The position numbers and the translations under genes are program-made. Shown in pieces: positions 1-64,000 of a stretch of 64,000 nt of DNA. How positions within the stretch are numbered: position 1 is the stretch's first letter; every line of letters begins with the position of its first letter. Source of the stretch: Candidatus Uabimicrobium amorphum (GTDB taxonomy: Bacteria > Planctomycetota > Uabimicrobiia > Uabimicrobiales > Uabimicrobiaceae); the NCBI RefSeq assembly GCF_009002475.1, contig NZ_AP019860.1, positions 8,305,547 to 8,369,546 of the forward strand. Reading direction: 5' to 3'. The notes below the pieces were generated by a model, which did not search any database, was not told the origin of the DNA, and was given only the letters and a program-made list of their open reading frames with translations.

Positions 1-133
1 GTCTAATTAATTCCCAAGCCTTCATCGCTTGAGGCGAAATTTTATCTGTTAACGCATGGGGGGCATGGTGATTGTCAGATGCGCTCTGTATAACCCATTC
101 TGCTTGTTTAAGAAAGTTAGGAATAGTGTCCAT
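1..133 (-). CDS. Partial hypothetical protein, N-terminus only
   Basis: An open frame starts at an ATG (131-133) and reads without a stop to the left edge, giving about 44 residues beginning MDTIPNFLKQAEWVIQSAS and ending in a helical stretch. The frame is also open upstream to the stop of the preceding gene, but that stretch has no better start codon. It follows the nucleotidyltransferase gene on the same strand by about 50 bp, so the two probably share a transcript. No family recognised. Confidence 0.45.
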   Translation of the reverse strand, partial: MDTIPNFLKQAEWVIQSASDNHHAPHALTDKISPQAMKAWELIR

Positions 134-183
134 TTTGGCGATAAAGTACCTTTCATTTCTGATCAGAATTGGGAACGTAATGT

Positions 184-927
184 TTAAGAATTGGTAAATG
201 ATACATATTCTTCTGGTGTCCCGAAAAATATTACATCATCTTTTGGGATTAATTTATAGTAAATATTCGCTCCACTAGAAATAGCAGTATTGTATAAGGG
301 AGCGACATATCTTTCGCCTCCTTGTAAATGTGTTGGATTTACATTTTCAATGGTGGAGTAAAGATCAAGATAAAAGGCAACGGATTTAAAATAATATAGA
401 CCTGTACTACAGAAGTCAGATATTCTATTTTTTTCGGTAACATAAATTGCTTTGCCAATAGAAGCGCTTTTGTCAACTGGTTTCACAAATGACCAATGAT
501 GACCACTTCCACAAAAAACTTCGATATATCCATCTACATTTTTCTGGCGGAACTCTTTTGGAAACTTGTAATTCGGACGCATGGTATCTATATTAAAAAT
601 TGTTATTGGTTCCGAAGTAGCAACAGTTGTTTTTTTTAGCCCAATAGCTACCGTCTCGGCTTGACCAGACGTTTCAGAATTTAGAATACAAATCTTTAAG
701 TTGGTCGCGTTTAAGCCAATGCTGTTTAGTTCTGCGCGAATAAAGTTTTCACAGTTATAGGTATCTCTACATATAAACAAAAATTTTTCTGATGCATAGT
801 AGTTAGAAAAACTGGAAATAGCATGGGCAAACAAAGATTTATTTTTTGCCTGTAACATGTATTTTGGTTTCTCATATCCAGCTTGGCGAAAGCGGCTGCT
901 GGTACCCGCCATTGGTATTACAATCAT
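184..927 (-). CDS. Sugar-phosphate nucleotidyltransferase-like protein
   Basis: The 247-residue protein opens with a nucleotidyltransferase signature: MIVIPMAG, then S-R-F, then Y-E-K-P-K-Y. This matches the NTP-binding loop and lysine of GT-A-like NDP-sugar pyrophosphorylases. A metal-binding-type Asp follows in FNIDTMRP. Proteins of this family activate hexose phosphates, or act as capsular-polysaccharide nucleotidyltransferases, in the cytoplasm. A TTG six codons upstream (943-945) keeps the frame open, but the ATG at 925-927 gives the typical N-terminus and is preferred. It lies next to five sulfotransferase-like genes and several glycosyltransferases, which fits surface-glycan synthesis. 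The substrate cannot be read from sequence. Confidence 0.75.
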   Translation of the reverse strand: MIVIPMAGTSSRFRQAGYEKPKYMLQAKNKSLFAHAISSFSNYYASEKFLFICRDTYNCENFIRAELNSIGLNATNLKICILNSETSGQAETVAIGLKKTTVATSEPITIFNIDTMRPNYKFPKEFRQKNVDGYIEVFCGSGHHWSFVKPVDKSASIGKAIYVTEKNRISDFCSTGLYYFKSVAFYLDLYSTIENVNPTHLQGGERYVAPLYNTAISSGANIYYKLIPKDDVIFFGTPEEYVSFTNS

Positions 928-1069
928 TGATTTAATCCGTTTCAATACAACACTGTAATTTCTGGCTTGTAGCTCTATTGATTCTCTATTTTTAAAATAG
1001 CAAAATTTTATATCGGAAGCAAATTCTAGTTTTGTCGATACGTCTTAATAACGCCACAGGAAAGTCGAT

Positions 1070-1098
1070 TTGACAATTGTCGGTGAATGAGTTACAGT
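1070..1098 (+). promoter_or_regulatory. Candidate sigma70-type promoter of the sulfotransferase trio
   Basis: A perfect TTGACA (1070-1075) is followed after 17 bp by TACAGT (1093-1098), about 50 bp before the ATG of the first sulfotransferase-like gene. It lies in the divergent gap between that gene and the nucleotidyltransferase. No experimental support; AT-rich sequence makes chance matches possible. Confidence 0.4.
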
Positions 1099-1149
1099 AT
1101 AAAATATAGTGCTGTATTTTAAAATTGTGAATCTTAAGTAAAGCAGAAA

Positions 1150-2196
1150 ATGAAACAACTAGTATTGCATTTTGGAATGCACAAAACAGGTAGTACGGCT
1201 ATACAACAATCCTTATATAAATCAGACCTAGGCCCTAATTGGGAATACTTAGATCTTGGAATACCAAACCACTCAGGCATTATTCGTTCTATTTTTCAAA
1301 AAAAATTATGCCGCCGCCAGAAAATTTTGAATATATCGCAATGCGAATTTTTACGGAAGAAAGCAAAGAATAGATCTCTATTTGAATCAGCATTGAAAGC
1401 CTGCCAAAAAGAAAATGTCATTATGTCTGGAGAAGGAACATGCCGTTTAACCAAAGATGAGTTATTCAATCTAAAAGAAACATGCTTGTCTTTAGGGTTT
1501 CACACCACAACAGTTGGATACTTACGAGAACCTAAGGGATATATTGAAAGCTCGTTCCAGCAAGGATTTAAATCACTACATGAACTTGCTTTTTTTGAGC
1601 ATTTACCATACCCAAATTACAGAAAAACCTTAACTCAGTTTGAGGAAGTTTTTGGTAATAAAAACGTTTCCTACTGGTTATATGACAAAGATAGGTTTAT
1701 CGATAGATGCGTTGTAAAAGATTTTCTTTCTCGATTAGGTGTTAAACCTCGACAAATTACGACTAAACAAAGTAACAAAGCGATGTCGATTTATACATTT
1801 CGTTTTTTATACACTTATAGAAAACTAGGACCAGCCCTAATCCCTGGAAAACTCGTCCAACAACATAACAATTTGCTATTTAACAAACTTCGTGAACTTG
1901 AAGGGCCCAAGTTATCGCTTTCAAAAGAGATAATAGATCCTATCATTGAAAGCAACTGGGAAGATATCGCGTGGGCCAACAGTAAATTAGAAAATTCTTT
2001 TCCCTTTCCCCAAAATACCGATGGGCTTCCAGGTTGCGTGGGGAGTGAGTCAGACCTTTTCGACTTTGATCAAAAATCTATTCGTTGGTTAGCTAAATTG
2101 ATTGACAAGTCGCCCTCTGATTATTGCGGTGATCCACATCAAATTGCCACGTGGGTGCATACTCTACATGAGAAACTCATAAAGAATTCCCCCTAA
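1150..2196 (+). CDS. Sulfotransferase-like protein, tandem copy 1
   Basis: 348 residues. The N-terminal strand and P-loop MKQLVLHFGMHKTGST match the 5'-phosphosulfate-binding loop of PAPS-dependent sulfotransferases (K12-T16). A second motif, YLREPKGYIESS (R126, S134), fits the 3'-phosphate-binding Arg/Ser pair. Such enzymes move sulfate from PAPS to hydroxyls or amines of glycans. There is no signal peptide or membrane segment, so it should be cytoplasmic. It is the most divergent of three adjacent paralogues and is separated from copy 2 by a 145-bp inverted-end repeat. The acceptor is unknown, but the adjacent glycosyltransferases suggest a surface polysaccharide. Confidence 0.75.
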   Translation: MKQLVLHFGMHKTGSTAIQQSLYKSDLGPNWEYLDLGIPNHSGIIRSIFQKKLCRRQKILNISQCEFLRKKAKNRSLFESALKACQKENVIMSGEGTCRLTKDELFNLKETCLSLGFHTTTVGYLREPKGYIESSFQQGFKSLHELAFFEHLPYPNYRKTLTQFEEVFGNKNVSYWLYDKDRFIDRCVVKDFLSRLGVKPRQITTKQSNKAMSIYTFRFLYTYRKLGPALIPGKLVQQHNNLLFNKLRELEGPKLSLSKEIIDPIIESNWEDIAWANSKLENSFPFPQNTDGLPGCVGSESDLFDFDQKSIRWLAKLIDKSPSDYCGDPHQIATWVHTLHEKLIKNSP

Positions 2197-2491
2197 ACAC
2201 CTCGATTCTTATTTATGAAGTAGGCGTGTCATCAATTAGCTAAACGCACCAAATTTAGAAAAAATATACACCTAGTGTCATTCCTGGCTTGACCAGGAAT
2301 CCACAAATAAACTTGTAAAACCCAATAAAAGTAAGACTTTCTTTTTACATTAGAATTTTTTTCTTTTATTGTTTTTCTCTTAAAAAGCGTGGATCCCGCA
2401 TCAAGTGCGGGATGACACAGTAAAGGAAATATTCTTTAATTGATGACAGCCCCTAAGTCAATCGAAGAAGAATCACTATGGAGATTGCAAC
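2197..2491. other. Intergenic spacer holding a class A repeat
   Basis: The 295-bp gap between sulfotransferase copies 1 and 2 is mostly filled by the class A repeat at 2275-2419. No additional gene was seen. Copy 2 may need its own promoter downstream of the repeat. Confidence 0.5.
2275..2419. repeat. Class A inverted-end repeat, copy 1
   Basis: The left end GTGTCATTCCTGGCTTGACC and the right end TGGATCCCGCATCAAGTGCG...GATGACAC are imperfect inverted copies of each other, flanking an AT-rich core. Each end can also form its own small hairpin. Related ends recur at 23.1-23.4, 48.8 and 51.1 kb. There is no coding capacity, which fits a MITE-like or REP-like element. Confidence 0.75.
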
Positions 2492-3544
2492 ATGAAACGT
2501 ATGGTTTTGCACTTTGGGATGAACAAGACAGGTAGCACATCAATACAGCAGACTTTATACAAATCGGACCTTGGTTCTAATTGGGAATATGCAGATCTTG
2601 GAAGGCCAAATCACTCCTTTGTTATTCAGTTTGCTTTCCAAAAAAAAAGATCTCAAAGGCATATAAATAATGATATATCAGAAAGTAAATTTTTACAAAA
2701 AAAGGCCAAAAGTAGGTCGTTGCTAAAGTCAACATTGGAAAGCTGTAAAAAAAAGAATATCATCGTATCTGGCGAAGGAATATTTCGCTTAACCCAAGAT
2801 GAGTTATCCGAATTCAATAAAATGTGCCTGAATTATGGCTTTCAAACACAAATAGTTGGATACTTACGAGAACCGAAAAGTCTTATAGAGAGTCAATTCC
2901 AGCAAGTCTTGAAAGGCGTGCATCATGTCGTTTCTTGGGAAAATCTACCATATCCAGATTATAAACAAAAATTGATACATTTTGAGAAGGTTTTTGGTAG
3001 AGAAAACGTTTCTTACTGGCTGTATGATAGAAATAAATTTGTCTGTGTTGTGAAAGATTTGCTTTTTCGGTTAGGTATCAAATCTGATCAATTAACTGTT
3101 AAATACACTAATAAATCGCTATCTCTGCGAGCTGTACGTTTTTTGTATACGTATAGAAAATTAGGACCGGCTTTAGCTCCAGATATTTGGATACAAAAAG
3201 GTCGCAAAAAGCTAATCGGAAAATTAAGAGAACTAAAGGGAGTTAAGTTGTCTTTTTCGAAAGAGATCATAGATCCTATTCTTGAAAACAATAAAGAAGA
3301 TATTACATGGGCCAATAGTCGACTTGACTACCCGTTTCCACCTTGCAAAAATACTGATACATTACCTGGTTGTATCAATAGTGAATTAGATCTCTTCAAA
3401 TTTGATGAAGAATCTCTTCATTGGTTAGGCAAATTGATCGATAAATCCCGCAGTGAATACTGTGGAGACATAAGAAAAATTGCGGCGTGGATGCATATTT
3501 TATACCAAAAGCTTGTGGAAAATGAATGTGGAAAGAATCTATAA
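2492..3544 (+). CDS. Sulfotransferase-like protein, tandem copy 2
   Basis: 350 residues. It starts MKRMVLHFGMNKTGST, the same PAPS 5'-phosphosulfate loop as its neighbours, and keeps the YLREPKS Arg plus a downstream Ser for the 3'-phosphate. It is much closer to copy 3 than to copy 1: long blocks such as FAFQKKRSQRHIN are shared only by copies 2 and 3, so this was the more recent duplication. Its TAA is directly followed by the ATG of copy 3, so the two are probably translationally coupled. Likely cytoplasmic; acceptor unknown. Confidence 0.75.
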   Translation: MKRMVLHFGMNKTGSTSIQQTLYKSDLGSNWEYADLGRPNHSFVIQFAFQKKRSQRHINNDISESKFLQKKAKSRSLLKSTLESCKKKNIIVSGEGIFRLTQDELSEFNKMCLNYGFQTQIVGYLREPKSLIESQFQQVLKGVHHVVSWENLPYPDYKQKLIHFEKVFGRENVSYWLYDRNKFVCVVKDLLFRLGIKSDQLTVKYTNKSLSLRAVRFLYTYRKLGPALAPDIWIQKGRKKLIGKLRELKGVKLSFSKEIIDPILENNKEDITWANSRLDYPFPPCKNTDTLPGCINSELDLFKFDEESLHWLGKLIDKSRSEYCGDIRKIAAWMHILYQKLVENECGKNL

Positions 3545-4612
3545 ATGAAACGTTTGGTGTTACACTTTGGAATGCGGAAAACTGGTAGTACATCCATTCA
3601 ACAAGCTTTAACTACAGGAGATCTTGGTCCTAATTGGGAATATGCAGATCTTGGAAAACCAAATCACTCTTTCGCTATTCAATTTGCTTTTCAAAAAAAA
3701 AGATCTCAAAGGCATATAAATAAGGATATATCAGAAAGTGAATTTTTACAAGAAAAAGCCAGGAATCGGGTATTACTAAAAACAGTACTCGAAAGCTGTA
3801 AAAAGAAAAACCTTATCATTTCTGGAGAGGGGTTATTTCGTTTAGCTCAAGACGAACTATCTGAATTTAATGCAATGTGCTTAACTCATGGTTTTAAAGT
3901 AGAAGCGGTAGGATACTTGCGAGATCCTAAAAGTTGTATAGAAAGTGAGTTTCAACAAGTTTTAAAAGATATGCATGAAGTTAGTTTTTTCCAAAATTTG
4001 CCATACCCAAATTATCAAAAAACTCTAAGCAAATTTGAGGAAGTTTTCGATCGTGAGAATGTTGATTATTGGTTGTATGATAAAGATAAATTAATTGATG
4101 GATGTGCTGTAATAGATTTTTTGTTTCGATTGGGGATAAAACCTCGTCACTTAACAATTAAACAGAACAATAAATCACTCTCTTTTAGAGCGGTTCAATT
4201 TTTATACACGTATAGAAAACTAGGACCTGTATTGGTTCCCAATCATCTGATAAAAAAACGTCACTGGCTACTAGTTCAAAAACTGAGAGAACTCAAAGGA
4301 CCTAGTTTATCTTTTTCAAAAAAAGTGATAGCCCCTATTATAAAAAGTAATCACGAGGATATTAAATGGGCAAATAGTAGATTAAATTACCCATTTTCGC
4401 CTTTGAAAAATACAGATGGACTTGTTGGTTGTGTTGATAGCGAATCAGATCTCTTCCATTTTGACAAAGAATCCATTCTTTGGTTAATGAACTTAGTGAA
4501 CAAAAGACCTGCCGAGTACTCAACAGATCCAAACCAAATCGCCATGTGGTTAAATACTCTAAATTTACAATTGATAGAACAGCGTCGAAAATTCCGAGTG
4601 AAAAACAAGTAG
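3545..4612 (+). CDS. Sulfotransferase-like protein, tandem copy 3
   Basis: 355 residues. The P-loop is in MKRLVLHFGMRKTGST and the 3'-phosphate motif is YLRDPKSCIES. The start codon abuts the stop of copy 2 with no spacer. The C-terminal half keeps the family blocks KLGP, LSFSKK and a late LFHFDKESI segment seen in all three copies. It ends 17 bp before the convergent GT4 gene, and no terminator hairpin is visible in that gap. Same predicted PAPS chemistry as its paralogues; the acceptor may differ. Confidence 0.75.
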   Translation: MKRLVLHFGMRKTGSTSIQQALTTGDLGPNWEYADLGKPNHSFAIQFAFQKKRSQRHINKDISESEFLQEKARNRVLLKTVLESCKKKNLIISGEGLFRLAQDELSEFNAMCLTHGFKVEAVGYLRDPKSCIESEFQQVLKDMHEVSFFQNLPYPNYQKTLSKFEEVFDRENVDYWLYDKDKLIDGCAVIDFLFRLGIKPRHLTIKQNNKSLSFRAVQFLYTYRKLGPVLVPNHLIKKRHWLLVQKLRELKGPSLSFSKKVIAPIIKSNHEDIKWANSRLNYPFSPLKNTDGLVGCVDSESDLFHFDKESILWLMNLVNKRPAEYSTDPNQIAMWLNTLNLQLIEQRRKFRVKNK

Positions 4613-4628
4613 ATTGATAATATGATAT

Positions 4629-6014
4629 TTATTCATTGTTGTTGGCGATAGATTTTAAATTTTGCACATAATTACGAAAATTCAAGTTTTCAATGACATA
4701 TTCTCGATTCGCCTCTCCAATGTTTTGACAGAGTTTTGGATCTTGCAATAATGAATGTATTTCCTGTGCCGCTATACTTACATCCAAAAATGGCACTATT
4801 TTTGCCCCTTGAGGAACGGAAGTAAAAAAATCAACGCAGCCACAGCCTTTGTCAAACAAGACTATGGGAGTTTTGTAATACATCGCTTCAATAACAACGT
4901 TCGGACAAGGGTCCAACCTGGAGCACATATAAAAAACGCTTGCTTTGCTAAAGAAACTTTCTAGATTTTTTTGTTCAGGCACCATGTAAATGTTATTTAT
5001 ATCAACTAGTTCTCTGTATACTTCTTGCCATAGGTTGTATTCACCATCATGTAAATCTTTTTTACCAATCCATACAAATGCAACATCATCTTCTTTGTAC
5101 ATACTTTGGTATTTCTTTGCTGTTTGTAGAAAAATATCGTAACCTTTACGGCTGCAAATTGTTCCACAAGATAATACTACTTTTTTATCCTCAAAAATTT
5201 GCAAATAGCTTGGATCGAAATCAGAGTTATCTTCAAACCCCATGAATCCTTGAGATAAGAGAAATGTTTTCTTTTGTGCAAGATTATTGTAGGAGTTTTT
5301 AACTTGTGTACTTGGAAAAACGACCACATCTGCATCATCTTTAATGTGGCAAACCATCTGTTGTGGACAAAAGTAAGGAAATTCGTGAATAAGAGCAATG
5401 ACTTTAGGGCAGATTTTTTTTACATGCGGAGTAACTGTGCCTGTTAATAAACTATTGAGTATTGCAAACTCCAACTTCGGTAATTCTTTCACAATGCGCT
5501 GAAAATGATGAAATCCTATGAGAACTTCGCAACAATATTTGGCGAAATCGGCTACCAAGCCGTAATCTTTCACAACGTCAGCCCATAAAAATATGTTGTA
5601 GTCTTTGCTTAATTCACGAGCTATATTTTTCCCAATAATAGGTGCTCCAGTGAGTGAAATCTCATGGCAAACGACAAGAACATTCTTTTTATGTTTCGCA
5701 TACAGATCTCTATTTTGCAGTAAATAAGATTTCCCCAAATGAATAACAATAACCCTTCGTACCGTCAAACTTTTGCCTTGACCTGTATCTAACCTGATTT
5801 TTAGTAAGGAGATTTTTTTGCGTAAATTTACTCTCGCGCTAAAACTATACAAGTCAACTGTTTGTCGAGAAATATTGCAGTGTATCGTTTGCTTAGCCAA
5901 CTTTACTTTGATTTCCATATTTTTGTTGTACATTTCTTGAGAGAAATTCCCAGATATCTTTAATACTGGTTTAAAGGATACGATACAAAATCGCGGAATA
6001 TTGATATTTATCAT
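4629..6014 (-). CDS. Glycosyltransferase family 4 with N-terminal beta-rich extension
   Basis: 461 residues. The last ~350 are a GT-B glycosyltransferase of group 1: VVCHEISLTGAPI opens the first Rossmann domain, LSCGTICSRKGYD the second, and DPCPNVVIEAM is the donor-binding EX7E-like motif. About 110 extra N-terminal residues look strand-rich with alternating hydrophobics, and I cannot assign them. The ATG overlaps the stop of the upstream sulfotransferase gene by 4 bp (ATGA), so it is the last gene of the minus-strand glycan operon running from 12717 down. It probably adds a sugar from an NDP donor in the cytoplasm. Confidence 0.82.
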   Translation of the reverse strand: MININIPRFCIVSFKPVLKISGNFSQEMYNKNMEIKVKLAKQTIHCNISRQTVDLYSFSARVNLRKKISLLKIRLDTGQGKSLTVRRVIVIHLGKSYLLQNRDLYAKHKKNVLVVCHEISLTGAPIIGKNIARELSKDYNIFLWADVVKDYGLVADFAKYCCEVLIGFHHFQRIVKELPKLEFAILNSLLTGTVTPHVKKICPKVIALIHEFPYFCPQQMVCHIKDDADVVVFPSTQVKNSYNNLAQKKTFLLSQGFMGFEDNSDFDPSYLQIFEDKKVVLSCGTICSRKGYDIFLQTAKKYQSMYKEDDVAFVWIGKKDLHDGEYNLWQEVYRELVDINNIYMVPEQKNLESFFSKASVFYMCSRLDPCPNVVIEAMYYKTPIVLFDKGCGCVDFFTSVPQGAKIVPFLDVSIAAQEIHSLLQDPKLCQNIGEANREYVIENLNFRNYVQNLKSIANNNE

Positions 6015-7045
6015 AAACCTACCTTAATGAACAAATAACTAATAGCTACTGCTTGTAAAAAGATTACAATACCACATAATAGTAACAATCTATTACCTTT
6101 CTTTATTCTATTATTTAATCTCTTTCTTCCAGCTCTTTCGGAATCTTGTAGTATTCTTAGTAAAATTAGGACAACTTTTTCTAACTTTAATTCTTCAAAT
6201 ACCTGATAATTTTCTTCAGAGAATTCTTCATCAAATAAATTTTCACGCTGTAAATAATTTTGCGCGACTTGTTTGTTCGATGCTGAAAAATGATTTATGA
6301 TTTCGTTTCTTTGTTCTATTGATAGTAGCTTTTCTTTTGGGTATGAGCTAAAGACAGTGTTAATTTTATTTAATAAAGGCGGTTTTAGAGGGTAACCCGC
6401 GACATTTGCCAGACGCTTTACTTCTAACAAATCCAAGTCAAGGCTCACATTTACCTGTTCTTGTTCTTTTTGCCATTCGATATCTTGTAGATCAATTATT
6501 TTTAAAAAACTATCGACAATATTTTGTTTTTGGTATGTCCGAACAATTAAGTTTTCAGGACTAAATTGCTCTTCCCATTTTTTCAAAAATAAAAGCCAGT
6601 TCATTTTTTGAAAATGAACTCTGAATTTATGTATGTCGTTTTGCACCTTGATGACTTGATTATAGCTAGATTCAAGAACTTCATCTTGTCTACGCAAGTA
6701 AATGATAATTTTTATTGAGGTAAAACCAATTTTTTGAAGATCGTTTTTTAAAAGTTCAACATTTTGAATACCACAAAAAAATTCGCTAGACAACAACACT
6801 TTTTTGCGTGGACACTTCGCCATCAATTTCTTCAAATCGAATAGTCTTTTTCTACCATCCCAATTTCTTGGCTGATGACTTTTTTCTCTGTAGGGCGCAG
6901 CTAGAAAATGATGAGCATTTCCATGAAGAGCAATATCAGGATATAACCACCCATGCTCGAAAAGTTTTAAACGATTTCTAGTGAGGAATGTTTGTATAGC
7001 AGAGCTGCCGGTTTTATGAAGGCCAATGTGTAAATATAATTCCAT
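6011..7045 (-). CDS. Sulfotransferase-like protein with C-terminal membrane anchor
   Basis: 344 residues. MELYLHIGLHKTGSS carries the 5'-phosphosulfate loop, and IIIYLRRQDEVLESSYNQ carries the Arg and Ser expected for 3'-phosphate binding. After a basic run (RKRLNNRIKKGNR) the last ~25 residues form one hydrophobic helix, so the enzyme should be tail-anchored with its catalytic domain in the cytoplasm. The plus-strand trio lacks this tail. It overlaps the next gene by 4 bp and lies 131 bp below the RgpF-domain gene. Confidence 0.72.
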   Translation of the reverse strand: MELYLHIGLHKTGSSAIQTFLTRNRLKLFEHGWLYPDIALHGNAHHFLAAPYREKSHQPRNWDGRKRLFDLKKLMAKCPRKKVLLSSEFFCGIQNVELLKNDLQKIGFTSIKIIIYLRRQDEVLESSYNQVIKVQNDIHKFRVHFQKMNWLLFLKKWEEQFSPENLIVRTYQKQNIVDSFLKIIDLQDIEWQKEQEQVNVSLDLDLLEVKRLANVAGYPLKPPLLNKINTVFSSYPKEKLLSIEQRNEIINHFSASNKQVAQNYLQRENLFDEEFSEENYQVFEELKLEKVVLILLRILQDSERAGRKRLNNRIKKGNRLLLLCGIVIFLQAVAISYLFIKVGL

Positions 7046-7176
7046 TTTATTCTCAAAAAAATTAATTGTCGTGAGTTCCCAAAACTCTTTATAAGAGCTT
7101 GTATGATAACATCATACTGCCTATGAGACTATTTTGGAAAAACATTTTTTTACACGCATAAAACAAAAATTTCTTT

Positions 7177-8586
7177 TTACGTTTCATATATTTTTTTCCT
7201 TTTACGACGTAACTTTGGCATGTTTACATTAGAGACCTTGATCGTTCCCCATCTAAATCCTGCACTTTCGCATATGCATGGAAACAGACGTTCAATAGCA
7301 TGAGCCAATGTACCATCGATTCCAATGGGCTCTTGAGGAAAATATTGTGGTTGTAATTGCAAATCAAATAGTGGTTGCAACGCTTCACATTTTGCCCAAA
7401 ACATAGCCCCTATCGGAAACTCTATGTGTCGCGGCAAATCAAAACTGGGGTCTATTTTTGCCATGACTTGCCGTGCTAAATCCATATTTTTTTGTGATGA
7501 CCATCCTGGCAATCTAGGATCTTCAGGAAAAAGAAGCCCCAACTTTTTATTCTGTACAAAAAGATTAAGAATCGTATGAAACGCACCTGGCGAAAGCAAG
7601 TGCCGAAACAAAAAATTTCGCCAAGCATCAGAGGACCTTTGCGTTAAATCTTTTGATTTTTTTGTATGGACATGTCCAATGTATTCATAGCTCTTATATT
7701 TTTTTGCCATAGAGATAAAGGCGGAAATATTACGCCCTCGATTTTCGACCATTTCAACATGTACATTTCCGCCGCGATAGTCTTTGAAGCTGTCCTGTAT
7801 CAATGAAATATTATCTTTAGCTGTAGTCGAAATAAATACATCTATTCCATACTTGACTTGTTTTAAATAATGACACAACTCTGCTGCAAACTCAGGATAG
7901 TACATGTGGATTTGCAAAGCGACCGAAATTTTATGTTTACATTTACATGAAGAAATATAGTTTACTTTATATGGTAGAGTTTTCGTTTCGATCATTTTGT
8001 GTATTGGGTTATCATCAATGCAGATTTTTTGGCTTTGTGCATCGAGAAACAAGAAATAGTTGCCTCCATCGCAAGGTTTGTAGTGCTGTTTCCACCAAAA
8101 ATATTGATAGGCAAATGCTTTTTTCTTTGAAATAGAAAAGTGGGAAGAAATATCTTTTAGACCTTGAGAGGGTCTTTCTATTTCTAATAGTTGTAAAGTA
8201 TTTACATTTCTTTGGTCAATAACGAAGCGCTTACCATAAATGCCTAGATTATCTATCCACTGTTGAGAGTTTGTCAATATGTAGTCGCTAACACCAACAA
8301 ACTCATGAATCAATGATTTTCTTCCAACCAGAGGAGAAAAAACAAGCGAAATAACAGCAGCAGAACTGTAGCGTTTAGCGAACTTTGCTATGCCTAAAAA
8401 CTTAATACTCGTAGTTACCACACCTGCAACATAACCACTTAGCAATAAAATCTTGGCGATTTGTATTTTTCCCCATTGTTTCCCGGAGATAATTTTTACG
8501 GTGTACTTCTTACGGAACTGCTGTAATATCGTACTTAAATCTAACTCGCTGTCAACAAAGACTAAGACTATTTTTTGCATACACAT
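7177..8586 (-). CDS. RgpF-like (rhamnan synthesis F) domain protein
   Basis: 469 residues. The middle and C-terminal part matches the RgpF family (PF05045): VALQIHMYYPEF at its start, then ENRGRNISAFI and the characteristic GHVHTKKS, then a region rich in aromatic and Gly residues (LFPEDPR, HIEFPIGAMFWAK). RgpF proteins take part in rhamnose-containing cell-wall polysaccharide assembly. The first ~200 residues resemble a degenerate Rossmann glycosyltransferase half. Starts are possible at TTG 8592, ATG 8586 or ATG 8580; the ATGs are preferred. It sits in the glycan operon between two anchored sulfotransferase-like genes. Confidence 0.75.
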   Translation of the reverse strand: MCMQKIVLVFVDSELDLSTILQQFRKKYTVKIISGKQWGKIQIAKILLLSGYVAGVVTTSIKFLGIAKFAKRYSSAAVISLVFSPLVGRKSLIHEFVGVSDYILTNSQQWIDNLGIYGKRFVIDQRNVNTLQLLEIERPSQGLKDISSHFSISKKKAFAYQYFWWKQHYKPCDGGNYFLFLDAQSQKICIDDNPIHKMIETKTLPYKVNYISSCKCKHKISVALQIHMYYPEFAAELCHYLKQVKYGIDVFISTTAKDNISLIQDSFKDYRGGNVHVEMVENRGRNISAFISMAKKYKSYEYIGHVHTKKSKDLTQRSSDAWRNFLFRHLLSPGAFHTILNLFVQNKKLGLLFPEDPRLPGWSSQKNMDLARQVMAKIDPSFDLPRHIEFPIGAMFWAKCEALQPLFDLQLQPQYFPQEPIGIDGTLAHAIERLFPCICESAGFRWGTIKVSNVNMPKLRRKRKKIYET

Positions 8587-8603
8587 ACTCAAAATGTTTT
8601 ACG

Positions 8604-9680
8604 TCAAACCATATGAACATAAAGTAGGTAACATAACAGTAAGCAGAAAGCCGCCAATATCCCGACCATATAATTATATTTTTTTTGTAGTCTCTCAATT
8701 TGTTTTTTATATGACTCAGTATCTTTATGTAGAGAATAAATCATACGTGCAGAAATTTCATCAAAAGGTGACATTTTTTCATTATCATTTACACTCTTGC
8801 CTATGTTCATGTTACGCGAATTACCAATGACAATTTTATATTTTTGCGCAAGACTTTCGTTCATTTTTGCAAATCGTTTGTCCATTTCAACTGCCAAGTC
8901 GTTGGGCAATGATAAGGTTGTGGTTGTGTCGTTATGGATTTGTGTATATAGCAATCGATCGGAGAAACTACGGTCTGAATTTTCTAGCTGATTTATCGTA
9001 CGCAAAAACTCCAATTCATTCGCGTCAGGTGTTGGATTTACTTTTTGTAGAGATACATCAAAGCGGCTTTTATGTTTATTTTCCATACCTAAAGCATCTA
9101 AAAAATCCTCTAGTAAACGGTGGGTTGTATATTTCAAGATGTTTAAATTGTGCAAACCAAAAACTTTGCGTAGTACTCTTAGCTTCGCTTCGTAGTCAAG
9201 TGTGCGTGAATATTTTTTATAGTAATGGTAAATATCTACAGTCAAGGACCTAGCTTTGACTTCTTGCGCGTATAACGAAAGTAACATTTCCTTTTGACCA
9301 CGCAAAAATAATATAATTTTCACTTCATAACCTTTGTTTTTACATAGTTCATATATTTTTTCGAAGTGTACACGCTTTAAACTCCAAAAGGCCTCAGAAG
9401 AGTACAAAATAGTGTATTGATTTTTTGAAGATAGCAAGTTGCAAAAATCCTGATACGCCTGGACGTATTTTTTTTCATTTGGATTACGAAAGTATTTTGC
9501 AAGAAAAAAACCATTGCCGCTAGATATTTTTCCTTGTTGTGCTGAGATAAAAAATTTTTCCTTCGCTCCTGGATAAAAAATCCCCATCTTTTTGAGAGTG
9601 TGATGATGCTGCGCCAAAAAAACTTGAATCGCAGATGTACCAGTTTTGGGAGATCCTATGTGTAACAATAACGTTTTCAT
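8604..9680 (-). CDS. Sulfotransferase-like protein with C-terminal membrane anchor
   Basis: 358 residues. MKTLLLHIGSPKTGTSAIQ is a textbook sulfotransferase 5'-phosphosulfate loop, and IILFLRGQKEMLLSLYAQE supplies the 3'-phosphate Arg and Ser. A coiled or charged stretch (ESYKKQIERLQKKYN) precedes a C-terminal hydrophobic helix, giving the same tail-anchored layout as the gene at 6011-7045. An ATG 11 codons upstream (9711-9713) is in frame, but the motif position relative to paralogues favours 9680. Part of the minus-strand glycan operon. Confidence 0.72.
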   Translation of the reverse strand: MKTLLLHIGSPKTGTSAIQVFLAQHHHTLKKMGIFYPGAKEKFFISAQQGKISSGNGFFLAKYFRNPNEKKYVQAYQDFCNLLSSKNQYTILYSSEAFWSLKRVHFEKIYELCKNKGYEVKIILFLRGQKEMLLSLYAQEVKARSLTVDIYHYYKKYSRTLDYEAKLRVLRKVFGLHNLNILKYTTHRLLEDFLDALGMENKHKSRFDVSLQKVNPTPDANELEFLRTINQLENSDRSFSDRLLYTQIHNDTTTTLSLPNDLAVEMDKRFAKMNESLAQKYKIVIGNSRNMNIGKSVNDNEKMSPFDEISARMIYSLHKDTESYKKQIERLQKKYNYMVGILAAFCLLLCYLLYVHMV

Positions 9681-9788
9681 TTTATGTTCACAATCCACGT
9701 TTAAATTCACCATCTCAATACGATGCGCTACAGCATTACATCTTTATTTCGTCCGCTTGCATATCAAAATACGGTCTCACACTATTTT

Positions 9789-10892
9789 TTAGCAAACGAC
9801 ATTGAAATTTACATCTTGCCATTTCTGATAAAACTTTTTACGACTTTTATAGCGTATTTTTTTTACATTTCTGACTTTATTGTAAGAAATACTGTGTAAA
9901 TGGACAACCACCGCATTATAGTTACATACAACTTGATATCCTCTCTTACAAACTTCGAGACACAGATCATTGTCCTCATAATATGCAGGGACATAGCGTT
10001 CATCAAATCCTCCGAGTTCGCGCCATAACTCTGCGCGAATCACAAATGCTGCTCCAGTGACAAAATGCAATTTTTCTATTTTGTGGCAAAACTTCTCGTC
10101 GCAAAAACTGAAACCTTCACCAATACGTTGTAACTTATTGCTGCGAAAAAATCCGCCGATAATTTGTATACTTCCGTTTTCCATCACTAACTTGGCACCA
10201 CATATTCCTACTTTTTCATCATTTTCTAATGTTTCAAGCATGCACTGAAGTGCCTGTGGTTGTATAAGCGCATCGCTATTTAATAGAAAAATATATTTGC
10301 CTCGCGCATGCTTTGTTGCATTATTGCAGTTGCGTAAAAAACCGAGATTTTGCGCGTTGCGCAGATAAGTAATTCCATGTACATGTTTTTCTATTTCCTT
10401 GGTTTGGTCACTCGAACAATCATCAGCAACAATAACTTCGTAAGATACATTTTTACAATTTTCCCATATGTAGCGCAAACAATTATAGTTGTGATGCCAA
10501 CTATTGTACACAGGCACTATAATGGTTACACATGGTTGTTGTTGCGGTGAAAAATAGATAGGGGAGTACTCGTAGTATTGTTCGGTTTGTAGTAACTTGG
10601 TTTGCTCCGATTTAGTAGAGTAATTATGTTGTTGTCCTATGAGGATATAGTGTACAAAAGGATGATACTCATATTGCGACACTTCAGGATAGGTTTCGAT
10701 ATAATGTTTCTTATCAAACTGCTGATTTGGGTTTCTTTGCTGTTTGTCACCATATTGCAAATAGTGCTCAATAAGTTTCTCTGGTGCAATTTCAGGGTAC
10801 ATCATTTGGTAATAATTCATGTCAAATAAACCGCTATTTCGTATGGTTTCTATTTCGAAATAGAGCTTTTTGTTCATTATCTTTTTAAACAT
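9789..10892 (-). CDS. Glycosyltransferase family 2 with N-terminal FD/YPE repeats
   Basis: 367 residues. The GT-A core covers roughly residues 122-335: VTIIVPVYNSW, the Asp pair in VIVADDCSSDQT, the LNSDALIQP DXD-equivalent, and GGFDERYVPAYYEDNDLC with the acidic catalytic-base region. The first ~110 residues hold two copies of a motif common in large glycosyltransferases (FDMNYYQMMYPEI and FDKKHYIETYPEV, each followed by HY-x-L/I-x-x-G). The ATG at 10890-10892 overlaps the end of the ABC transporter gene by 8 bp; a further in-frame ATG lies at 10877. It probably extends a surface glycan. Confidence 0.83.
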   Translation of the reverse strand: MFKKIMNKKLYFEIETIRNSGLFDMNYYQMMYPEIAPEKLIEHYLQYGDKQQRNPNQQFDKKHYIETYPEVSQYEYHPFVHYILIGQQHNYSTKSEQTKLLQTEQYYEYSPIYFSPQQQPCVTIIVPVYNSWHHNYNCLRYIWENCKNVSYEVIVADDCSSDQTKEIEKHVHGITYLRNAQNLGFLRNCNNATKHARGKYIFLLNSDALIQPQALQCMLETLENDEKVGICGAKLVMENGSIQIIGGFFRSNKLQRIGEGFSFCDEKFCHKIEKLHFVTGAAFVIRAELWRELGGFDERYVPAYYEDNDLCLEVCKRGYQVVCNYNAVVVHLHSISYNKVRNVKKIRYKSRKKFYQKWQDVNFNVVC

Positions 10893-12717
10893 TATTCTGC
10901 TTCTTATTATCTTGAAATAGGTTACGCAAAACCTGACTATTTTGCAAAACAAAATCTTTTGTTCCCCAGCACTCAACTTCTCCCTTATTGAACACTATAA
11001 TTTTATCAACATAATCTAAAGTAGACTCTTTATGAGAAATGATAAATAGTGTTTTTTCTTTGCAATAATCTTTGATGTATTCTCGTGTTTGTTTTTCATT
11101 TTCTTTGTCGAGAGATGCGGTAGCTTCGTCTAAGATGATAATATCACTTGCCTTGGTAAGTCCCCTAACGATCGTAAGGAGTTGCTCTTGCCCACCTGAA
11201 AACTCAATATCTTTGCCGTATACAGCGTCAAAACCACTTTCCAAAATAAAATCTAGTGCCGCGATACTACGGGCGATACTTTGTACGGCCTTTTCGTCTT
11301 TCGATTTTCCACAGCAAATATTATCCCACAACGATAAGTGAAACAAATGCGATTTTTGGCTTACTACACTTATTTTTTGCCGCAAACTTTCCGTATCGTA
11401 CTCCTGTAAACTTTTGCCATCAACACGAACTTCACCACGGCGAGGAACAAAAAACTTCAACAATATTTTGCCCATCGTGCTTTTCCCAGAGCCGTTATAG
11501 CCAAAAACACCTACTTTTTCGCCTTTAGTAACCTCAAAAGATACCCTCTTTAGCACTATTTCCCTTTTATAAGCAAAAGATACTTTATCGAACTCTATTT
11601 TGTCTTGGAAACTAAAAATGTATTTGCCATCGTTTTTCTCGGAATGATAAACAGCTTCATCCTGTAAAGCGAAAACTTTTTGCCCAATGGTTGTACAACG
11701 TACAATTTTATTGTGAATTCCTGCTAATTTGCGAATAGGGTCAACCATTACTGCAACAGCAGCATAAAACATAAAGAAATCCCCTGGAGTCATTTGTTTT
11801 TTCAAAACCATACGTGCAGACACTAAAAGCACCAATATGCCAGAAATAGATACCAGAACTTCAACCACAGGCCCCGTACTAAAATCATACTTTGCCAATT
11901 GCATGCGTTTGTGCAACAACTCGCGTTGTTTGCATTGTAATTTATTGTGAAAAAAACTTTCCATGGAAAAAGTCTTTAAGGTATATACTCCATGAAAAAT
12001 ATCTTGAAAAATACTTAAAAGTACACCATCTTCTTGAATATTTTCCTGCAACTTTTCGCGTATTTTCTTGCCAAAGTAGTAAACGACAAACATCACCACT
12101 GGCATCATCGCGAATATGAATAAACTGAGAGACCAACTAATGGAAAAACAAATTGCAAGTGATACCAGAATCTTCAACGGTTCTCGTTGGACTTTACCGA
12201 AAATTAAACGAATTCCAATAGAAAGAGCCGCAATTTGTCGATGAAGTAAATTGATAGCATGTGCACTACTTTTTTTATTGAAGAACACCATATTCGCATG
12301 AATAATTTTATCAAAAGTGTCATCGACAATGCTAATCAGCGTGGTGTTAGCGATATAGTTACTTACGTAGTCATGTGTAAAACGCAACATATTTTTTAGT
12401 ACAATAACGATTGCCATGAAACAAACACTAACGTAAACTACGTTGTAACGATCATTTACGAAATCTTCACCAAGGATATAAACTATTTTTTCACCTATAC
12501 TGCCTAAAGCTAGTAACTGTTCACTCACAGAGAGGTCTTGAGCAAACAAACAATCACCAATAGGCTTAAAAATAGCAAGAGAAGCAAAGTGTAGGGTGGA
12601 TATAAAAAAAGAAAGAACAATAGTAAAAATAACTAGTGTTATCTGCGGTTTGATATAACCTAACAAGCGTAAGTATATTACCATAGTAGATGATGATTTT
12701 TCATGTTGGTTTAGCAT
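10885..12717 (-). CDS. ABC exporter, fused permease and ATPase (MsbA-like)
   Basis: 610 residues with a type I exporter fold. Hydrophobic segments occur at about 25-50, 90-115, 185-215, 280-305 and 310-330, then the ATPase from about 375. Walker A GYNGSGKST (406-414), signature FSGGQ (506-510), Walker B IIILDEA (526-532) and H-loop His562 are all intact. Such half-transporters dimerise and flip lipids or lipid-linked glycans across the inner membrane. As first gene of an operon of glycosyltransferases and sulfotransferases, it most likely exports the glycan or its lipid carrier. Transcription probably starts in the 106-bp gap shared with the divergent GT4 gene. Confidence 0.87.
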   Translation of the reverse strand: MLNQHEKSSSTMVIYLRLLGYIKPQITLVIFTIVLSFFISTLHFASLAIFKPIGDCLFAQDLSVSEQLLALGSIGEKIVYILGEDFVNDRYNVVYVSVCFMAIVIVLKNMLRFTHDYVSNYIANTTLISIVDDTFDKIIHANMVFFNKKSSAHAINLLHRQIAALSIGIRLIFGKVQREPLKILVSLAICFSISWSLSLFIFAMMPVVMFVVYYFGKKIREKLQENIQEDGVLLSIFQDIFHGVYTLKTFSMESFFHNKLQCKQRELLHKRMQLAKYDFSTGPVVEVLVSISGILVLLVSARMVLKKQMTPGDFFMFYAAVAVMVDPIRKLAGIHNKIVRCTTIGQKVFALQDEAVYHSEKNDGKYIFSFQDKIEFDKVSFAYKREIVLKRVSFEVTKGEKVGVFGYNGSGKSTMGKILLKFFVPRRGEVRVDGKSLQEYDTESLRQKISVVSQKSHLFHLSLWDNICCGKSKDEKAVQSIARSIAALDFILESGFDAVYGKDIEFSGGQEQLLTIVRGLTKASDIIILDEATASLDKENEKQTREYIKDYCKEKTLFIISHKESTLDYVDKIIVFNKGEVECWGTKDFVLQNSQVLRNLFQDNKKQNNV

Positions 12718-12823
12718 ATTAATCGAATAAAAGTTATGTTTTACGTTGTACTAAACAAAGTTTATCACTATACTAATCTTTAATTTACAATCTTACAAAA
12801 TCCATTACAATAACAATATTTTA

Positions 12824-13894
12824 ATGAAAATTTTAATTTTACATATAAAAGATCTTTCTCACGATTTTTCTATCTTTCGCGAAACAGCAAAGTCTTTCCC
12901 AAACACGTATGAAACTCATGAGGCCTTCTTAAAAGAAGATGCTAAAAAAATAGGTAGTACTCCTACCCATAGATTTTATTTTGATAAAAACCAATTAAAA
13001 AAACCGAATGTGATTACCACGGTAAAACAATATTTACAACGTGAAAAATTCAATGTAGTTATCGCTCACCGCTATCGTGCAATAAATATTTTAGCGCAAG
13101 CAGCAAAAGATCTACCTATATTAAAAATTGGTGTTTTTCATGGGTTAAACAACATATCTTTTTTTAAAAGACGATTTTTACATACACATACACAAGACTT
13201 CCACTTTGTGTGTGTATCTCAAGCAGTAAAAAACTATATTGTCGCGAATAAACTACCAAAAGAAAGATGTTACGTCATTTATAATGCAGTAAATATTAAA
13301 GCGATGCGCGCTAAACAATTTTCGCGATTACAAGCACGGGAAAAACTAAAATTAGACGCAAGTGATTTTGTTTATGGTATGGTTGGGCGCATGTCAACCC
13401 AAAAAGGATATGAATATCTCATTCCAGCATTTCACCAGTTTTGTGTAACACACCCACAAACCAAGTTATGCATTGTCGGAGATGGAAGAAAAAGTATACA
13501 ACATAAAATTGAGAAGTACATACAAAAGCATAATTTACAAAACAACATTTTTCTCAAAGGTTATATTTCAAATGCATATAGATATATGCGGGCATTTGAT
13601 ACACTTATACTACCATCCACCTCCGAAGGATTTGGCCTTGTACTTCTTGAAGCAATGTGTGCACACACTCCTATTATTGCATCAAATGCAGGAGGAATCC
13701 CCGAAGTTTTGGAAAGTAACGTTTCTATTTTTGAAAAAAAAAGTACACGAGCACTATACGACGCAATGGTAAAAAACTTCGCTATGCATCCCAATAACCC
13801 CGCTGTACAAGATATCCATTTGCAAAAATTTGATATCCAAAAACACTATGAAAATTACAATTCATTAGTAAATAGTCTATTCAAAAACCAGTGA
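12824..13894 (+). CDS. Glycosyltransferase family 4
   Basis: 356 residues, GT-B fold. The N-terminal half includes VIAHRYRAI and a GVFHGLNN acceptor-side loop. The C-terminal half has YGMVGRMSTQKGYEYLI, LCIVGDGR and the donor EX7E motif EGFGLVLLEAM, followed by NAGGIPEVL. It is transcribed divergently from the ABC exporter and convergently with msrB. No strong Shine-Dalgarno is seen before the ATG. It presumably belongs to the same surface-glycan locus. Confidence 0.85.
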   Translation: MKILILHIKDLSHDFSIFRETAKSFPNTYETHEAFLKEDAKKIGSTPTHRFYFDKNQLKKPNVITTVKQYLQREKFNVVIAHRYRAINILAQAAKDLPILKIGVFHGLNNISFFKRRFLHTHTQDFHFVCVSQAVKNYIVANKLPKERCYVIYNAVNIKAMRAKQFSRLQAREKLKLDASDFVYGMVGRMSTQKGYEYLIPAFHQFCVTHPQTKLCIVGDGRKSIQHKIEKYIQKHNLQNNIFLKGYISNAYRYMRAFDTLILPSTSEGFGLVLLEAMCAHTPIIASNAGGIPEVLESNVSIFEKKSTRALYDAMVKNFAMHPNNPAVQDIHLQKFDIQKHYENYNSLVNSLFKNQ

Positions 13895-13916
13895 AACTAC
13901 TTTAGAACTTTTATCG

Positions 13917-14297
13917 TTATTCACCTTCAAAATTCAAGGCCGCAGAGTTAATACAATAGCGTAGTCCTGTGGGTTCTGGGCCATCTTCGAAGACGTGGCC
14001 TAAGTGCGACTGACACTGATTACACAGTACTTCGACACGCGGCATGTAGGCAATAGAATAATCTTTTTTTACCGCTACATTGTCTTTGGAAATACACTGC
14101 CAAAAACTTGGCCAACCAGAACCGGAGTCATACTTGGTTTCGGAATCGAAAAGATCGATATCACACGCGGCACATTTGTATACGCCCTTTTCCTTATGAT
14201 TGTAATATTTATTGGCAAATGGACGCTCGGTTCCTTTTTCACGTAGAATGTGATATTGCTCCGGGGTTAGTTTTTCGCGCCATTTTTCATCGTCCAT
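13917..14297 (-). CDS. msrB: Peptide-methionine (R)-S-oxide reductase
   Basis: 126 residues, normal length for MsrB, which reduces methionine-R-sulfoxide in proteins using thioredoxin. All hallmark residues are visible: two structural zinc CxxC pairs (C42/C45 in CAAC, C92/C95 in CNQC), the GSGWPSF substrate pocket, GHVFEDGP, and catalytic Cys115 in RYCINS. There is no signal peptide, so it is cytoplasmic. It is convergent with the GT4 gene and 15 bp from the following lipoprotein gene on the same strand. Confidence 0.95.
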   Translation of the reverse strand: MDDEKWREKLTPEQYHILREKGTERPFANKYYNHKEKGVYKCAACDIDLFDSETKYDSGSGWPSFWQCISKDNVAVKKDYSIAYMPRVEVLCNQCQSHLGHVFEDGPEPTGLRYCINSAALNFEGE

Positions 14298-14312
14298 AGG
14301 TGTCTCCCAACT

Positions 14313-14822
14313 CTATTTGTATACCAAAGCTATGCGAAAGTAACTGGGTGTTCCATCTGTTTTTATGGTAAACTCTTTCTCTGTAGTCTGTAATTTCTTT
14401 AGGCGTCCCATCATAGGTATTCTATTGTAATAACGATACTGACCTACGAGAAGACCTTTATCGTCATGTAAGAACAAATAAAAATTTATTTTGATTGTTT
14501 CTGTCGAATACATTTTGACAACAGCTTTATATTTATTTTTCGACTCTTCGATAAGCTGAACATTTTTTATATAGTCATAATGGCTCAAACGTTTTCCGTT
14601 ATATTTTTTTAAGTCGTACAGATACGCAAAACGTTCTTTCGCTGTGGAGTACAGCATATGCTGTTGTTGTTCTTCGTAGCGTTTGTATTCGTTGTCTTGT
14701 TTTTTAAACTCTAATTTGACGCGATCTTCTTCTTTGCGAAGTCTTCTCTTGCGCTCGTGTTCTGTTTCGCATCCTATAATAGCACAGACTAACAATAGTA
14801 TCAAAAATCCGCGAGTAATCAT
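14313..14822 (-). CDS. Small lipoprotein, paralogue of the adjacent gene
   Basis: 169 residues. A hydrophobic signal (ITRGFLILLLVCAII) ends in a lipobox with Cys about residue 18, followed by a strongly charged helix (RKRRLRKEEDRVKLEFKKQ) and a strand-rich C-terminal domain ending TPSYFRIALVYK. The neighbouring upstream gene has the same order and a similar end (TPTYFLL), so the two are diverged duplicates. The ATG overlaps the upstream stop by 4 bp (ATGA). It should be attached to the outer or inner membrane. Function unknown; the operon partner is a pseudokinase-FGE membrane protein. Confidence 0.72.
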   Translation of the reverse strand: MITRGFLILLLVCAIIGCETEHERKRRLRKEEDRVKLEFKKQDNEYKRYEEQQQHMLYSTAKERFAYLYDLKKYNGKRLSHYDYIKNVQLIEESKNKYKAVVKMYSTETIKINFYLFLHDDKGLLVGQYRYYNRIPMMGRLKKLQTTEKEFTIKTDGTPSYFRIALVYK

Positions 14823-15340
14823 GAAGAAATTTCCTTTAACAGAAAATACGTAGGTGTTGATTTAGTCACAGGCAACTTCAGTTTTACTTCCTGAGGGGTA
14901 AGGTTATCCTTTTTTAGATAGTGATTCCAAAAAGCCTTGAATATCACTTCTTGTCTATGAATATTAATTCCTCGGGAATCAAAAATGTAAATGTAGAAAT
15001 GTGGCCGCACTTTATCTTTATCAGTTTTATAGTTAAAAATGAGTTTTATCTGACGCTTTTTGTTCGAAATAAAATTAATGGTAGATAAATAGTCAAGACC
15101 TGGGATGTCATTTTGCATTTCACGTCCCCAAGCAATTTGACGGATGTTAGGAAAGCGATACAAAAGACTGTTTTTCCAAGTTTCACGCAACTCCTTTTGC
15201 AAATCTTCGGTATCTTTCGCCATAGCCTTCGTATCAACTTTTACCTGTTCTATACTTTTTCTAAGTGCTTCTACTTCCGGCGAATTAGAATCACAGCCTA
15301 TTATAACAAGCACTGCAACAACTATAAACAATAAGCGCAC
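14819..15340 (-). CDS. Small lipoprotein, paralogue of the adjacent gene
   Basis: 173 residues. It starts at a GTG with a good Shine-Dalgarno (AAGGAG) that lies across the stop codon of the upstream kinase gene. The lipobox is LVIIGC (Cys16), followed by a coiled helix (VEALRKSIEQVKVDTKAMAK) and a strand-rich domain (IKLIFNYKTDKDKVRPHFYI) shared in pattern with the next gene. Predicted lipid-anchored. No known family. Co-translation with the pseudokinase-FGE protein suggests a sensor or envelope accessory role. Confidence 0.7.
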   Translation of the reverse strand: MRLLFIVVAVLVIIGCDSNSPEVEALRKSIEQVKVDTKAMAKDTEDLQKELRETWKNSLLYRFPNIRQIAWGREMQNDIPGLDYLSTINFISNKKRQIKLIFNYKTDKDKVRPHFYIYIFDSRGINIHRQEVIFKAFWNHYLKKDNLTPQEVKLKLPVTKSTPTYFLLKEISS

Positions 15341-15343
15341 AAG

Positions 15344-17161
15344 CTACTCCTTATCTTTTACACAACGAAATCCAATATCATTTCTCGAAAAATTTAGAAA
15401 AAATCCTTCTCGGTAACTTATGGTGGTATTTCTAGGTTTTACGTTAAAACTTCCTCCGCGAATCACCTTATCTTTTTTTATCGAAGGATCGTACCATGAA
15501 TCTGTCCACTCCCACACGTTACCACTCATATCAAAGATGTTTTTTGGGGTCTTGCGTAACGAATTATAGTCAACTGGTAATAGCTTTTCCCCAACGTTGG
15601 CATGTTTTTGATCAAACTTCTCTCCCCATGACCATTGTACATTTTTGCGTCCCAGTTGATCGGGAAAACGCGCAGCCTTTTCCCACTCTACTTCACTAGG
15701 TAAACGCTTGCCTGCCCAAGCGGCATAAAGAGCGGCATCATACCAACTTACTCCGACAACCGGATAATTTGCTTTATCCTTAGGATAACGCCCTTCCCAG
15801 TGTGTAGGTGCTTCAAAACCAGTATCTTCTAAAAAAGTATTATACTCTTTATTGGTAACTTCGTGATCATCGATCAAAAAGGCTTTTGTATAGTATTTTT
15901 TTACTGGTTTTTCATCAAAGAATCCATTTTCATTACCAATGTTTACTTCACCAGCGCTAATTTCCACCATATGTTCATCACTGGTTTCTTTTTTGCGATT
16001 TTGCAATACATATTCCAACTTGTTTTGAAAAATTTCCTGTGGTGTCGGTTTCTTTTCATCGCGTTTTTCTTTGTTATTTGTCTTATTTGCTTCCACATCA
16101 ATTTTTACATAACGGTAATTGCGATCGAGATAATTGAAAAAGTGTGGACGGAGAAATATGAGTATGCCCGTAGCAAAAATTATGGTAAAGACAATGGCAG
16201 AAACAACATGAGACTTTTCAGAAGCTTCCACGGCCCGCAAAAAGGATTTAGCACTTCTATGTCTTTTTAGTGGGTTCCATTGTATCGCTTTGATAATAGC
16301 TCTTTCAAGTTTTTTTGAAATTTTTAATCCTGGACGCACTTTTTTCATTGGCGGCGCTTCGGGAAAACGACTGTTTGATTTTTGGTGAATCAGTATTCCC
16401 GCGGGAAAAGGTAGTACGCGAGTGATCAGTTCGTAAAAGCAAACACCTACAGAGTAAATGTCGCATGTTCCATCCAATGCTTTGGCAAAGAACACTTCGG
16501 GAGCTGTGTAATTATTCCCTTGCCGTGGTGTCGCCATATCACCATTGATATTTGTATCATATTCTTTTGTGTAGTTATTCTCGCCCAACCCTAAAATTTT
16601 CACAAAGGATTTGGAGTCTCCATTTTTTACTAAGATAATTTTCGAAGGCTGTAAACCCTGATGCAGAAGTTCTCTTTCGTGTGCGACACTCAGAATATCT
16701 AACGTTTGTTTTATAATAGAGTAGGCTAATTTCATCGAAACTTTGGGAACATCTTTTATTATTTTACACAGACTTTCCCCTTCAATATACTCAGAGACAA
16801 TAAAAGCAAAGTCGTCTTTGTTGCGTCCCATATCTAAGATCTTAACCCAGCCTGGATGTGAAATTTTTTGTGCCTCGCGTAGAGACTTTTCTAACACGCG
16901 AAAATTGTCATCATTGGAAACAGGTCGACGTGAAATTTTGATAGCAACCTCACGTGAAGTAGCAATTTCAAGGCCACGGTACACGAACCATTTACCTTCA
17001 GAATTGATCGATTCTTTGATTTCATATTTGTCTTTTAAGATTTGTCCCGGAAAAACCCCCGGAGAAGACTGGCGCACTTTTTTCTCTAGTTTTGTTCCAT
17101 CGGAAGGACAAAACGAAATATGGTCATTGTAAGTTCGCCCACAACAAGGACATGTCTTCAT
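15344..17161 (-). CDS. Membrane pseudokinase fused to FGE-like domain
   Basis: 605 residues. In order: an N-terminal zinc ribbon (CPCCG...FCPSDGTKL), a protein-kinase fold (about 40-310), one membrane helix (about 319-338), a charged linker and a C-terminal FGE/EgtB-like domain (about 398-603). The VAIK lysine is present (K75), but the catalytic loop reads HQGLQPSK instead of HRDLKPxN and DFG is GLG, so both catalytic Asp residues are missing. The FGE-like part has the fold motifs NVWEWT and RGGSF but no Cys after RGGS, so oxidase activity is unlikely. The start is the ATG with AAAGGGG upstream; a GTG two codons earlier is less likely. Confidence 0.85.
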   Translation of the reverse strand: MKTCPCCGRTYNDHISFCPSDGTKLEKKVRQSSPGVFPGQILKDKYEIKESINSEGKWFVYRGLEIATSREVAIKISRRPVSNDDNFRVLEKSLREAQKISHPGWVKILDMGRNKDDFAFIVSEYIEGESLCKIIKDVPKVSMKLAYSIIKQTLDILSVAHERELLHQGLQPSKIILVKNGDSKSFVKILGLGENNYTKEYDTNINGDMATPRQGNNYTAPEVFFAKALDGTCDIYSVGVCFYELITRVLPFPAGILIHQKSNSRFPEAPPMKKVRPGLKISKKLERAIIKAIQWNPLKRHRSAKSFLRAVEASEKSHVVSAIVFTIIFATGILIFLRPHFFNYLDRNYRYVKIDVEANKTNNKEKRDEKKPTPQEIFQNKLEYVLQNRKKETSDEHMVEISAGEVNIGNENGFFDEKPVKKYYTKAFLIDDHEVTNKEYNTFLEDTGFEAPTHWEGRYPKDKANYPVVGVSWYDAALYAAWAGKRLPSEVEWEKAARFPDQLGRKNVQWSWGEKFDQKHANVGEKLLPVDYNSLRKTPKNIFDMSGNVWEWTDSWYDPSIKKDKVIRGGSFNVKPRNTTISYREGFFLNFSRNDIGFRCVKDKE

Positions 17162-17210
17162 AACCACCCCTTTAATAGCTAAACCCGTCGAATAAAATTG
17201 CCTTGCACCC

Positions 17211-17260
17211 CAGTCGTAACCGTAAACGTAATCGTCACCGTGACCCTGACCGTGACCGCA
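17211..17260. repeat. Class C degenerate hexamer tract
   Basis: Read on the minus strand, successive hexamers follow the pattern G-G/A-T-N-A-C: GGTCAC, GGTCAG, GGTCAC, GGTGAC, GATTAC, then GTTTAC and GGTTAC. The same succession of GGTCAC/GGTGAC then GATTAC units occurs at 30047-30117. It sits between two minus-strand genes. Confidence 0.7.
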
Positions 17261-17265
17261 AAATT

Positions 17266-17628
17266 CTAATGAACAACCGCCTCAGAAGAAACACTTCCTA
17301 GCTCTTTTGTTTCTGCGCGTTTGTAGTACCATCTTAGCCCAACTAAAACAACTGCAAACGCGGCAAAACAACCATAAAAATAATAATTATCGTGCGGGTA
17401 AATGAGAACACCTTCTAAGAGAATATCGAAAATAATAGATGCGTGTACAAAATAATCCCACATATTTAAAAAGTATTTCTTGTAAAAATAGATACTTACA
17501 ATAAGTAATACGCAAAATACCCCTACTCCGATTGATTGTACTTGGAATTTTGTTTCACAAAACATCCATGCGTGGAAAACCGCGATGTACACAATTCCCA
17601 AAACAACAGAAAACCACCACTTTTTCAT
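17266..17628 (-). CDS. Small multi-pass membrane protein
   Basis: 120 residues with about four hydrophobic helices (near 5-20, 30-48, 58-76 and 84-101) and a short charged tail (YYKRAETKELG). No family recognised. Its ATG overlaps the stop of the upstream kinase gene by 4 bp, so the two are translationally coupled. The pairing suggests a membrane partner or input domain for that kinase, but nothing in the sequence proves it. Confidence 0.68.
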   Translation of the reverse strand: MKKWWFSVVLGIVYIAVFHAWMFCETKFQVQSIGVGVFCVLLIVSIYFYKKYFLNMWDYFVHASIIFDILLEGVLIYPHDNYYFYGCFAAFAVVLVGLRWYYKRAETKELGSVSSEAVVH

Positions 17629-19217
17629 TTCTCATCCTCTTTTTTTTGTAGTTTATCTTTCAGCCAACGAACTCTCTCTTGGCGTAACCAATCATCATTT
17701 TTTGATGTTTCTTCTAGAGATTTAAGTGCCTCAGAGAAAGACTTGCTTTCCATCAATTTTTCCACCTGCGCTACATGTGATTCCTCTTCAACAAGATGCG
17801 CAATCTCTTTAAACATTAGACTATCCTGTTGCAAAACGTAAATATAGTATTGCGCTTCTTTGTATTTTTGTTTACGTATACTCTGGGCAAAAGCCTCTAA
17901 AAGAATTTGTTTTTTGAGCTCTCTAATTTCGTCGTTGTTGCCTAGTTCTTCTGCTAAAGTCGTAAATTCTAATGCCGAAGAGTATTTTTCGGCAGAGAGC
18001 ATATGGCGCGCTTCTCGTATGAGAAACTCTTTCTCATAAGAAGGAGAAATGAAAACAAAGTATGTAATGAATACTGCCAGGATGAGTAAGAACAGCGGCA
18101 AAACAACACGTGCTTTTTTATCTAACTTACCGAAAAATCGGTGCAGCTGTACTTGGGTAATGAGAGAGTATTGCCACGCATTGCTTTTATTTTCGTAGTC
18201 TAAAGCTTGTATAAAGGTTCGTGCATCTTTAAAACGCCTTGACGGATCTTTTTCTAAAGCCTTAGAAATGATCGCATCGACAATGTGTGGAACATCATCT
18301 TTTTTCAAATGCGTCGCACACAACTTTTTAAGTGATATTGGTGTTGCGCGTAAAATGGATTTTAACACTTTTTGTCTCGTTCCACCAAAAGGTGTTGCCC
18401 CACAAATCATATGGTACATCAAAGCCCCTACGGCATATAAATCGGTGTGTCCGCCCACATTTTTATTTAGAATTTGTTCTGGTGCCATATACCTAGTAGT
18501 ACCAATAATATAACCGGTCTTTGTCAGAGTTTGTTGCTCAAGGCCACTCACTTCGGAAAAAATCTTCGCCACTCCAAAATCGAGTATCTTCACCTTTATA
18601 CCACCATTTGTGTATTCAATCATGATATTACCGGGTTTTATGTCGCGATGTGCAATTCCCTTATCGTGCGCTACTTGCAAAGCGGCTAAGATTTGTTTTG
18701 CGATAATAAAAGTTTCGGTAATAGGCAAGCGTTTTTTTTGTATTAGGATGTTGCGCAAACTTTGTCCCGCGCAAAAGTCCATAACAAAAAATATTGTTCC
18801 CTGTTTGGTCTTATGAACACTGCGTACGGGAACTATATTCGGATGAAGTAATTCTAAGCCAATGCGTGCTTCATTGATAAAACGTTTTTCATAACGTTCG
18901 CGCATTTCGCTAGGAAAAGAATCCAGTTTTAAAATTTTAATCGCCACAGCTTTTTTCAATATCAAATCTGTTCCACGGTATACTTTACCCATTGCACCAT
19001 CGGCAACATAGGACTCGATCTTGAATCTTTTTGCCAAAACTTTGCCAATCATCTGGTCGTTTTTTTTGGAAAAAAGAGTTTGTGTGGTCATCAATTTCGG
19101 AGATTGGGGAACTTTGATGTATCTCTTACAATTCTGGCAGCGAATTTCCTTGCGTTGTTCTTTTACGTTTACTTTGATTTTATGTCCGCAAGGGCAGCCT
19201 AAAATAAAAGAATCCAA
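17625..19217 (-). CDS. Transmembrane Ser/Thr protein kinase with zinc ribbon
   Basis: 530 residues. The N-terminus has a CPCGHK...CQNCKRY zinc ribbon (Cys9/11/27/30). The kinase domain (about 65-335) is complete: glycine loop ADGAMGKVY, K94 in VAIK, HRDIKPGN (H190, D192), DFG (213-215), APEQ and the C-lobe Arg. A membrane helix lies at about 371-390 and the remaining ~140 residues look TPR-like (AEKYSSALEFTTLAEELG). It starts at TTG with AAGG nine bases before it. The intrinsic terminator at 19234-19265 separates it from the preceding kinase gene. Expected to phosphorylate Ser/Thr targets at the inner membrane. Confidence 0.88.
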   Translation of the reverse strand: MDSFILGCPCGHKIKVNVKEQRKEIRCQNCKRYIKVPQSPKLMTTQTLFSKKNDQMIGKVLAKRFKIESYVADGAMGKVYRGTDLILKKAVAIKILKLDSFPSEMRERYEKRFINEARIGLELLHPNIVPVRSVHKTKQGTIFFVMDFCAGQSLRNILIQKKRLPITETFIIAKQILAALQVAHDKGIAHRDIKPGNIMIEYTNGGIKVKILDFGVAKIFSEVSGLEQQTLTKTGYIIGTTRYMAPEQILNKNVGGHTDLYAVGALMYHMICGATPFGGTRQKVLKSILRATPISLKKLCATHLKKDDVPHIVDAIISKALEKDPSRRFKDARTFIQALDYENKSNAWQYSLITQVQLHRFFGKLDKKARVVLPLFLLILAVFITYFVFISPSYEKEFLIREARHMLSAEKYSSALEFTTLAEELGNNDEIRELKKQILLEAFAQSIRKQKYKEAQYYIYVLQQDSLMFKEIAHLVEEESHVAQVEKLMESKSFSEALKSLEETSKNDDWLRQERVRWLKDKLQKKEDEK

Positions 19218-19233
19218 TTTTGTTTACCTTGAC

Positions 19234-19265
19234 AAAAAAAAATGGGCACCTAAAGATGCCCATTT
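19234..19265 (-). terminator. Intrinsic terminator after the kinase-FGE gene
   Basis: An 8-bp stem (AATGGGCA / TGCCCATT, 19241-19264) is followed on the minus strand by a run of T. It lies between the stop of the 947-residue kinase gene and the next kinase gene, about 80 bp past that stop. Confidence 0.75.
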
Positions 19266-19347
19266 GGAGTATACAAAAATACAATTAAAACAGGGCGTAT
19301 ATAGTACGCCTACATTGTATCATTTTCTTTGCAAATAGTAAAACGCT

Positions 19348-22191
19348 CTATGATTTTCCAGATATTTTCTTGCAAATTCTTTTTACAGTGCGAAAGCCTA
19401 TTTGATTTCGGCGTTCTTTTGCAGAAATGTATCCACGTGTTGTCACTCTTACTTTTCGAGCTCTTTGTTGCCATGAACCACCGCGAGCAATTTTAAACTT
19501 GCCGCCTTGTGGCCCTTGAGGATTTGTAAGTGGACTTTTGTTGTAGTAATGCGCATCATACCAATCTTGGCACCATTCCCAAACATTGCCACTCATGTCA
19601 TAACAACCGTAAGGAGAACTATTGTCACCATACTCGTTCACTGCTGAGGTCTGACCAACATTACAGTTATAATTGCATCGTGTAAGGTCGGGAAGTTCGT
19701 TCCCCCAAGGGTAGTGACGACAATCGGTTCCCCGTGCTGCTTTTTCCCATTCAGCTTCCGTTGGCAAAGATTTTTGAGACCAACTACAATATGCTTGTGC
19801 GTCGTGCCAATCAACTCCGACAACCGGCTGTTCAGGATCGTTCCATTTTGGATGATACCAAAACTGTGGAACGTGCAGCTTTTTGGCGCTGTCCATAACA
19901 ATATTTGTTTGCGGATTTTGTCCAATAGCGTTTAAAAATTGCTTATAACGAGCGTTTGTTACAGGATATTTATCGATTAGATAGGCATCTAGATACACTT
20001 TGTGTTCGAGAACCTCTTCCAAGTCGGCATCAATGGAATTGTCTCCCATCACAAAAATTCCTTTGGGAATATAGACCATTGGTGCATTGTCGATAAGGGA
20101 AATAATTTCCTCATTTACAATTTTATACCCGACAGGAAGGTGCTCCAAAACACACTGTGGGATCAAACTAATTGCTTTGTTGCGTACGTAAAATATCGGA
20201 AAAACGTCAGACTCAGCCATTTCGTCTTCAGTGAAACTTTGCTCGTGTATTTTTTTTAAGTCTATCAAAACATCTTCTATTGAAGAGTAACGCTTTTCTG
20301 GTAGTTTACGCGTAGCTTTACGCAAAATTTTTCGTACCTTTATCGGTACGTGTTCCCACTCCATATCGTAGGGTTCATCTCCTGTAAACAAGTAGTACAA
20401 AGTTTTGCCAAACGAGTACACATCGCTATAGACCGTCACTTTTTCAGAATCCATCAACTTTTCAGGCGCTGAATAGTAAACAGACGAATAGAACTCATTT
20501 GCCAGTAAAACGTTGCTTTTCCAGTCCGCTAATCCGAAGTCAACAATCTTAATCATTTCATCATTGATGCTGAAAAAGTTTGTCGGTTTCAGATCTCCAT
20601 GTATAATGCCCTCTTTATGAGCATAATCTATCGCCTCTCCTAATTGGTAAGCGATACGAAGATTTTCTTCGAATGTCAGTTTGCTATTTTGTACTTTTTG
20701 CTGCAAGTTTGAACCTTCTAGATACTCCATTGCCACCCAAGAATGACGTGCATCTTTTAGTGACATGTCATAAATCTTGACAATATGTGGATGATCTAGA
20801 CGTTTCGCCACCGCAACAGCATCCCAAAACTTTTCGCGACGCTTTTCCGAGTCATACTCTGGTTTGAGTACTTTGATTGCAACAACATCGTTGGTTGCGG
20901 CCCGTAAAACTTTGTACACAAAGCCAGTTCGTCCTTTGGCAATAATATCGAGCATTTTATATTTTTCGCTAGGGAAAAGCGCAAAGTTTTTGTTGATAGA
21001 GATCATTTCTTCATAAACTTTTACCGCTTTTTTGTATTTGCCGCGTTCCTGCAGCATCTGAAAGTATATAAAATGAACGTGTGCATCGCGTACATCTCTA
21101 GCAACTAACTTCTCAATAATCGCTAGAGTCTTTGGTATTTTGTCCAAATCGTAGAGATTCATCGACAAAGAGTTTACAATCTGCATACGATGGTTCTCAG
21201 GCAAAGCTTCCCATTTGATCGATTCGACGAGACTATTGATGTTTTCCATAAGCTGTAATTCGGAAAAACTAGAACGATTTGGCAACAGTACGTTTTCTAA
21301 GTTATGTGCTTTGTTGCGTTGTATACCTTGTAATTGTGTTAATGTACGCAAAATGATATCTAATTTTGCATTCATGTCGCGATGATCTTGAGCCAATTCA
21401 TCTAATTTGTACATCACAGGTCCCAACAGTTCGCGATATTTTTCTTGCAAATCACAAACTTGGTCAATCGTCGCCAGGCGGGTTGCTTGAGCTCCTAACA
21501 AACTCAAATTCGAAAAATTTTGATTTTCCATCGAATTGTTAATTTGTTGTTTGATATCTTGTAAGTCTTTTTGAATTCGTTCACGATCTAGACGGCTAAC
21601 AATGGAGGATAGATTGGCATTACAACTGATTTCCAAATGAAAATGTGCCACTAACCCTTCCATGAGCAAATTGCGGAACCACAAAAGCTGAATCAATTCT
21701 TTTGCTTGGGGAAGTTCATTTTGAATGTTGTGAATAATCACTTCACCCATTTCTTCACCCGAAGCGGTAACTCCGTCTACACTCGTTAGATTTTCAAGCA
21801 ATTCTTCTTCACTATACTGTGAAAAATCGATTATTTTGCCGCGAATTTTTTCTAGTTCGCAGCACTGTTCCAACACTTTAGATCGAAAGCTTGCTAACCT
21901 TTCACCCGTATAGCCGTGTTTTACTGCAAAAGGAGTAATCACCTCCTGTGCAAATTTTGCAGCTAATTGCTTACGACTCTTCGGTGAAAGCAATTCATTT
22001 TCGCCCAAAGCAATTTTCAGTGTACGAATGGACTCGCTCCAGGAGCGCTGCATGGCTTCCGCTATTTTGGAAATACTTTCACCATACTTCTTGAGTCCAT
22101 CGACAATATTATCGGCGATTAAACACCCAGGGCTGATGCCTTCTAAAAGTAGCGAGGCAACCCATGAAAAAATGCTTACGGCATTTTTCAT
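19348..22191 (-). CDS. Ser/Thr kinase with helical N-domain, TPR and FGE-like domain
   Basis: 947 residues. Order: a ~300-residue all-helical region of no recognised family, a TPR-like segment (about 340-400), a kinase domain (about 412-650) and an FGE-like domain (about 704-938). K440 in VAIK, HGDLKPTN (H531, D533) and DFG (551-553) are kept; HGD for HRD is a known active variant. The FGE part shows PVVGVDWHDAQAYC, LPTEAEWEKAARG, NVWEWC and IARGGSW, but no Cys directly after GGS, so sulfatase-type activation is unlikely. No membrane helix: soluble. The Shine-Dalgarno is weak. Confidence 0.87.
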   Translation of the reverse strand: MKNAVSIFSWVASLLLEGISPGCLIADNIVDGLKKYGESISKIAEAMQRSWSESIRTLKIALGENELLSPKSRKQLAAKFAQEVITPFAVKHGYTGERLASFRSKVLEQCCELEKIRGKIIDFSQYSEEELLENLTSVDGVTASGEEMGEVIIHNIQNELPQAKELIQLLWFRNLLMEGLVAHFHLEISCNANLSSIVSRLDRERIQKDLQDIKQQINNSMENQNFSNLSLLGAQATRLATIDQVCDLQEKYRELLGPVMYKLDELAQDHRDMNAKLDIILRTLTQLQGIQRNKAHNLENVLLPNRSSFSELQLMENINSLVESIKWEALPENHRMQIVNSLSMNLYDLDKIPKTLAIIEKLVARDVRDAHVHFIYFQMLQERGKYKKAVKVYEEMISINKNFALFPSEKYKMLDIIAKGRTGFVYKVLRAATNDVVAIKVLKPEYDSEKRREKFWDAVAVAKRLDHPHIVKIYDMSLKDARHSWVAMEYLEGSNLQQKVQNSKLTFEENLRIAYQLGEAIDYAHKEGIIHGDLKPTNFFSINDEMIKIVDFGLADWKSNVLLANEFYSSVYYSAPEKLMDSEKVTVYSDVYSFGKTLYYLFTGDEPYDMEWEHVPIKVRKILRKATRKLPEKRYSSIEDVLIDLKKIHEQSFTEDEMAESDVFPIFYVRNKAISLIPQCVLEHLPVGYKIVNEEIISLIDNAPMVYIPKGIFVMGDNSIDADLEEVLEHKVYLDAYLIDKYPVTNARYKQFLNAIGQNPQTNIVMDSAKKLHVPQFWYHPKWNDPEQPVVGVDWHDAQAYCSWSQKSLPTEAEWEKAARGTDCRHYPWGNELPDLTRCNYNCNVGQTSAVNEYGDNSSPYGCYDMSGNVWEWCQDWYDAHYYNKSPLTNPQGPQGGKFKIARGGSWQQRARKVRVTTRGYISAKERRNQIGFRTVKRICKKISGKS

Positions 22192-22601
22192 AACAGAAGC
22201 CCTAAAGAGTGTCTATAAAATGGTTTCATCCCCATATTTCCCCCTTTCTTTCTGGCTTGGCAGTAGCTTTATCACCATAATTTGAGGAAGGAGTGGGAGT
22301 AGTTTTGCGAGCTTTATTTTTCGTTGTATCTCGAGAGAAAGCACACATAAAGTACTGGAAATTACAACTCCTTATTTTATAGACGCATTTCAAGCAAAAA
22401 TATTCAAAAGTACTTCAAATATCAAGTACACAAGAATAATTTCACCCGCAATATAATTTTGCGATACACGAGGATAGAAAACAAGTAAACCGTATAATAA
22501 TTTTCATTATCTTATTATAAATAAATGTTTTACATCCACCTATGACACGACAAAATTACATGCTCTATATATATTACAACGAAACATGCACAAATTGCCA
22601 T
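22192..22601. other. 410-bp AT-rich intergenic region
   Basis: No gene, repeat-class element or clear terminator seen. It probably carries the promoter of the kinase-FGE gene and the 3' end of the small membrane-protein transcript. Short frames here lack ribosome sites and family features. Confidence 0.4.
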
Positions 22602-22859
22602 TTAATTTGAATATGGTAGTTGGGTACGCAGCCACGACCACAAAACTCCAATGATAAAACCGTCGATAAACGCCCACAAGCTTCCCCACAGATACGCAGA
22701 AAAACCGCTAGAGCTGTAGTTGATGTAAAAACTGGAAATATGTGACATCACGGAAATATGCCCTTTGATTTCCCAGGCAAATCTTCCGACAACGGTGTAT
22801 AGGGCAAAAGTAATCCCAACAATAATACCAAAACGAAAAGTTGGAGTGAGTTGATACAT
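22602..22859 (-). CDS. Small membrane protein, holin-like family
   Basis: 85 residues with two hydrophobic segments, one near the N-terminus (FGIIVGITFALYTVVG) and one near the C-terminus ending WGSLWAFIDGFIIGVLWSWL. The W-G-x-x-W-x-F-x-D-G-x-x-x-G pattern recalls short proteins usually annotated as bacteriophage holin in Planctomycetes and other bacteria. That name is historical, and there is no phage gene nearby. Assignment by memory of the pattern, so moderate. Confidence 0.6.
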   Translation of the reverse strand: MYQLTPTFRFGIIVGITFALYTVVGRFAWEIKGHISVMSHISSFYINYSSSGFSAYLWGSLWAFIDGFIIGVLWSWLRTQLPYSN

Positions 22860-23474
22860 AATAATTCCCTCAAATGTGAGCGTGCATATATTTCGGACAC
22901 ACCCAAAACAAAATGAAAATGATTTTCGAGATGTTATAAATTATAAAAGATCACCACCAAAAAACAATAAACTCTTGATAATGAAAGTTGTTTTTATTAT
23001 CTTGAAATAATGAAAACCTACCTGATTACTAGTTAAAAATTCCATTTGGTGTCCCCTCAATCGGCTTCGCCGATTACTCCCCCACAGGGGCTATCAAGGG
23101 TAGATTTTGACCCGGGGTGTCATTCCTGCTTGCGCACATACCTGTCAAGCTAAGATGTAAAATATTTCTCAATAAAGACTTACAAAACCGTGTCATTCCT
23201 GGCTTGACCAGGAATCCACAAAACAAAGTTAAATTGTATGCGCCTGGATCCCTGATCAAGTCAGGGATGACACTGGTAAGGTAGTTTTTTAGTTTTAGAG
23301 AAAAAATGTAATTCTTTTATTTGTAGTACTTTATGTCTTAGCTTGACTGCCATGTGCTTGCGCAGGAATCCACAATATAAAGTCGATTTGTAAACGCCTG
23401 GATCCCTGGTCAAGCCAGGGATGACAGCATAGTAATTAGAGTAACCGATATGTATGTTTAGAAAGGCTCATAAA
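22860..23474. other. 615-bp intergenic region with several class A repeats
   Basis: The divergent spacer between the holin-like gene and the helical protein gene holds AT-rich sequence (22860-23100) and then at least three whole or partial class A repeats (23117-23430). No gene is supported; a 61-codon frame inside it is built only from repeat sequence. Confidence 0.55.
23117..23430. repeat. Cluster of class A repeats
   Basis: A partial left end occurs at about 23117-23150 (TGTCATTCCTGCTTGCGC). A complete element lies at 23190-23274, with left end TGTCATTCCTGGCTTGACC and right end GGATCCCTGATCAAGTC. A third, divergent element spans about 23337-23430 and ends GGATCCCTGGTCAAGCC. The ends are inverted relative to each other, as in the copy at 2275-2419. 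Confidence 0.75.
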
Positions 23475-23861
23475 ATGGCTAATTGGAAAGAGTTAGCAAC
23501 TAGGCTGATTTTAGTAGATCGTGAGATTGATGCCCGCGAAACGCGTTTAGTCAAAGAGATTATTTTAGAAGATAGCGTTATTGATAACGAAGAGCTAGAA
23601 TTTTTGATTTACCTGCGCAACACGGCAAAAACTAAACATCAAAAATTTGAACAATTTTTCTTTAAATCATTGAAAAAATATATGCTAAAAGACGGTAACA
23701 TCACTGCCAAAAAAGCAAAAAAGATCCATGAAATTATCACAGCAGATGAAAAGGTAGATCGTCGCGAACGCAAGTTTATTCGGGAACTTCGCGTAGAGGC
23801 GCAGAAATGTGCAAAAAAATACGATGAATTATTTGCGGAGTATTTACAGATAGGAAAATGA
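23475..23861 (+). CDS. Small helical protein, possibly TerB-like
   Basis: 128 residues, highly charged and almost entirely helical. It contains two similar halves, each with an acidic R-E-I-D-A-R-E or K-V-D-R-R-E-R element followed by a helix (VDREIDARETRLVKEII and DEKVDRRERKFIRELR). This acidic-loop pattern resembles TerB/DUF533-type helical domains. The ATG at 23475 has GAAAGG 8 bases upstream; an in-frame start 7 codons earlier is less likely. A strong hairpin terminator follows. Function unknown. Confidence 0.62.
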   Translation: MANWKELATRLILVDREIDARETRLVKEIILEDSVIDNEELEFLIYLRNTAKTKHQKFEQFFFKSLKKYMLKDGNITAKKAKKIHEIITADEKVDRRERKFIRELRVEAQKCAKKYDELFAEYLQIGK

Positions 23862-23870
23862 GGGGATAAA

Positions 23871-23910
23871 AAAAAGCAAAAGCAAACTAAAAGTGTTGCT
23901 TTTGCTTTTT
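23871..23910. terminator. Bidirectional intrinsic terminator
   Basis: A perfect 15-bp inverted repeat (AAAAAGCAAAAGCAA at 23871-23885, its complement at 23896-23910) with a 10-base loop lies between convergent genes. A-rich on the left and T-rich on the right, it can terminate transcription from both sides. Confidence 0.88.
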
Positions 23911-23914
23911 GGGA

Positions 23915-24148
23915 TTAATAACCGTAAGAATCTTCTTGTTGTTTTTGTTGTTCTAAGTATTGTTCTTTTCTTTGCTGGTCATCATCTTCGTTGAGATATC
24001 GATGAGCTCTGTCAATGTCTTCGACATTACGCACACCGGTTTGTGATCCACGCACCCCACCACGATAACCCTTCTTTTGAGTACATGAACAAAGCAGCAT
24101 AGAACAACCTACTAGTAAGATGATAAACACAGATAGAGTCTTATTCAT
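23915..24148 (-). CDS. Small Gln-rich lipoprotein
   Basis: 77 residues. The signal sequence MNKTLSVFIILLVGCSML ends in a lipobox with Cys at about 20-22 (LLCSC). The mature part is short and polar, ending in a Gln/Glu-rich run (DDDQQRKEQYLEQQKQQ). A good Shine-Dalgarno (AAGGAG) precedes the ATG. Likely membrane-attached; no known family. Confidence 0.65.
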   Translation of the reverse strand: MNKTLSVFIILLVGCSMLLCSCTQKKGYRGGVRGSQTGVRNVEDIDRAHRYLNEDDDQQRKEQYLEQQKQQEDSYGY

Positions 24149-24233
24149 TAATCGCTCCTTTTTTGTAGCTATTTCAAGTAGCAGGTTAGTTACCCGCTTA
24201 CAACCACTTATTGGTCATAAGCGGTATAACAAA

Positions 24234-25556
24234 TTACTTAACTGGTTCAGCTATACTTGAGATAAAAGCCATAGCTAGTTTTGCCATATTTTCAGCAAAA
24301 ACGAAGTTACCACTCTTTGCAATAGTATCATTCGCTGTGTGAATGTGTTTATTGTAAGATTGTGGATTTTCAAACGGGAAAATTGCTTCGTATCCTTGAC
24401 CTGTCCAAGACGCGTGGTCACTAGAACCAGCGAACAGAGGACCTCTCTTTGTGATAGCGTCGGTATATTGAGAAGCTAGTTTTGCACATAGGTCAACAAG
24501 TCTTGGACTTGTTTTATTTGTGATCAACCAAATCTCTGGCTTTGATGCTGTAGAGTACAAACACATGTCTATTTGGATCATCGCCACAACATTTTTGCCT
24601 TGAGATCTGTAACGAGAAGCAACTTCTTTAGAACCTACAAGACCGCCTTCTTCCGCAGCATATCCGTGGAATTCAATTGTACGCTTAAATTTGTAGTTGT
24701 AGGTAGAAATGATACGTAACAACTCTTTTACTGTTCCGGTACCAGAAGCGTTATCATCAGCTCCAGGGGCTCTATTAGAACTACCCCATCCAGCAAGTGA
24801 ATCAATGTGACAACCAATGATCACGATTTCATTTGGATTTGTAGTTCCTTCAGCACGTACGATTACTGATGGTTGCGGGGTTCCAGAATGCTTGAATTGA
24901 GATACGGTAATACCATTTCTTTCATAGCTTTTAAATGTATTGTAGATGTAATCTGCAGACTGACGTCCTGTGGAAGATCTATGGTGACGATTGTGATATA
25001 CAGATAGTTTAGAAATGAAATCGGTAACGTTGTCAATATTTACCAAATCAACTAGTTCTTGAACATTACGTTGTGGCTCTGCGGTCATCAACTGGTCAAT
25101 AATCTCAGCCGCAACTGGATTAAAACGATGATTCACTAGAGTTTCACTAGGCTTTCCAAGCTTTATGATAGATCCACAACCAATACAACCACCTTTGGTG
25201 TGTAAAAGAGCAGCAAGTTCGTCAATTTTTTGCTCATCGGTCAAGCTCATGATTGCCTCATTTTTGTGTTCATCGAGGAAAAGAACTGTACCAAACTCTT
25301 TTAGTCTTGGTAAAATGATATCGGTGTTCAAAAAACGAACGGCGTATAAATCATCACGGTTCATTTCTTTTGCATCAGCACTTCTCATCGATTGAGCATC
25401 AACAACAACAGAGACTCTCTCGCCAGCATACAATACTTTAGAGTTGAAATCATCGCCGCGTTGTTGTTCGCGTACTTTTAGATAAGAAGGAAGCCCATCT
25501 GCAACAGCAAATGAACAAATTAAAACGATAAGTATACTCATAGTCAAATTTTTCAT
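24234..25556 (-). CDS. Secreted M28-family zinc aminopeptidase
   Basis: 440 residues with a signal peptide (MKNLTMSILIVLICSFAVA). The M28 metal ligands and catalytic Glu are all in place: IGCHIDS, PGADDNASG, AAEEGGLVGS, IQIDM, and a late HTANDT His. The length and an N-terminal ~170-residue pro-region match bacterial leucyl aminopeptidases of the Vibrio/Streptomyces type, which remove N-terminal residues from peptides outside the cytoplasm. AGGAGG precedes the ATG. Single-gene unit as far as visible. Confidence 0.9.
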   Translation of the reverse strand: MKNLTMSILIVLICSFAVADGLPSYLKVREQQRGDDFNSKVLYAGERVSVVVDAQSMRSADAKEMNRDDLYAVRFLNTDIILPRLKEFGTVLFLDEHKNEAIMSLTDEQKIDELAALLHTKGGCIGCGSIIKLGKPSETLVNHRFNPVAAEIIDQLMTAEPQRNVQELVDLVNIDNVTDFISKLSVYHNRHHRSSTGRQSADYIYNTFKSYERNGITVSQFKHSGTPQPSVIVRAEGTTNPNEIVIIGCHIDSLAGWGSSNRAPGADDNASGTGTVKELLRIISTYNYKFKRTIEFHGYAAEEGGLVGSKEVASRYRSQGKNVVAMIQIDMCLYSTASKPEIWLITNKTSPRLVDLCAKLASQYTDAITKRGPLFAGSSDHASWTGQGYEAIFPFENPQSYNKHIHTANDTIAKSGNFVFAENMAKLAMAFISSIAEPVK

Positions 25557-25710
25557 TGACCGACCTCCTCTGGGTAATGAGGGAAAGTTATCTACATTCT
25601 AACACTAGAATGCCCTACTTGTGGTTAGAAACAAAATATTTTTTGATTTTATTCAAAAGTAGACCACTCGCAGTATCTATTATTATATGAAAATGCGCAC
25701 AAGAAATATA

Positions 25711-27417
25711 CTATTTTTTTACTAATTTTTCGGCAAGAGCCAGGGCCTGTGTTTTTGACTGGTCTCCGGCCAACATTCTCGCCACCTCGTCAAGACGTTC
25801 TTTATAGTTCATCTTAACGATTCGCGAATGCGTGCGCTCGTCGACGGTTTGCTTTTGTACTAAAAAATGATGGTCGGCTTCGGCAGCAACTTGTGCGGTA
25901 TGTGAAATACAGATAATCTGTTGTGGAGGGAGATCATCGTCGACAATTTGTCTCAGTTTTTGGGCAACAGAGGTCGATGCTTGCCCAGAGATCCCAGAGT
26001 CTATCTCGTCAAAAATAACCGTGGGAACAGCAAATGCTCCGCCGATGATTCTTTTGATCGCCAGCATAATGCGACTCATCTCACCACCAGAAGCCACTTT
26101 CTCCAAAGAACGCAGTTCTTCACCTTTATTTGCCGAAAACAAAAAGTACACATTTTCCATTCCATTACTATTAATGTAATGTAGTTTGCCTTCAATGGCA
26201 TATGCAATAGCGTGCGGGTCTTGGCTAACTTTTTGTAGATCGATATCAAAAGATGCATTCTCCATCGCCAAATCATGTAGTTCTTTTTGGATAAGGGGCA
26301 TCAATTTTTGTGCAGCTTTTTGCCTAGAGTTGCTCAGTTTCAGGGCTCTTTGACATAGTTCCTTTTTTGCTTTCTCGATAATGTCATGTAGCGCTTCTTG
26401 CCTTTTGTCTTTTTCCTCAAGTTCCGCGAGTTCTTTGTCTATTTCATTATAGCGCTCTATCACCGATTCGTAAGTTCCACCATAGCGATTTTGCAACTCG
26501 ATCACTTGGTCTAAACGATCTTGAACGTCTTCGATTTGTTCCGGATCTGCGTGCAGTCCTTTTTCATAACTATGCAAACTATCTGCCGCTTCCTGTACAG
26601 AAATCAACGCGTTCTCTAAGTCTTTGACTACATGCTCCACCGACGCATCAATCACACTTAAATCGGTTAGGTTCGAAACCACATGCGCCAACTGTTCGTG
26701 AATGTTGTCTGGCCTTTTATACAAATCTTTTTCGCAATTTCGCGCAAGATCACGACAATGGTCAATATCGGAAAGTCGATTTAACTCATTGGTAAGTTCG
26801 TCTTCTTCGTTGGGTTGCAAGTCAACCTGTTCAATGTTATTCTTTTGAAAAATCAAGAATTCTTTTTTCTCTACACGCGAACTTTTTGAAGCTTCTAAAC
26901 GCGAAAATTCTTTTTCCAATTCCACAACTTCGCGATATTTTTTCGCCACTTTATCGTTCGTTTGGTTAGCGTACCGATCTAACAATTGTACATGTTGTTC
27001 GGCGTTCATCAATACACTTTGTTCGTGTTGGCGTCCAAAATCGAGAATCAAGGGGGCCAATTTGCGTATTTGATTTGTCGGTACTGCCGCACAATTCACA
27101 AAAGCGCGTGAACGTCCACTAATATGCAAAGTTCGACGTAGAATAATCGGCTCTTCCACTTCGGCCTGTATTCCCCATTCATCGAGTAAATCACACACAT
27201 CTTGAGTATTGGAGAATACCGCCTCCACAGAAGCCTCGTCTTCTCCAGAACGAATCAATTCTTTGTCACTACGTCCACCTATTACCAAATTGAGGGCCGC
27301 AAGTAGAATAGACTTACCGGCACCTGTTTCCCCAGTAATGACATTCAACCCTGTTCCAAAGTTGGCCTCTACAGACTCGATAATCGCTAAATTTTTGATT
27401 TTTAATTCTAGTAGCAT
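25711..27417 (-). CDS. recN: DNA repair protein RecN
   Basis: 568 residues, normal for RecN, an SMC-like ATPase that helps repair double-strand breaks. The N-terminus MLLELKIKNLAIIESVE is typical. Walker A is ITGETGAGKSI (Ser36), a central coiled-coil covers about 150-390, the signature is VASGGEMSRIMLAIK, and Walker B is VIFDEIDSGISG followed by CISHTAQVA. All ATPase elements look intact. It stands alone on the minus strand; the terminator of the upstream flavoprotein gene lies at 27555-27588. Confidence 0.95.
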   Translation of the reverse strand: MLLELKIKNLAIIESVEANFGTGLNVITGETGAGKSILLAALNLVIGGRSDKELIRSGEDEASVEAVFSNTQDVCDLLDEWGIQAEVEEPIILRRTLHISGRSRAFVNCAAVPTNQIRKLAPLILDFGRQHEQSVLMNAEQHVQLLDRYANQTNDKVAKKYREVVELEKEFSRLEASKSSRVEKKEFLIFQKNNIEQVDLQPNEEDELTNELNRLSDIDHCRDLARNCEKDLYKRPDNIHEQLAHVVSNLTDLSVIDASVEHVVKDLENALISVQEAADSLHSYEKGLHADPEQIEDVQDRLDQVIELQNRYGGTYESVIERYNEIDKELAELEEKDKRQEALHDIIEKAKKELCQRALKLSNSRQKAAQKLMPLIQKELHDLAMENASFDIDLQKVSQDPHAIAYAIEGKLHYINSNGMENVYFLFSANKGEELRSLEKVASGGEMSRIMLAIKRIIGGAFAVPTVIFDEIDSGISGQASTSVAQKLRQIVDDDLPPQQIICISHTAQVAAEADHHFLVQKQTVDERTHSRIVKMNYKERLDEVARMLAGDQSKTQALALAEKLVKK

Positions 27418-27465
27418 AGTACTGCGCCATATATAGTTGGTTTACCTATCCTATCACCCCATTCC

Positions 27466-27491
27466 CGATCCCGACTCCGTTCTCCATCGCG
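27466..27491. repeat. Short class C-like hexamer tract
   Basis: On the minus strand the sequence reads as degenerate CGGAGT, CGGGAT, CGGGAA hexamers between recN and the next gene. It is shorter and less regular than the tracts at 17.2 and 30.0 kb; similar GGGAAC units occur at 44.7 kb. Confidence 0.45.
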
Positions 27492-27554
27492 AAAAATAAA
27501 GCAAGGATGGGGAATAGAATCCGAAACGAAATTAGGAACAGTATAAAACAAAAT

Positions 27555-27588
27555 AACCACAATGTACGGTTATTGTACTGTTGTGGTT
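27555..27588 (-). terminator. Intrinsic terminator after the flavoprotein gene
   Basis: The inverted repeat AACCACAA...GTAC with GTAC...TTGTGGTT is followed on the minus strand by a T-rich stretch. It lies about 50 bp past the stop of the flavoprotein/ferredoxin gene and before recN. Confidence 0.65.
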
Positions 27589-27635
27589 AGTTTTGATAGT
27601 GTAGCCCAATTTTAGTGATTTTGCACTAAAAAATA

Positions 27636-29963
27636 TTATTTTTCTTTCATTTGCACAGGCGAAGCTTGTAGCCAACCTTTGAGGATTTCACCGTTTTTTC
27701 CAAGTTCGCCAAACGAAAGAGTTCCCGTGGGACATTGTTGAACACATGCAGAGCAGCGCACACATTCGGGATCTTCCATTGGCAAGCCTTTATTGGCAAA
27801 GTTCATAATGTCAATACCTTGGTGACAAACAGAGGTACAAACATTGCATGAGATACACTTTGATTTTTCGGAAAAAATACGAAATTTCGAAAAACGTGCA
27901 TATATGTGCATCAACGCCGCAAGTGGACAAGCGAAGCGACACCAAACACGACCACTAAACCAAAAATACATCGCAATTCCCACTATACCTGCCAGAAAAA
28001 GGTCCACGATATAGTAATAACTGATATTAAAACTGTTACTGACTAACATCATGGAAATATTTTTGAGAAACCACAACGGTGGTATCTCGCTAAGTAAACG
28101 CAGTAACAACAAGGCAAATGCAATCCACAAAATAACTTGTCCCACCATGTTCAGACGATTCCACTTAGGACCATGAGGCATTTTATGGCGATGCGTATCG
28201 CCAAGAGTTTCCGCAAGCGCTCCACAAGAACAAATCCATCCGCAGTACGCCCCTTTCCCCCACTTCCAAACGATTAGTGGAATGAAGACAAATGTTTGGA
28301 TCATACTAATGGCAAACCACAGCCACAAAGTGTTCCATGTCATAAGATTGTATATAAAAAGCGGCCAAGCAAAAATAAAACCGTACGCGCGCCAATATTC
28401 ACGTATATGCTCTCCTCCGTCACTGTTCACCAGAGGAAATAATTGATCGGCAATCGACTTTAACCAACCGGCATCAAAATAACCGGCCGTGCCCATGAGC
28501 GGCAATATAATTTCAGGAAGTAAGAACAATGGAAGTATTTGTATGACAATCAAAGTAATCGTTTGTACCTTAACATAAGGTGTTTTACGACGACGGATTC
28601 TTTTAAATCCGAACACAGTGACGACAATGCAGTAGGCAAGGGTAATGTAGAACCCCGGAGATTTCATAGAAATAGCGATGGTTTCCATATACGGAGAGGA
28701 AGAAAGTGATCCCACAAATTCGGGAACATTAAATGGGAACAAATTATTACTCTTAAATAGATTGTACACCCACGAACTAGAACTCTTCCAGTGATATAGA
28801 AATGTACAAAATAAAAAAAATAATACAAAACTCACCTTGGTGCTACCACGCCACTCACCGGTAATATTGATACCCGAACGACGGAAAAAATCCAAAGGCG
28901 CTTCGCGGCCAATCATCGAAAATACCACATCGCATTTCAGCGTCTCTGTTGTACCATCGGCATTTTTTATCGTAACATCGTTTTCGGTAATTTCTTCTAC
29001 AGATGTTTCCATTTTTAAGGTTAAGGAGCCCGGTGGATTGTCACCGCGCATAAGGGAACTAGCGCTTGTGGTTACCCGTTCCGAACTAGGCTTTTCCACG
29101 CAAACATCACAACTGGGGTTTTCCACTAAGTTTTGTACTTTATCAATATTTTCTGGTTTGGGACGTGTAAACTCTTTACTGCGATAGCTCAAAGTTACAT
29201 GCCCACCGCAGCACGCAATAGCAACCGCCGCTTCAAGTGCAGAATCACCTCCACCGACAACCACGACGTTTTTACCACCAAATTCTTTAGGATCGTGAAG
29301 GCGATTGTATACGTGATCTAAATTTTCTCCGCGACAGCCTAGCTTGCGAAAATTACCACTACGTCCAATAGCAACAATAACGCGCTGCGCTTTTACCGTG
29401 GATTCGTGCTTTCTTGTAAGAGAGAAAACGCCCTTTTCACGCTTGATATTTTCAATACGCGATCGAGTAACTTCGATAGAATGCTTTTGGCGCTGTTCTT
29501 CCATCTCCTCTAGAAGTTTTTCCTTTACGTCGGCATGAAAATGAAGTCCACCACTTGGTTCCATGTCTGTAGGGTATGTGTATATCGGCTTACCCTTGGG
29601 AAAGTTTGCCACGGTAGAGAATGTTTCCGACGCCTCAAATACCGCATATGACAATTTGGCTTTTGCGGCTTCAATGGCAGCAGAAATACCCGAAACCCCA
29701 CCTCCAATAATCGCAATATCCACAATTTCGTTATTGTCTGATTTGGAAAAACTAGCGTCCTGTAAGATGTGTTGAATAGCCTTTGTCGCGGTTTCTGCGG
29801 AAAACTTCAATAACGGTACGCCAGTTAAATCTCCGACAACATATACGCCGGGAATGTTTGTCGTGCCACTTTCCCCCACCTCTGGTAATTTTTCTGCCGT
29901 GCCAGCAGGCCAACGTGTATGCAGCCAGTTTGTGTAACGCGAATATGCTTGTGCTAGTGACAT
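27636..29963 (-). CDS. Fused FAD/NAD(P) oxidoreductase and membrane polyferredoxin
   Basis: 775 residues. The first ~70 resemble the end of a thioredoxin-reductase-type flavoprotein (IPGVYVVGD). An FAD site follows (IAIIGGGVSGISAA), then an NAD(P) site (VVVVGGGDSALEAA), giving a pyridine-nucleotide oxidoreductase to about residue 375. The rest is a NapH/CcoG-like membrane module: several helices, CGWICSCG and CRFACP motifs, then two 4Fe-4S clusters (CISCNVCTSVCHQ, CVRCSACVQQCP). It may pass electrons between NAD(P)H and a membrane or periplasmic partner. No CxxC redox pair was noticed in the flavoprotein half. Confidence 0.83.
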   Translation of the reverse strand: MSLAQAYSRYTNWLHTRWPAGTAEKLPEVGESGTTNIPGVYVVGDLTGVPLLKFSAETATKAIQHILQDASFSKSDNNEIVDIAIIGGGVSGISAAIEAAKAKLSYAVFEASETFSTVANFPKGKPIYTYPTDMEPSGGLHFHADVKEKLLEEMEEQRQKHSIEVTRSRIENIKREKGVFSLTRKHESTVKAQRVIVAIGRSGNFRKLGCRGENLDHVYNRLHDPKEFGGKNVVVVGGGDSALEAAVAIACCGGHVTLSYRSKEFTRPKPENIDKVQNLVENPSCDVCVEKPSSERVTTSASSLMRGDNPPGSLTLKMETSVEEITENDVTIKNADGTTETLKCDVVFSMIGREAPLDFFRRSGINITGEWRGSTKVSFVLFFLFCTFLYHWKSSSSWVYNLFKSNNLFPFNVPEFVGSLSSSPYMETIAISMKSPGFYITLAYCIVVTVFGFKRIRRRKTPYVKVQTITLIVIQILPLFLLPEIILPLMGTAGYFDAGWLKSIADQLFPLVNSDGGEHIREYWRAYGFIFAWPLFIYNLMTWNTLWLWFAISMIQTFVFIPLIVWKWGKGAYCGWICSCGALAETLGDTHRHKMPHGPKWNRLNMVGQVILWIAFALLLLRLLSEIPPLWFLKNISMMLVSNSFNISYYYIVDLFLAGIVGIAMYFWFSGRVWCRFACPLAALMHIYARFSKFRIFSEKSKCISCNVCTSVCHQGIDIMNFANKGLPMEDPECVRCSACVQQCPTGTLSFGELGKNGEILKGWLQASPVQMKEK

Positions 29964-30046
29964 ATGTGATCTCCGATCTAAAAATTAGACGCGTTTGTAT
30001 AAGTAATTTTGTATGTAGTAAAGACTTTAGAGAACGAACGTTCTTT

Positions 30047-30117
30047 CGGTCATGGTCATGGTCACGGTGACGGTCACTGTCACGGTGACGATTACGATTA
30101 CGATTACGGTGACGATT
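30047..30117. repeat. Class C degenerate hexamer tract
   Basis: Twelve successive hexamers: GGTCAT twice, GGTCAC, GGTGAC, GGTCAC, TGTCAC, GGTGAC, GATTAC three times, GGTGAC, then GATTAA. It matches the minus-strand reading of the tract at 17211-17260, including the switch from GGTNAC to GATTAC units. Intergenic between two minus-strand genes. Confidence 0.75.
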
Positions 30118-30154
30118 AAAGAGCGTCCGTATATTTTCTTTTGTTTACAAGTAC

Positions 30155-30913
30155 TTAGTTTTTACCTGGCAATGCGTTTAAGTCCCAATCGTAGTTCAAA
30201 TAACTGACTTTGTAACTCAAGGCATAGCGTGGAATTATTTTGTTGTTGTACAACCACTTTTTGCTGTCGTTGCTAAAGTCACTTTTAAACCAATCAAATA
30301 AACTCGACAGTTTCAAAGTTTTATTGTACTTATCTAAATGAATACCTTTTTTCTTATTTAGAGCAAATACGCGTAGTTGTTTTGCCAGTTGCTTCTCTAG
30401 TTTATCCGCGGTGTACGCTTCATTCAGCAAATTAGGGCAACTCACCGCCGCACATACCAATGCGAAATGGATACGCGGTTCTCCATAACTGCGAATAATC
30501 TTGTGTTCGATGTGATCCAGAGTATAGGACTTTCCTGAAACTTTCCCGGCATCCTGATTCCAAATATTCTTTCCGGGTTTATTTAAATCCTGTAGACCTT
30601 TTAAACCTGGATTTTTCGCCACAATATACAATGTTAAAAAGTTATAGTAATTCATCCAGCAAGCAAGTCGTTTGTTACGCGATTGCGAAGATAGTGAAGG
30701 CAATGACGCCAACGCACGACGCAGTTCATCTACGCGGCGATCGCCACGCAAGGCTTTGTAATCTACGTAACTCCCTTGAATTCCTTTGACCACACTTTGT
30801 TTGACATGATCTTTAACAACCCCATCGTATTTCTCGTTCCACGCATCAAATACATCGGCCATCATTCCAACGCTCAAAGATATCACAACCATAAATAAAA
30901 TTGCATTTTTCAT
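30155..30913 (-). CDS. DUF547 family secreted protein
   Basis: 252 residues. A signal peptide (MKNAILFMVVISLSVGMMA) is followed by a DUF547 domain: VDYKAL near the start, ACWMNYYNFLTLYIV, LDHIEHKIIRSYGEPRIHFA, and the hallmark CAAVSCPNL with later LSSLFDWFKSDF. DUF547 proteins are widespread and mostly uncharacterised. AGGAG precedes the ATG. No neighbour suggests a substrate. Confidence 0.88.
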   Translation of the reverse strand: MKNAILFMVVISLSVGMMADVFDAWNEKYDGVVKDHVKQSVVKGIQGSYVDYKALRGDRRVDELRRALASLPSLSSQSRNKRLACWMNYYNFLTLYIVAKNPGLKGLQDLNKPGKNIWNQDAGKVSGKSYTLDHIEHKIIRSYGEPRIHFALVCAAVSCPNLLNEAYTADKLEKQLAKQLRVFALNKKKGIHLDKYNKTLKLSSLFDWFKSDFSNDSKKWLYNNKIIPRYALSYKVSYLNYDWDLNALPGKN

Positions 30914-31091
30914 TTTTTACTCCTAAATATACTCTGGAAAGTATACGGGTTTATATGTTATAATAATATGATTATAAACAATATTTAAGTATAGAATATA
31001 CTATCTTAAATTAATGATCGATTAGTTAGTAGCTTCAAACAAAAATACCTTACAAAATTCTATTATTTTTTTCAGATACAGAGAGAATATT

Positions 31092-33053
31092 GTGACGGCC
31101 AAAAACGAAATGCTCGGGCAATGTTATTTATTTGTCATTGCAATCAACAACTATAAAAATGTGCAACAGCTAACCGCTCCTTTACAAAGTGCACAAGATA
31201 TCACGCAAATTTTAATATCCAAATATAATTTTGCGGAGGAAAACATCCTATCGCTATGTGATGACGAAGCAACTAGGGATAACATTCTTTATTACCTACG
31301 TGAATTTTCTACAGGCCTAAAAGAGCAAGACTCTCTTATCATTTTTTACTCTGGACATGGTGTTATAGATGAATGGACCGATGAGGGGTATTGGCTCCCT
31401 GTAGATGCAACGGAAGAAAGCCTCGGTAAGTGGGTGAGCAATTACGAAATAAAAAAATACGTTGACCATTGTCGTGCACGTCATGTGCTAGTTATTTGTG
31501 ACTCCTTTTTTCATGGTAACTTTTTATCTTCGCAACAAGAGAAAAGAAATATTGACGACGACATGTTGACCAAGTGGTATGTAGAACAGTCTCGCCAAGT
31601 GATCTATTCAGGGAAAACCCCCAGCGCAGAATTTAACAATCACAGTGCGTTTACCGACGCGGTGCTAGAAGCTCTTGTTGACAACAAACAATCCAAACTT
31701 ATTGCCTCCACTCTACATCTAAACGTTTGTACACTTTTGGCGGACAAAGATAAGCCATATCCTTATTTTTATACATTTGCTCAAAATCAAAATGGAGAAT
31801 ATTTTTTCTTTCTAAGTGTTGACAGCTACAAAGATTTAGTTACTTCACAACAAATCAACAACACCATGCAAGAAATTGGTGACATTGAAAAGAAAATAGG
31901 TGATATCGAACAAACAGAGTTGGCGAGAATCAAATCACATATAGATGATGTCGGTGGCAACCGCGCTCAAGAAGAAGTAGACAATGTGATTAAGATATTC
32001 AAAGAAAAGGAAAAAGTAGAAAGCCAACTTCTTGAACTTCGCGAAATTAAAAACAAACTCCACAAAGAAAACAGCAAAAGATTAGAACGCATTGCCAATC
32101 AAAAAATAGATGATGTACAAAAACGTCTGACCCTGGAAATTGAAAAATACAATTTGTTTATCTCCAGTGAATTGTGCAACGAAGATATAAAAGATAAGGC
32201 GTGGGGGCTAGTCATACGTCAATGCCCCGAGTGGTGGGAAGCAGAAAATGTAAAATCTCACGACATTGAAATGCTAATGCTACCTCCCGACGAGAGAAAG
32301 TCAAAAAACCTACATGGCCTAATCTCAGAAAAAGGTTTCAAATTCACCCAACAAGAAACATACACTTGTGGAGATATTGCTTTTGCCATTGACGAATTTG
32401 AACACGAAAAAACTGGTCTAATCTTCGCCCTCATCCCCGGAGGAAGTTTTGTCATGGGTGGAGAGAGATACGATTGGGAAAAACCGATGCGTAGCGTAAC
32501 CATCAGATCTTTTCTCATTAGTAAATTCATCATATCACAAGAAGTGTGGCAGCAAATAATGGGAGATAACCCCTCGTTCTTCAAAGGAGACAAACGGCCC
32601 GTTGACAGCGTTAGCTGGGATGTTTGTATGGAATTTTGCAAAAAAAATGATCTAGAGTTGCCTTCGGAGTCACAGTGGGAATATGCCGCCCGCGGAGGGA
32701 GTGGTCATGAATACTACTGGGGCAACAAAATGGACCAAGACTATTGCTGGTATGGCGACAACTCTGGAGGTCAAACGCACAATATTGCAGAGAAAAAACC
32801 CAATGCCTATGGTTTACACGACATGCTCGGCAATGTTTGGGAATGGTGTTTAGATACCTGGCACCCTAACTATGAAAAAGCTCCCCAAGGGGATGAGGCA
32901 TGGATTGACGATGAATTTCCTTCCACCCGAGTGATTCGCGGAGGAAGTTATTACTACATCGCCGATTTTTGCCGTTGTGCATACCGCGGAAGAATTGCCT
33001 CAAATCGCGGTAATCGTTTTTCCAGCTTTCGTGTTGTGAAGAATTTGTTTTAG
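31092..33053 (+). CDS. Caspase-like (C14) protein fused to FGE-like domain
   Basis: 653 residues. Residues 8-240 match the caspase p20/p10 fold: FVIAINNYKN, IIFYSGHG with His89, and VLVICDSFFHGNF where active enzymes have DSCxSG. The expected Cys is Phe139; the nearest Cys is C136, so cleavage activity is doubtful. A coiled-coil (about 255-360) links to an FGE-like domain (about 425-652) with LIPGGSFVMGG, VDSVSWDVC, LPSESQWEYAARGG, NVWEWC and IRGGSYYY. It starts at GTG with GAGAGA upstream; an ATG lies 6 codons in. No signal or membrane segment: cytoplasmic. Confidence 0.85.
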   Translation: MTAKNEMLGQCYLFVIAINNYKNVQQLTAPLQSAQDITQILISKYNFAEENILSLCDDEATRDNILYYLREFSTGLKEQDSLIIFYSGHGVIDEWTDEGYWLPVDATEESLGKWVSNYEIKKYVDHCRARHVLVICDSFFHGNFLSSQQEKRNIDDDMLTKWYVEQSRQVIYSGKTPSAEFNNHSAFTDAVLEALVDNKQSKLIASTLHLNVCTLLADKDKPYPYFYTFAQNQNGEYFFFLSVDSYKDLVTSQQINNTMQEIGDIEKKIGDIEQTELARIKSHIDDVGGNRAQEEVDNVIKIFKEKEKVESQLLELREIKNKLHKENSKRLERIANQKIDDVQKRLTLEIEKYNLFISSELCNEDIKDKAWGLVIRQCPEWWEAENVKSHDIEMLMLPPDERKSKNLHGLISEKGFKFTQQETYTCGDIAFAIDEFEHEKTGLIFALIPGGSFVMGGERYDWEKPMRSVTIRSFLISKFIISQEVWQQIMGDNPSFFKGDKRPVDSVSWDVCMEFCKKNDLELPSESQWEYAARGGSGHEYYWGNKMDQDYCWYGDNSGGQTHNIAEKKPNAYGLHDMLGNVWEWCLDTWHPNYEKAPQGDEAWIDDEFPSTRVIRGGSYYYIADFCRCAYRGRIASNRGNRFSSFRVVKNLF

Positions 33054-33110
33054 GGTTTGGGCTGGGTTAAGATGAGAGCTGGGGGTTCATTTAAGATTAG
33101 AGGTTATTTC

Positions 33111-33225
33111 TTCGGATTGGTGCCCTCACCATCGAATTTAAGGTTTTAGCTTCGCTAAAAACCTTAATTCTCATGCCTCTCCCACAGGGAGAGGCGTAAC
33201 ACGTCTTATGTGCTTCCATTCATTT
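33111..33225. repeat. Class B two-hairpin repeat, subfamily 1
   Basis: It runs from GATTGGTGCCCTCACC through a first hairpin with arms AAGGTTTT(A)GC/GC(T)AAAACCTT, then CTCATG, then a second hairpin CCTCTCCC-ACA-GGGAGAGG, and ends GTAACACGTCT. Related copies occur at 59291-59400 and 61515-61620. Confidence 0.8.
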
Positions 33226-33269
33226 TATATTATACGGTCTCAGTCAGACACAAAATTATTTTGGCTCGC

Positions 33270-33395
33270 AACTCAAGTGAATTTAGTTTTTACCAAAAGA
33301 GAAGCATTACACCTCTCCCTGTGGGAGAGGTATGAGAATAGCAGATTTCAGCGCAGCTGTAACTGCTAATTCGATGGTGAGGGCATCGCACAACA
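33270..33395. repeat. Class B two-hairpin repeat, subfamily 2
   Basis: Opposite orientation to the copy at 33111. It begins GCTCGCAACTCAAGTGAATT, carries the CCTCTCCC-TGT-GGGAGAGG hairpin, then a different first-arm hairpin built on AGCAG...CTGCT with GCAGCTGTAA, and ends TTCGATGGTGAGGGCATCG. The same longer left end is found at 61.2 and 61.4 kb. Confidence 0.8.
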
Positions 33396-33436
33396 ACAAA
33401 ACTCTCTAACAACTATCTCTTTACCTCTCTCCCAAC

Positions 33437-34876
33437 CTACTCACCCTGATAAATAGAGACATTCTTGGTTTGCGTAAAAAAGCGTAGCGCTTCCCAGCCA
33501 CCTTCGCGTCCTACTCCTGATTGCTTGACACCACCAAAAGGTGTGCGTAAATCTCTTACCAACCAACAATTTATCCACACAATTCCCGCCTGCAGGTCAC
33601 GGGCAAAGCGATGGGCGCGTGTCAAATTTTCTGTCCACACCGTTGCCGATAAACCATACGGTGTACAGTTTGCCCATGTTAGAGCTTCCTCATCACTCGT
33701 AAATGGCGTAACAGTCACAACTGGTCCAAAAATTTCCTGTTGATTTGTACGGCAATGTGGCCCTAAGTCCGTAATAATTGTTGGTTCTATAAACCAACCA
33801 CCTTCACAGCGACCTTCCCCTTGAAAAGCCTTACCTCCACAGACAATCTTACCGCCTTCTTCTTTTGCAATATCAAAATAAGAAAGTACTTTCTGCATAT
33901 GTTCATGGGAAACCACTGCACCTTGTTTGGTCTCAGGTTTTAGGGGATCACCGATTTTAAGCTGTCTGGTTTTGGCAATAAAATGCTCTAAAAATTTGTC
34001 ATAAATCGACTCTTCGACAAAAATACGCGAACCACACAAGCAAATTTGCCCTTGGTTGGCAAAAGACGAACGAACTGTTTCATTGATCATCCGTTCAAAA
34101 TTGCAATCCCCAAAGATGACATTCGGATTTTTTCCACCGAGTTCTAGAGAGATTTTCTTAAACAGTGGTGCCGCTGTTTGGGCAATTTGCGCCCCGGTTT
34201 TTGTCCCTCCAGTGAAAGAAATCACCGGAATTTTTGGATGGGCTGTCATACACGCCCCTACTTCGCCGCCATAACCGTGAACAATATTTAAAACGCCCTT
34301 GGGTAACCCAACTTCGCAGCAAATTTCACTGAGCATGAAGGCCGTAACAGGTGTAATTTCCGATGGTTTCGCCACAACGCAATTTCCGGCGGCAAGTGCC
34401 GGTGCAATTTTCCACGTAAACAAATATAGTGGTAAATTCCATGGAGAAATACACCCCACAACGCCAATGGGACGACGTAGCGTATAATTGGTAACCGTTT
34501 CACTACTATGTGACTCCGAGGCAAAATGTTGTATTGCGGTGGCAAAAAAACGAAAATTTGCCGCGGCTCGTGGAATATCCACGGCTTTGGACAACCACAA
34601 TGGCTTACCATTATCCGTGGTCTCCGCCATTGCTAAAGCCTCGGAATGTTCCTCTATTTTTTGTGCAATGCGCAATAAATACTCTCCGCGTTCACTTGCG
34701 GAGAGACGTGACCATTTTACAAAAGCACGTGTGGCCGCCTCTACAGCACAATTGACTTCGTGCTCACCCGAACGCGGAGCTTTCGCGTACACCGTTCCCT
34801 CCGCAGGATTAAATACGTCGAGGTGGTTATCTGTAGGCAACAATTCACCATCGATATAGTTTGTCAATATTTTCAT
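33437..34876 (-). CDS. NAD(P)-dependent aldehyde dehydrogenase, semialdehyde type
   Basis: 479 residues, normal for the ALDH superfamily. Motifs: SPWNLPLYLFTWKIAPALAA, the cofactor loop FTGGTKTGAQIA, catalytic Glu in LELGGKNP, nucleophile Cys in GQICLCGSR, and the late EIFGPVVTV and PFGGVKQSGVGREGG. Overall it most resembles 2-hydroxymuconic/2-aminomuconic semialdehyde dehydrogenases (ALDH8-like), which oxidise an aldehyde to an acid in aromatic or tryptophan breakdown. No other pathway gene is nearby, so the substrate is uncertain. Upstream, GGAAAAG lies about 10 bases before the ATG. Confidence 0.9.
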   Translation of the reverse strand: MKILTNYIDGELLPTDNHLDVFNPAEGTVYAKAPRSGEHEVNCAVEAATRAFVKWSRLSASERGEYLLRIAQKIEEHSEALAMAETTDNGKPLWLSKAVDIPRAAANFRFFATAIQHFASESHSSETVTNYTLRRPIGVVGCISPWNLPLYLFTWKIAPALAAGNCVVAKPSEITPVTAFMLSEICCEVGLPKGVLNIVHGYGGEVGACMTAHPKIPVISFTGGTKTGAQIAQTAAPLFKKISLELGGKNPNVIFGDCNFERMINETVRSSFANQGQICLCGSRIFVEESIYDKFLEHFIAKTRQLKIGDPLKPETKQGAVVSHEHMQKVLSYFDIAKEEGGKIVCGGKAFQGEGRCEGGWFIEPTIITDLGPHCRTNQQEIFGPVVTVTPFTSDEEALTWANCTPYGLSATVWTENLTRAHRFARDLQAGIVWINCWLVRDLRTPFGGVKQSGVGREGGWEALRFFTQTKNVSIYQGE

Positions 34877-34882
34877 CAGAGA

Positions 34883-36469
34883 TTACTTTTCCTTTGCAAT
34901 CGCCACGCGAATCGTATTCACCATTCTTTGAATTTGTGCATGATTTTTATTGATGGTCACAATCGTACGTGAATCTTGTTTCCTATCGACAATTTTCTTA
35001 TAGTTAAAGTCAACAGTATTAAAATACTTTACGAAAAAATACCAGCTTAGCGGAACGCCTTTTACTTTATGGATGCGTTGTAAAAGAAGAATTTTCTGAA
35101 TGTCGATACTAAGCGACTTCATTTTTCCTTGCCATGAACTACGCCAGCGATTTAGCCTCTTTTCGTCTAATTTTCCGTTCTGTTGACTCTCTATAATGAT
35201 CATGTACTCATTCTGCATCTCTTGCTGCATACGCGAAATAGTCGTTAGAGTATCTTTCATTTGTTTTAAGAGTTGGCGCCGTTCTTTTTCTTCTTGTGAC
35301 ATCAGTCCTTGTAGCATATCAAATATGACAAACGATGTATCTTTAATCGCATTTTGAATTTCGACAGTGTCTTTCGTTGTGGTAACTTCAGGGGGTAAAC
35401 TAATCTGCGCTTTATCATATAAATCACGTGTGTAAGCGTCACTTACTTCGCGAAGTAAACTCAAAAGTTGTTGCAAATTTTTGAGTATCTTAGGATGCTT
35501 TTCGATAAAAGTAGACTCTTCATAATCTTTTACACGTTGCGCAAAATTTTTCATCTGTGCTGCGAAATCATCTCTTCTTCCTTCCCAGAATTTTTTACCA
35601 AACTTTTGCTGGGACTTGACATAGACTTGTGAGAAGTTACTGTACACAGAACTCACCCACCGAAGATCACTACGTACACTGTTATCATTGAGATATTCCG
35701 CGAATTGCTCATTCTTTTTGATCTCTTTTATTAGATTTTCAATATTACCAACATATATTTTTTCACGTCGCTCCCCAAGTATTTTATCGCGCTTTTTGCT
35801 CAACTTAAAGTGCGATAAAACGCTTTGTTCTGAGCTACTTAACAAACTTTTGCTGTAAACGAGAACAAATTTCGCCTTTTTGATACTTTCATAGGAATAA
35901 GGAATGAGAACGCGGCGCTCAGAATACTTTGCTAAATTCTTTTGCAATTCGTTGAGTTTTTTTTCTAAATCCTTGCCCCAATTTGTAAGCTCATCAATTT
36001 TCTTTTGACTGACAACCGGGCTTTCCTCTAAATAACTGGCCGTTTGCTCTTTTACATAATCATGAAAGGCGGTGATTTCTTCGATAAAGTTACGAAAAAA
36101 CAAATTGTATTCCTTGCGGTACATCGCTTCGGAACCAGGACTGCCAATATATTCTTTCTGAATTTGCGTTTGGCGTTTCTTATTTTTTTTATAAATCAAC
36201 TTAATTTCGTAATTCCCAGGTAATGCACGCTTTTTCACGGCAAATTTATAGATAAAACGTCCTTTGTTTACGTACAACATTTTTTTACTATCGGGAACTA
36301 AATGATTGTCTAAATGCATCGTCACATTGACCATATTACGCTCAGGCAAATCAATTTTTCCTTTTACCACCCAGTAATTTGTTTGCTGGACTTTTTCTTG
36401 AGAAAAATTCATTAGTGCCTGCGAAAACAGGCACACATTACATATAAGCGTAAACAATACATACCTCAT
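34883..36469 (-). CDS. Secreted helical protein of unknown function
   Basis: 528 residues. A signal peptide (MRYVLFTLICNVCLFSQA) is followed by a strand-rich domain of about 110 residues (VNVTMHLDNHLVPDSKKMLY) and then long charged helices to the end. The ATG at 36467-36469 has a perfect AGGAGG and follows the stop of the double-kinase gene by 2 bp, so the two are clearly coupled; an in-frame start 11 codons earlier overlaps that gene and is rejected. No family recognised. Coupling suggests an extracytoplasmic partner of the kinase. Confidence 0.72.
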   Translation of the reverse strand: MRYVLFTLICNVCLFSQALMNFSQEKVQQTNYWVVKGKIDLPERNMVNVTMHLDNHLVPDSKKMLYVNKGRFIYKFAVKKRALPGNYEIKLIYKKNKKRQTQIQKEYIGSPGSEAMYRKEYNLFFRNFIEEITAFHDYVKEQTASYLEESPVVSQKKIDELTNWGKDLEKKLNELQKNLAKYSERRVLIPYSYESIKKAKFVLVYSKSLLSSSEQSVLSHFKLSKKRDKILGERREKIYVGNIENLIKEIKKNEQFAEYLNDNSVRSDLRWVSSVYSNFSQVYVKSQQKFGKKFWEGRRDDFAAQMKNFAQRVKDYEESTFIEKHPKILKNLQQLLSLLREVSDAYTRDLYDKAQISLPPEVTTTKDTVEIQNAIKDTSFVIFDMLQGLMSQEEKERRQLLKQMKDTLTTISRMQQEMQNEYMIIIESQQNGKLDEKRLNRWRSSWQGKMKSLSIDIQKILLLQRIHKVKGVPLSWYFFVKYFNTVDFNYKKIVDRKQDSRTIVTINKNHAQIQRMVNTIRVAIAKEK

Positions 36470-36471
36470 TG

Positions 36472-39400
36472 TTATTTTCCTCCTGCGAGATTTTTCACGC
36501 AACGAAAACCAACGTATGGACTGTAATCTTTTCCTTTATAAGCCCACAGTGGATACTGATCTGTTTCAAAACAATTTTTTTGAAAATGTGCGCCACGGGT
36601 TACGTAAAATTCCACAACACCGCGACCTTTTATTCTTATTTTTCCATCGGTTTTTGTCCACTCGCGCACATTGCCTCCCAAATGGTGGATACCAAAAGGA
36701 CTGACATCTTTATTCACGGTGTCTACTGCAACTGTTGTATAAACTCTCGGTTGAGTCAAGTAAATAAATTCTTTTTTATAAGAAAGTTTTCCATTATCGG
36801 TAACCGCCGAAAGATCTCCCCATGGATAACGTCTACCATCGGTACCAAGAGCCGCTAACTCCATTTGTGCGGATGTCGGTAAGTCTTTTCCATAGTGTTC
36901 GGCATATTCAAGTGCATGCGCCCAACTGATTCCCACAACAGGATGATTTTCACGTTTACGAGGAATTTTTCCCTTCTTCCAAGTTTTGGGAATATAAGAT
37001 GGTTGTTTTACTTTTCCGGTTTCGACGAGATATTGTCGATACTCTTTATTACTCACTTCGTAGCGATCTATCAAAAAATGATTGATTTGTCGCGAAGACG
37101 TCCCAAGAGGAAAACGTACCTTTTTGCGGCGTGGCAACGGCCGCTTTGGTCCAAGCGCTACCTTTGCAGAAGGAATGTATGTCATATTGCGATAATTCGG
37201 ATAATCTCCCTGCGACACCATATTTATCGACACATACACACTTTTCGATTCGCGTCCAGCAAACAAAAATTTACGCACAGTAAAATAGTTTTCTTTTACC
37301 ACTTCCAACATGTACCACTTGTCCTGTGTCAAATCAATAGGAGAATCGACCTTACCACTGTGCAGTACCTTATCAAAAAGAATGATCTTGCTGTCGCTAA
37401 TTCCGTACACGCGATACTCTGCGTCTCTAGGGGTTACGGAAAGAACAAGTTCAAGATGGTCACTATTGAGGAAAGTCTCCAACTCTTTTACATAAGAATT
37501 TTCAGCATCTAAAAGTTTTACTTTCATCACTTCCTTGCGAATTTTCGCCCAGCGATTTTCCGTACGCAGCTTTTTTAGGTCTTTCAGGGCTCTTTTCAAA
37601 CGAATATCACGTAAAGAAACCGTTGGCTCTAAAAACTCATCGACCTCAGGAATGAAAGGAACAAATTCATCGGCAAGTACTTGAAATTCTTCAGAAGAGA
37701 TCACCTTTTTTGCGTTTTGCGCTAGCTTAATCGCCTCAAAAAAGTTCCCTTTTTGCTTGTATTCGTTCGCCTCTTCTAGCCATTTATTCACTTGGTCTAT
37801 TTTACCATCTAACTCATCTTGGCGTTGTTTTGTCGCGGCACTGCTCGCCATAAAACTACTCACCATCCAAAAAATAGCAATAATCGCCACCGCAGCAATA
37901 ATTCCCATTTTACTCGACTGCAAGGTTCGCGAAATTTGCGCCAGCGCCGACGGAGGTTTTGCGTAAATGGGCTTACCGAGTAAGAAGCGTTGTAAATCTA
38001 ACTTAAAATCGTTGGCGTCCGCATAACGATCTTCTTTATTCTTACTCAGCGCTGTCAAAATAATATTTTCTAAATCGCGCGGTATCTTACTATTGATTTT
38101 TGTCGGTGGTTTCGGTGGACGCTTGCTAATTTTTGCCGCAAGCTGATCAAACGACTTCCCGGTAAAAGGTACTGTACCCGTCAACATTTCGTACAAAATG
38201 ATTCCGATAGAATATAAATCTGCACGTGGGTCAAGTGGCAAACACTTCATCTGTTCTGGCGAACAGTACATGGGTGTTCCCATAAAGATCTTCTTCCCGC
38301 TTGCCGTGGCGTTGGTATCGGTCGCCAATCCAAAGTCGGTAATTTTTAAATCTTTGTCGCGTACCAAAATATTGGCAGGTTTCAAGTCGCGGTGCAGTAC
38401 GTTATTCTCGTGAGCGTGCTGCATCCCTTCCAGAATCTTGATCGCCACCCCACAACTGTATTTAATATCCTGTTGGAAAAACTTTTCGCGCGCTTTGATG
38501 AGTTGCTCAAGATCTTTGGCTTGAAAGTACTCCATGGCGATGAAGTAGCCTTCTTCGCACTCGCCGACCTCGTACACCGTCACAATGCGTCCGTGTGAAA
38601 GTTTAGCGGCCATACGCGCTTCTTTAATAAAACGCGCATTTTCTTTGTCCGTAGCATGTTGGCGTGAATGTAAAATTTTTATCGCGACAGTTCTCTGTAA
38701 TTTGGGGTCTTCCGCGACATAAACGACTCCCATTCCCCCTTTGGCCAATTCTTTTTTCACCACATACTTTGCCAAAGCCCCGCTGTCTTTTACACGCTTG
38801 CCCGGTGCCACCGTAGCTGATTGTTCCTTACCAATGACGGTATCACCCGTTTTTTGAACCATGGTCGCGCGATTCACCGCCGCCGCTTGCGCACCTTGCG
38901 GATTCAAATACGCGTGAATATGCATTGCCATTTCATCGGTGCTTTGAAAGCGATTCTGCGGATTTTTTTGTAGCGCTTTTAGACAAAGAGCTTCTACTTC
39001 ATCAGGAACGTCGGCATTGTGTCCCGAAGGTGGAACGACGTCTTCACGTACAACGGCCATCAGTGTTGCCATCACCACTTTGCGCTCAAAAGGCGCTTTT
39101 CCCGTCAACATATAGTAAAGAATAGCACCAAGCCCATAGACGTCGCTGCGGGCATCAATTTCATCAATACGCCCTTGCGCTTGCTCGGGAGCCATGTAAC
39201 TGGGCGTTCCCAAAACGGTCCCCATCTGAGTAAAGCTTGTGTCGACATCGACGGGTTTGGCAAGACCAAAGTCCATCAGCATCGGCTCGTCACCTTCCAT
39301 CATCACGTTTCCTGGCTTCAAATCGCGATGGATAATCGCCTGTTTGTGGGCATGACTCAGGGCGTCGGCAATTTTGGCAATAATTTTCAGGCATGCGTTA

Positions 39401-39828
39401 AAAGACGGTTTTTTCTTGGCGATGTAATCGTCAAGAGTCATACCTTCGACATAATCCATGACTAGGTATTCACGCCCGTCTTTTGTTCCATTGTCAATCA
39501 CCGAGACAATATTCGGATGCTTTAGTTTCGCCGAAACACGCGCTTCGCGAAGAAAACGCTTGGAATCTTGATCACTCAGCGTTCCTACTTTGTCCAAACT
39601 ACTTCCAGTAAGTTTTAAGGCAAAGTGCTTACTCAAACCCGGATGGTATATTTGAAAAACCTCGGCCATAGCCCCTTGCCCGAGTTTCTTTACCACGTCG
39701 TATTGTTTAAAGTTTTTCCCCAACCAATCTTCGGTTTTCCCGGCAATGTGGTGTTTCTTTTTAAATTCTTGTTCACTGCCTGCAATAATCGAATCTAATT
39801 CTGGAATAGGTTTATGTTCGTCGCTCAT
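36472..39828 (-). CDS. Double Ser/Thr kinase membrane protein with FGE-like domain
   Basis: 1118 residues with two complete kinase domains in one chain. Kinase 1 (about 43-310): FALK K72, HRDLKPGN (D169), DFG (D186). Kinase 2 (about 353-618): VAIK K384, HRDLKPAN (D491), DFG (D498). A membrane helix (about 641-662), a helical/TPR-like stretch, a PEGA-like strand region (about 793-878) and an FGE-like domain (about 885-1113) follow outside. The FGE domain lacks a GGSxxC motif (it reads TRGAHFQKN). The start is the ATG with AAGGA nine bases away; the GTG two codons earlier is too close to it. Confidence 0.9.
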   Translation of the reverse strand: MSDEHKPIPELDSIIAGSEQEFKKKHHIAGKTEDWLGKNFKQYDVVKKLGQGAMAEVFQIYHPGLSKHFALKLTGSSLDKVGTLSDQDSKRFLREARVSAKLKHPNIVSVIDNGTKDGREYLVMDYVEGMTLDDYIAKKKPSFNACLKIIAKIADALSHAHKQAIIHRDLKPGNVMMEGDEPMLMDFGLAKPVDVDTSFTQMGTVLGTPSYMAPEQAQGRIDEIDARSDVYGLGAILYYMLTGKAPFERKVVMATLMAVVREDVVPPSGHNADVPDEVEALCLKALQKNPQNRFQSTDEMAMHIHAYLNPQGAQAAAVNRATMVQKTGDTVIGKEQSATVAPGKRVKDSGALAKYVVKKELAKGGMGVVYVAEDPKLQRTVAIKILHSRQHATDKENARFIKEARMAAKLSHGRIVTVYEVGECEEGYFIAMEYFQAKDLEQLIKAREKFFQQDIKYSCGVAIKILEGMQHAHENNVLHRDLKPANILVRDKDLKITDFGLATDTNATASGKKIFMGTPMYCSPEQMKCLPLDPRADLYSIGIILYEMLTGTVPFTGKSFDQLAAKISKRPPKPPTKINSKIPRDLENIILTALSKNKEDRYADANDFKLDLQRFLLGKPIYAKPPSALAQISRTLQSSKMGIIAAVAIIAIFWMVSSFMASSAATKQRQDELDGKIDQVNKWLEEANEYKQKGNFFEAIKLAQNAKKVISSEEFQVLADEFVPFIPEVDEFLEPTVSLRDIRLKRALKDLKKLRTENRWAKIRKEVMKVKLLDAENSYVKELETFLNSDHLELVLSVTPRDAEYRVYGISDSKIILFDKVLHSGKVDSPIDLTQDKWYMLEVVKENYFTVRKFLFAGRESKSVYVSINMVSQGDYPNYRNMTYIPSAKVALGPKRPLPRRKKVRFPLGTSSRQINHFLIDRYEVSNKEYRQYLVETGKVKQPSYIPKTWKKGKIPRKRENHPVVGISWAHALEYAEHYGKDLPTSAQMELAALGTDGRRYPWGDLSAVTDNGKLSYKKEFIYLTQPRVYTTVAVDTVNKDVSPFGIHHLGGNVREWTKTDGKIRIKGRGVVEFYVTRGAHFQKNCFETDQYPLWAYKGKDYSPYVGFRCVKNLAGGK

Positions 39829-39862
39829 ATCCACTGGTCCTTTTTACAACAGTTATATCCAC

Positions 39863-39901
39863 AAAAAAAGCAGACGAGTGCTTATCGCACCACGTCTGCT
39901 T
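39863..39901 (-). terminator. Intrinsic terminator after the GspK-like gene
   Basis: The stem AAGCAGACG/CGTCTGCTT (39868-39876 with 39893-39901) with inner GTGC/GCAC pairing is followed on the minus strand by seven T. It lies just past the stop of the GspK-like gene and before the double-kinase gene. Confidence 0.85.
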
Positions 39902-39924
39902 ATTGTTACTCATACCGAAAGTGT

Positions 39925-42900
39925 TTAATCAAATAGTTCTATGTTATAGAAAAATAGCAACTTCGTTTGATAACTTAGGGTAACATCATCGACAACAGGA
40001 GCCTCAAATGCCAAGTTGACCTCGTCAGGATTTCCATCGCCGTCAAGATCATTGCCTGGTGCTTGTTCAAACAGAATATTATAATTGAACTCCGCTCCTT
40101 GTGGTGTCACAATGATTTCTTCTTCCGTACCAAGCGCAGCACTATCGTCGAAAGAAAAACTAGGGATCGCTTGTGCAGCAGATGATTCTAAACCCACAGG
40201 TTGGCCACCCGCGGAGGGAGCTTCCTCAATGCCTGCGTCCTCTACCGCTTCTTGGATGAGACGCGCCGCTCGTGCTGGCTCGTTGAGTTCATCCAGTTCT
40301 ACGTCCACTTTTAAGGCCACATTCGCGGCACCATTTAGTGGCAAACCATCTTGTTCAACAATAATATTAAGTTCTTGTCCTCCGGCATTGCCTGTATTGT
40401 TGTCTAATACAGGATCAGGCTCGGGATCAGGCTCAGGCTCGCCGCCACCTAACTCGATGAGAACTTCTGCTTTCACTTCTGCAATAGCTTCGTCAAAACG
40501 TTCCGCGAATTGAGGGTGTACCTGCAGAAAATGTTCCAATCTCTCGCCCGCATCTCGTCCTAAAAGATTAAGATCGTCGATATCTTGGAGGTGATCAAAA
40601 TCATTTCCCGTGAGTTTAAACGGACTGTTCATGTTGTCATAACGACGACCAACAGGAATACCTAAAATTCTTATGGTAGTAAATTGGTGCATATTGAGGT
40701 CTGTAATGATTTCGCGCCATTTTTGCTTGAGATCGTTTAAGAAGAGTGACTTGAATTCATTGGTACTAATTTCGGAACCAAAAAATGAACTTCCTCCGTC
40801 ATCGCCAAGAATCATATCCTCTAAAACTTCAATGGCATCACCATCAACACCTCTGTTGCCATTGACACGCATCGCCCTACGCTTTTTGCCAGGATTATAA
40901 CGCGTAATGTACTCGGAAACAGAATTGACATCCTCTCCCAACTCTTCCGCTCCTACCGTTCCATCGTTCAGATTGAAAGAGTCTTGGTCTTCCACAAATC
41001 CGGAAGGATCTATGGCAGTCGCCGGTGTACGAATGGTAAATTTGAAACGTCCTAGTCGTGTGCGATTCTCATCAATTTGCGAGAAACGTCCGGTAAACAA
41101 ACCAATCACACTGTTGTTGTTGTTTTCGAAACCTGTTGGCGCTATTCTGGTCACAGCCACCGTTTGGTTACTAAACAAACCTTCAGCAATACGAATATCG
41201 TCAAGAGTCATCGAGCTAGAATAAATATCTGTTTCTGTTACTTTTCTACCGCTCGCGTCTACGGTATCCATAGAGACCGAACGCAAGACACTACCAAAAA
41301 ACATGCGCGCATTGGCACGTTGTAAAACTTCGGTTTTTTCGATTGGTCGTAGATCTTTTAACAGATCAGCGTTTAACGATGTTATACCAGTATCCACATC
41401 TTCGACAAATATATTCGCCGCAACAGCTGTTTTGGCAATATTCGCCAAATCTCCCACAGGGTTTTCGACGTCAAAATCGATGTCTCCTTGATTGAGTCTA
41501 CTGGGATATTCGACTTCAAACAAGCCATCAGAATCAGCAACAACCTGTGTATTAGAACCAAAGAGGCCTATACTACGGATGTTTGTGGAATCTTCCCAGT
41601 CAACGACAACGTGATACCACTGGTGTTCTTGTACGTTATCAAAAGTGAGTCTTCCACTTGTGCCAATAAACTCCGGAAGATTGTCGGTGTCGTAAATACC
41701 ATCTGCGATATTCGGTCCCGTTGGATCGTCGGGATTTGGTCCAGGTTGGTCATTTTCTAATGTATTGCTACCGTCATTTCTTTTGACACTTGGTTTTAAA
41801 TCGTAAAATTTTCTGCGCGCTTGAATGGTCATTTGTGACAAAGACGGATCGGCCTCATTTTTATTATATTTCATTTGGATTTCCATCTGCACACCTTTTA
41901 AACCATCTAGGGGAACAGTTGCTTCTACCAACGTGGGATTACCATCTCCATCTAATATAGGGTTGCCTTCTTCATCTACTTCTGGAACCAGTGCTAGTCC
42001 ATCTGCGTCGTTGCGGTAAGGTGTTGTCGCAAAAAATACCGTACGATACTTACTCCAGCTCTTGTTTTTATTTAATTTAAACCAAAAACCAACGGTCCCT
42101 TCTCTTTTTGTCGAAGTAGCACTCTCTTCTACTGTTGGCGGCAATGGCATGTTTTCCTCTGTTAGATAACACAGCGTTTCATCTTCCAGAGGAAGACCGT
42201 CGGCGGTATTGTCAGGGTTTTCGTGAAAAATAACCCCATCGGAGGCCAAATCGCCAATTTCGGCAACATCGCCACTGTTGATTGCCTCAGGAAAAAGAGT
42301 TTTGGCATTTTTTTCTGCCAGTAAATCAGAACCTGCATTCTCAGGGTCCGCAAGAGTTGTTGGATCTTTTTGGTTATGATCTCCCGCGGCGTGGTCGGCG
42401 TTTAAACTCACAACAATTTCCCCATCAGCCGCCGTTGCGATATCTATGGGGGAAGCTCCGTTAAAATTACAGCGAAACAAAACGTTTCCACCATCATTAT
42501 TATCTTTGGAAAATGTGGAAATAGTTCCGTCTAGGTCCAAATAGTTTAGATCAAAAGTCACTGGTGAAACGTGACCAAATTCTTGACTCGCAATATCATC
42601 CATTGCCGAATCGTCAAGAGCATCGATGGCATTGAGATTGTTTCCCGAAGAATAACCATTGACTTGGCTAAATTTCCCCACAGGGATATTTGGTAGCGAA
42701 GCGATCAATTGCTCTTCGTTTAGATCCCCCTGTGTGTTTTTTGTTTGTAGAGAGAAAATACGACACACGGTTTGGCGCTTGTGCGACTGAACGATGTTCC
42801 CTTGGATATCGATAAGTTGACCAAGAGAAGTAATTTCAAAAAGTCCATGAACTTGGAATGTCAATTCCGTCGTTGGATGGGTAATATCCGTTTTATTGAT

Positions 42901-44337
42901 TTCTTGGTAGAGTATTCTATCTGGGTTTGTTCTACGCAGGTGAACATTCGGGTCCCCCATTGCATAGACAAGCAAGGCTTTACGAATTTTTAACTCGTTG
43001 TCTCCATCGAAAACATCAAAAGCCCCGCGATCGTCACTGGCATCATTCTTCAGAAGAAAACGCTTGAACTTTTCCCAAGTTGTGAGCGGGTAACTGTCCA
43101 ACGCATCTTCTATCTCTGTTTCGCTGTCACCATCTTCAAACAGTTGTTCGCGGCGTACGTTACAAATGCGCGAAGCAAGAGCTTTTGCTTCATCAAAGCT
43201 AATTCTTACAGTATCTCCATTCTCATGGTGAACACATTCTAAACCAGCAAACACAGACACCAAAACAGGCCATGGTGCGACGTTAACATTCACGGGTGAA
43301 CGAAAATCTTGACGATATTGTTCTAACTCAGGCTCACCGTCCGCGGGCTCAACGACATTTGCTTCCGCCGGCCGTGAAACGACACCTTCAGGTTCGGGAT
43401 TCGCGCAAATAAAGTCCCATAGGTATGGTACACGCTCGTTGTCAATACCAGGGATATTTAAAATTTGGTATTTCGTCTTGTACTGTTGGCTAGGAAGCTG
43501 TCCACGCAGTATGAGGATATCCTCTGCAATAAATTCATCTCTTTCCGTAGAGAAGAGTGGACCGTTTCCTGCTGCGTCCGGAGCCCCGGCGCCTGCGACA
43601 AATTTGCTAAAGTATGGCTCTCGCAGAGCAATGGCTTTACTCAAATTTTCCAACATTTTCACCATATGTAAGTCAGTAACCACTTGGGGATCACCAACAG
43701 GTGGATTTTTAGGATCTGGAGTTTGGGTGTTCAAGTCCAACTGCGCGTCTAAACTAAAAATCTTCAGTGAATATGAGGGAATAACACCACTTGGTAGTGT
43801 CTTTTCCGTATGAGAAACAGTCAAGCGATTTAGTATCGTTTTTGGTAAATTGGAGTCCTGATCTAGCGACGCGTACGAAAAGTGCGGAGTCATCATTTGT
43901 GGATTGTCTAAATCGGCAAAAACGCGATTTTCGTTGTTACCAAAAACATTATTTCCGGCCGCCACATTTTGCATATCTTCCATGGGAATGCCCGCTCCGC
44001 TGTCATCATCGGGAGCTTCTGCTGTGGAAGCAAGTGGCTTTAATGCCGTATATGTCCAGCGTCTTTCACCGACAGGTTCTGTTCCTTGCTTCCCAAAACC
44101 TTGGGGAAGGGAAAAGAATTCGCGCTCAAAATCGCGTCGCAGTTTCGCAACGGCGAAGTTGATCCCTGCTTCACTCAACATCTGAGCTTTAAAAGCTTCC
44201 GTAAAGTTGACAGAAGCAGCGCGCTCGTTTCCTGCTATTCTTGCAAAACTAACTGCCATTGTTGAAATGACAAATAGTACTGCGAGAACAGTGATAAGAG
44301 CATTTGCTTTTTTATTATTTGTTATTTTTAATATCAT
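39925..44337 (-). CDS. Giant GspK/PilX-like pseudopilin with LamG-like insert
   Basis: 1470 residues. The N-terminus KKANALITVLAVLFVISTMAV followed by a long amphipathic helix (FKAQMLSEAGINFAVAKL) is the type II secretion minor pseudopilin GspK pattern, with Ala rather than Gly before the likely cleavage site. GspK-type helical blocks follow (YKTKYQILNIPGIDNERVPY, SPVNVNVAPWPVLVSVFAG). From about 720 to 960 a concanavalin/LamG-like region shows GTVGFWFKLN and QWYHVVVDWED. Normal GspK is about 300-350 residues. The mature protein is very acidic. GGAGG precedes the ATG. No other secretion or pilus genes lie in the window. Confidence 0.75.
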   Translation of the reverse strand: MILKITNNKKANALITVLAVLFVISTMAVSFARIAGNERAASVNFTEAFKAQMLSEAGINFAVAKLRRDFEREFFSLPQGFGKQGTEPVGERRWTYTALKPLASTAEAPDDDSGAGIPMEDMQNVAAGNNVFGNNENRVFADLDNPQMMTPHFSYASLDQDSNLPKTILNRLTVSHTEKTLPSGVIPSYSLKIFSLDAQLDLNTQTPDPKNPPVGDPQVVTDLHMVKMLENLSKAIALREPYFSKFVAGAGAPDAAGNGPLFSTERDEFIAEDILILRGQLPSQQYKTKYQILNIPGIDNERVPYLWDFICANPEPEGVVSRPAEANVVEPADGEPELEQYRQDFRSPVNVNVAPWPVLVSVFAGLECVHHENGDTVRISFDEAKALASRICNVRREQLFEDGDSETEIEDALDSYPLTTWEKFKRFLLKNDASDDRGAFDVFDGDNELKIRKALLVYAMGDPNVHLRRTNPDRILYQEINKTDITHPTTELTFQVHGLFEITSLGQLIDIQGNIVQSHKRQTVCRIFSLQTKNTQGDLNEEQLIASLPNIPVGKFSQVNGYSSGNNLNAIDALDDSAMDDIASQEFGHVSPVTFDLNYLDLDGTISTFSKDNNDGGNVLFRCNFNGASPIDIATAADGEIVVSLNADHAAGDHNQKDPTTLADPENAGSDLLAEKNAKTLFPEAINSGDVAEIGDLASDGVIFHENPDNTADGLPLEDETLCYLTEENMPLPPTVEESATSTKREGTVGFWFKLNKNKSWSKYRTVFFATTPYRNDADGLALVPEVDEEGNPILDGDGNPTLVEATVPLDGLKGVQMEIQMKYNKNEADPSLSQMTIQARRKFYDLKPSVKRNDGSNTLENDQPGPNPDDPTGPNIADGIYDTDNLPEFIGTSGRLTFDNVQEHQWYHVVVDWEDSTNIRSIGLFGSNTQVVADSDGLFEVEYPSRLNQGDIDFDVENPVGDLANIAKTAVAANIFVEDVDTGITSLNADLLKDLRPIEKTEVLQRANARMFFGSVLRSVSMDTVDASGRKVTETDIYSSSMTLDDIRIAEGLFSNQTVAVTRIAPTGFENNNNSVIGLFTGRFSQIDENRTRLGRFKFTIRTPATAIDPSGFVEDQDSFNLNDGTVGAEELGEDVNSVSEYITRYNPGKKRRAMRVNGNRGVDGDAIEVLEDMILGDDGGSSFFGSEISTNEFKSLFLNDLKQKWREIITDLNMHQFTTIRILGIPVGRRYDNMNSPFKLTGNDFDHLQDIDDLNLLGRDAGERLEHFLQVHPQFAERFDEAIAEVKAEVLIELGGGEPEPDPEPDPVLDNNTGNAGGQELNIIVEQDGLPLNGAANVALKVDVELDELNEPARAARLIQEAVEDAGIEEAPSAGGQPVGLESSAAQAIPSFSFDDSAALGTEEEIIVTPQGAEFNYNILFEQAPGNDLDGDGNPDEVNLAFEAPVVDDVTLSYQTKLLFFYNIELFD

Positions 44338-44971
44338 TTGTAAACCTCCATCCCATCGTTTTCATTTATCATGGTCGAAGGTAAAAACAAATTGTAGAAT
44401 GCCTAAGAACTCTTTTATCTATTTCCCAATCACAGATTTATAAAATCTTTGGTCAATAAAATGTAGCAAATATTGTGTAGTAGCAACAACATTCTCTTTA
44501 ACGATTTGTTTTTATCTTTTTTCCTACAATGCGTTGTATAGAAAACTGTACGTTTCTATCATTTAAAATGATAACATATTGTTTATGGAAAAACAATATC
44601 TGAATATGGAAAAAAAGCCCTCACAATTATTTAAATAATTTATATATATTTTTTCCTAAACCAGCGCTTTCGATTTATTCATTTACGCAAATAACTTTCG
44701 GGAACGGGAACGGTATGGGTACGAGACCGTATTATACTTTCTGTTATTGGAAGTCGTATCTCAGAACAAATATATGCATATTTTTGCTAAAAATTCCTTG
44801 CCATTGATAACGCAACACAATATAATTTTCTAATGATTCATTCAGATAATTTTCAATGATTCATTCAGAAGTAAACATTTAATTTCTTTGATTTGTATAA
44901 AATTTAGTGTAATGTGGTCATACATGTAAATTTTGCTACAAAATTTTTGTTACTTGTGGAAAGGCGTGAAT
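44338..44971. other. 634-bp divergent regulatory region
   Basis: The largest gene-free stretch with almost no class A or B repeat sequence; only a short class C-like tract lies within it (about 44700-44730: GGGAAC, GGGAAC, GGTATG, GGTACG). It separates the GspK-like gene (minus) from the FHA operon (plus). It is AT-rich, with a run around 44635-44660, and has a 14-bp direct repeat at 44832 and 44855. No gene supported. Confidence 0.5.
44832..44868 (+). promoter_or_regulatory. Direct repeat, possible operator of the FHA operon
   Basis: AATGATTCATTCAG occurs twice (44832-44845 and 44855-44868), 23 bp centre to centre, about 100 bp before the FHA gene. Two sites about two helical turns apart suit a dimeric regulator. 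No regulator is identified. Confidence 0.35.
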
Positions 44972-45709
44972 ATGGCCTCCTTTAAACTTGCTGTTCGCTT
45001 TTCTGGAAAACTAGTAGAAACTTTGGAGTTTGACAAGGATCAAGTTACTATTGGGCGTGCACCAGATTGTGATGTTGTTGTTGATAACTTAGGTGTTTCT
45101 AGAGTACATGTGCAAATAGAGAGAACTGGTGATTTTTACACTTTACGCGACTTAAAAAGTAACAATGGTACCTTTGTTCGCGGTGAAAAAATTGCGAAGT
45201 ACAATCTAAATCACAGTGACGAATTTTTCCTAGGAAAACATTCTATAACATTCTTAAAAGGGGAAGAGGATACCGAAGACGAATGGCTGGATAGTTCACC
45301 GAACACAGAAGTGATTCAAGGTGGAGGGCAACAAGGACGCGACATTCAAGGAATGACGATGTCCATGGATGCAAAAGAATTAGCTTTAATGCAAATTAAG
45401 AAGAAAGCTAACCTGGCAGCATATCTTACAATAACTACCGATACTGGATTTCGCAAACAGTTTCCAATTACAAAAACAGCAACTTTTTTTGGAACAAATA
45501 GCGATTGTGAATTTCCTTTAGAAGGTTGGTTTATCAATAAGCGCCATGTTGTGCTTTTACGTGAAGACAGTGGTTTCCGCATAATTCATTTAGGAAATAA
45601 AAAACCTCCTAAGATTAATGGCCAGGAAGTAGATGATCACAAATTAAAGCATTCTGATGTAATCGAAGTAGAAAATATCCGAGCAACATTCAACATAGGA
45701 AGTCCTTAA
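44972..45709 (+). CDS. Double FHA-domain protein
   Basis: 245 residues. The first FHA domain (about 1-95) is canonical: TIGR, SRVH, SNNGTFV, binding phosphothreonine peptides. A linker (about 100-155) leads to a second, degenerate FHA fold (about 156-245) with FFGTNSDCEFPL, NKRH and a weak KING. The ATG at 44972 is preceded by GGAAAGG; an in-frame earlier start lacks a ribosome site. First gene of a plus-strand group ending at 48832. It probably reads the output of the Ser/Thr kinases abundant in this region. Confidence 0.87.
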   Translation: MASFKLAVRFSGKLVETLEFDKDQVTIGRAPDCDVVVDNLGVSRVHVQIERTGDFYTLRDLKSNNGTFVRGEKIAKYNLNHSDEFFLGKHSITFLKGEEDTEDEWLDSSPNTEVIQGGGQQGRDIQGMTMSMDAKELALMQIKKKANLAAYLTITTDTGFRKQFPITKTATFFGTNSDCEFPLEGWFINKRHVVLLREDSGFRIIHLGNKKPPKINGQEVDDHKLKHSDVIEVENIRATFNIGSP

Positions 45710-45717
45710 ATAATGTC

Positions 45718-47136
45718 ATGACAATGGCAACTGATTTAAATAATTTAATAGATAAAATACTATTCCAAATTTCTCAAAAAAGAGTCAGCGAAAATGTCCA
45801 AAAAATTTTGGACGTATTTTTTGAGAAAACACCAGAAGAGAGTATAGTAGAGCACGGACTACAAAAATTTTCAGAGACCTCAGACTTTTGGGAATTAAAC
45901 ATCATTTCTTACCTGTTGGCACAATGTAAAAGTGATGTCTCAAAAGAATCCATCCAAAAATATCTTCTAGAGTCAGAATTAAACGACTACAAACGCAACC
46001 GTTTGGTTCTGGTTTTACAAGAGCATCCAAATTTTGAATTTAATAATTTTGCCAGTATATATCCACACAAAATTAAACTAGTCAACTATGCCGTACGTAG
46101 TTTAGTGAATAATATAGATGATCATGGCGAAAATCTTGAAGAGGTCACCTGTCAACTACAACCCAAATTAAACGACCGTGTTTTTTGTGAAAATTTGATA
46201 CTCAACCTATGCTACATATACAAAAAGAAAAGTATATGGCTTCTTGGTTACTTAGCCGAATCGGCGAGCGAAGACATTGCTCTTTTGGCGATAAACGCAT
46301 TGAAAAAGCAGACTTCGGATTACGCGTTAAAAATACTAAACAATTTAGCCATTCACCGCGAAAAACATCGTTCCCACCTGGAAGAACAAAAACCAGATTG
46401 TTCACAAGCAGTAAGTGATTGCTTTATCTCGTGGTTGGATAGCTATGGTAATCAAATGATCGTTTGTTGTAGTGAAGAAAATGATAAATATTGCATTTCA
46501 ACCTTTATGATCAACCAAGAGAAAGGCCTGCAAAGTTTTCTTTCTCTAGAGAACCTTTCACGGTATAAACAAGAAGCAATGATCAATGATTGGAAAAATA
46601 GCGCTGACATTCGCGAAATTCCCCTAGACAAAGCAAAAAAAATACTACGTGGGGCTTTGTGGAAAAATAAGGGGCAACATGTAACACCCGCTTTCCTACT
46701 ACGCGATATTTTTCCCGGGGAAGATCTTATTCCACAAGAGTATATCGTAGATTTAGAAACAACAGAAGACCACTATCGCTTGATTCAGAATTCAAGTTAT
46801 CTAGTAAAAGAATTTCCTTTTGATCAGTGGTGGATGAATTTTCAAGATTGCCGGGAATACGTAACCAACAACATTGCAGAACAAAAAAATGTAGACTATG
46901 CTGTTCTACAAAACTTTATTAGCGAGTTTTGGGAACAAAGACGAAATGAAATTGCGCAAAGACTTTTGCTAACAGCAGATATCATGCATACAATTTCGTC
47001 CGAAAAATACCAAAAACAAATACAAACTTGTCTAGCACTAAATTCTTGTTTGCTCAGTGGTAAACAGATGAGAGATATACCGTTTATACGCCAGCTAGCC
47101 TTGATAAATATCCGACAAATTCAAAAACAACAATAA
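45718..47136 (+). CDS. HEAT-like helical protein of unknown function
   Basis: 472 residues, mostly helical. Short paired helices with alternating hydrophobics (IWLLGYLAESASEDIALLAINALKK region, about 170-215) suggest HEAT/Armadillo-like repeats in the first half. The second half has no recognised motif. No signal or membrane segment. It starts 8 bp after the double-FHA gene without a clear Shine-Dalgarno (ATGs at 45718 and 45724), so translation is probably coupled. Possibly a scaffold working with the FHA protein. Confidence 0.7.
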   Translation: MTMATDLNNLIDKILFQISQKRVSENVQKILDVFFEKTPEESIVEHGLQKFSETSDFWELNIISYLLAQCKSDVSKESIQKYLLESELNDYKRNRLVLVLQEHPNFEFNNFASIYPHKIKLVNYAVRSLVNNIDDHGENLEEVTCQLQPKLNDRVFCENLILNLCYIYKKKSIWLLGYLAESASEDIALLAINALKKQTSDYALKILNNLAIHREKHRSHLEEQKPDCSQAVSDCFISWLDSYGNQMIVCCSEENDKYCISTFMINQEKGLQSFLSLENLSRYKQEAMINDWKNSADIREIPLDKAKKILRGALWKNKGQHVTPAFLLRDIFPGEDLIPQEYIVDLETTEDHYRLIQNSSYLVKEFPFDQWWMNFQDCREYVTNNIAEQKNVDYAVLQNFISEFWEQRRNEIAQRLLLTADIMHTISSEKYQKQIQTCLALNSCLLSGKQMRDIPFIRQLALINIRQIQKQQ

Positions 47137-47203
47137 CTTTCACCGTAAAACACAACAAGAATTTCAAGGAATATTTTCGTTCCAATGTAGTCAGGAGCTT
47201 GAG

Positions 47204-48397
47204 ATGCAAAAAATCATGATTATATGTTGTATTTTTATTATTGGGTGTGCTCTTACCACAGAAGAAGTGGCCAAAAGAAACGAATACTTAGAACGTGCTC
47301 AAACATATTACCGCGGAAAAAAATACTTAAACGCTCTACAGCAAATTGAACTTGCTCTTGAAATCGACCAAAACAGTAAACGCGCAATTGTATCGAAAGC
47401 CTGGACTCTTTTTTACCTAAACAAAAATGACGAAGCCGAAAAATGGTTTACAAAAGCCCACGAAATGGACAATGCAGATGTATGGACACATCAAGGTCTC
47501 GCTGCTGTTTATTTTAAAAGGGGAATGAACATAGGTAAACGCTTGGACGAGACATTGCTGGAGCTTTCCTCCGTTGATGCTAAACAACGTCAAGAAAAAC
47601 AACAAGAAATTAACCAAACAATATCTAAAAAACGTCAAGAAGCCGAACTGTGGTTTAACAAAAGCTTAACCCATTATGAAGAAGCTGTGGATTATGCCGA
47701 TCAAGGTCAAGACTTGTACAACATGCTTGCTTCTGTACACTCGATGGTCGCTCTTCCTTACTACAGCGATGCGATGAGATCTCTGGCACTTTATGAAGAA
47801 ACCGGTCAATCTCCACAGGAAAACTTAGTGGACGTTTTTTTAGAAAAAGGTTTACCAAACTACGAAAAGGCCTTAACTTATCTAGATAAGTACATAAAAT
47901 TTACCAATGAAGAACTCATTCCCATAGACACTTACCTGGAAGAAAGAAAATCTAAACGCGAAGAAATCGGTCTGTTAGAGGACGAACACACTAAACTAGA
48001 CCGACAGATTGAATTTTTGGAAATGCAACGTCAAATCAACCGCAAGCGCAATCGCATTGCCCAAGGATTTGCCGGAGATACGGATTACAAAATAGCTGTT
48101 TTAATGCGCAAGGCACAAGAGTATGCAAAGACAGATGACTCCAAATCGCGATACCAAGGCTTATTTAAGAAGCACATCGTTTTGGCGAAAAATCGTATCT
48201 TTGATATGATAAGAGACTATCCCGAAATGAAAAGTGGTGCGCGAAACTTAGCCAATATTGCCAAACTAGAAGGTGACTATAAAACAGCGATGAAGTATCT
48301 AGAAGAATACATCACCAAAAATCCAATGATTCGCCCTATTGAAAAAGTTGAAGTAAGAGAAGAGATGGAATTGTTACAGTACGACAAAAAAAATTAA
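47204..48397 (+). CDS. TPR-repeat lipoprotein
   Basis: 397 residues. Signal and lipobox MQKIMIICCIFIIGC (Cys15), then at least two clear TPR units (about 25-95: AQTYYRGKKYLNALQQIELA, DEAEKWFTKAHEMDNAD), a charged coiled-coil region (about 130-290) and a final TPR-like helix pair (GDYKTAMKYLEEYITKN). GGAG lies before the ATG. Probably lipid-anchored in the periplasm as an assembly scaffold. It lies between two FHA genes on the same strand. Confidence 0.8.
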   Translation: MQKIMIICCIFIIGCALTTEEVAKRNEYLERAQTYYRGKKYLNALQQIELALEIDQNSKRAIVSKAWTLFYLNKNDEAEKWFTKAHEMDNADVWTHQGLAAVYFKRGMNIGKRLDETLLELSSVDAKQRQEKQQEINQTISKKRQEAELWFNKSLTHYEEAVDYADQGQDLYNMLASVHSMVALPYYSDAMRSLALYEETGQSPQENLVDVFLEKGLPNYEKALTYLDKYIKFTNEELIPIDTYLEERKSKREEIGLLEDEHTKLDRQIEFLEMQRQINRKRNRIAQGFAGDTDYKIAVLMRKAQEYAKTDDSKSRYQGLFKKHIVLAKNRIFDMIRDYPEMKSGARNLANIAKLEGDYKTAMKYLEEYITKNPMIRPIEKVEVREEMELLQYDKKN

Positions 48398-48460
48398 GGT
48401 ACAAATATCAAGTATGTTCAAATAACCACGTAGGATGTTAGAGTAAAGAAAGTTACAAAA

Positions 48461-48832
48461 ATGTCAGGAAAACTTTTATTACGCGGAATATATGGCAGTG
48501 TAAAAGGAAAAGAATTTTACATTGAACTAGGACAATCTGTTACTCTTGGTAGAAGCCGCTCTTGCGATATAACTCTGGGAAGAGATGGAGAAAATACACA
48601 AACAATTGTTCATGAGGGTGTTTCAGAGGAAGCGCATTTTCGCAGTGTTTCCAGAAAACACATGCGCATTAGTTTCCTCGATGAAGAAGTGAAAATAGAA
48701 GATCTTTCTTCCAATGGCTCTTATTTAGATGGAGATCGCGTAGAAGATGTTTCTATTCACGACTTCAAAGAGGAAGTACACGTTATTCTTCTGGGCACAA
48801 AAGAAAAATTCATACTAGAGTACATCGATTAG
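48461..48832 (+). CDS. Single FHA-domain protein
   Basis: 123 residues, essentially one FHA domain: TLGRSRSCDITLG, SRKHMRIS and SSNGSYLDGD give the phosphothreonine-binding loops. There is an insert (GENTQTIVHEGVSEEAHFRS) between strands 3 and 4. No other domain, so it works as an adaptor. Last gene of the FHA group; a class A repeat and tandem array follow directly. Confidence 0.87.
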   Translation: MSGKLLLRGIYGSVKGKEFYIELGQSVTLGRSRSCDITLGRDGENTQTIVHEGVSEEAHFRSVSRKHMRISFLDEEVKIEDLSSNGSYLDGDRVEDVSIHDFKEEVHVILLGTKEKFILEYID

Positions 48833-48840
48833 AAAGCGTA

Positions 48841-48924
48841 AGTGTCATTCCCGCATAAGCGGGAAACCAGCAATGTAAAATAAATTTACAAACGCTGGAT
48901 CCCTGATCAAGTCAGGGATGACAC
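48841..48924. repeat. Class A inverted-end repeat
   Basis: Left end AGTGTCATTCCCGCATAAGC, right end GGATCCCTGATCAAGTC then GGGATGACAC. The core is shorter than in the copy at 2275. The right end is the apparent source of the adjoining tandem array. Confidence 0.8.
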
Positions 48925-49094
48925 TCTTAAAAGTCAGGATGACACTCTTAAAAGTAAGGATGACACTCTTAAAGTCAGGATGACACTCTTAAAAGTCAAG
49001 ATGACACTCTTAAAGTCAGGATGACACTCTTAAAAGTCAAGATGACACTCTTAAAGTCAGGATGACACTCTTAAAGTCAGGATGACACTCTTAG
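48914..49094. repeat. Nine-copy 20/21-bp tandem array
   Basis: The unit core GGATGACACTCTTAAA is repeated nine times with a period of 20 or 21 bp, the variation being AAAGTC versus AAAAGTC (GGAT/AGAT variants also occur). The first unit is the right end of the class A element. There are no unique spacers, so it is not a CRISPR. Confidence 0.9.
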
Positions 49095-49121
49095 ACAGCT
49101 TTCTGATTTCAAATTTCGTTT

Positions 49122-50333
49122 TTAATTCGATGACATGATACTTTTAATAATGTCGTGTAGTTTCTTCTCCAATTCCACCATTCCTTCCTCGGTGTTTGCA
49201 TACGCATTTACACGTTGTTGCTTAAAATCAAACGGTAACTTTTCAATGTCCTGCGTTAATAGTACGGTTGGTTTTTGCAAATGATGCGCAATCCCCACTT
49301 CAAATGCCACATTGGGATTTGTCTGCTCAAAACCTGGAACAGGACTTAAATCACCGATGATGAAGTTTGCTTTGTTAATACCTTCCTCTATTTCTTGCCA
49401 AATGTTCGCTGGCATAAAATTTTCATCTACGCGTACTGGCTGAAGTCGGTGCTCTTGGCACACGCGTTTAATGGCGTTGTAGGCACGATTAAAATGCATA
49501 TGAAAAGGCATAGCAATAAAAACAGTTCCCACAGGTGTTTTGTAAAGTTCCTTAGAAACAATATCCTTGATCTCACTTACCGAAATGCGTTTTTCAGGTT
49601 CGGCAACAAATATACGTTGCAATAATTCATCTAAACATTGCGGGATGTTGGGGAAATTGTTAAGTCTTTTATACTCTCCACCAATAATTACTTGAGCAGT
49701 AGAAAGTTCTTCATCTCCTTCAAAAGGATACTTTCCCGTTAACATATTGTATAAAGCAACTCCTAAACTCCATATATCTTGTTTGCAAGTAAGTGGATGT
49801 CGCGCAATCCATTCAGGGGCAGCATAACGGCCATCCATAAGCTCCTCACGGTACTCCTCATGACTATTGGTAACTTTATTTGCCAAGTTAAATCCACTGA
49901 GGTAAAAATCGTTTTCAGATACCAATAGGTTTTGCAAATGTATATTTTGGTGCACAACACCTTTTTGTTCGAGAAACTCCAGAACCTCGCACAAGTGCAA
50001 TGTATAAATAAGCGCTTGATCAATACTTATTTGTCCACCATCTTTCACAATGCGCTCAACAGATTTTAGCTTTTCACTGGGCCAATTAAAGACAAGGTAC
50101 ATCATCTTGCCGTCTTCAAATGCATCAAAAACGGGTAAAATATTTGAATGGTCTAACGTTCCCAAAAGCTGTGCCAAAAACTTTAACCTCTTCTGTAAAT
50201 CGGTATCACAAGAAGAAGGAGATGCTTCAATTACAACATCGCGTCCCAAATAGGGATGTCGTGCCGCATACAACATAGTTTTCTCTGTAGATCCAATACA
50301 CTTGATAACTTCGTAATGTCCGAGTTTTGCCAT
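49122..50333 (-). CDS. Pseudokinase fused to TIR/deoxyribosyltransferase-like domain
   Basis: 403 residues. The kinase fold covers about 7-260, but all three catalytic residues are lost: VAIK is VVIEA (E36), HRD is HQN (128-130) and DFG is SGF (146-148). Asn135 of the loop and the APEW segment remain. From about 266 the domain reads VFIAMPFHMHFN, ENFMPANIWQEIEEGI, NFIIGDLSP, NPNVAFEVGIAH (E345), KPTVLLTQ, PFDFKQQRV. This is the pattern of TIR-like/nucleoside deoxyribosyltransferase-like domains often linked to NAD or nucleotide cleavage. The ATG with GAAAGG upstream is chosen over a TTG 14 codons earlier. Soluble. Confidence 0.83.
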   Translation of the reverse strand: MAKLGHYEVIKCIGSTEKTMLYAARHPYLGRDVVIEASPSSCDTDLQKRLKFLAQLLGTLDHSNILPVFDAFEDGKMMYLVFNWPSEKLKSVERIVKDGGQISIDQALIYTLHLCEVLEFLEQKGVVHQNIHLQNLLVSENDFYLSGFNLANKVTNSHEEYREELMDGRYAAPEWIARHPLTCKQDIWSLGVALYNMLTGKYPFEGDEELSTAQVIIGGEYKRLNNFPNIPQCLDELLQRIFVAEPEKRISVSEIKDIVSKELYKTPVGTVFIAMPFHMHFNRAYNAIKRVCQEHRLQPVRVDENFMPANIWQEIEEGINKANFIIGDLSPVPGFEQTNPNVAFEVGIAHHLQKPTVLLTQDIEKLPFDFKQQRVNAYANTEEGMVELEKKLHDIIKSIMSSN

Positions 50334-50548
50334 TGCACACCTTTCTTTTATATTTTTAAAAATATTGTTTGACAAATCTGTAGTAAAAAGTGAAAATCAA
50401 ATATTAAGATATATAGAAAAAGTCATGGTGTAAGGTTAAAGATTGGTCTTTTCTAGATAACTTAATTCGTGCAGAATTTTATTATTAGTCTACACCAAAG
50501 TAGTTAATAAATCATACAAATTTATCTCAAAATTAAAGACAGTTAATT

Positions 50549-51019
50549 ATGCAAATACATATTCCTTCTCTGATTATCGGTTTTGTTATTGCTTTTATCA
50601 TCGCATCTATTTTTGTAATGATTGCATTTGAAATTCGCAAAAAAAGAGCATTGGCATTTACAAAGCGATTTGCAATTATATCCGAAGGTCTTAGTAGTTT
50701 AAAGGCTCTTTCTTTCCGCGTATGTAATCAGCTTCATCGTTTAAAATCAGAATCCGACCCAGAAGTTGTCAAAAAACATCTAAAAGGAGTAAATGTTATC
50801 TTCCAAAAGATGTCCGCAGGAATGATGCCTCCCACGGAAGAAATTGCACTTGAAGCACTTCAAGGACGCAGTGGATCTTCAGAAGAACGCGCGTACGAAG
50901 ATAGTAAAAAATTTCGTGACGATATTCGCTGGCTTAGACAACAAATCGAAAAAAACGGTGTGGAAGGTTTAAGTGAAGCGGAAAAAAGTGGTAAAAAATC
51001 ACAAGTAAAACTTGTCTAA
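50549..51019 (+). CDS. Small single-pass membrane protein
   Basis: 156 residues. One N-terminal membrane helix (about 8-28, IIGFVIAFIIASIFVMIAF) is followed by a basic stop-transfer run (EIRKKRALAF) and a cytoplasmic helical domain with a conserved-looking DDIRWLRQQIEKNG near the end. No family recognised. It is divergent from the pseudokinase-TIR gene (215-bp gap) and followed by a GC-rich hairpin. Confidence 0.65.
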   Translation: MQIHIPSLIIGFVIAFIIASIFVMIAFEIRKKRALAFTKRFAIISEGLSSLKALSFRVCNQLHRLKSESDPEVVKKHLKGVNVIFQKMSAGMMPPTEEIALEALQGRSGSSEERAYEDSKKFRDDIRWLRQQIEKNGVEGLSEAEKSGKKSQVKLV

Positions 51020-51031
51020 ATTTGCATAATG

Positions 51032-51056
51032 AGCCGGTTGTGTAATACCGGCTTTC
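51032..51056 (+). terminator. Hairpin, possible terminator
   Basis: AGCCGGT (51032-51038) pairs with ACCGGCT (51047-51053), followed by a short T-rich run. It lies 12 bp past the stop of the small membrane protein. Confidence 0.55.
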
Positions 51057-51103
51057 AGTTAACTTTCTAACCTTAAAAACATTCCAAACAAATACACATT
51101 TTT

Positions 51104-51121
51104 ACCAAGCCGGGAATCCAC
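51104..51121. repeat. Class A repeat remnant
   Basis: CCAAGCCGGGAATCCAC matches the end of class A elements without a partner end nearby. Confidence 0.45.
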
Positions 51122-51397
51122 AAACAAAAAGCGACTTTTTTTGAGAACATCTAGTCCTTACATTCAACCATCCCTTTACACCGCAAACGGTTTTCAATCA
51201 TTTTATATTTGCCAAAAACAAGTTTTTTTGTAAAATAAAGCGAAGCAAAATCTTATAGAAAACTTTGTGGCATTCTATGGAGCAATTACACAATTTTTAT
51301 TGATTATATAAAAAAATATCGGCGGAAAATCTTCCACGAAGAAACACAGCTTCCTTTTCCAGCAACAAAAGAACAAGGCGAATACACAATTGAAAGT

Positions 51398-52348
51398 TTG
51401 GCTTTTCGCTCAGGAGAAGGCTTAAGATTGGCAGTACGAATTTTTACTCCGTGTTGTCTATCATTGTTCGCATTAAGTTTTTTTTGGAATCCACATCAGA
51501 TAATTCGTTCGTGCTCGATCGCTGGTTTGATTGGCTTTGGAACAAATTGGATCGCAATAAAAATGTTGTTTTGGCCACGGCATCCACGACCTATTTTTGG
51601 ACATGGATTGATTCCATCGCAACGAGATGACCTCATAGAGAAAATTACTTACGAAGTATCTGAAAAATTAATAAATGAAGAATTGATACGCAAAAAAATA
51701 GAAGACAGTGGTATATTACAACGCATCACTTTGTCATTAAATGAAAAGCTAAAAGAATTAACAAGCGATAAAGAATTTCAAGACGATACAAAAAAATTAC
51801 TAGCGAGTTATATAAAAAAAATTTCGGAAGATGCCGAATTTCGCGAACAAATAAAAAGTATTTCTGTATCTAAACTAGAAACTGTTGTCGGAAAAGTTTT
51901 TAAACGCAAACTGTTTTCAAAAGTCAAAGATGTATGGAAAATTCCTTTTGGCGATTTGGTAGATCGCATTGTAGATAAAGTTTCCGAACTTCTTATTTCC
52001 ATCATTGACGACATGGATATTGTACTAGAAAATATTCCACATACAATAGACACCCATAGCGAATCTATCGAAAATGTACTTTTAAAAATGCAAATGGGAT
52101 TAATTCAAGAAATAAATATTCGAAAAATAATCACAACTCAATTACAAACCATCTCTGCCGAACAACTAGAACAGGGATTTAGAGAATTCTCAGATGATAA
52201 ACTCACCTTCATAACTCTTTTGGGAGGAGTTTTAGGATTTGTAGGTGGATTTGTTATTATCTGGCCGATTATGTCTATTAGCTTTATGATAGTTGGTATT
52301 ATCGTACTAGTTTGTTTAGACAAACTAATTAGCGCAACGATGTCTTGA
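51398..52348 (+). CDS. DUF445 family membrane protein, 5' end uncertain
   Basis: 316 residues from a TTG. The DUF445 hallmark is clear: IAGLIGFGTNWIAIKMLFWP followed by GHGLIPSQRDDLIEKI, then long helices and a C-terminal pair of membrane segments (ITLLGGVLGFVGGFVIIW and on). The TTG has no ribosome site and starts inside what looks like coding sequence. The frame is open upstream to 51239 without ATG or GTG. An ATG at 51277 opens MEQLHNFY in another frame, joined to it one base later through a T-run at 51294-51298. A frameshift or sequence error is likely. Confidence 0.78.
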   Translation: MAFRSGEGLRLAVRIFTPCCLSLFALSFFWNPHQIIRSCSIAGLIGFGTNWIAIKMLFWPRHPRPIFGHGLIPSQRDDLIEKITYEVSEKLINEELIRKKIEDSGILQRITLSLNEKLKELTSDKEFQDDTKKLLASYIKKISEDAEFREQIKSISVSKLETVVGKVFKRKLFSKVKDVWKIPFGDLVDRIVDKVSELLISIIDDMDIVLENIPHTIDTHSESIENVLLKMQMGLIQEINIRKIITTQLQTISAEQLEQGFREFSDDKLTFITLLGGVLGFVGGFVIIWPIMSISFMIVGIIVLVCLDKLISATMS

Positions 52349-52420
52349 GCTACACAGAATAGTCGACACGCGAAAGCACTACTCAAATTTGTTTGAAATA
52401 ATCTTTAAAGAAAGAAACCC

Positions 52421-53515
52421 ATGAATCACAAGAAGGATCATCGCCACAAATATAAAAGAAAAAAGAGAAGGCAACCTACTAACCAGAGAAGTAGCAAAGT
52501 AAAGCACCTAATGCGTAAATACAATATGGACGAAGCTACGGCATTGGAAATTTCAACAGGAGTGGTTCCCATAGAACTGTGGTTGGAAAAGCAAAAGTTA
52601 TACAAACAAAATGCAATCGCCAAAAAGAAACTACAAACAGAGCTTAAAAAATTTACGCCAAACGGTACCCTATCGACAGAAAATGTCATGCAAATTTTAG
52701 AAGCGTCCTTCTCTCTAGACGAATACAAAAAACAATGCCAAAATTTTGTGGAAAAAGAAGAAGAAATACTACAATTGACCACAAAGTACAAAATGTCGAT
52801 CCCTATTGCAAAATCCATTATTGATGGCAAGTTTACTCTAGAAGAGTATTTTAAGGTAAATGAGATAAAAGAGGCACGCAAAAGCAAAGCTCTGCAAATA
52901 AGAAGTAATCATCCAGATATTCCACTCGAAACATGCTACAAGCTCGTGGACAATGATATTGATGTTGCCGAATATTTAGAGCGACAAAATCAAAAAGAAA
53001 AAAAACGTGGTGTCTGGTACAAAAACTACCTTAAAGACCGCTTGAGTGATAACGAACCACTCAATAATTACTTACAAAAATTAAAGAAGAGTAAAAGCCT
53101 CATTACTTTCCATTTATACGATATGAAATCAAAAATAGGTACTGTACATTCATACACACCATACGAACTAAAAGTATTTTCAAATCGTAAACTCATCACG
53201 ATACCAAAACTCGATATAAAATACTTTTGTCGTGATCGGAACAATGAACTAATACTCAAATCACTAACGATAAACCGCGATTTGCAAAAGTCACCTATTC
53301 TTCCTAGCAAAAACCCCAAAGAAAGGTTTAAATTACCTATAGAAGAGCTAAAAAAAGGTACAAAGTTGCAACTTATTCTCGGCGAAGGAGAACAAATCGT
53401 CGGCTACATAGATTGGTTTTCAAAATACGATTTAAAACTAAAGTTACAACCAAATTCGCGCCATAGTGTGATGGTTTTCCAACATGCAATTACAGATGCC
53501 AAAATTCTATCATGA
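52421..53515 (+). CDS. Tandem Hfq/Sm-like protein with helical repeats
   Basis: 364 residues. A very basic N-terminus (about 1-25) is followed by at least three ~25-residue helical repeats with a K-Y-x-M...A...I...G...E-x-Y/W-L pattern (KYNMDEATALEISTG, KYKMSIPIAKSIIDG, NHPDIPLETCYKLVD), with a fourth possible (LSTENVMQILEASFSLDEY). Two Sm folds follow: about 211-268 (YLQKLKKSKSLITFHLYDMK) and 305-364 (GEGEQIVGYIDWFSKYDLKL, then VMVFQHAI, which closely matches the Hfq Sm2 motif YKHAI). Likely an RNA-binding protein. Its stop overlaps the next gene's ATG (ATGA). Confidence 0.75.
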   Translation: MNHKKDHRHKYKRKKRRQPTNQRSSKVKHLMRKYNMDEATALEISTGVVPIELWLEKQKLYKQNAIAKKKLQTELKKFTPNGTLSTENVMQILEASFSLDEYKKQCQNFVEKEEEILQLTTKYKMSIPIAKSIIDGKFTLEEYFKVNEIKEARKSKALQIRSNHPDIPLETCYKLVDNDIDVAEYLERQNQKEKKRGVWYKNYLKDRLSDNEPLNNYLQKLKKSKSLITFHLYDMKSKIGTVHSYTPYELKVFSNRKLITIPKLDIKYFCRDRNNELILKSLTINRDLQKSPILPSKNPKERFKLPIEELKKGTKLQLILGEGEQIVGYIDWFSKYDLKLKLQPNSRHSVMVFQHAITDAKILS

Positions 53516-54996
53516 CCGTAAATTTTCCCGATTTTATCGATACATACTACAAAACACTTTCGCAAGACCTTAATGTAGAAAAACGAAGCATTGCCGTGGG
53601 TGAAGTATTTTTTAAAACGATCTCATTCATCGGCAAACTGCATTTGTTGGAATATGCGCAGTTTGAGGAAAAAGACGAACAATTTCATTATTGGTTATTT
53701 TCACAATTTAATCACCGAAGTATTGAAGACTGGACAAAAATATTTGCTCATGTAGCAGAATACGACAAAACGGTTCTTTCCTTACAAGAGTTTGCAGAAA
53801 TATTTGATACGGTTTCCTTTCAAGAGCGTTTTACGCGATTAAAATGGTTCTATGAGGTAATTGAACTCAACAAAAATTTAGCATCGATTTCCGATGTATA
53901 CGAAGCGCAAGAGCACTTACAATTCTTGCCTTCTTTGTTGGGGTTTATTGCAAAAAAGAAATATGAAGTAAAAGATGGCAAAACGTTTGTCAAACACAAC
54001 AATAGAATACTATCAATGTCCCCATTTTTTGCTGCCAAACTAATAGGTAGTGAGGGACTTCGTTTGTATGAAACAAACTGCAGCATGAAAGACTTTCACA
54101 AAGAACGGCTAACGCAAAGTTATCGGAAATACCAGGCGGAAAAAAAAGGAATTATTGACTTTACTCATCGTAATAATGACGATGTAATTATCATGCCGTG
54201 GATTGAAAATTTTTTAGAACAAACTCTAGATGATATTTTTAGCTTACCGCCGAGTATAAAAATCAAAACCATCATGATAGAAGGTGCCCCTGCAACCGGT
54301 AAAACAACACTGTGCTCTCACATAGAGTATCCACAAGCGGACTATGTGTGTAAATACTACATATCTCCGCAAACCATTTACCAAGATAGTGCGACATTTA
54401 AATTTTGGTTTTATCGTAACCTAAAAAATGTTTTCGATGTCCAACAAAATATTGTAGAAATACAAGACTTAGATATAATGCTTGCCCCTGGCTGGCAACA
54501 ACTTAGAAAAAAAATAGCCAGCGATAACAAAAAAGTTATATGTTGCATCGACGGCATAAATTTTATGCCACAAAAAGAGTTTAAGCGTTTTTTAAATTTT
54601 GTAAACGATGATCTTTTTTGTAATATAGTGTTTGTCTTCTTTGGTAGGTCACACAGTAAAAATAAAATAGATACCACATATAAAATTTGTTTACAGCCAA
54701 AAGACAACGCTTTTTTTGAAGAAGCCTTTGATGAAGAATATGTAGAGAGTTTGCACTCTACTTACTTGCAGGATGAAACCACGCAAAAAATTTTCCAATA
54801 CATATTACAAACGCAAAAAAAATTTTCCGTAAAAGATTTATCGGAAGAACTAGAAATTCACACCTATAAAGTGATAAAATGTATTAAGAACATCAAGCCT
54901 TTGATAAATGATAGCCAGATAAAAAAAACGTTAGAACAAATTGTAAAATATACATGCGAACATGATGAGCTTAAAGCAAAATTAATGATGGAGTAG
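53512..54996 (+). CDS. STAND-like P-loop ATPase
   Basis: 494 residues. A ~250-residue helical N-domain without recognised motif precedes an NTPase core with Walker A GAPATGKTT (258-266) and Walker B VICCIDGIN (about Asp344), then a sensor-type VFVFFGRS. The C-terminal ~80 residues read as winged helix (KFSVKDLSEELEIHTYKVIK). The layout suits AAA/STAND signalling ATPases that oligomerise on activation. It overlaps the upstream Hfq-like gene by 4 bp and lies 5 bp before the coiled-coil membrane protein, so the three form one translational unit. Confidence 0.75.
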   Translation: MTVNFPDFIDTYYKTLSQDLNVEKRSIAVGEVFFKTISFIGKLHLLEYAQFEEKDEQFHYWLFSQFNHRSIEDWTKIFAHVAEYDKTVLSLQEFAEIFDTVSFQERFTRLKWFYEVIELNKNLASISDVYEAQEHLQFLPSLLGFIAKKKYEVKDGKTFVKHNNRILSMSPFFAAKLIGSEGLRLYETNCSMKDFHKERLTQSYRKYQAEKKGIIDFTHRNNDDVIIMPWIENFLEQTLDDIFSLPPSIKIKTIMIEGAPATGKTTLCSHIEYPQADYVCKYYISPQTIYQDSATFKFWFYRNLKNVFDVQQNIVEIQDLDIMLAPGWQQLRKKIASDNKKVICCIDGINFMPQKEFKRFLNFVNDDLFCNIVFVFFGRSHSKNKIDTTYKICLQPKDNAFFEEAFDEEYVESLHSTYLQDETTQKIFQYILQTQKKFSVKDLSEELEIHTYKVIKCIKNIKPLINDSQIKKTLEQIVKYTCEHDELKAKLMME

Positions 54997-55001
54997 CAGT
55001 G

Positions 55002-58000
55002 ATGAACAAAGAAATTACGTTTCAGGAATGTTGTAGCTTTATTTATGCCGCTAAACAATATTGCTTGTTTCACGATAAAAATTTAACTGAAGAATTACTT
55101 GCTGACTTCAAAAATAATCATGTTCTTGTTTTGGAAGAAGATAAAGAACAATATCTCGTAGTACACACTGAAAATGAAATCATCGAATATCATTTTGCCG
55201 ATGGTGCGTTTATCGAAGACAATAGCATGTCTTTGGGTTTTAAAGATTCATTGTGTGATCGTAAAGCCTCTTGCTACGCTATTGAAATTCAAAACCTCAA
55301 CTACTTCTTAAATGCTAATCCCGGCACACTCTCTACCATACACGAAGAAATAGACTTTGAACTTGCCCTACGGTTACGCAATAGTTTTTTCACAAGCCCA
55401 GATGTTGTCTACGTCATATTTATTTGGGAAAACGGATCTATGTTGTTGTGCCAAAAAAGCGATCAAAAAGATGACTTTTTCTTTGGCCATAAAAATGAAC
55501 TCATCCGCGATCAAAAAGCATTGGAAAAAATACGTGAAGAACTAGGCAATGTACCTTGTTCATTGAAAGTTCTCAAATCAAAACCCGATGAGAACTATGT
55601 CGATTTAGATCCAGACAGTGAACAACAAAGTAGCTTTGACGCTGGAATGATGGTGGTAGAAATGGACATTCCGCGCAGTAAACCCAACCTAGAAACAATA
55701 GGTGATAATGTCTCCATCAAAGAAGATTCAATCGTCACCTTGGACGAACCACTGCCCCCTTTGACATCAGGTGACATGGAAATTTTGAGCAAGTATGGCA
55801 TTGACACCATTAAGAAAAAAGATCTCAACAAGGGTATTTTCGAAGGCTCGGTGGTCATACGCGATGAAGAACTGCCACAGTTAGGCCCAGATGACATTGA
55901 AGTTCTAAAAAAATACGGAATTGAAATCCCCAGCGGTGCAGGCTTAGAGGAAGAAGAGGAAGAAGAGTTCCTAAGTAGCAAACAATTTGTATTCGAAGAA
56001 TCACAAATCCCTCTTGACGAAGAGTTGCCAAGTCTCGGCCACGAAGAAGTAGAAATTTTCAAAAAATACGGAGTAGAAATCAATAGCGAAGAAAAAACAA
56101 CTCCACGCTCCATACGCGAAGCTTTTGAAGACTCTGTTGTCGTTAAAGACCAAGAACTTCCGGCCCTCAATCCCGCAGATGTCGACATTCTCAATAAATA
56201 TGGAATCACCTTAGCCCCAGTAACCAAAAAAGAAAAACAAACAAAAAAGGTATCGCGAACACAAACCAGCAAACGCGTAGAGAAACCTCAACCACCAAAA
56301 ACAACGTCTCCAGCAAAGCCAGCAGCAAAACGCATTCCGATAAAACAGTATTTGACACCACAAAATTTAAAAATCGTTGGCGCCTCGGTAGCGGCTCTTG
56401 TCGTCGTTTACTTTGCTCTGGTTATGTACAAAAACTACGACGAACGCCAAACAACCGTCAGTGCCTGCAATGAAATTATCGCTCAATTAGACTCCTACAC
56501 CGAAGATGTCAAAGGAAAAACCACAGAAGTATTGGGCATTGTCGGCGAAGTGAAGAAAAAATTTCCTTCAAAATTGGGCTTTCCCGAACCAAGTCCAAAA
56601 ATTACCACCGAAGTGGAACGCATCCGCGAACAAATAAAACAGATGAAGGGCACAATCACCGAAGCCAATCGAATGATTGGAGAAGGGAAAGAAAAAGAAG
56701 CACAGGCTTTTCTCGAAGAAAAGTTTAGCGATTACAACGAAGATAAGTATAAAAACAAAATCGCAAAAACCATCGACAATCTGAAACTCAAGGCGAACCA
56801 TACACTAACGATGGCAAAGTATATGAATAATATTCGCGTACAAGAATCTTCCGTACGCCGCGTCTTGAGAAAACTACGTGAAAATATCATTCTTTTTTCT
56901 CAATTGTACAAGTCGTTAAATGGTAAACTCATTATTATAAAAGAAAAATATACCGGGGAAGGTTATCCGCCGCCACCACCAAAGAGCAAAAAACTCGCCG
57001 TGGATATGAAGAAGGATCTCGACACTTGGCAAACATCTTTGAACAAAATCGAAAAACTACTTTTTGCCGATAATCTCACTACGGCACTGGAAAACAGTAA
57101 TACCTACAAAGATTTACAATCGCCAAATGGAACCGAAGCCAAGAGTATGATCGAAGACGTAGATCAAACTCTAAGACTTTGCGAAGCCAGCGCGCTGAAA
57201 AAAGAACGTAAAGCACAATATCTCGTTCTTCTAAACGGTGCACAAAAGCGTGTTAGTTCGATAGAAAGCGAGCTAAAAACACTCAGCGCCGACCTTGTGA
57301 CACTAGAAGGTTTTGGTAATGATTTAGATATTCCAAAAGAAACAAAGAAAACTCTGGAAATTAAGTCTACGGCAGAAAAAGAATTGGTGGATATCGGAAA
57401 AGTCATTGATGCCAGCCGTAAGTATATATATGCTGGTCAAGTGAAACAAGCTCTCGAAGAAATCAGTAAAGTTTCCGAAGATGCCACCTTGTTAATTTCG
57501 CTAAAACAAGTTAGAGAAAACACCGCGGATACCGTAAAAATTGCTCAGAGCATGAAAGAAAAAAGCGAAAAAGGTTTGCGTGTCGTAATGCTACTACAAA
57601 AAGTAAAAAAGCAGTTGCTACCGCTCACCGATCTAACCTCTCTATTGCAAGACAAACTGAATTACGTATATACAACCTTCGAGCCCAATAGAGAATTGAA
57701 AAGATTCTATCGCAACGGTAAAACACACGTCGCCAAAGCCAAGAGAATGATCGCCCAGCTAAATTCTGTTTCAAACAAGGTCAACAAAAAAATCGAACAA
57801 GAAAACCTTGACGACGCGATCTATATTTTACAAAGCTCTATGTCTCTGACTTCTTCCTCTGAAAGCTATATATCCAAAACTCAGAAATACCTAAAAGAGT
57901 CAGAAAGTATCATCGAAAAAGCCGAACAACTCAAATACGAAAAAGAACAAACAGCGATACTCAAACGTTATATTGTCAAAATCTCTGACTATACCAAGCA

Positions 58001-59255
58001 AATGCAAGAAAATATCGAGCCATTACAGCGCCAAATCGAAATGATGGACACACGCTACCCTGCATCAGAAGGTTACTCAGAGGTACCACAGAACGTCAAA
58101 GATAAATTGGCAACGAGTATTACTCTAGTAAAAGACTTAAAGAGTGCGGTTGACCAAGGGAAACAACTGAAGAAAGAAAAAGACTGGGACCAAGCGAAGA
58201 ATTTATTGAGTCGCTATGCCAAAGAAAGTAAATTAACTCCTGAATTCTTAGCAGAGATAAGTAAGTATCGCTACGAAATACAGGACATGGTCACCGAAGC
58301 GATGAAAATTGGCAGCAATAAGAATAAAGTATTTCAAATCAAAGACACTCTACAAGTACTTAGCGATCGCCGCAAAGCATTTGAAGGCATAATTACGAAA
58401 ATGCAAGACGCGATCAAAAATTGGGACAAGAATTATCCGGAAGATTACTTCTTCAAACCACCCAGAACAGTTACCGGTATTTTGCCCAAAGCCGACATCG
58501 AATACAAAGAGCTTTTTGATGTCATCGCCGACGGTGAAGAAGGACTACAAACCGGTGAGTACGACAACTCACTACGCGGTTTAACGAGCTACATGCGCGA
58601 TGTGGACACGGTTCTCCCCGCGACCAAAATCGCCTGGGAAGATCTAAAGGAAGTACAAGACAAAAACGAAAAGCTACTCACGGATGAAGACTACAAAGCC
58701 GAAATTGTCGAAGAAAGGCAAATGGCTTCAGTATTAAAAGACATCAAAAAGAAGTGGAAACAATCTCCCGGTGTGTGGTACGACGACATACAAAGTGAGA
58801 TAAAGACCATAAACTCTATGATGTCCGACATACGACGTGCGCGCGTCCATCCACAAGTGATGGATGGTTTAAATCGCGGTTTAAATCAGATGAGCAACAT
58901 TCCTGATGAAATAGCGGACCTAGGCGTTATGGTTTACAAAATAGAGCGTTCTAAAAAACGCACTGTTGAAGAAATTATGAAGGAAAAGCTAGAAAAGACC
59001 TTCAATCCCGTTCAGAAAAAACAGATAAATCGTATCATAAACTTTTTACAAACCAAAAAAATAGACGTGCGGGATATCGAAGATCAAATGGCCAGACTGC
59101 GCAATGGTGTGCGAACATTGCAAGACAAAATAAACTCTTCAGCAAAAATTGAAAATCGTGCAATAGGAAACCTGTTCAACCCGATGGGCATCATTTTCCG
59201 CAAGTATGAAGAAACATTTAAAGCCGTACAATCAGAATTGACGAAATTGCGCTAA
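55002..59255 (+). CDS. 1417-residue membrane coiled-coil protein with KYGI repeats
   Basis: The N-terminal ~200 residues match no domain I recognise. Four copies of LPxLxxxDxxIxxKYGI/V start at residues 251, 291, 342 and 386, each after an acidic S-V-V/T-x-D/E lead-in. A Pro/Lys/Thr linker and one membrane helix (about 456-476, VGASVAALVVVYFALVMY) follow, then about 940 residues of nearly continuous coiled-coil. So a cytoplasmic regulatory part is joined to a long rod. The ATG at 55002 (GGAG upstream) is preferred to the preceding GTG. No known family. Confidence 0.75.
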   Translation: MNKEITFQECCSFIYAAKQYCLFHDKNLTEELLADFKNNHVLVLEEDKEQYLVVHTENEIIEYHFADGAFIEDNSMSLGFKDSLCDRKASCYAIEIQNLNYFLNANPGTLSTIHEEIDFELALRLRNSFFTSPDVVYVIFIWENGSMLLCQKSDQKDDFFFGHKNELIRDQKALEKIREELGNVPCSLKVLKSKPDENYVDLDPDSEQQSSFDAGMMVVEMDIPRSKPNLETIGDNVSIKEDSIVTLDEPLPPLTSGDMEILSKYGIDTIKKKDLNKGIFEGSVVIRDEELPQLGPDDIEVLKKYGIEIPSGAGLEEEEEEEFLSSKQFVFEESQIPLDEELPSLGHEEVEIFKKYGVEINSEEKTTPRSIREAFEDSVVVKDQELPALNPADVDILNKYGITLAPVTKKEKQTKKVSRTQTSKRVEKPQPPKTTSPAKPAAKRIPIKQYLTPQNLKIVGASVAALVVVYFALVMYKNYDERQTTVSACNEIIAQLDSYTEDVKGKTTEVLGIVGEVKKKFPSKLGFPEPSPKITTEVERIREQIKQMKGTITEANRMIGEGKEKEAQAFLEEKFSDYNEDKYKNKIAKTIDNLKLKANHTLTMAKYMNNIRVQESSVRRVLRKLRENIILFSQLYKSLNGKLIIIKEKYTGEGYPPPPPKSKKLAVDMKKDLDTWQTSLNKIEKLLFADNLTTALENSNTYKDLQSPNGTEAKSMIEDVDQTLRLCEASALKKERKAQYLVLLNGAQKRVSSIESELKTLSADLVTLEGFGNDLDIPKETKKTLEIKSTAEKELVDIGKVIDASRKYIYAGQVKQALEEISKVSEDATLLISLKQVRENTADTVKIAQSMKEKSEKGLRVVMLLQKVKKQLLPLTDLTSLLQDKLNYVYTTFEPNRELKRFYRNGKTHVAKAKRMIAQLNSVSNKVNKKIEQENLDDAIYILQSSMSLTSSSESYISKTQKYLKESESIIEKAEQLKYEKEQTAILKRYIVKISDYTKQMQENIEPLQRQIEMMDTRYPASEGYSEVPQNVKDKLATSITLVKDLKSAVDQGKQLKKEKDWDQAKNLLSRYAKESKLTPEFLAEISKYRYEIQDMVTEAMKIGSNKNKVFQIKDTLQVLSDRRKAFEGIITKMQDAIKNWDKNYPEDYFFKPPRTVTGILPKADIEYKELFDVIADGEEGLQTGEYDNSLRGLTSYMRDVDTVLPATKIAWEDLKEVQDKNEKLLTDEDYKAEIVEERQMASVLKDIKKKWKQSPGVWYDDIQSEIKTINSMMSDIRRARVHPQVMDGLNRGLNQMSNIPDEIADLGVMVYKIERSKKRTVEEIMKEKLEKTFNPVQKKQINRIINFLQTKKIDVRDIEDQMARLRNGVRTLQDKINSSAKIENRAIGNLFNPMGIIFRKYEETFKAVQSELTKLR

Positions 59256-59512
59256 GGCGATACACATAACATTGCCCGCAAACGACAATCTGATGGAAAC
59301 ACTGAAGACGCATTACGCCTCTCCCTGTGGGAGAGGCATGAGAATTGAGGCTTTTAGCGAAGCTAAAACCTTAAATTCGATGGTGAGGGCACCAATAACA
59401 AAGAACAATACATCAAACAAAAAAAATATCTTTAACAATAAAGAACCATAAAAAGGAAAATATCTTTAAGCGTCCATTTTTTATTTATAGTAGCTACAGT
59501 ATTGCCATATTA
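59256..59512. other. Intergenic region with class B repeat
   Basis: It contains one class B element (59291-59400) and the AAAAGGAAAA ribosome-site-like run near 59451 that probably serves the next gene. Otherwise no feature. Confidence 0.45.
59291..59400. repeat. Class B two-hairpin repeat, subfamily 1
   Basis: From TGATGGAAACACTGAAGACG, through hairpin CCTCTCCC-TGT-GGGAGAGG, then GGCTTTTAGC/GCTAAAACC, to TTCGATGGTGAGGGCACC. Same orientation as the copy at 61515. Confidence 0.8.
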
Positions 59513-60544
59513 TTGGGTTTTGTTCTGGGATTTGGTCCACAAGAATTTTATATACGCAGCGCGTATTTTGCACAAAAATTTTCGCTTGATATAAAAACAT
59601 CTCCACAAGGTCACAACTATTGTCACCATATCATATCCATACTTGAGCAGCATAAAAACTCACCACGCAAAGCGCAACAACGCATTCTATCGTTGAAATA
59701 CTGTAGTGCCTACCAAAAGAAAATTACGGTGATGCGCTGGGGAGAATATCTTTATCATTCCAACCATCACCAATTGCTACAACAACTCATCAAACATATA
59801 TCGAAAGAGTGGGGCAAAGCCACCTCTGAATACTTTTATTTACAATCACTTGTAGCAAACGATCACAATAAATGGCTTTATCTCCAACAACTACACAAAA
59901 AATTTCCCCACCACATTTGCAGCGAAAAATCGCTGAAGGCTTACTTACTACTAAAACATCAGCAAAAAAATGGACTTACACATCTTGAACTCGATAGGCT
60001 CATCGCGAAATTCATCCACAACAAAGAATATAAAGAAGCGTTGGCGATTTTAAACGCAAACACCGCAGAACACATTTATTTTCGCATCATTGTCCACGAT
60101 AAACAACACAAATACAAAGCCTTGATCCAAAACGCCCAGGTGTACTTAGGTAACTTTCCTCGTGCCAAACACCGCGATCAAGTATTGTGGAAATTGGCGT
60201 ACACCCTGAGCCATCGCTTACAAGAATGTAAAGAAGCCCTTACTTATTACAACAACTATATCTCAGAGTTCCCCAAAGGGAAATATATTGCCAATGTACT
60301 TATTTCCAAAGGAGATAGTCTCGTTTGTATCGGCGAAAGCGACGCAGCAATGCAAACTTACTTACAAGTTGCCAGTGCAACAGACAAAGAACATTTATTA
60401 CACATCGCCTTCTATAGTGCCGCAAATATTTTGCTCAAGAATAACGACCCCCAAGCTGTCATCGTTTTGAAAAAAGCCCTACAATACCGTGGGCCATACA
60501 CGCAAAAAATACAACAAAAATTAAAGAGTATGCAAAATGAATAA
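59513..60544 (+). CDS. Exported TPR-like protein, start codon unusual
   Basis: 343 residues from a TTG. Several TPR-like helix pairs lie in the second half (KYKALIQNAQVYLGNFPRAK, CKEALTYYNNYISEFPKGKY). The TTG lies inside a signal-like hydrophobic run. Reading upstream in frame gives FKRPFFIYSSYSIAILLGFV with AGGA about 6 bases before an ATC at 59462, so the natural start is probably a rare codon there. There is no ATG or GTG in between. The stop overlaps the HAD gene start by 8 bp. Confidence 0.65.
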   Translation: MGFVLGFGPQEFYIRSAYFAQKFSLDIKTSPQGHNYCHHIISILEQHKNSPRKAQQRILSLKYCSAYQKKITVMRWGEYLYHSNHHQLLQQLIKHISKEWGKATSEYFYLQSLVANDHNKWLYLQQLHKKFPHHICSEKSLKAYLLLKHQQKNGLTHLELDRLIAKFIHNKEYKEALAILNANTAEHIYFRIIVHDKQHKYKALIQNAQVYLGNFPRAKHRDQVLWKLAYTLSHRLQECKEALTYYNNYISEFPKGKYIANVLISKGDSLVCIGESDAAMQTYLQVASATDKEHLLHIAFYSAANILLKNNDPQAVIVLKKALQYRGPYTQKIQQKLKSMQNE

Positions 60545-61112
60545 CACCATTGCCCTTGACATCGGACGCGTATGCGTTCACTTAAACTATGAACTTTGTG
60601 CGCAAAAGTTGGGTTTTTCTTCCACGCAGGAACTACTAAACTGCCACGAAATTTGGCGGCAAAACAATCTACTAGAAACCGGTAAAATTTCCACAGCAGA
60701 TTTTATCACACAGTTACAAAATATTTTCCCGAGTAAAACAGCTTTGGAACTCCGCGAAGCGTGGCAGGCGATTATAGGCCCACAAATACAAGGTATACAA
60801 AAAGTTGTTGCGTCTTTTATAGATAAAAAATTGCGCGTGGTTCTTTTGTCCAATACCTCACAATTGCATTTTGCCCATATAAAAAAACAACTATCGTTCT
60901 ATCAAAATATTCACGGCGCAGTACTTAGCTACGAAGTAGGCTACATGAAACCACACAGCGCAATATACGAGTATTTCGAAGAAAAATACTCACGTCCACT
61001 GCTATTTATAGACGACAAAGAAGAAAATATTCACGCCGCCCAAGAGCGCGGCTGGGAGTGTTATCAAATGGGAAACATGCATGAGCTACAGCGAATTTGT
61101 GAAGCGGTATGA
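60537..61112 (+). CDS. HAD-superfamily hydrolase, YihX-like
   Basis: 191 residues. Nucleophile Asp8 in ALDIGRVCV, then VVLLSNTS (motif II Ser/Thr), GYMKPHSAIY (motif III Lys) and LLFIDDKEENIHAA (motif IV Asp pair) make a complete HAD active site of the YihX/epoxide-hydrolase-N type, usually small sugar-phosphate phosphatases. It overlaps the preceding gene by 8 bp. Its final codons (ICEAV and stop) are repeated 200 bp downstream inside a tandem duplication. Confidence 0.88.
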   Translation: MNNTIALDIGRVCVHLNYELCAQKLGFSSTQELLNCHEIWRQNNLLETGKISTADFITQLQNIFPSKTALELREAWQAIIGPQIQGIQKVVASFIDKKLRVVLLSNTSQLHFAHIKKQLSFYQNIHGAVLSYEVGYMKPHSAIYEYFEEKYSRPLLFIDDKEENIHAAQERGWECYQMGNMHELQRICEAV

Positions 61113-61485
61113 GATTAGGAATTCTTTCTCCGGATTGGTGCCCTCACCATCGAATTAGCAGTTACAGCTACGCTGTAAACTACTATTCTCATACCTCTCC
61201 CACAGGGAGAGGTGTAATGCTTCTCTTTTGTTAAAAACTAAATTCGCTTGAGTTGCGGGTCAAGAGTGGTGATGTAATACACTCTTTTGATTGGATTTGT
61301 GAAGCGGTATGAGTTCTTTCTCCGGATTGGTGCCCTCACCATCGAATTAGCAGTTACAGCTACGCTGTAAACTACTATTCTCATACCTCTCCCACAGGGA
61401 GAGGTGTAATGCTTCTCTTTTGTTAAAAACTAAATTCGCTTGAGTTGCGGGTCAAAAGTAGTGATGTAATACACTCTTTTGATTG
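61095..61485. repeat. 200-bp tandem duplication including a gene end
   Basis: Copy 1 (61095-61294) starts with the last codons and stop of the HAD gene. Copy 2 (61295-61485) begins with the same ATTTGTGAAGCGGTATGAG and differs mainly by lack of 8 bases (ATTAGGAA). Each copy contains one class B subfamily 2 element ending with the CAAGCGAATTTAG-type arm (minus orientation). Confidence 0.88.
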
Positions 61486-61740
61486 ATGTTGAGCTGTGAT
61501 AGCACTAAATAAAACAAATGGAAACACATTTAGACGTGTTATGCCTCTCCTGTGGGAGAGGCATGAGAATTAAGGCTTTTAGCGAAGCTAAAACCTTAAA
61601 TTCGATGGTGAGGGCATCGCATACCAAAAGACTCGCAGCTCCCACAATTGCGATGGTGAGGGCACCAATACGGAGAAGAAATCCCTCAAACACCGAAACA
61701 CAGAAACACACAATTATACAAAATAGGAAATACAAAAATT
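61113..61740. other. 628-bp intergenic region made of repeats
   Basis: Apart from the duplication and the class B element at 61515-61620 with an extra partial end to about 61682, nothing else is visible. No gene: frames here are built from repeat sequence. Confidence 0.55.
61515..61682. repeat. Class B repeat, subfamily 1, with extra right end
   Basis: A complete element (61515-61620: TGGAAACACATTTAGACG, the CCTCTCC-TGTG-GGAGAGG hairpin, GGCTTTTAGC/GCTAAAACC, TTCGATGGTGAGGGCATCG) is followed by a second copy of only the right end (CGATGGTGAGGGCACCAAT at about 61651). Confidence 0.75.
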
Positions 61741-62091
61741 ATGCATCCAAAAACCAAAATATTACTCGAAAAACTACAACGCGGAGAATACGTTGTCAAC
61801 TGCGAGGGCGGAAACTCTATGGCTCCGAAAATAAAACATCGCGAGCCAGTGCTTCTCGCTCCGGTAACAAACCCACGACTTTTGCAAAAGGGTGACATCG
61901 TCTACTTTAAAAGCAAAGGTTCCTTCAAAACGCACATCATTTGGACAGTTCGAAAAGAAAAAGATAGTGTGCGCTTTCTCATTACCAATATCAAAGGAAA
62001 AAAAGGTGTATGGGTTGCACAACAGAATATTTTTGCTAAAGTAGTAGCTATTGGAAAACAAGCTTGCGACGAATTTAGGAGCTCTTTATGA
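61741..62091 (+). CDS. S24/S26-like (signal-peptidase/LexA fold) protein
   Basis: 116 residues. GGNSMAPKI is the S26/S24 Ser motif (GxSMxP), followed by KGDIVYFKS and THIIWTV, which match the beta core of LexA- and signal-peptidase-like folds. There is no membrane anchor, unlike normal signal peptidase I, and no DNA-binding domain. A catalytic Lys cannot be assigned with certainty. Its stop overlaps the M14 peptidase start by 4 bp (ATGA). Confidence 0.72.
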   Translation: MHPKTKILLEKLQRGEYVVNCEGGNSMAPKIKHREPVLLAPVTNPRLLQKGDIVYFKSKGSFKTHIIWTVRKEKDSVRFLITNIKGKKGVWVAQQNIFAKVVAIGKQACDEFRSSL

Positions 62092-64000
62092 GAAAATATG
62101 TAATTATATTACTACTACTGTGCGCCTCTGTTACCGCACAGGTGCAACTCGACTACTACCTGCCTCAAGGAGAATACGACAAAAATATTCCCACCCCACA
62201 ACAGTTTTTGGGATATCAGGTCGGAGAATGGCATGTAAGTCACGACCAATTGGTGTACTACATAAAAAAACTCGGAGAATTGTCCGAACGTTTTAATGTA
62301 CAAGAATACGCCCGTAGCTACGAAGCACGTCCTCTTATTGTGGCAACGATCACCAGTACCGACAATCATCAAAATATCGAAGAGATACAACAAAGACACC
62401 GTAGTTTACGCAGTGGAAATGACATAGACGTCAGCACCATGCCTGCGGTTGTATACATCGGTCATTCTATCCATGGCAATGAACCCAGTGGTTCAAACGC
62501 AGCTCTTATTGCGGCCTATTTTTTAGCCGCTGCCCAAGGCGAAGAGGTAGAAAAAATGTTGCAAAACACGATTATCCTTCTAGACCCATGTATGAATCCC
62601 GATGGTTTCAATCGTTTTGCAAGCTGGGTAAATACGCATAAAAGTAAAAAACCTACTGCTGCCGCCATATGTCGCGAGCACAATGAAGTGTGGCCACGTG
62701 GACGCACCAATCATTACTGGTTTGACCTTAATCGCGATTGGTTGCTAACACAACACCCTGAAAGCCGCGGTAGAGTGAAAATTTTCCAACAGTGGCAACC
62801 TAATATACTTACCGACCACCATGAAATGGGAACCCAATCTACCTATTTTTTTCAACCCGGTGTTCCCAAGCGTACTCATCCACTCACTCCGCAAAAAAAT
62901 CAAATTCTCACAAAAAAAATCGCACATTTTCACGCAAAAACACTCGACAAAATAGGTTCACTATATTACAGCGAAGAACGCTTTGATGACTTTTACTACG
63001 GCAAAGGTTCTACATACCCTGACGTTCAAGGTGCTGTTGGAATTTTATTTGAACAAGCGAGTTCCCGAGGACACTTACAAGAAAGTGTGCATGGTGATGT
63101 TTCTTTCCCGTTTACCATACGCAATCAGGTAAAAACAATTTTTTCGACTTTGGAAGCGGCGCAAAATCTACGTGTAGAGCTACTCTCCTATCGGCGTAAT
63201 TTTTATTCTGAGTCCCGAGAATTGGCTCAAAAAGACGAGATAAAAGCATACATCATCAGCGACAACAACGATAAAAAGCGATTAACGCACTTTGCGCAGT
63301 TGTTGCAACGTCATAAGATTGACGTATTTCATCTCGCCAAACCCATCACCGTAGATAGCGTCGAGTACACGGAAGAAAACTCCCTACTTGTTCCGACACA
63401 TCAATCGCAGTATCGTTTAATCAAATCGCTATTTGAAAGACGCACTTCTTTCGCCGACACTATTTTTTACGATGTATCGGCGTGGACAATGCCCATGGCG
63501 TTCCATTTGAGTTTTGCAGAATTAAAAAACAAAGCACAACTCACCTATCTCCAAGGTGAAAATTACCAATATACCTTTACACCTCCGCAAACAACTTTTG
63601 ATGAAAAGGCATATGCCTATCTGTTCACCTGGGATGGTTACTATGCTCCCCGCGCGTTGAATCGATTGTTGCAACTAGGAGCAAAGGTTAAAGTGGCCAC
63701 AAAAGAATTTTCCGCGGTAGTAAACGGCGCACAAAAACGCTTTACCTATGGAACTATACTTGTTCCCATGGGCATTCAAACCGACAAAAAACAAATTGCC
63801 CACACTATGGAAACAATTGCCAGCGAGGACCATGTCGCCGTATATCGCGCCGAAACTGGTTTTACACCTGTGGGAATGGACTTAGGTAGTGGTAACTTTC
63901 GTTCTTTACAACCGCCAAAAACCGTTATGTTAGCAGGAAAAGGAGTCAACGCCTACGATGCGGGAGAGGTATGGCATCTTTTTGATGTGCGCTTTAACAT
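62088..64000 (+). CDS. Secreted M14-family zinc carboxypeptidase, partial
   Basis: 637 codons, running off the right edge. A signal peptide (MRKYVIILLLLCASVTA) is followed by an M14 domain: zinc ligands in GHSIHGNEPSG (H, E) and TDHHEMG, LLDPCMNPDGFNRF, FDLNRDW, and a late Glu in LFEQASSRG as the catalytic base. Downstream is a long second region (LTHFAQLLQRHKIDVF and on). Length and order fit large bacterial M14 enzymes of about 850 residues. GGAG lies before the ATG. Likely digests peptides outside the cytoplasm. Confidence 0.9.
   Translation, partial: MRKYVIILLLLCASVTAQVQLDYYLPQGEYDKNIPTPQQFLGYQVGEWHVSHDQLVYYIKKLGELSERFNVQEYARSYEARPLIVATITSTDNHQNIEEIQQRHRSLRSGNDIDVSTMPAVVYIGHSIHGNEPSGSNAALIAAYFLAAAQGEEVEKMLQNTIILLDPCMNPDGFNRFASWVNTHKSKKPTAAAICREHNEVWPRGRTNHYWFDLNRDWLLTQHPESRGRVKIFQQWQPNILTDHHEMGTQSTYFFQPGVPKRTHPLTPQKNQILTKKIAHFHAKTLDKIGSLYYSEERFDDFYYGKGSTYPDVQGAVGILFEQASSRGHLQESVHGDVSFPFTIRNQVKTIFSTLEAAQNLRVELLSYRRNFYSESRELAQKDEIKAYIISDNNDKKRLTHFAQLLQRHKIDVFHLAKPITVDSVEYTEENSLLVPTHQSQYRLIKSLFERRTSFADTIFYDVSAWTMPMAFHLSFAELKNKAQLTYLQGENYQYTFTPPQTTFDEKAYAYLFTWDGYYAPRALNRLLQLGAKVKVATKEFSAVVNGAQKRFTYGTILVPMGIQTDKKQIAHTMETIASEDHVAVYRAETGFTPVGMDLGSGNFRSLQPPKTVMLAGKGVNAYDAGEVWHLFDVRFN

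What the first reader, a model, noticed from the sequence alone, without database searches (positions are those of the whole stretch)
52421..53515. Protein with two Hfq-like Sm domains plus helical repeats
The last 60 residues follow the Hfq Sm1/Sm2 pattern closely: G-E-G-E-Q-I-V-G-Y-I then a late V-M-V-F-Q-H-A-I, against Hfq G-x-x-L-x-G-x-I and Y-K-H-A-I. A second, more diverged Sm fold lies just before it. Hfq is normally one short Sm domain forming a hexamer; two in one chain, behind a basic tail and three or four ~25-residue repeats, is unusual. Seen: the motifs. Inferred: RNA binding and possibly a trimeric ring.
Basis: partly seen in the sequence, partly recalled or inferred. Interest (0 to 1): 0.8.

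Follow-up and report, generated by a model that had tools for sequence, protein, structure and literature searches.

The report
Tandem-Hfq protein with helical repeats
A bacterium of the predatory, cell-engulfing Uabimicrobium group, in a phylum where a normal Hfq gene was not found, carries a protein with two Hfq-like RNA-binding domains in one chain behind a basic tail and helical repeats; it belongs to a small, previously unnamed family that may do Hfq's job there.

Summary
The 364-aa ORF is a real, conserved gene, and both C-terminal domains are Hfq-type Sm folds. Sm2 matches Hfq by sequence: Pfam/NCBIfam E 1-2e-4 (below curated cut-offs), family profile against archaeal Hfq MJ1435 2e-8, hhalign 97%. 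Sm1 is too diverged for a single-sequence hit, but its profile matches Sm2 (96%), its best PDB sequence hit is S. aureus Hfq (E 0.03), and folded alone all 50 of its listed PDB structural matches are Hfq (rmsd about 1-2.6 Å). The helical repeats are real: four in this protein, about 37-48 residues each, not 25.

The family is Planctomycetota-wide but rare: all 6 genomes of the order (long and short paralogs) plus 4 distant genomes, 10 of 392 sampled, with 2-6 repeats. No genome sampled showed a canonical Hfq above Pfam's cut-off; the only hit above it was a member of this family.

Hfq proximal (U-binding) pocket residues are kept in complementary form; the distal pocket is not.

Most likely it is an Hfq-like, proximal-face RNA binder forming a pseudo-hexameric ring from two-domain subunits. 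Ring formation and RNA binding are inferred, not tested. New variant of a known kind.

The parts
52421..53515 (+). tandem-Hfq protein, 364 aa (long-type member of the family)
   Evidence: conserved over its full length (33-40% identity) in 4 other genomes of the order
52421..52483 (+). basic, predicted disordered N-terminal tail (residues 1-21)
   Evidence: pLDDT below 50 for residues 1-19; 15 K/R against 3 D/E in the first 40 residues
52484..53038 (+). four helical repeats (short helices 38-45, 86-94, 127-134, 169-177; long helices 51-78, 99-123, 140-163, 182-206)
   Evidence: AF2 model; repeat profile hits to residues 25-47, 112-148 and 153-191 and six 37-aa tandem copies in relative L058. 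The last two hits and L058 were in the seed of that profile. Repeat 2 of this protein rests on the model and on its ortholog L004, not on a profile hit here.
53045..53233 (+). Sm domain 1 (residues 209-271), Hfq-type with N-terminal helix 212-224 and five strands
53234..53332 (+). linker between Sm domains (residues 272-304) with invariant R302
53333..53512 (+). Sm domain 2 (residues 305-364), Hfq-type, with EGE and V-F-(R/Q)-H-A motifs
53512..54996 (+). downstream P-loop (AAA/STAND-like) protein, 494 aa; its ATG overlaps the stop of the tandem-Hfq gene (ATGA)
   Evidence: homolog directly downstream of the ortholog in L067 (28%, 2e-54) and L066 (26%, 6e-45)
50549..51019 (+). 156-aa protein with an N-terminal membrane helix (by eye); conserved neighbour
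   Evidence: 56% identical to the corresponding gene in L067
51398..52348 (+). DUF445 membrane protein; conserved neighbour
   Evidence: Pfam PF04286 4e-25; the same position is occupied by a 387-aa ORF resembling it by eye in L067
54999..59255 (+). 1418-aa protein with one membrane helix and a long coiled-coil-like part (both by eye); conserved neighbour
   Evidence: 27% identity, 3e-137, to the corresponding gene in L067

Best explanation
The gene encodes a tandem-Hfq protein: basic tail, four helical repeats, then two Hfq-type Sm domains in one chain (shown by sequence and model). Three chains most likely close into a six-domain ring in which Sm1 and Sm2 alternate (inferred). The two domain types split the Hfq proximal pocket. 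Both keep the base-stacking aromatic at E. coli position 42. Sm1 supplies a Lys/Arg at position 56, and Sm2 supplies Arg/Gln at 56 plus the invariant His57. The ring should therefore bind uridine-rich single-stranded RNA 3' ends around the pore. The A-rich distal site looks lost (position 30 is Glu/Asp in Sm2 of all members, Tyr25 is not kept), as at the same position in archaeal MJ1435. The basic tail and helical repeats would supply a second RNA- or protein-binding surface in place of Hfq's distal face and rim. The protein would then act as an RNA chaperone or RNA-stabilising factor in organisms without ordinary Hfq or ProQ, possibly with the P-loop NTPase encoded by the overlapping next gene.
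For: Hfq matches to Sm2. Sm1 homologous to Sm2 and to Hfq, with shuffled controls. Two five-strand Sm folds with good confidence. The full model's best PDB hits are mostly Hfq, and Sm1 alone gives Hfq in 50 of 50 listed matches, TM by target 0.75-0.90. Pocket residues tabulated over 14 members: position 42 aromatic 14/14 in both domains; position 56 K/R 14/14 in Sm1, R 12/14 and Q 2/14 in Sm2; His57 14/14 in Sm2. The role of F42, K56, H57 and Q8 in proximal U binding is from PMC10628458 and PMC4337610. No canonical Hfq above cut-off in 392 phylum genomes except a member of this family; none, and no ProQ, in this genome. Conserved overlapping P-loop neighbour.
Against: No oligomer, RNA binding or function was tested. 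Gln8, which reads the base in Hfq, has no clear equivalent in Sm2. Sm1 lacks His57 in 12 of 14 members. The Sm1-Sm2 linker of about 40 residues would also allow other assemblies. pTM of the full model is 0.47, so domain placement is unknown. The genome is rated 86.7% complete although in one contig, so absence of Hfq/ProQ is not absolute.
Confidence: 0.62

Rival explanations
1. A ring-forming RNA-binding protein, but of a stable RNP (rRNA/tRNA maturation, mRNA decay or a ribosome-associated factor), not an sRNA-mRNA matchmaker: one conserved binding face with no distal face suggests RNA 3'-end protection rather than two-RNA annealing.
For: Proximal pocket kept, distal not. Short-type genes sit next to recJ and metabolic genes in three genomes, which is a housekeeping setting. 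No RNA family was found in the window.
Against: Gene context is not informative on the RNA target, and the basic tail plus repeats could provide the second RNA site.
Confidence: 0.25
2. The Sm domains are a protein scaffold of the membrane-linked operon (DUF445, P-loop NTPase, 1418-aa membrane coiled-coil protein) and RNA binding is secondary or lost.
For: Conserved neighbourhood in L067, and the P-loop gene also in L066. Helical repeats of variable copy number (2-6) look like a protein-binding solenoid.
Against: The most conserved residues include those of the RNA pocket (invariant His57-equivalent, aromatic 42, Lys/Arg56), and 13 of 14 members have more K/R than D/E. The neighbourhood is not kept by short-type paralogs or in L065.
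Confidence: 0.1
3. Not Hfq at all: two generic small beta-barrels (SH3/Tudor/KOW-like) that resemble Hfq by convergence.
For: Tudor and KOW domains appear among the fold hits of the full model, though at poor rmsd, and planctomycete small-barrel domains give sub-threshold Hfq hits.
Against: Hfq-specific sequence signals including the His57 motif; all 50 listed structural hits for Sm1 alone are Hfq, over about 60 residues with N-terminal helix.
Confidence: 0.03

Closest known systems
Bacterial Hfq (PF17209 / TIGR02383)
   Same: Sm fold, N-terminal helix before strand 1 of Sm1, proximal-pocket aromatic, K/R56 and His57 motif
   Different: two domains per chain, helical repeats and basic tail at the N-terminus, no distal-face motif, scores below the curated family cut-offs
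Archaeal Hfq-like protein MJ1435 of Methanocaldococcus jannaschii (PDB 2qtx, 5dy9)
   Same: best solved sequence match of Sm2 (E 2e-8); shares the (N/E)-G-E turn and V-F-(K/R)-H-A motif
   Different: 71 aa, single domain
PF21979 'Hfq related' (Hfq_1)
   Same: 12 of 14 members give weak matches (best 9e-5)
   Different: below cut-off for the members whose scores were shown; whether its members include tandem forms was not checked
Archaeal/eukaryotic Sm and Lsm proteins
   Same: same superfamily fold, ring-forming
   Different: no Sm/Lsm protein appeared among the listed sequence or fold matches; Sm2 has the Hfq-type His motif

Membership tests
Hfq (PF17209, TIGR02383) | score above the curated family cut-off | tested here: not met
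   window protein 21.4 of 27 bits (PF17209), 21.8 of 61.7 (TIGR02383); of the phylum matches only relative L012/L021 exceeds 27 bits (28.7)
Hfq (PF17209, TIGR02383) | homologous Sm domain with Hfq-type Sm2 motif (Y/F-K/R-H-A-I) | tested here: met
   second domain; first domain by profile and structure only:
Hfq (PF17209, TIGR02383) | short single-Sm-domain protein | tested here: not met
   two Sm domains plus helical repeats in 364 aa
Hfq (PF17209, TIGR02383) | proximal-face U pocket (Q8, F42, K56, H57) | tested here: inconclusive
   mostly kept: position 42 aromatic 14/14 in both domains, K/R56 14/14 in Sm1, H57 14/14 in Sm2; Q8 has no clear equivalent and H57 is in 2/14 Sm1 only
Hfq (PF17209, TIGR02383) | distal-face A-R-N site (Y25, G29, I30, L32) | tested here: not met
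   position 30 is E/D in Sm2 14/14, Y25 not kept; residue roles from own knowledge
Hfq (PF17209, TIGR02383) | hexameric ring | not testable with these tools
   no multimer prediction offered
Hfq (PF17209, TIGR02383) | RNA chaperone activity / sRNA binding | not testable with these tools
   needs experiment
Sm/Hfq fold superfamily | N-terminal helix and five-stranded bent barrel | tested here: met
   predicted models only:

The most novel reading that the evidence does not exclude
Planctomycetota evolved their own Hfq substitute: a covalently paired, alternating two-pocket Hfq ring with a helical-repeat arm, serving as the global RNA chaperone of the phagocytosis-like Uabimicrobiales and working with a dedicated P-loop NTPase.
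Probability: 0.25. Interest if true: 0.8.

Novelty: new variant of a known kind. Interest (0 to 1): 0.6.

Why it matters
Hfq is known as a ring of six identical short subunits. A tandem version in which two diverged domains divide the U-binding pocket residues would be a natural test of how Sm rings specialise after duplication. It also offers a candidate answer to what, if anything, stands in for Hfq in some Planctomycetota, including the phagocytosis-like Uabimicrobium.

Tried and rejected
Plasmids, phages and viral contigs: none, so a mobile-element origin has no support. A more sensitive core profile found no further genomes, nor did searches around G081 and G033. Sub-threshold Hfq hits of other planctomycete proteins were read: apart from relatives of this family they look like unrelated small-barrel 'LKNG..xG' domains or noise. 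The repeat has no convincing solved relative (the DNA polymerase IV hits rejected: domain i-Evalue 2.7 or worse) and no other clear use in this genome. Literature searches found no tandem-Hfq or Planctomycetota-Hfq paper; two classic Hfq surveys were not held. PMC3474761 lists species with two hfq copies, but that is two genes, not one chain; a fused copy elsewhere cannot be excluded. The exact-consensus sigma-70 pattern scan of the window found nothing and says nothing.

Full report
Where it lies. The window is part of a 9.50-Mb single contig of a planctomycete; the nearest held genomes are MAGs titled Planctomycetota or Ca. Brocadiia. Size, kinase genes and AT-rich code suggest Ca. Uabimicrobium (genome of Ca. 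U. helgolandensis 9.3 Mb, PMC11481906); this identification is an inference, not proven.

The observation. The ORF 52421-53515 is 364 aa. Its C-terminal 50 residues match Hfq in Pfam (E=2e-4) and NCBIfam (1.2e-4), below the curated cut-offs. A paralog of 294 aa lies 152 kb away (L002; 32% identity, 4e-26). A search of 392 phylum genomes found relatives; a sensitive core profile confirms 10 genomes with best E<=4e-57. All 6 held genomes of the order have the family: long forms (364-392 aa, four repeats in the model of the window's protein) and short-type forms (two repeats). Four distant genomes have one copy each: L008, L009, L058 (six 37-aa repeats) and L059.

Sm2 is Hfq-type. A profile of the family finds archaeal Hfq MJ1435 (5e-8 with the full profile, 2e-8 with Sm2 alone) and bacterial Hfqs. 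hhalign against five Hfq sequences gives 97%, E 6e-11. hhalign E-values are for a single comparison.

Sm1 is Hfq-type too. Sm1 against Sm2: 96%, score 42.5; Sm1 against Hfq: 70%, score 26.1. In 100 column shuffles the best scores were 16.8 and 14.6. Its best PDB sequence match is S. aureus Hfq, E 0.03. The AF2 model shows five strands in each domain at pLDDT about 87-95. Folded alone, Sm1 keeps the helix and five strands, and all 50 listed PDB matches are Hfq. The helix before Sm1 (NEPLNNYLQKLKK) sits where Hfq has QDPFLNALRRER; that likeness is by eye. Relative L058 still has F-K-H in Sm1, where Hfq has Y-K-H.

Pocket residues. Mapped on E. coli Hfq over 14 members, with register set by hand from the conserved Gly34 and the K/R-H motif: position 42 is Tyr/Phe/Trp in both domains of all; position 56 is Lys/Arg in Sm1 of all, Arg or Gln in Sm2; His57 is invariant in Sm2 and present in 2 of 14 Sm1; Lys267 (position 60 of Sm1) is invariant and unexplained. 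[quoted passage not shown] PMC4337610). The distal A-site residues are not kept; MJ1435 has the same Glu.

Repeats and context. The repeat is a long helix plus a short helix with consensus LxxxxGLPxxxAxxVxxGKxTLExAL, found clearly in this genome only in the two paralogs. The downstream gene overlaps by ATGA and encodes a P-loop protein whose homolog also follows the ortholog in two other genomes. Around the ortholog in L067 the order membrane protein - DUF445 - tandem-Hfq - P-loop - large coiled protein is the same. Short-type paralogs in three genomes sit between an aldehyde dehydrogenase and recJ (names by eye).

Is Hfq missing? In 392 genomes only one match passes Pfam's cut-off, and it is a member of this family. 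The control search over named genomes rang where Hfq is known. This genome has no ProQ match. Completeness is 86.65%, so absence is likely, not certain. The family is too rare (10 of 392) to replace Hfq in the whole phylum.

Mechanism. Shown: two Hfq-type domains (by sequence and prediction), conserved pocket residues, repeats, basic tail, genomic link to a P-loop gene. Inferred: RNA binding (about 0.8), ring of three chains (about 0.6), chaperone or RNA-stabilising role (about 0.5).

Verdict. Ordinary in fold, unusual in architecture and distribution: a new variant of a known kind.

Noticed in passing
49122-50375 (-): Ser/Thr protein kinase fused to a C-terminal nucleoside 2-deoxyribosyltransferase-like domain (PF05014, E 2.5e-5, below cut-off, residues 296-380).
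   Followed up: no
54999-59255 (+): 1418-aa protein with four copies of a linear motif like 'DEELPxLxxxDxExLxKYGI' in its first 420 residues, a single membrane helix (by eye) and a long helical part; the motif also recurs in the L067 homolog.
   Followed up: partly
L016 and L017 (genome contig C1, about 759,500 and 8,441,300): A small Sm/SH3-like stretch (SISLTNGKFIRGYVTKIGKDSFSLKD..., QSITLSTVDGRQIRGVVTRVAKNKCLIED...) inside a kinase-PQQ-like protein and a secreted-looking protein gives weak Hfq hits.
   Followed up: no
L031, L034, L036 and similar: Planctomycete secreted-looking proteins with a 'TVFLKNGHVINGKV' small-barrel motif give sub-threshold Hfq matches; a source of false positives for Hfq searches in this phylum.
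   Followed up: no
L068, L069, L070: Conserved cluster secD-like, small secreted/LysM-like, microcompartment-shell-like protein, aldehyde dehydrogenase, short tandem-Hfq, recJ; names by eye.
   Followed up: no
window 53219-53221 (Sm1 residue Lys267): Invariant Lys (followed by Tyr/Phe/Leu) at the strand-5 position of Hfq Ser60 in all 14 members, for which I know no Hfq function.
   Followed up: no
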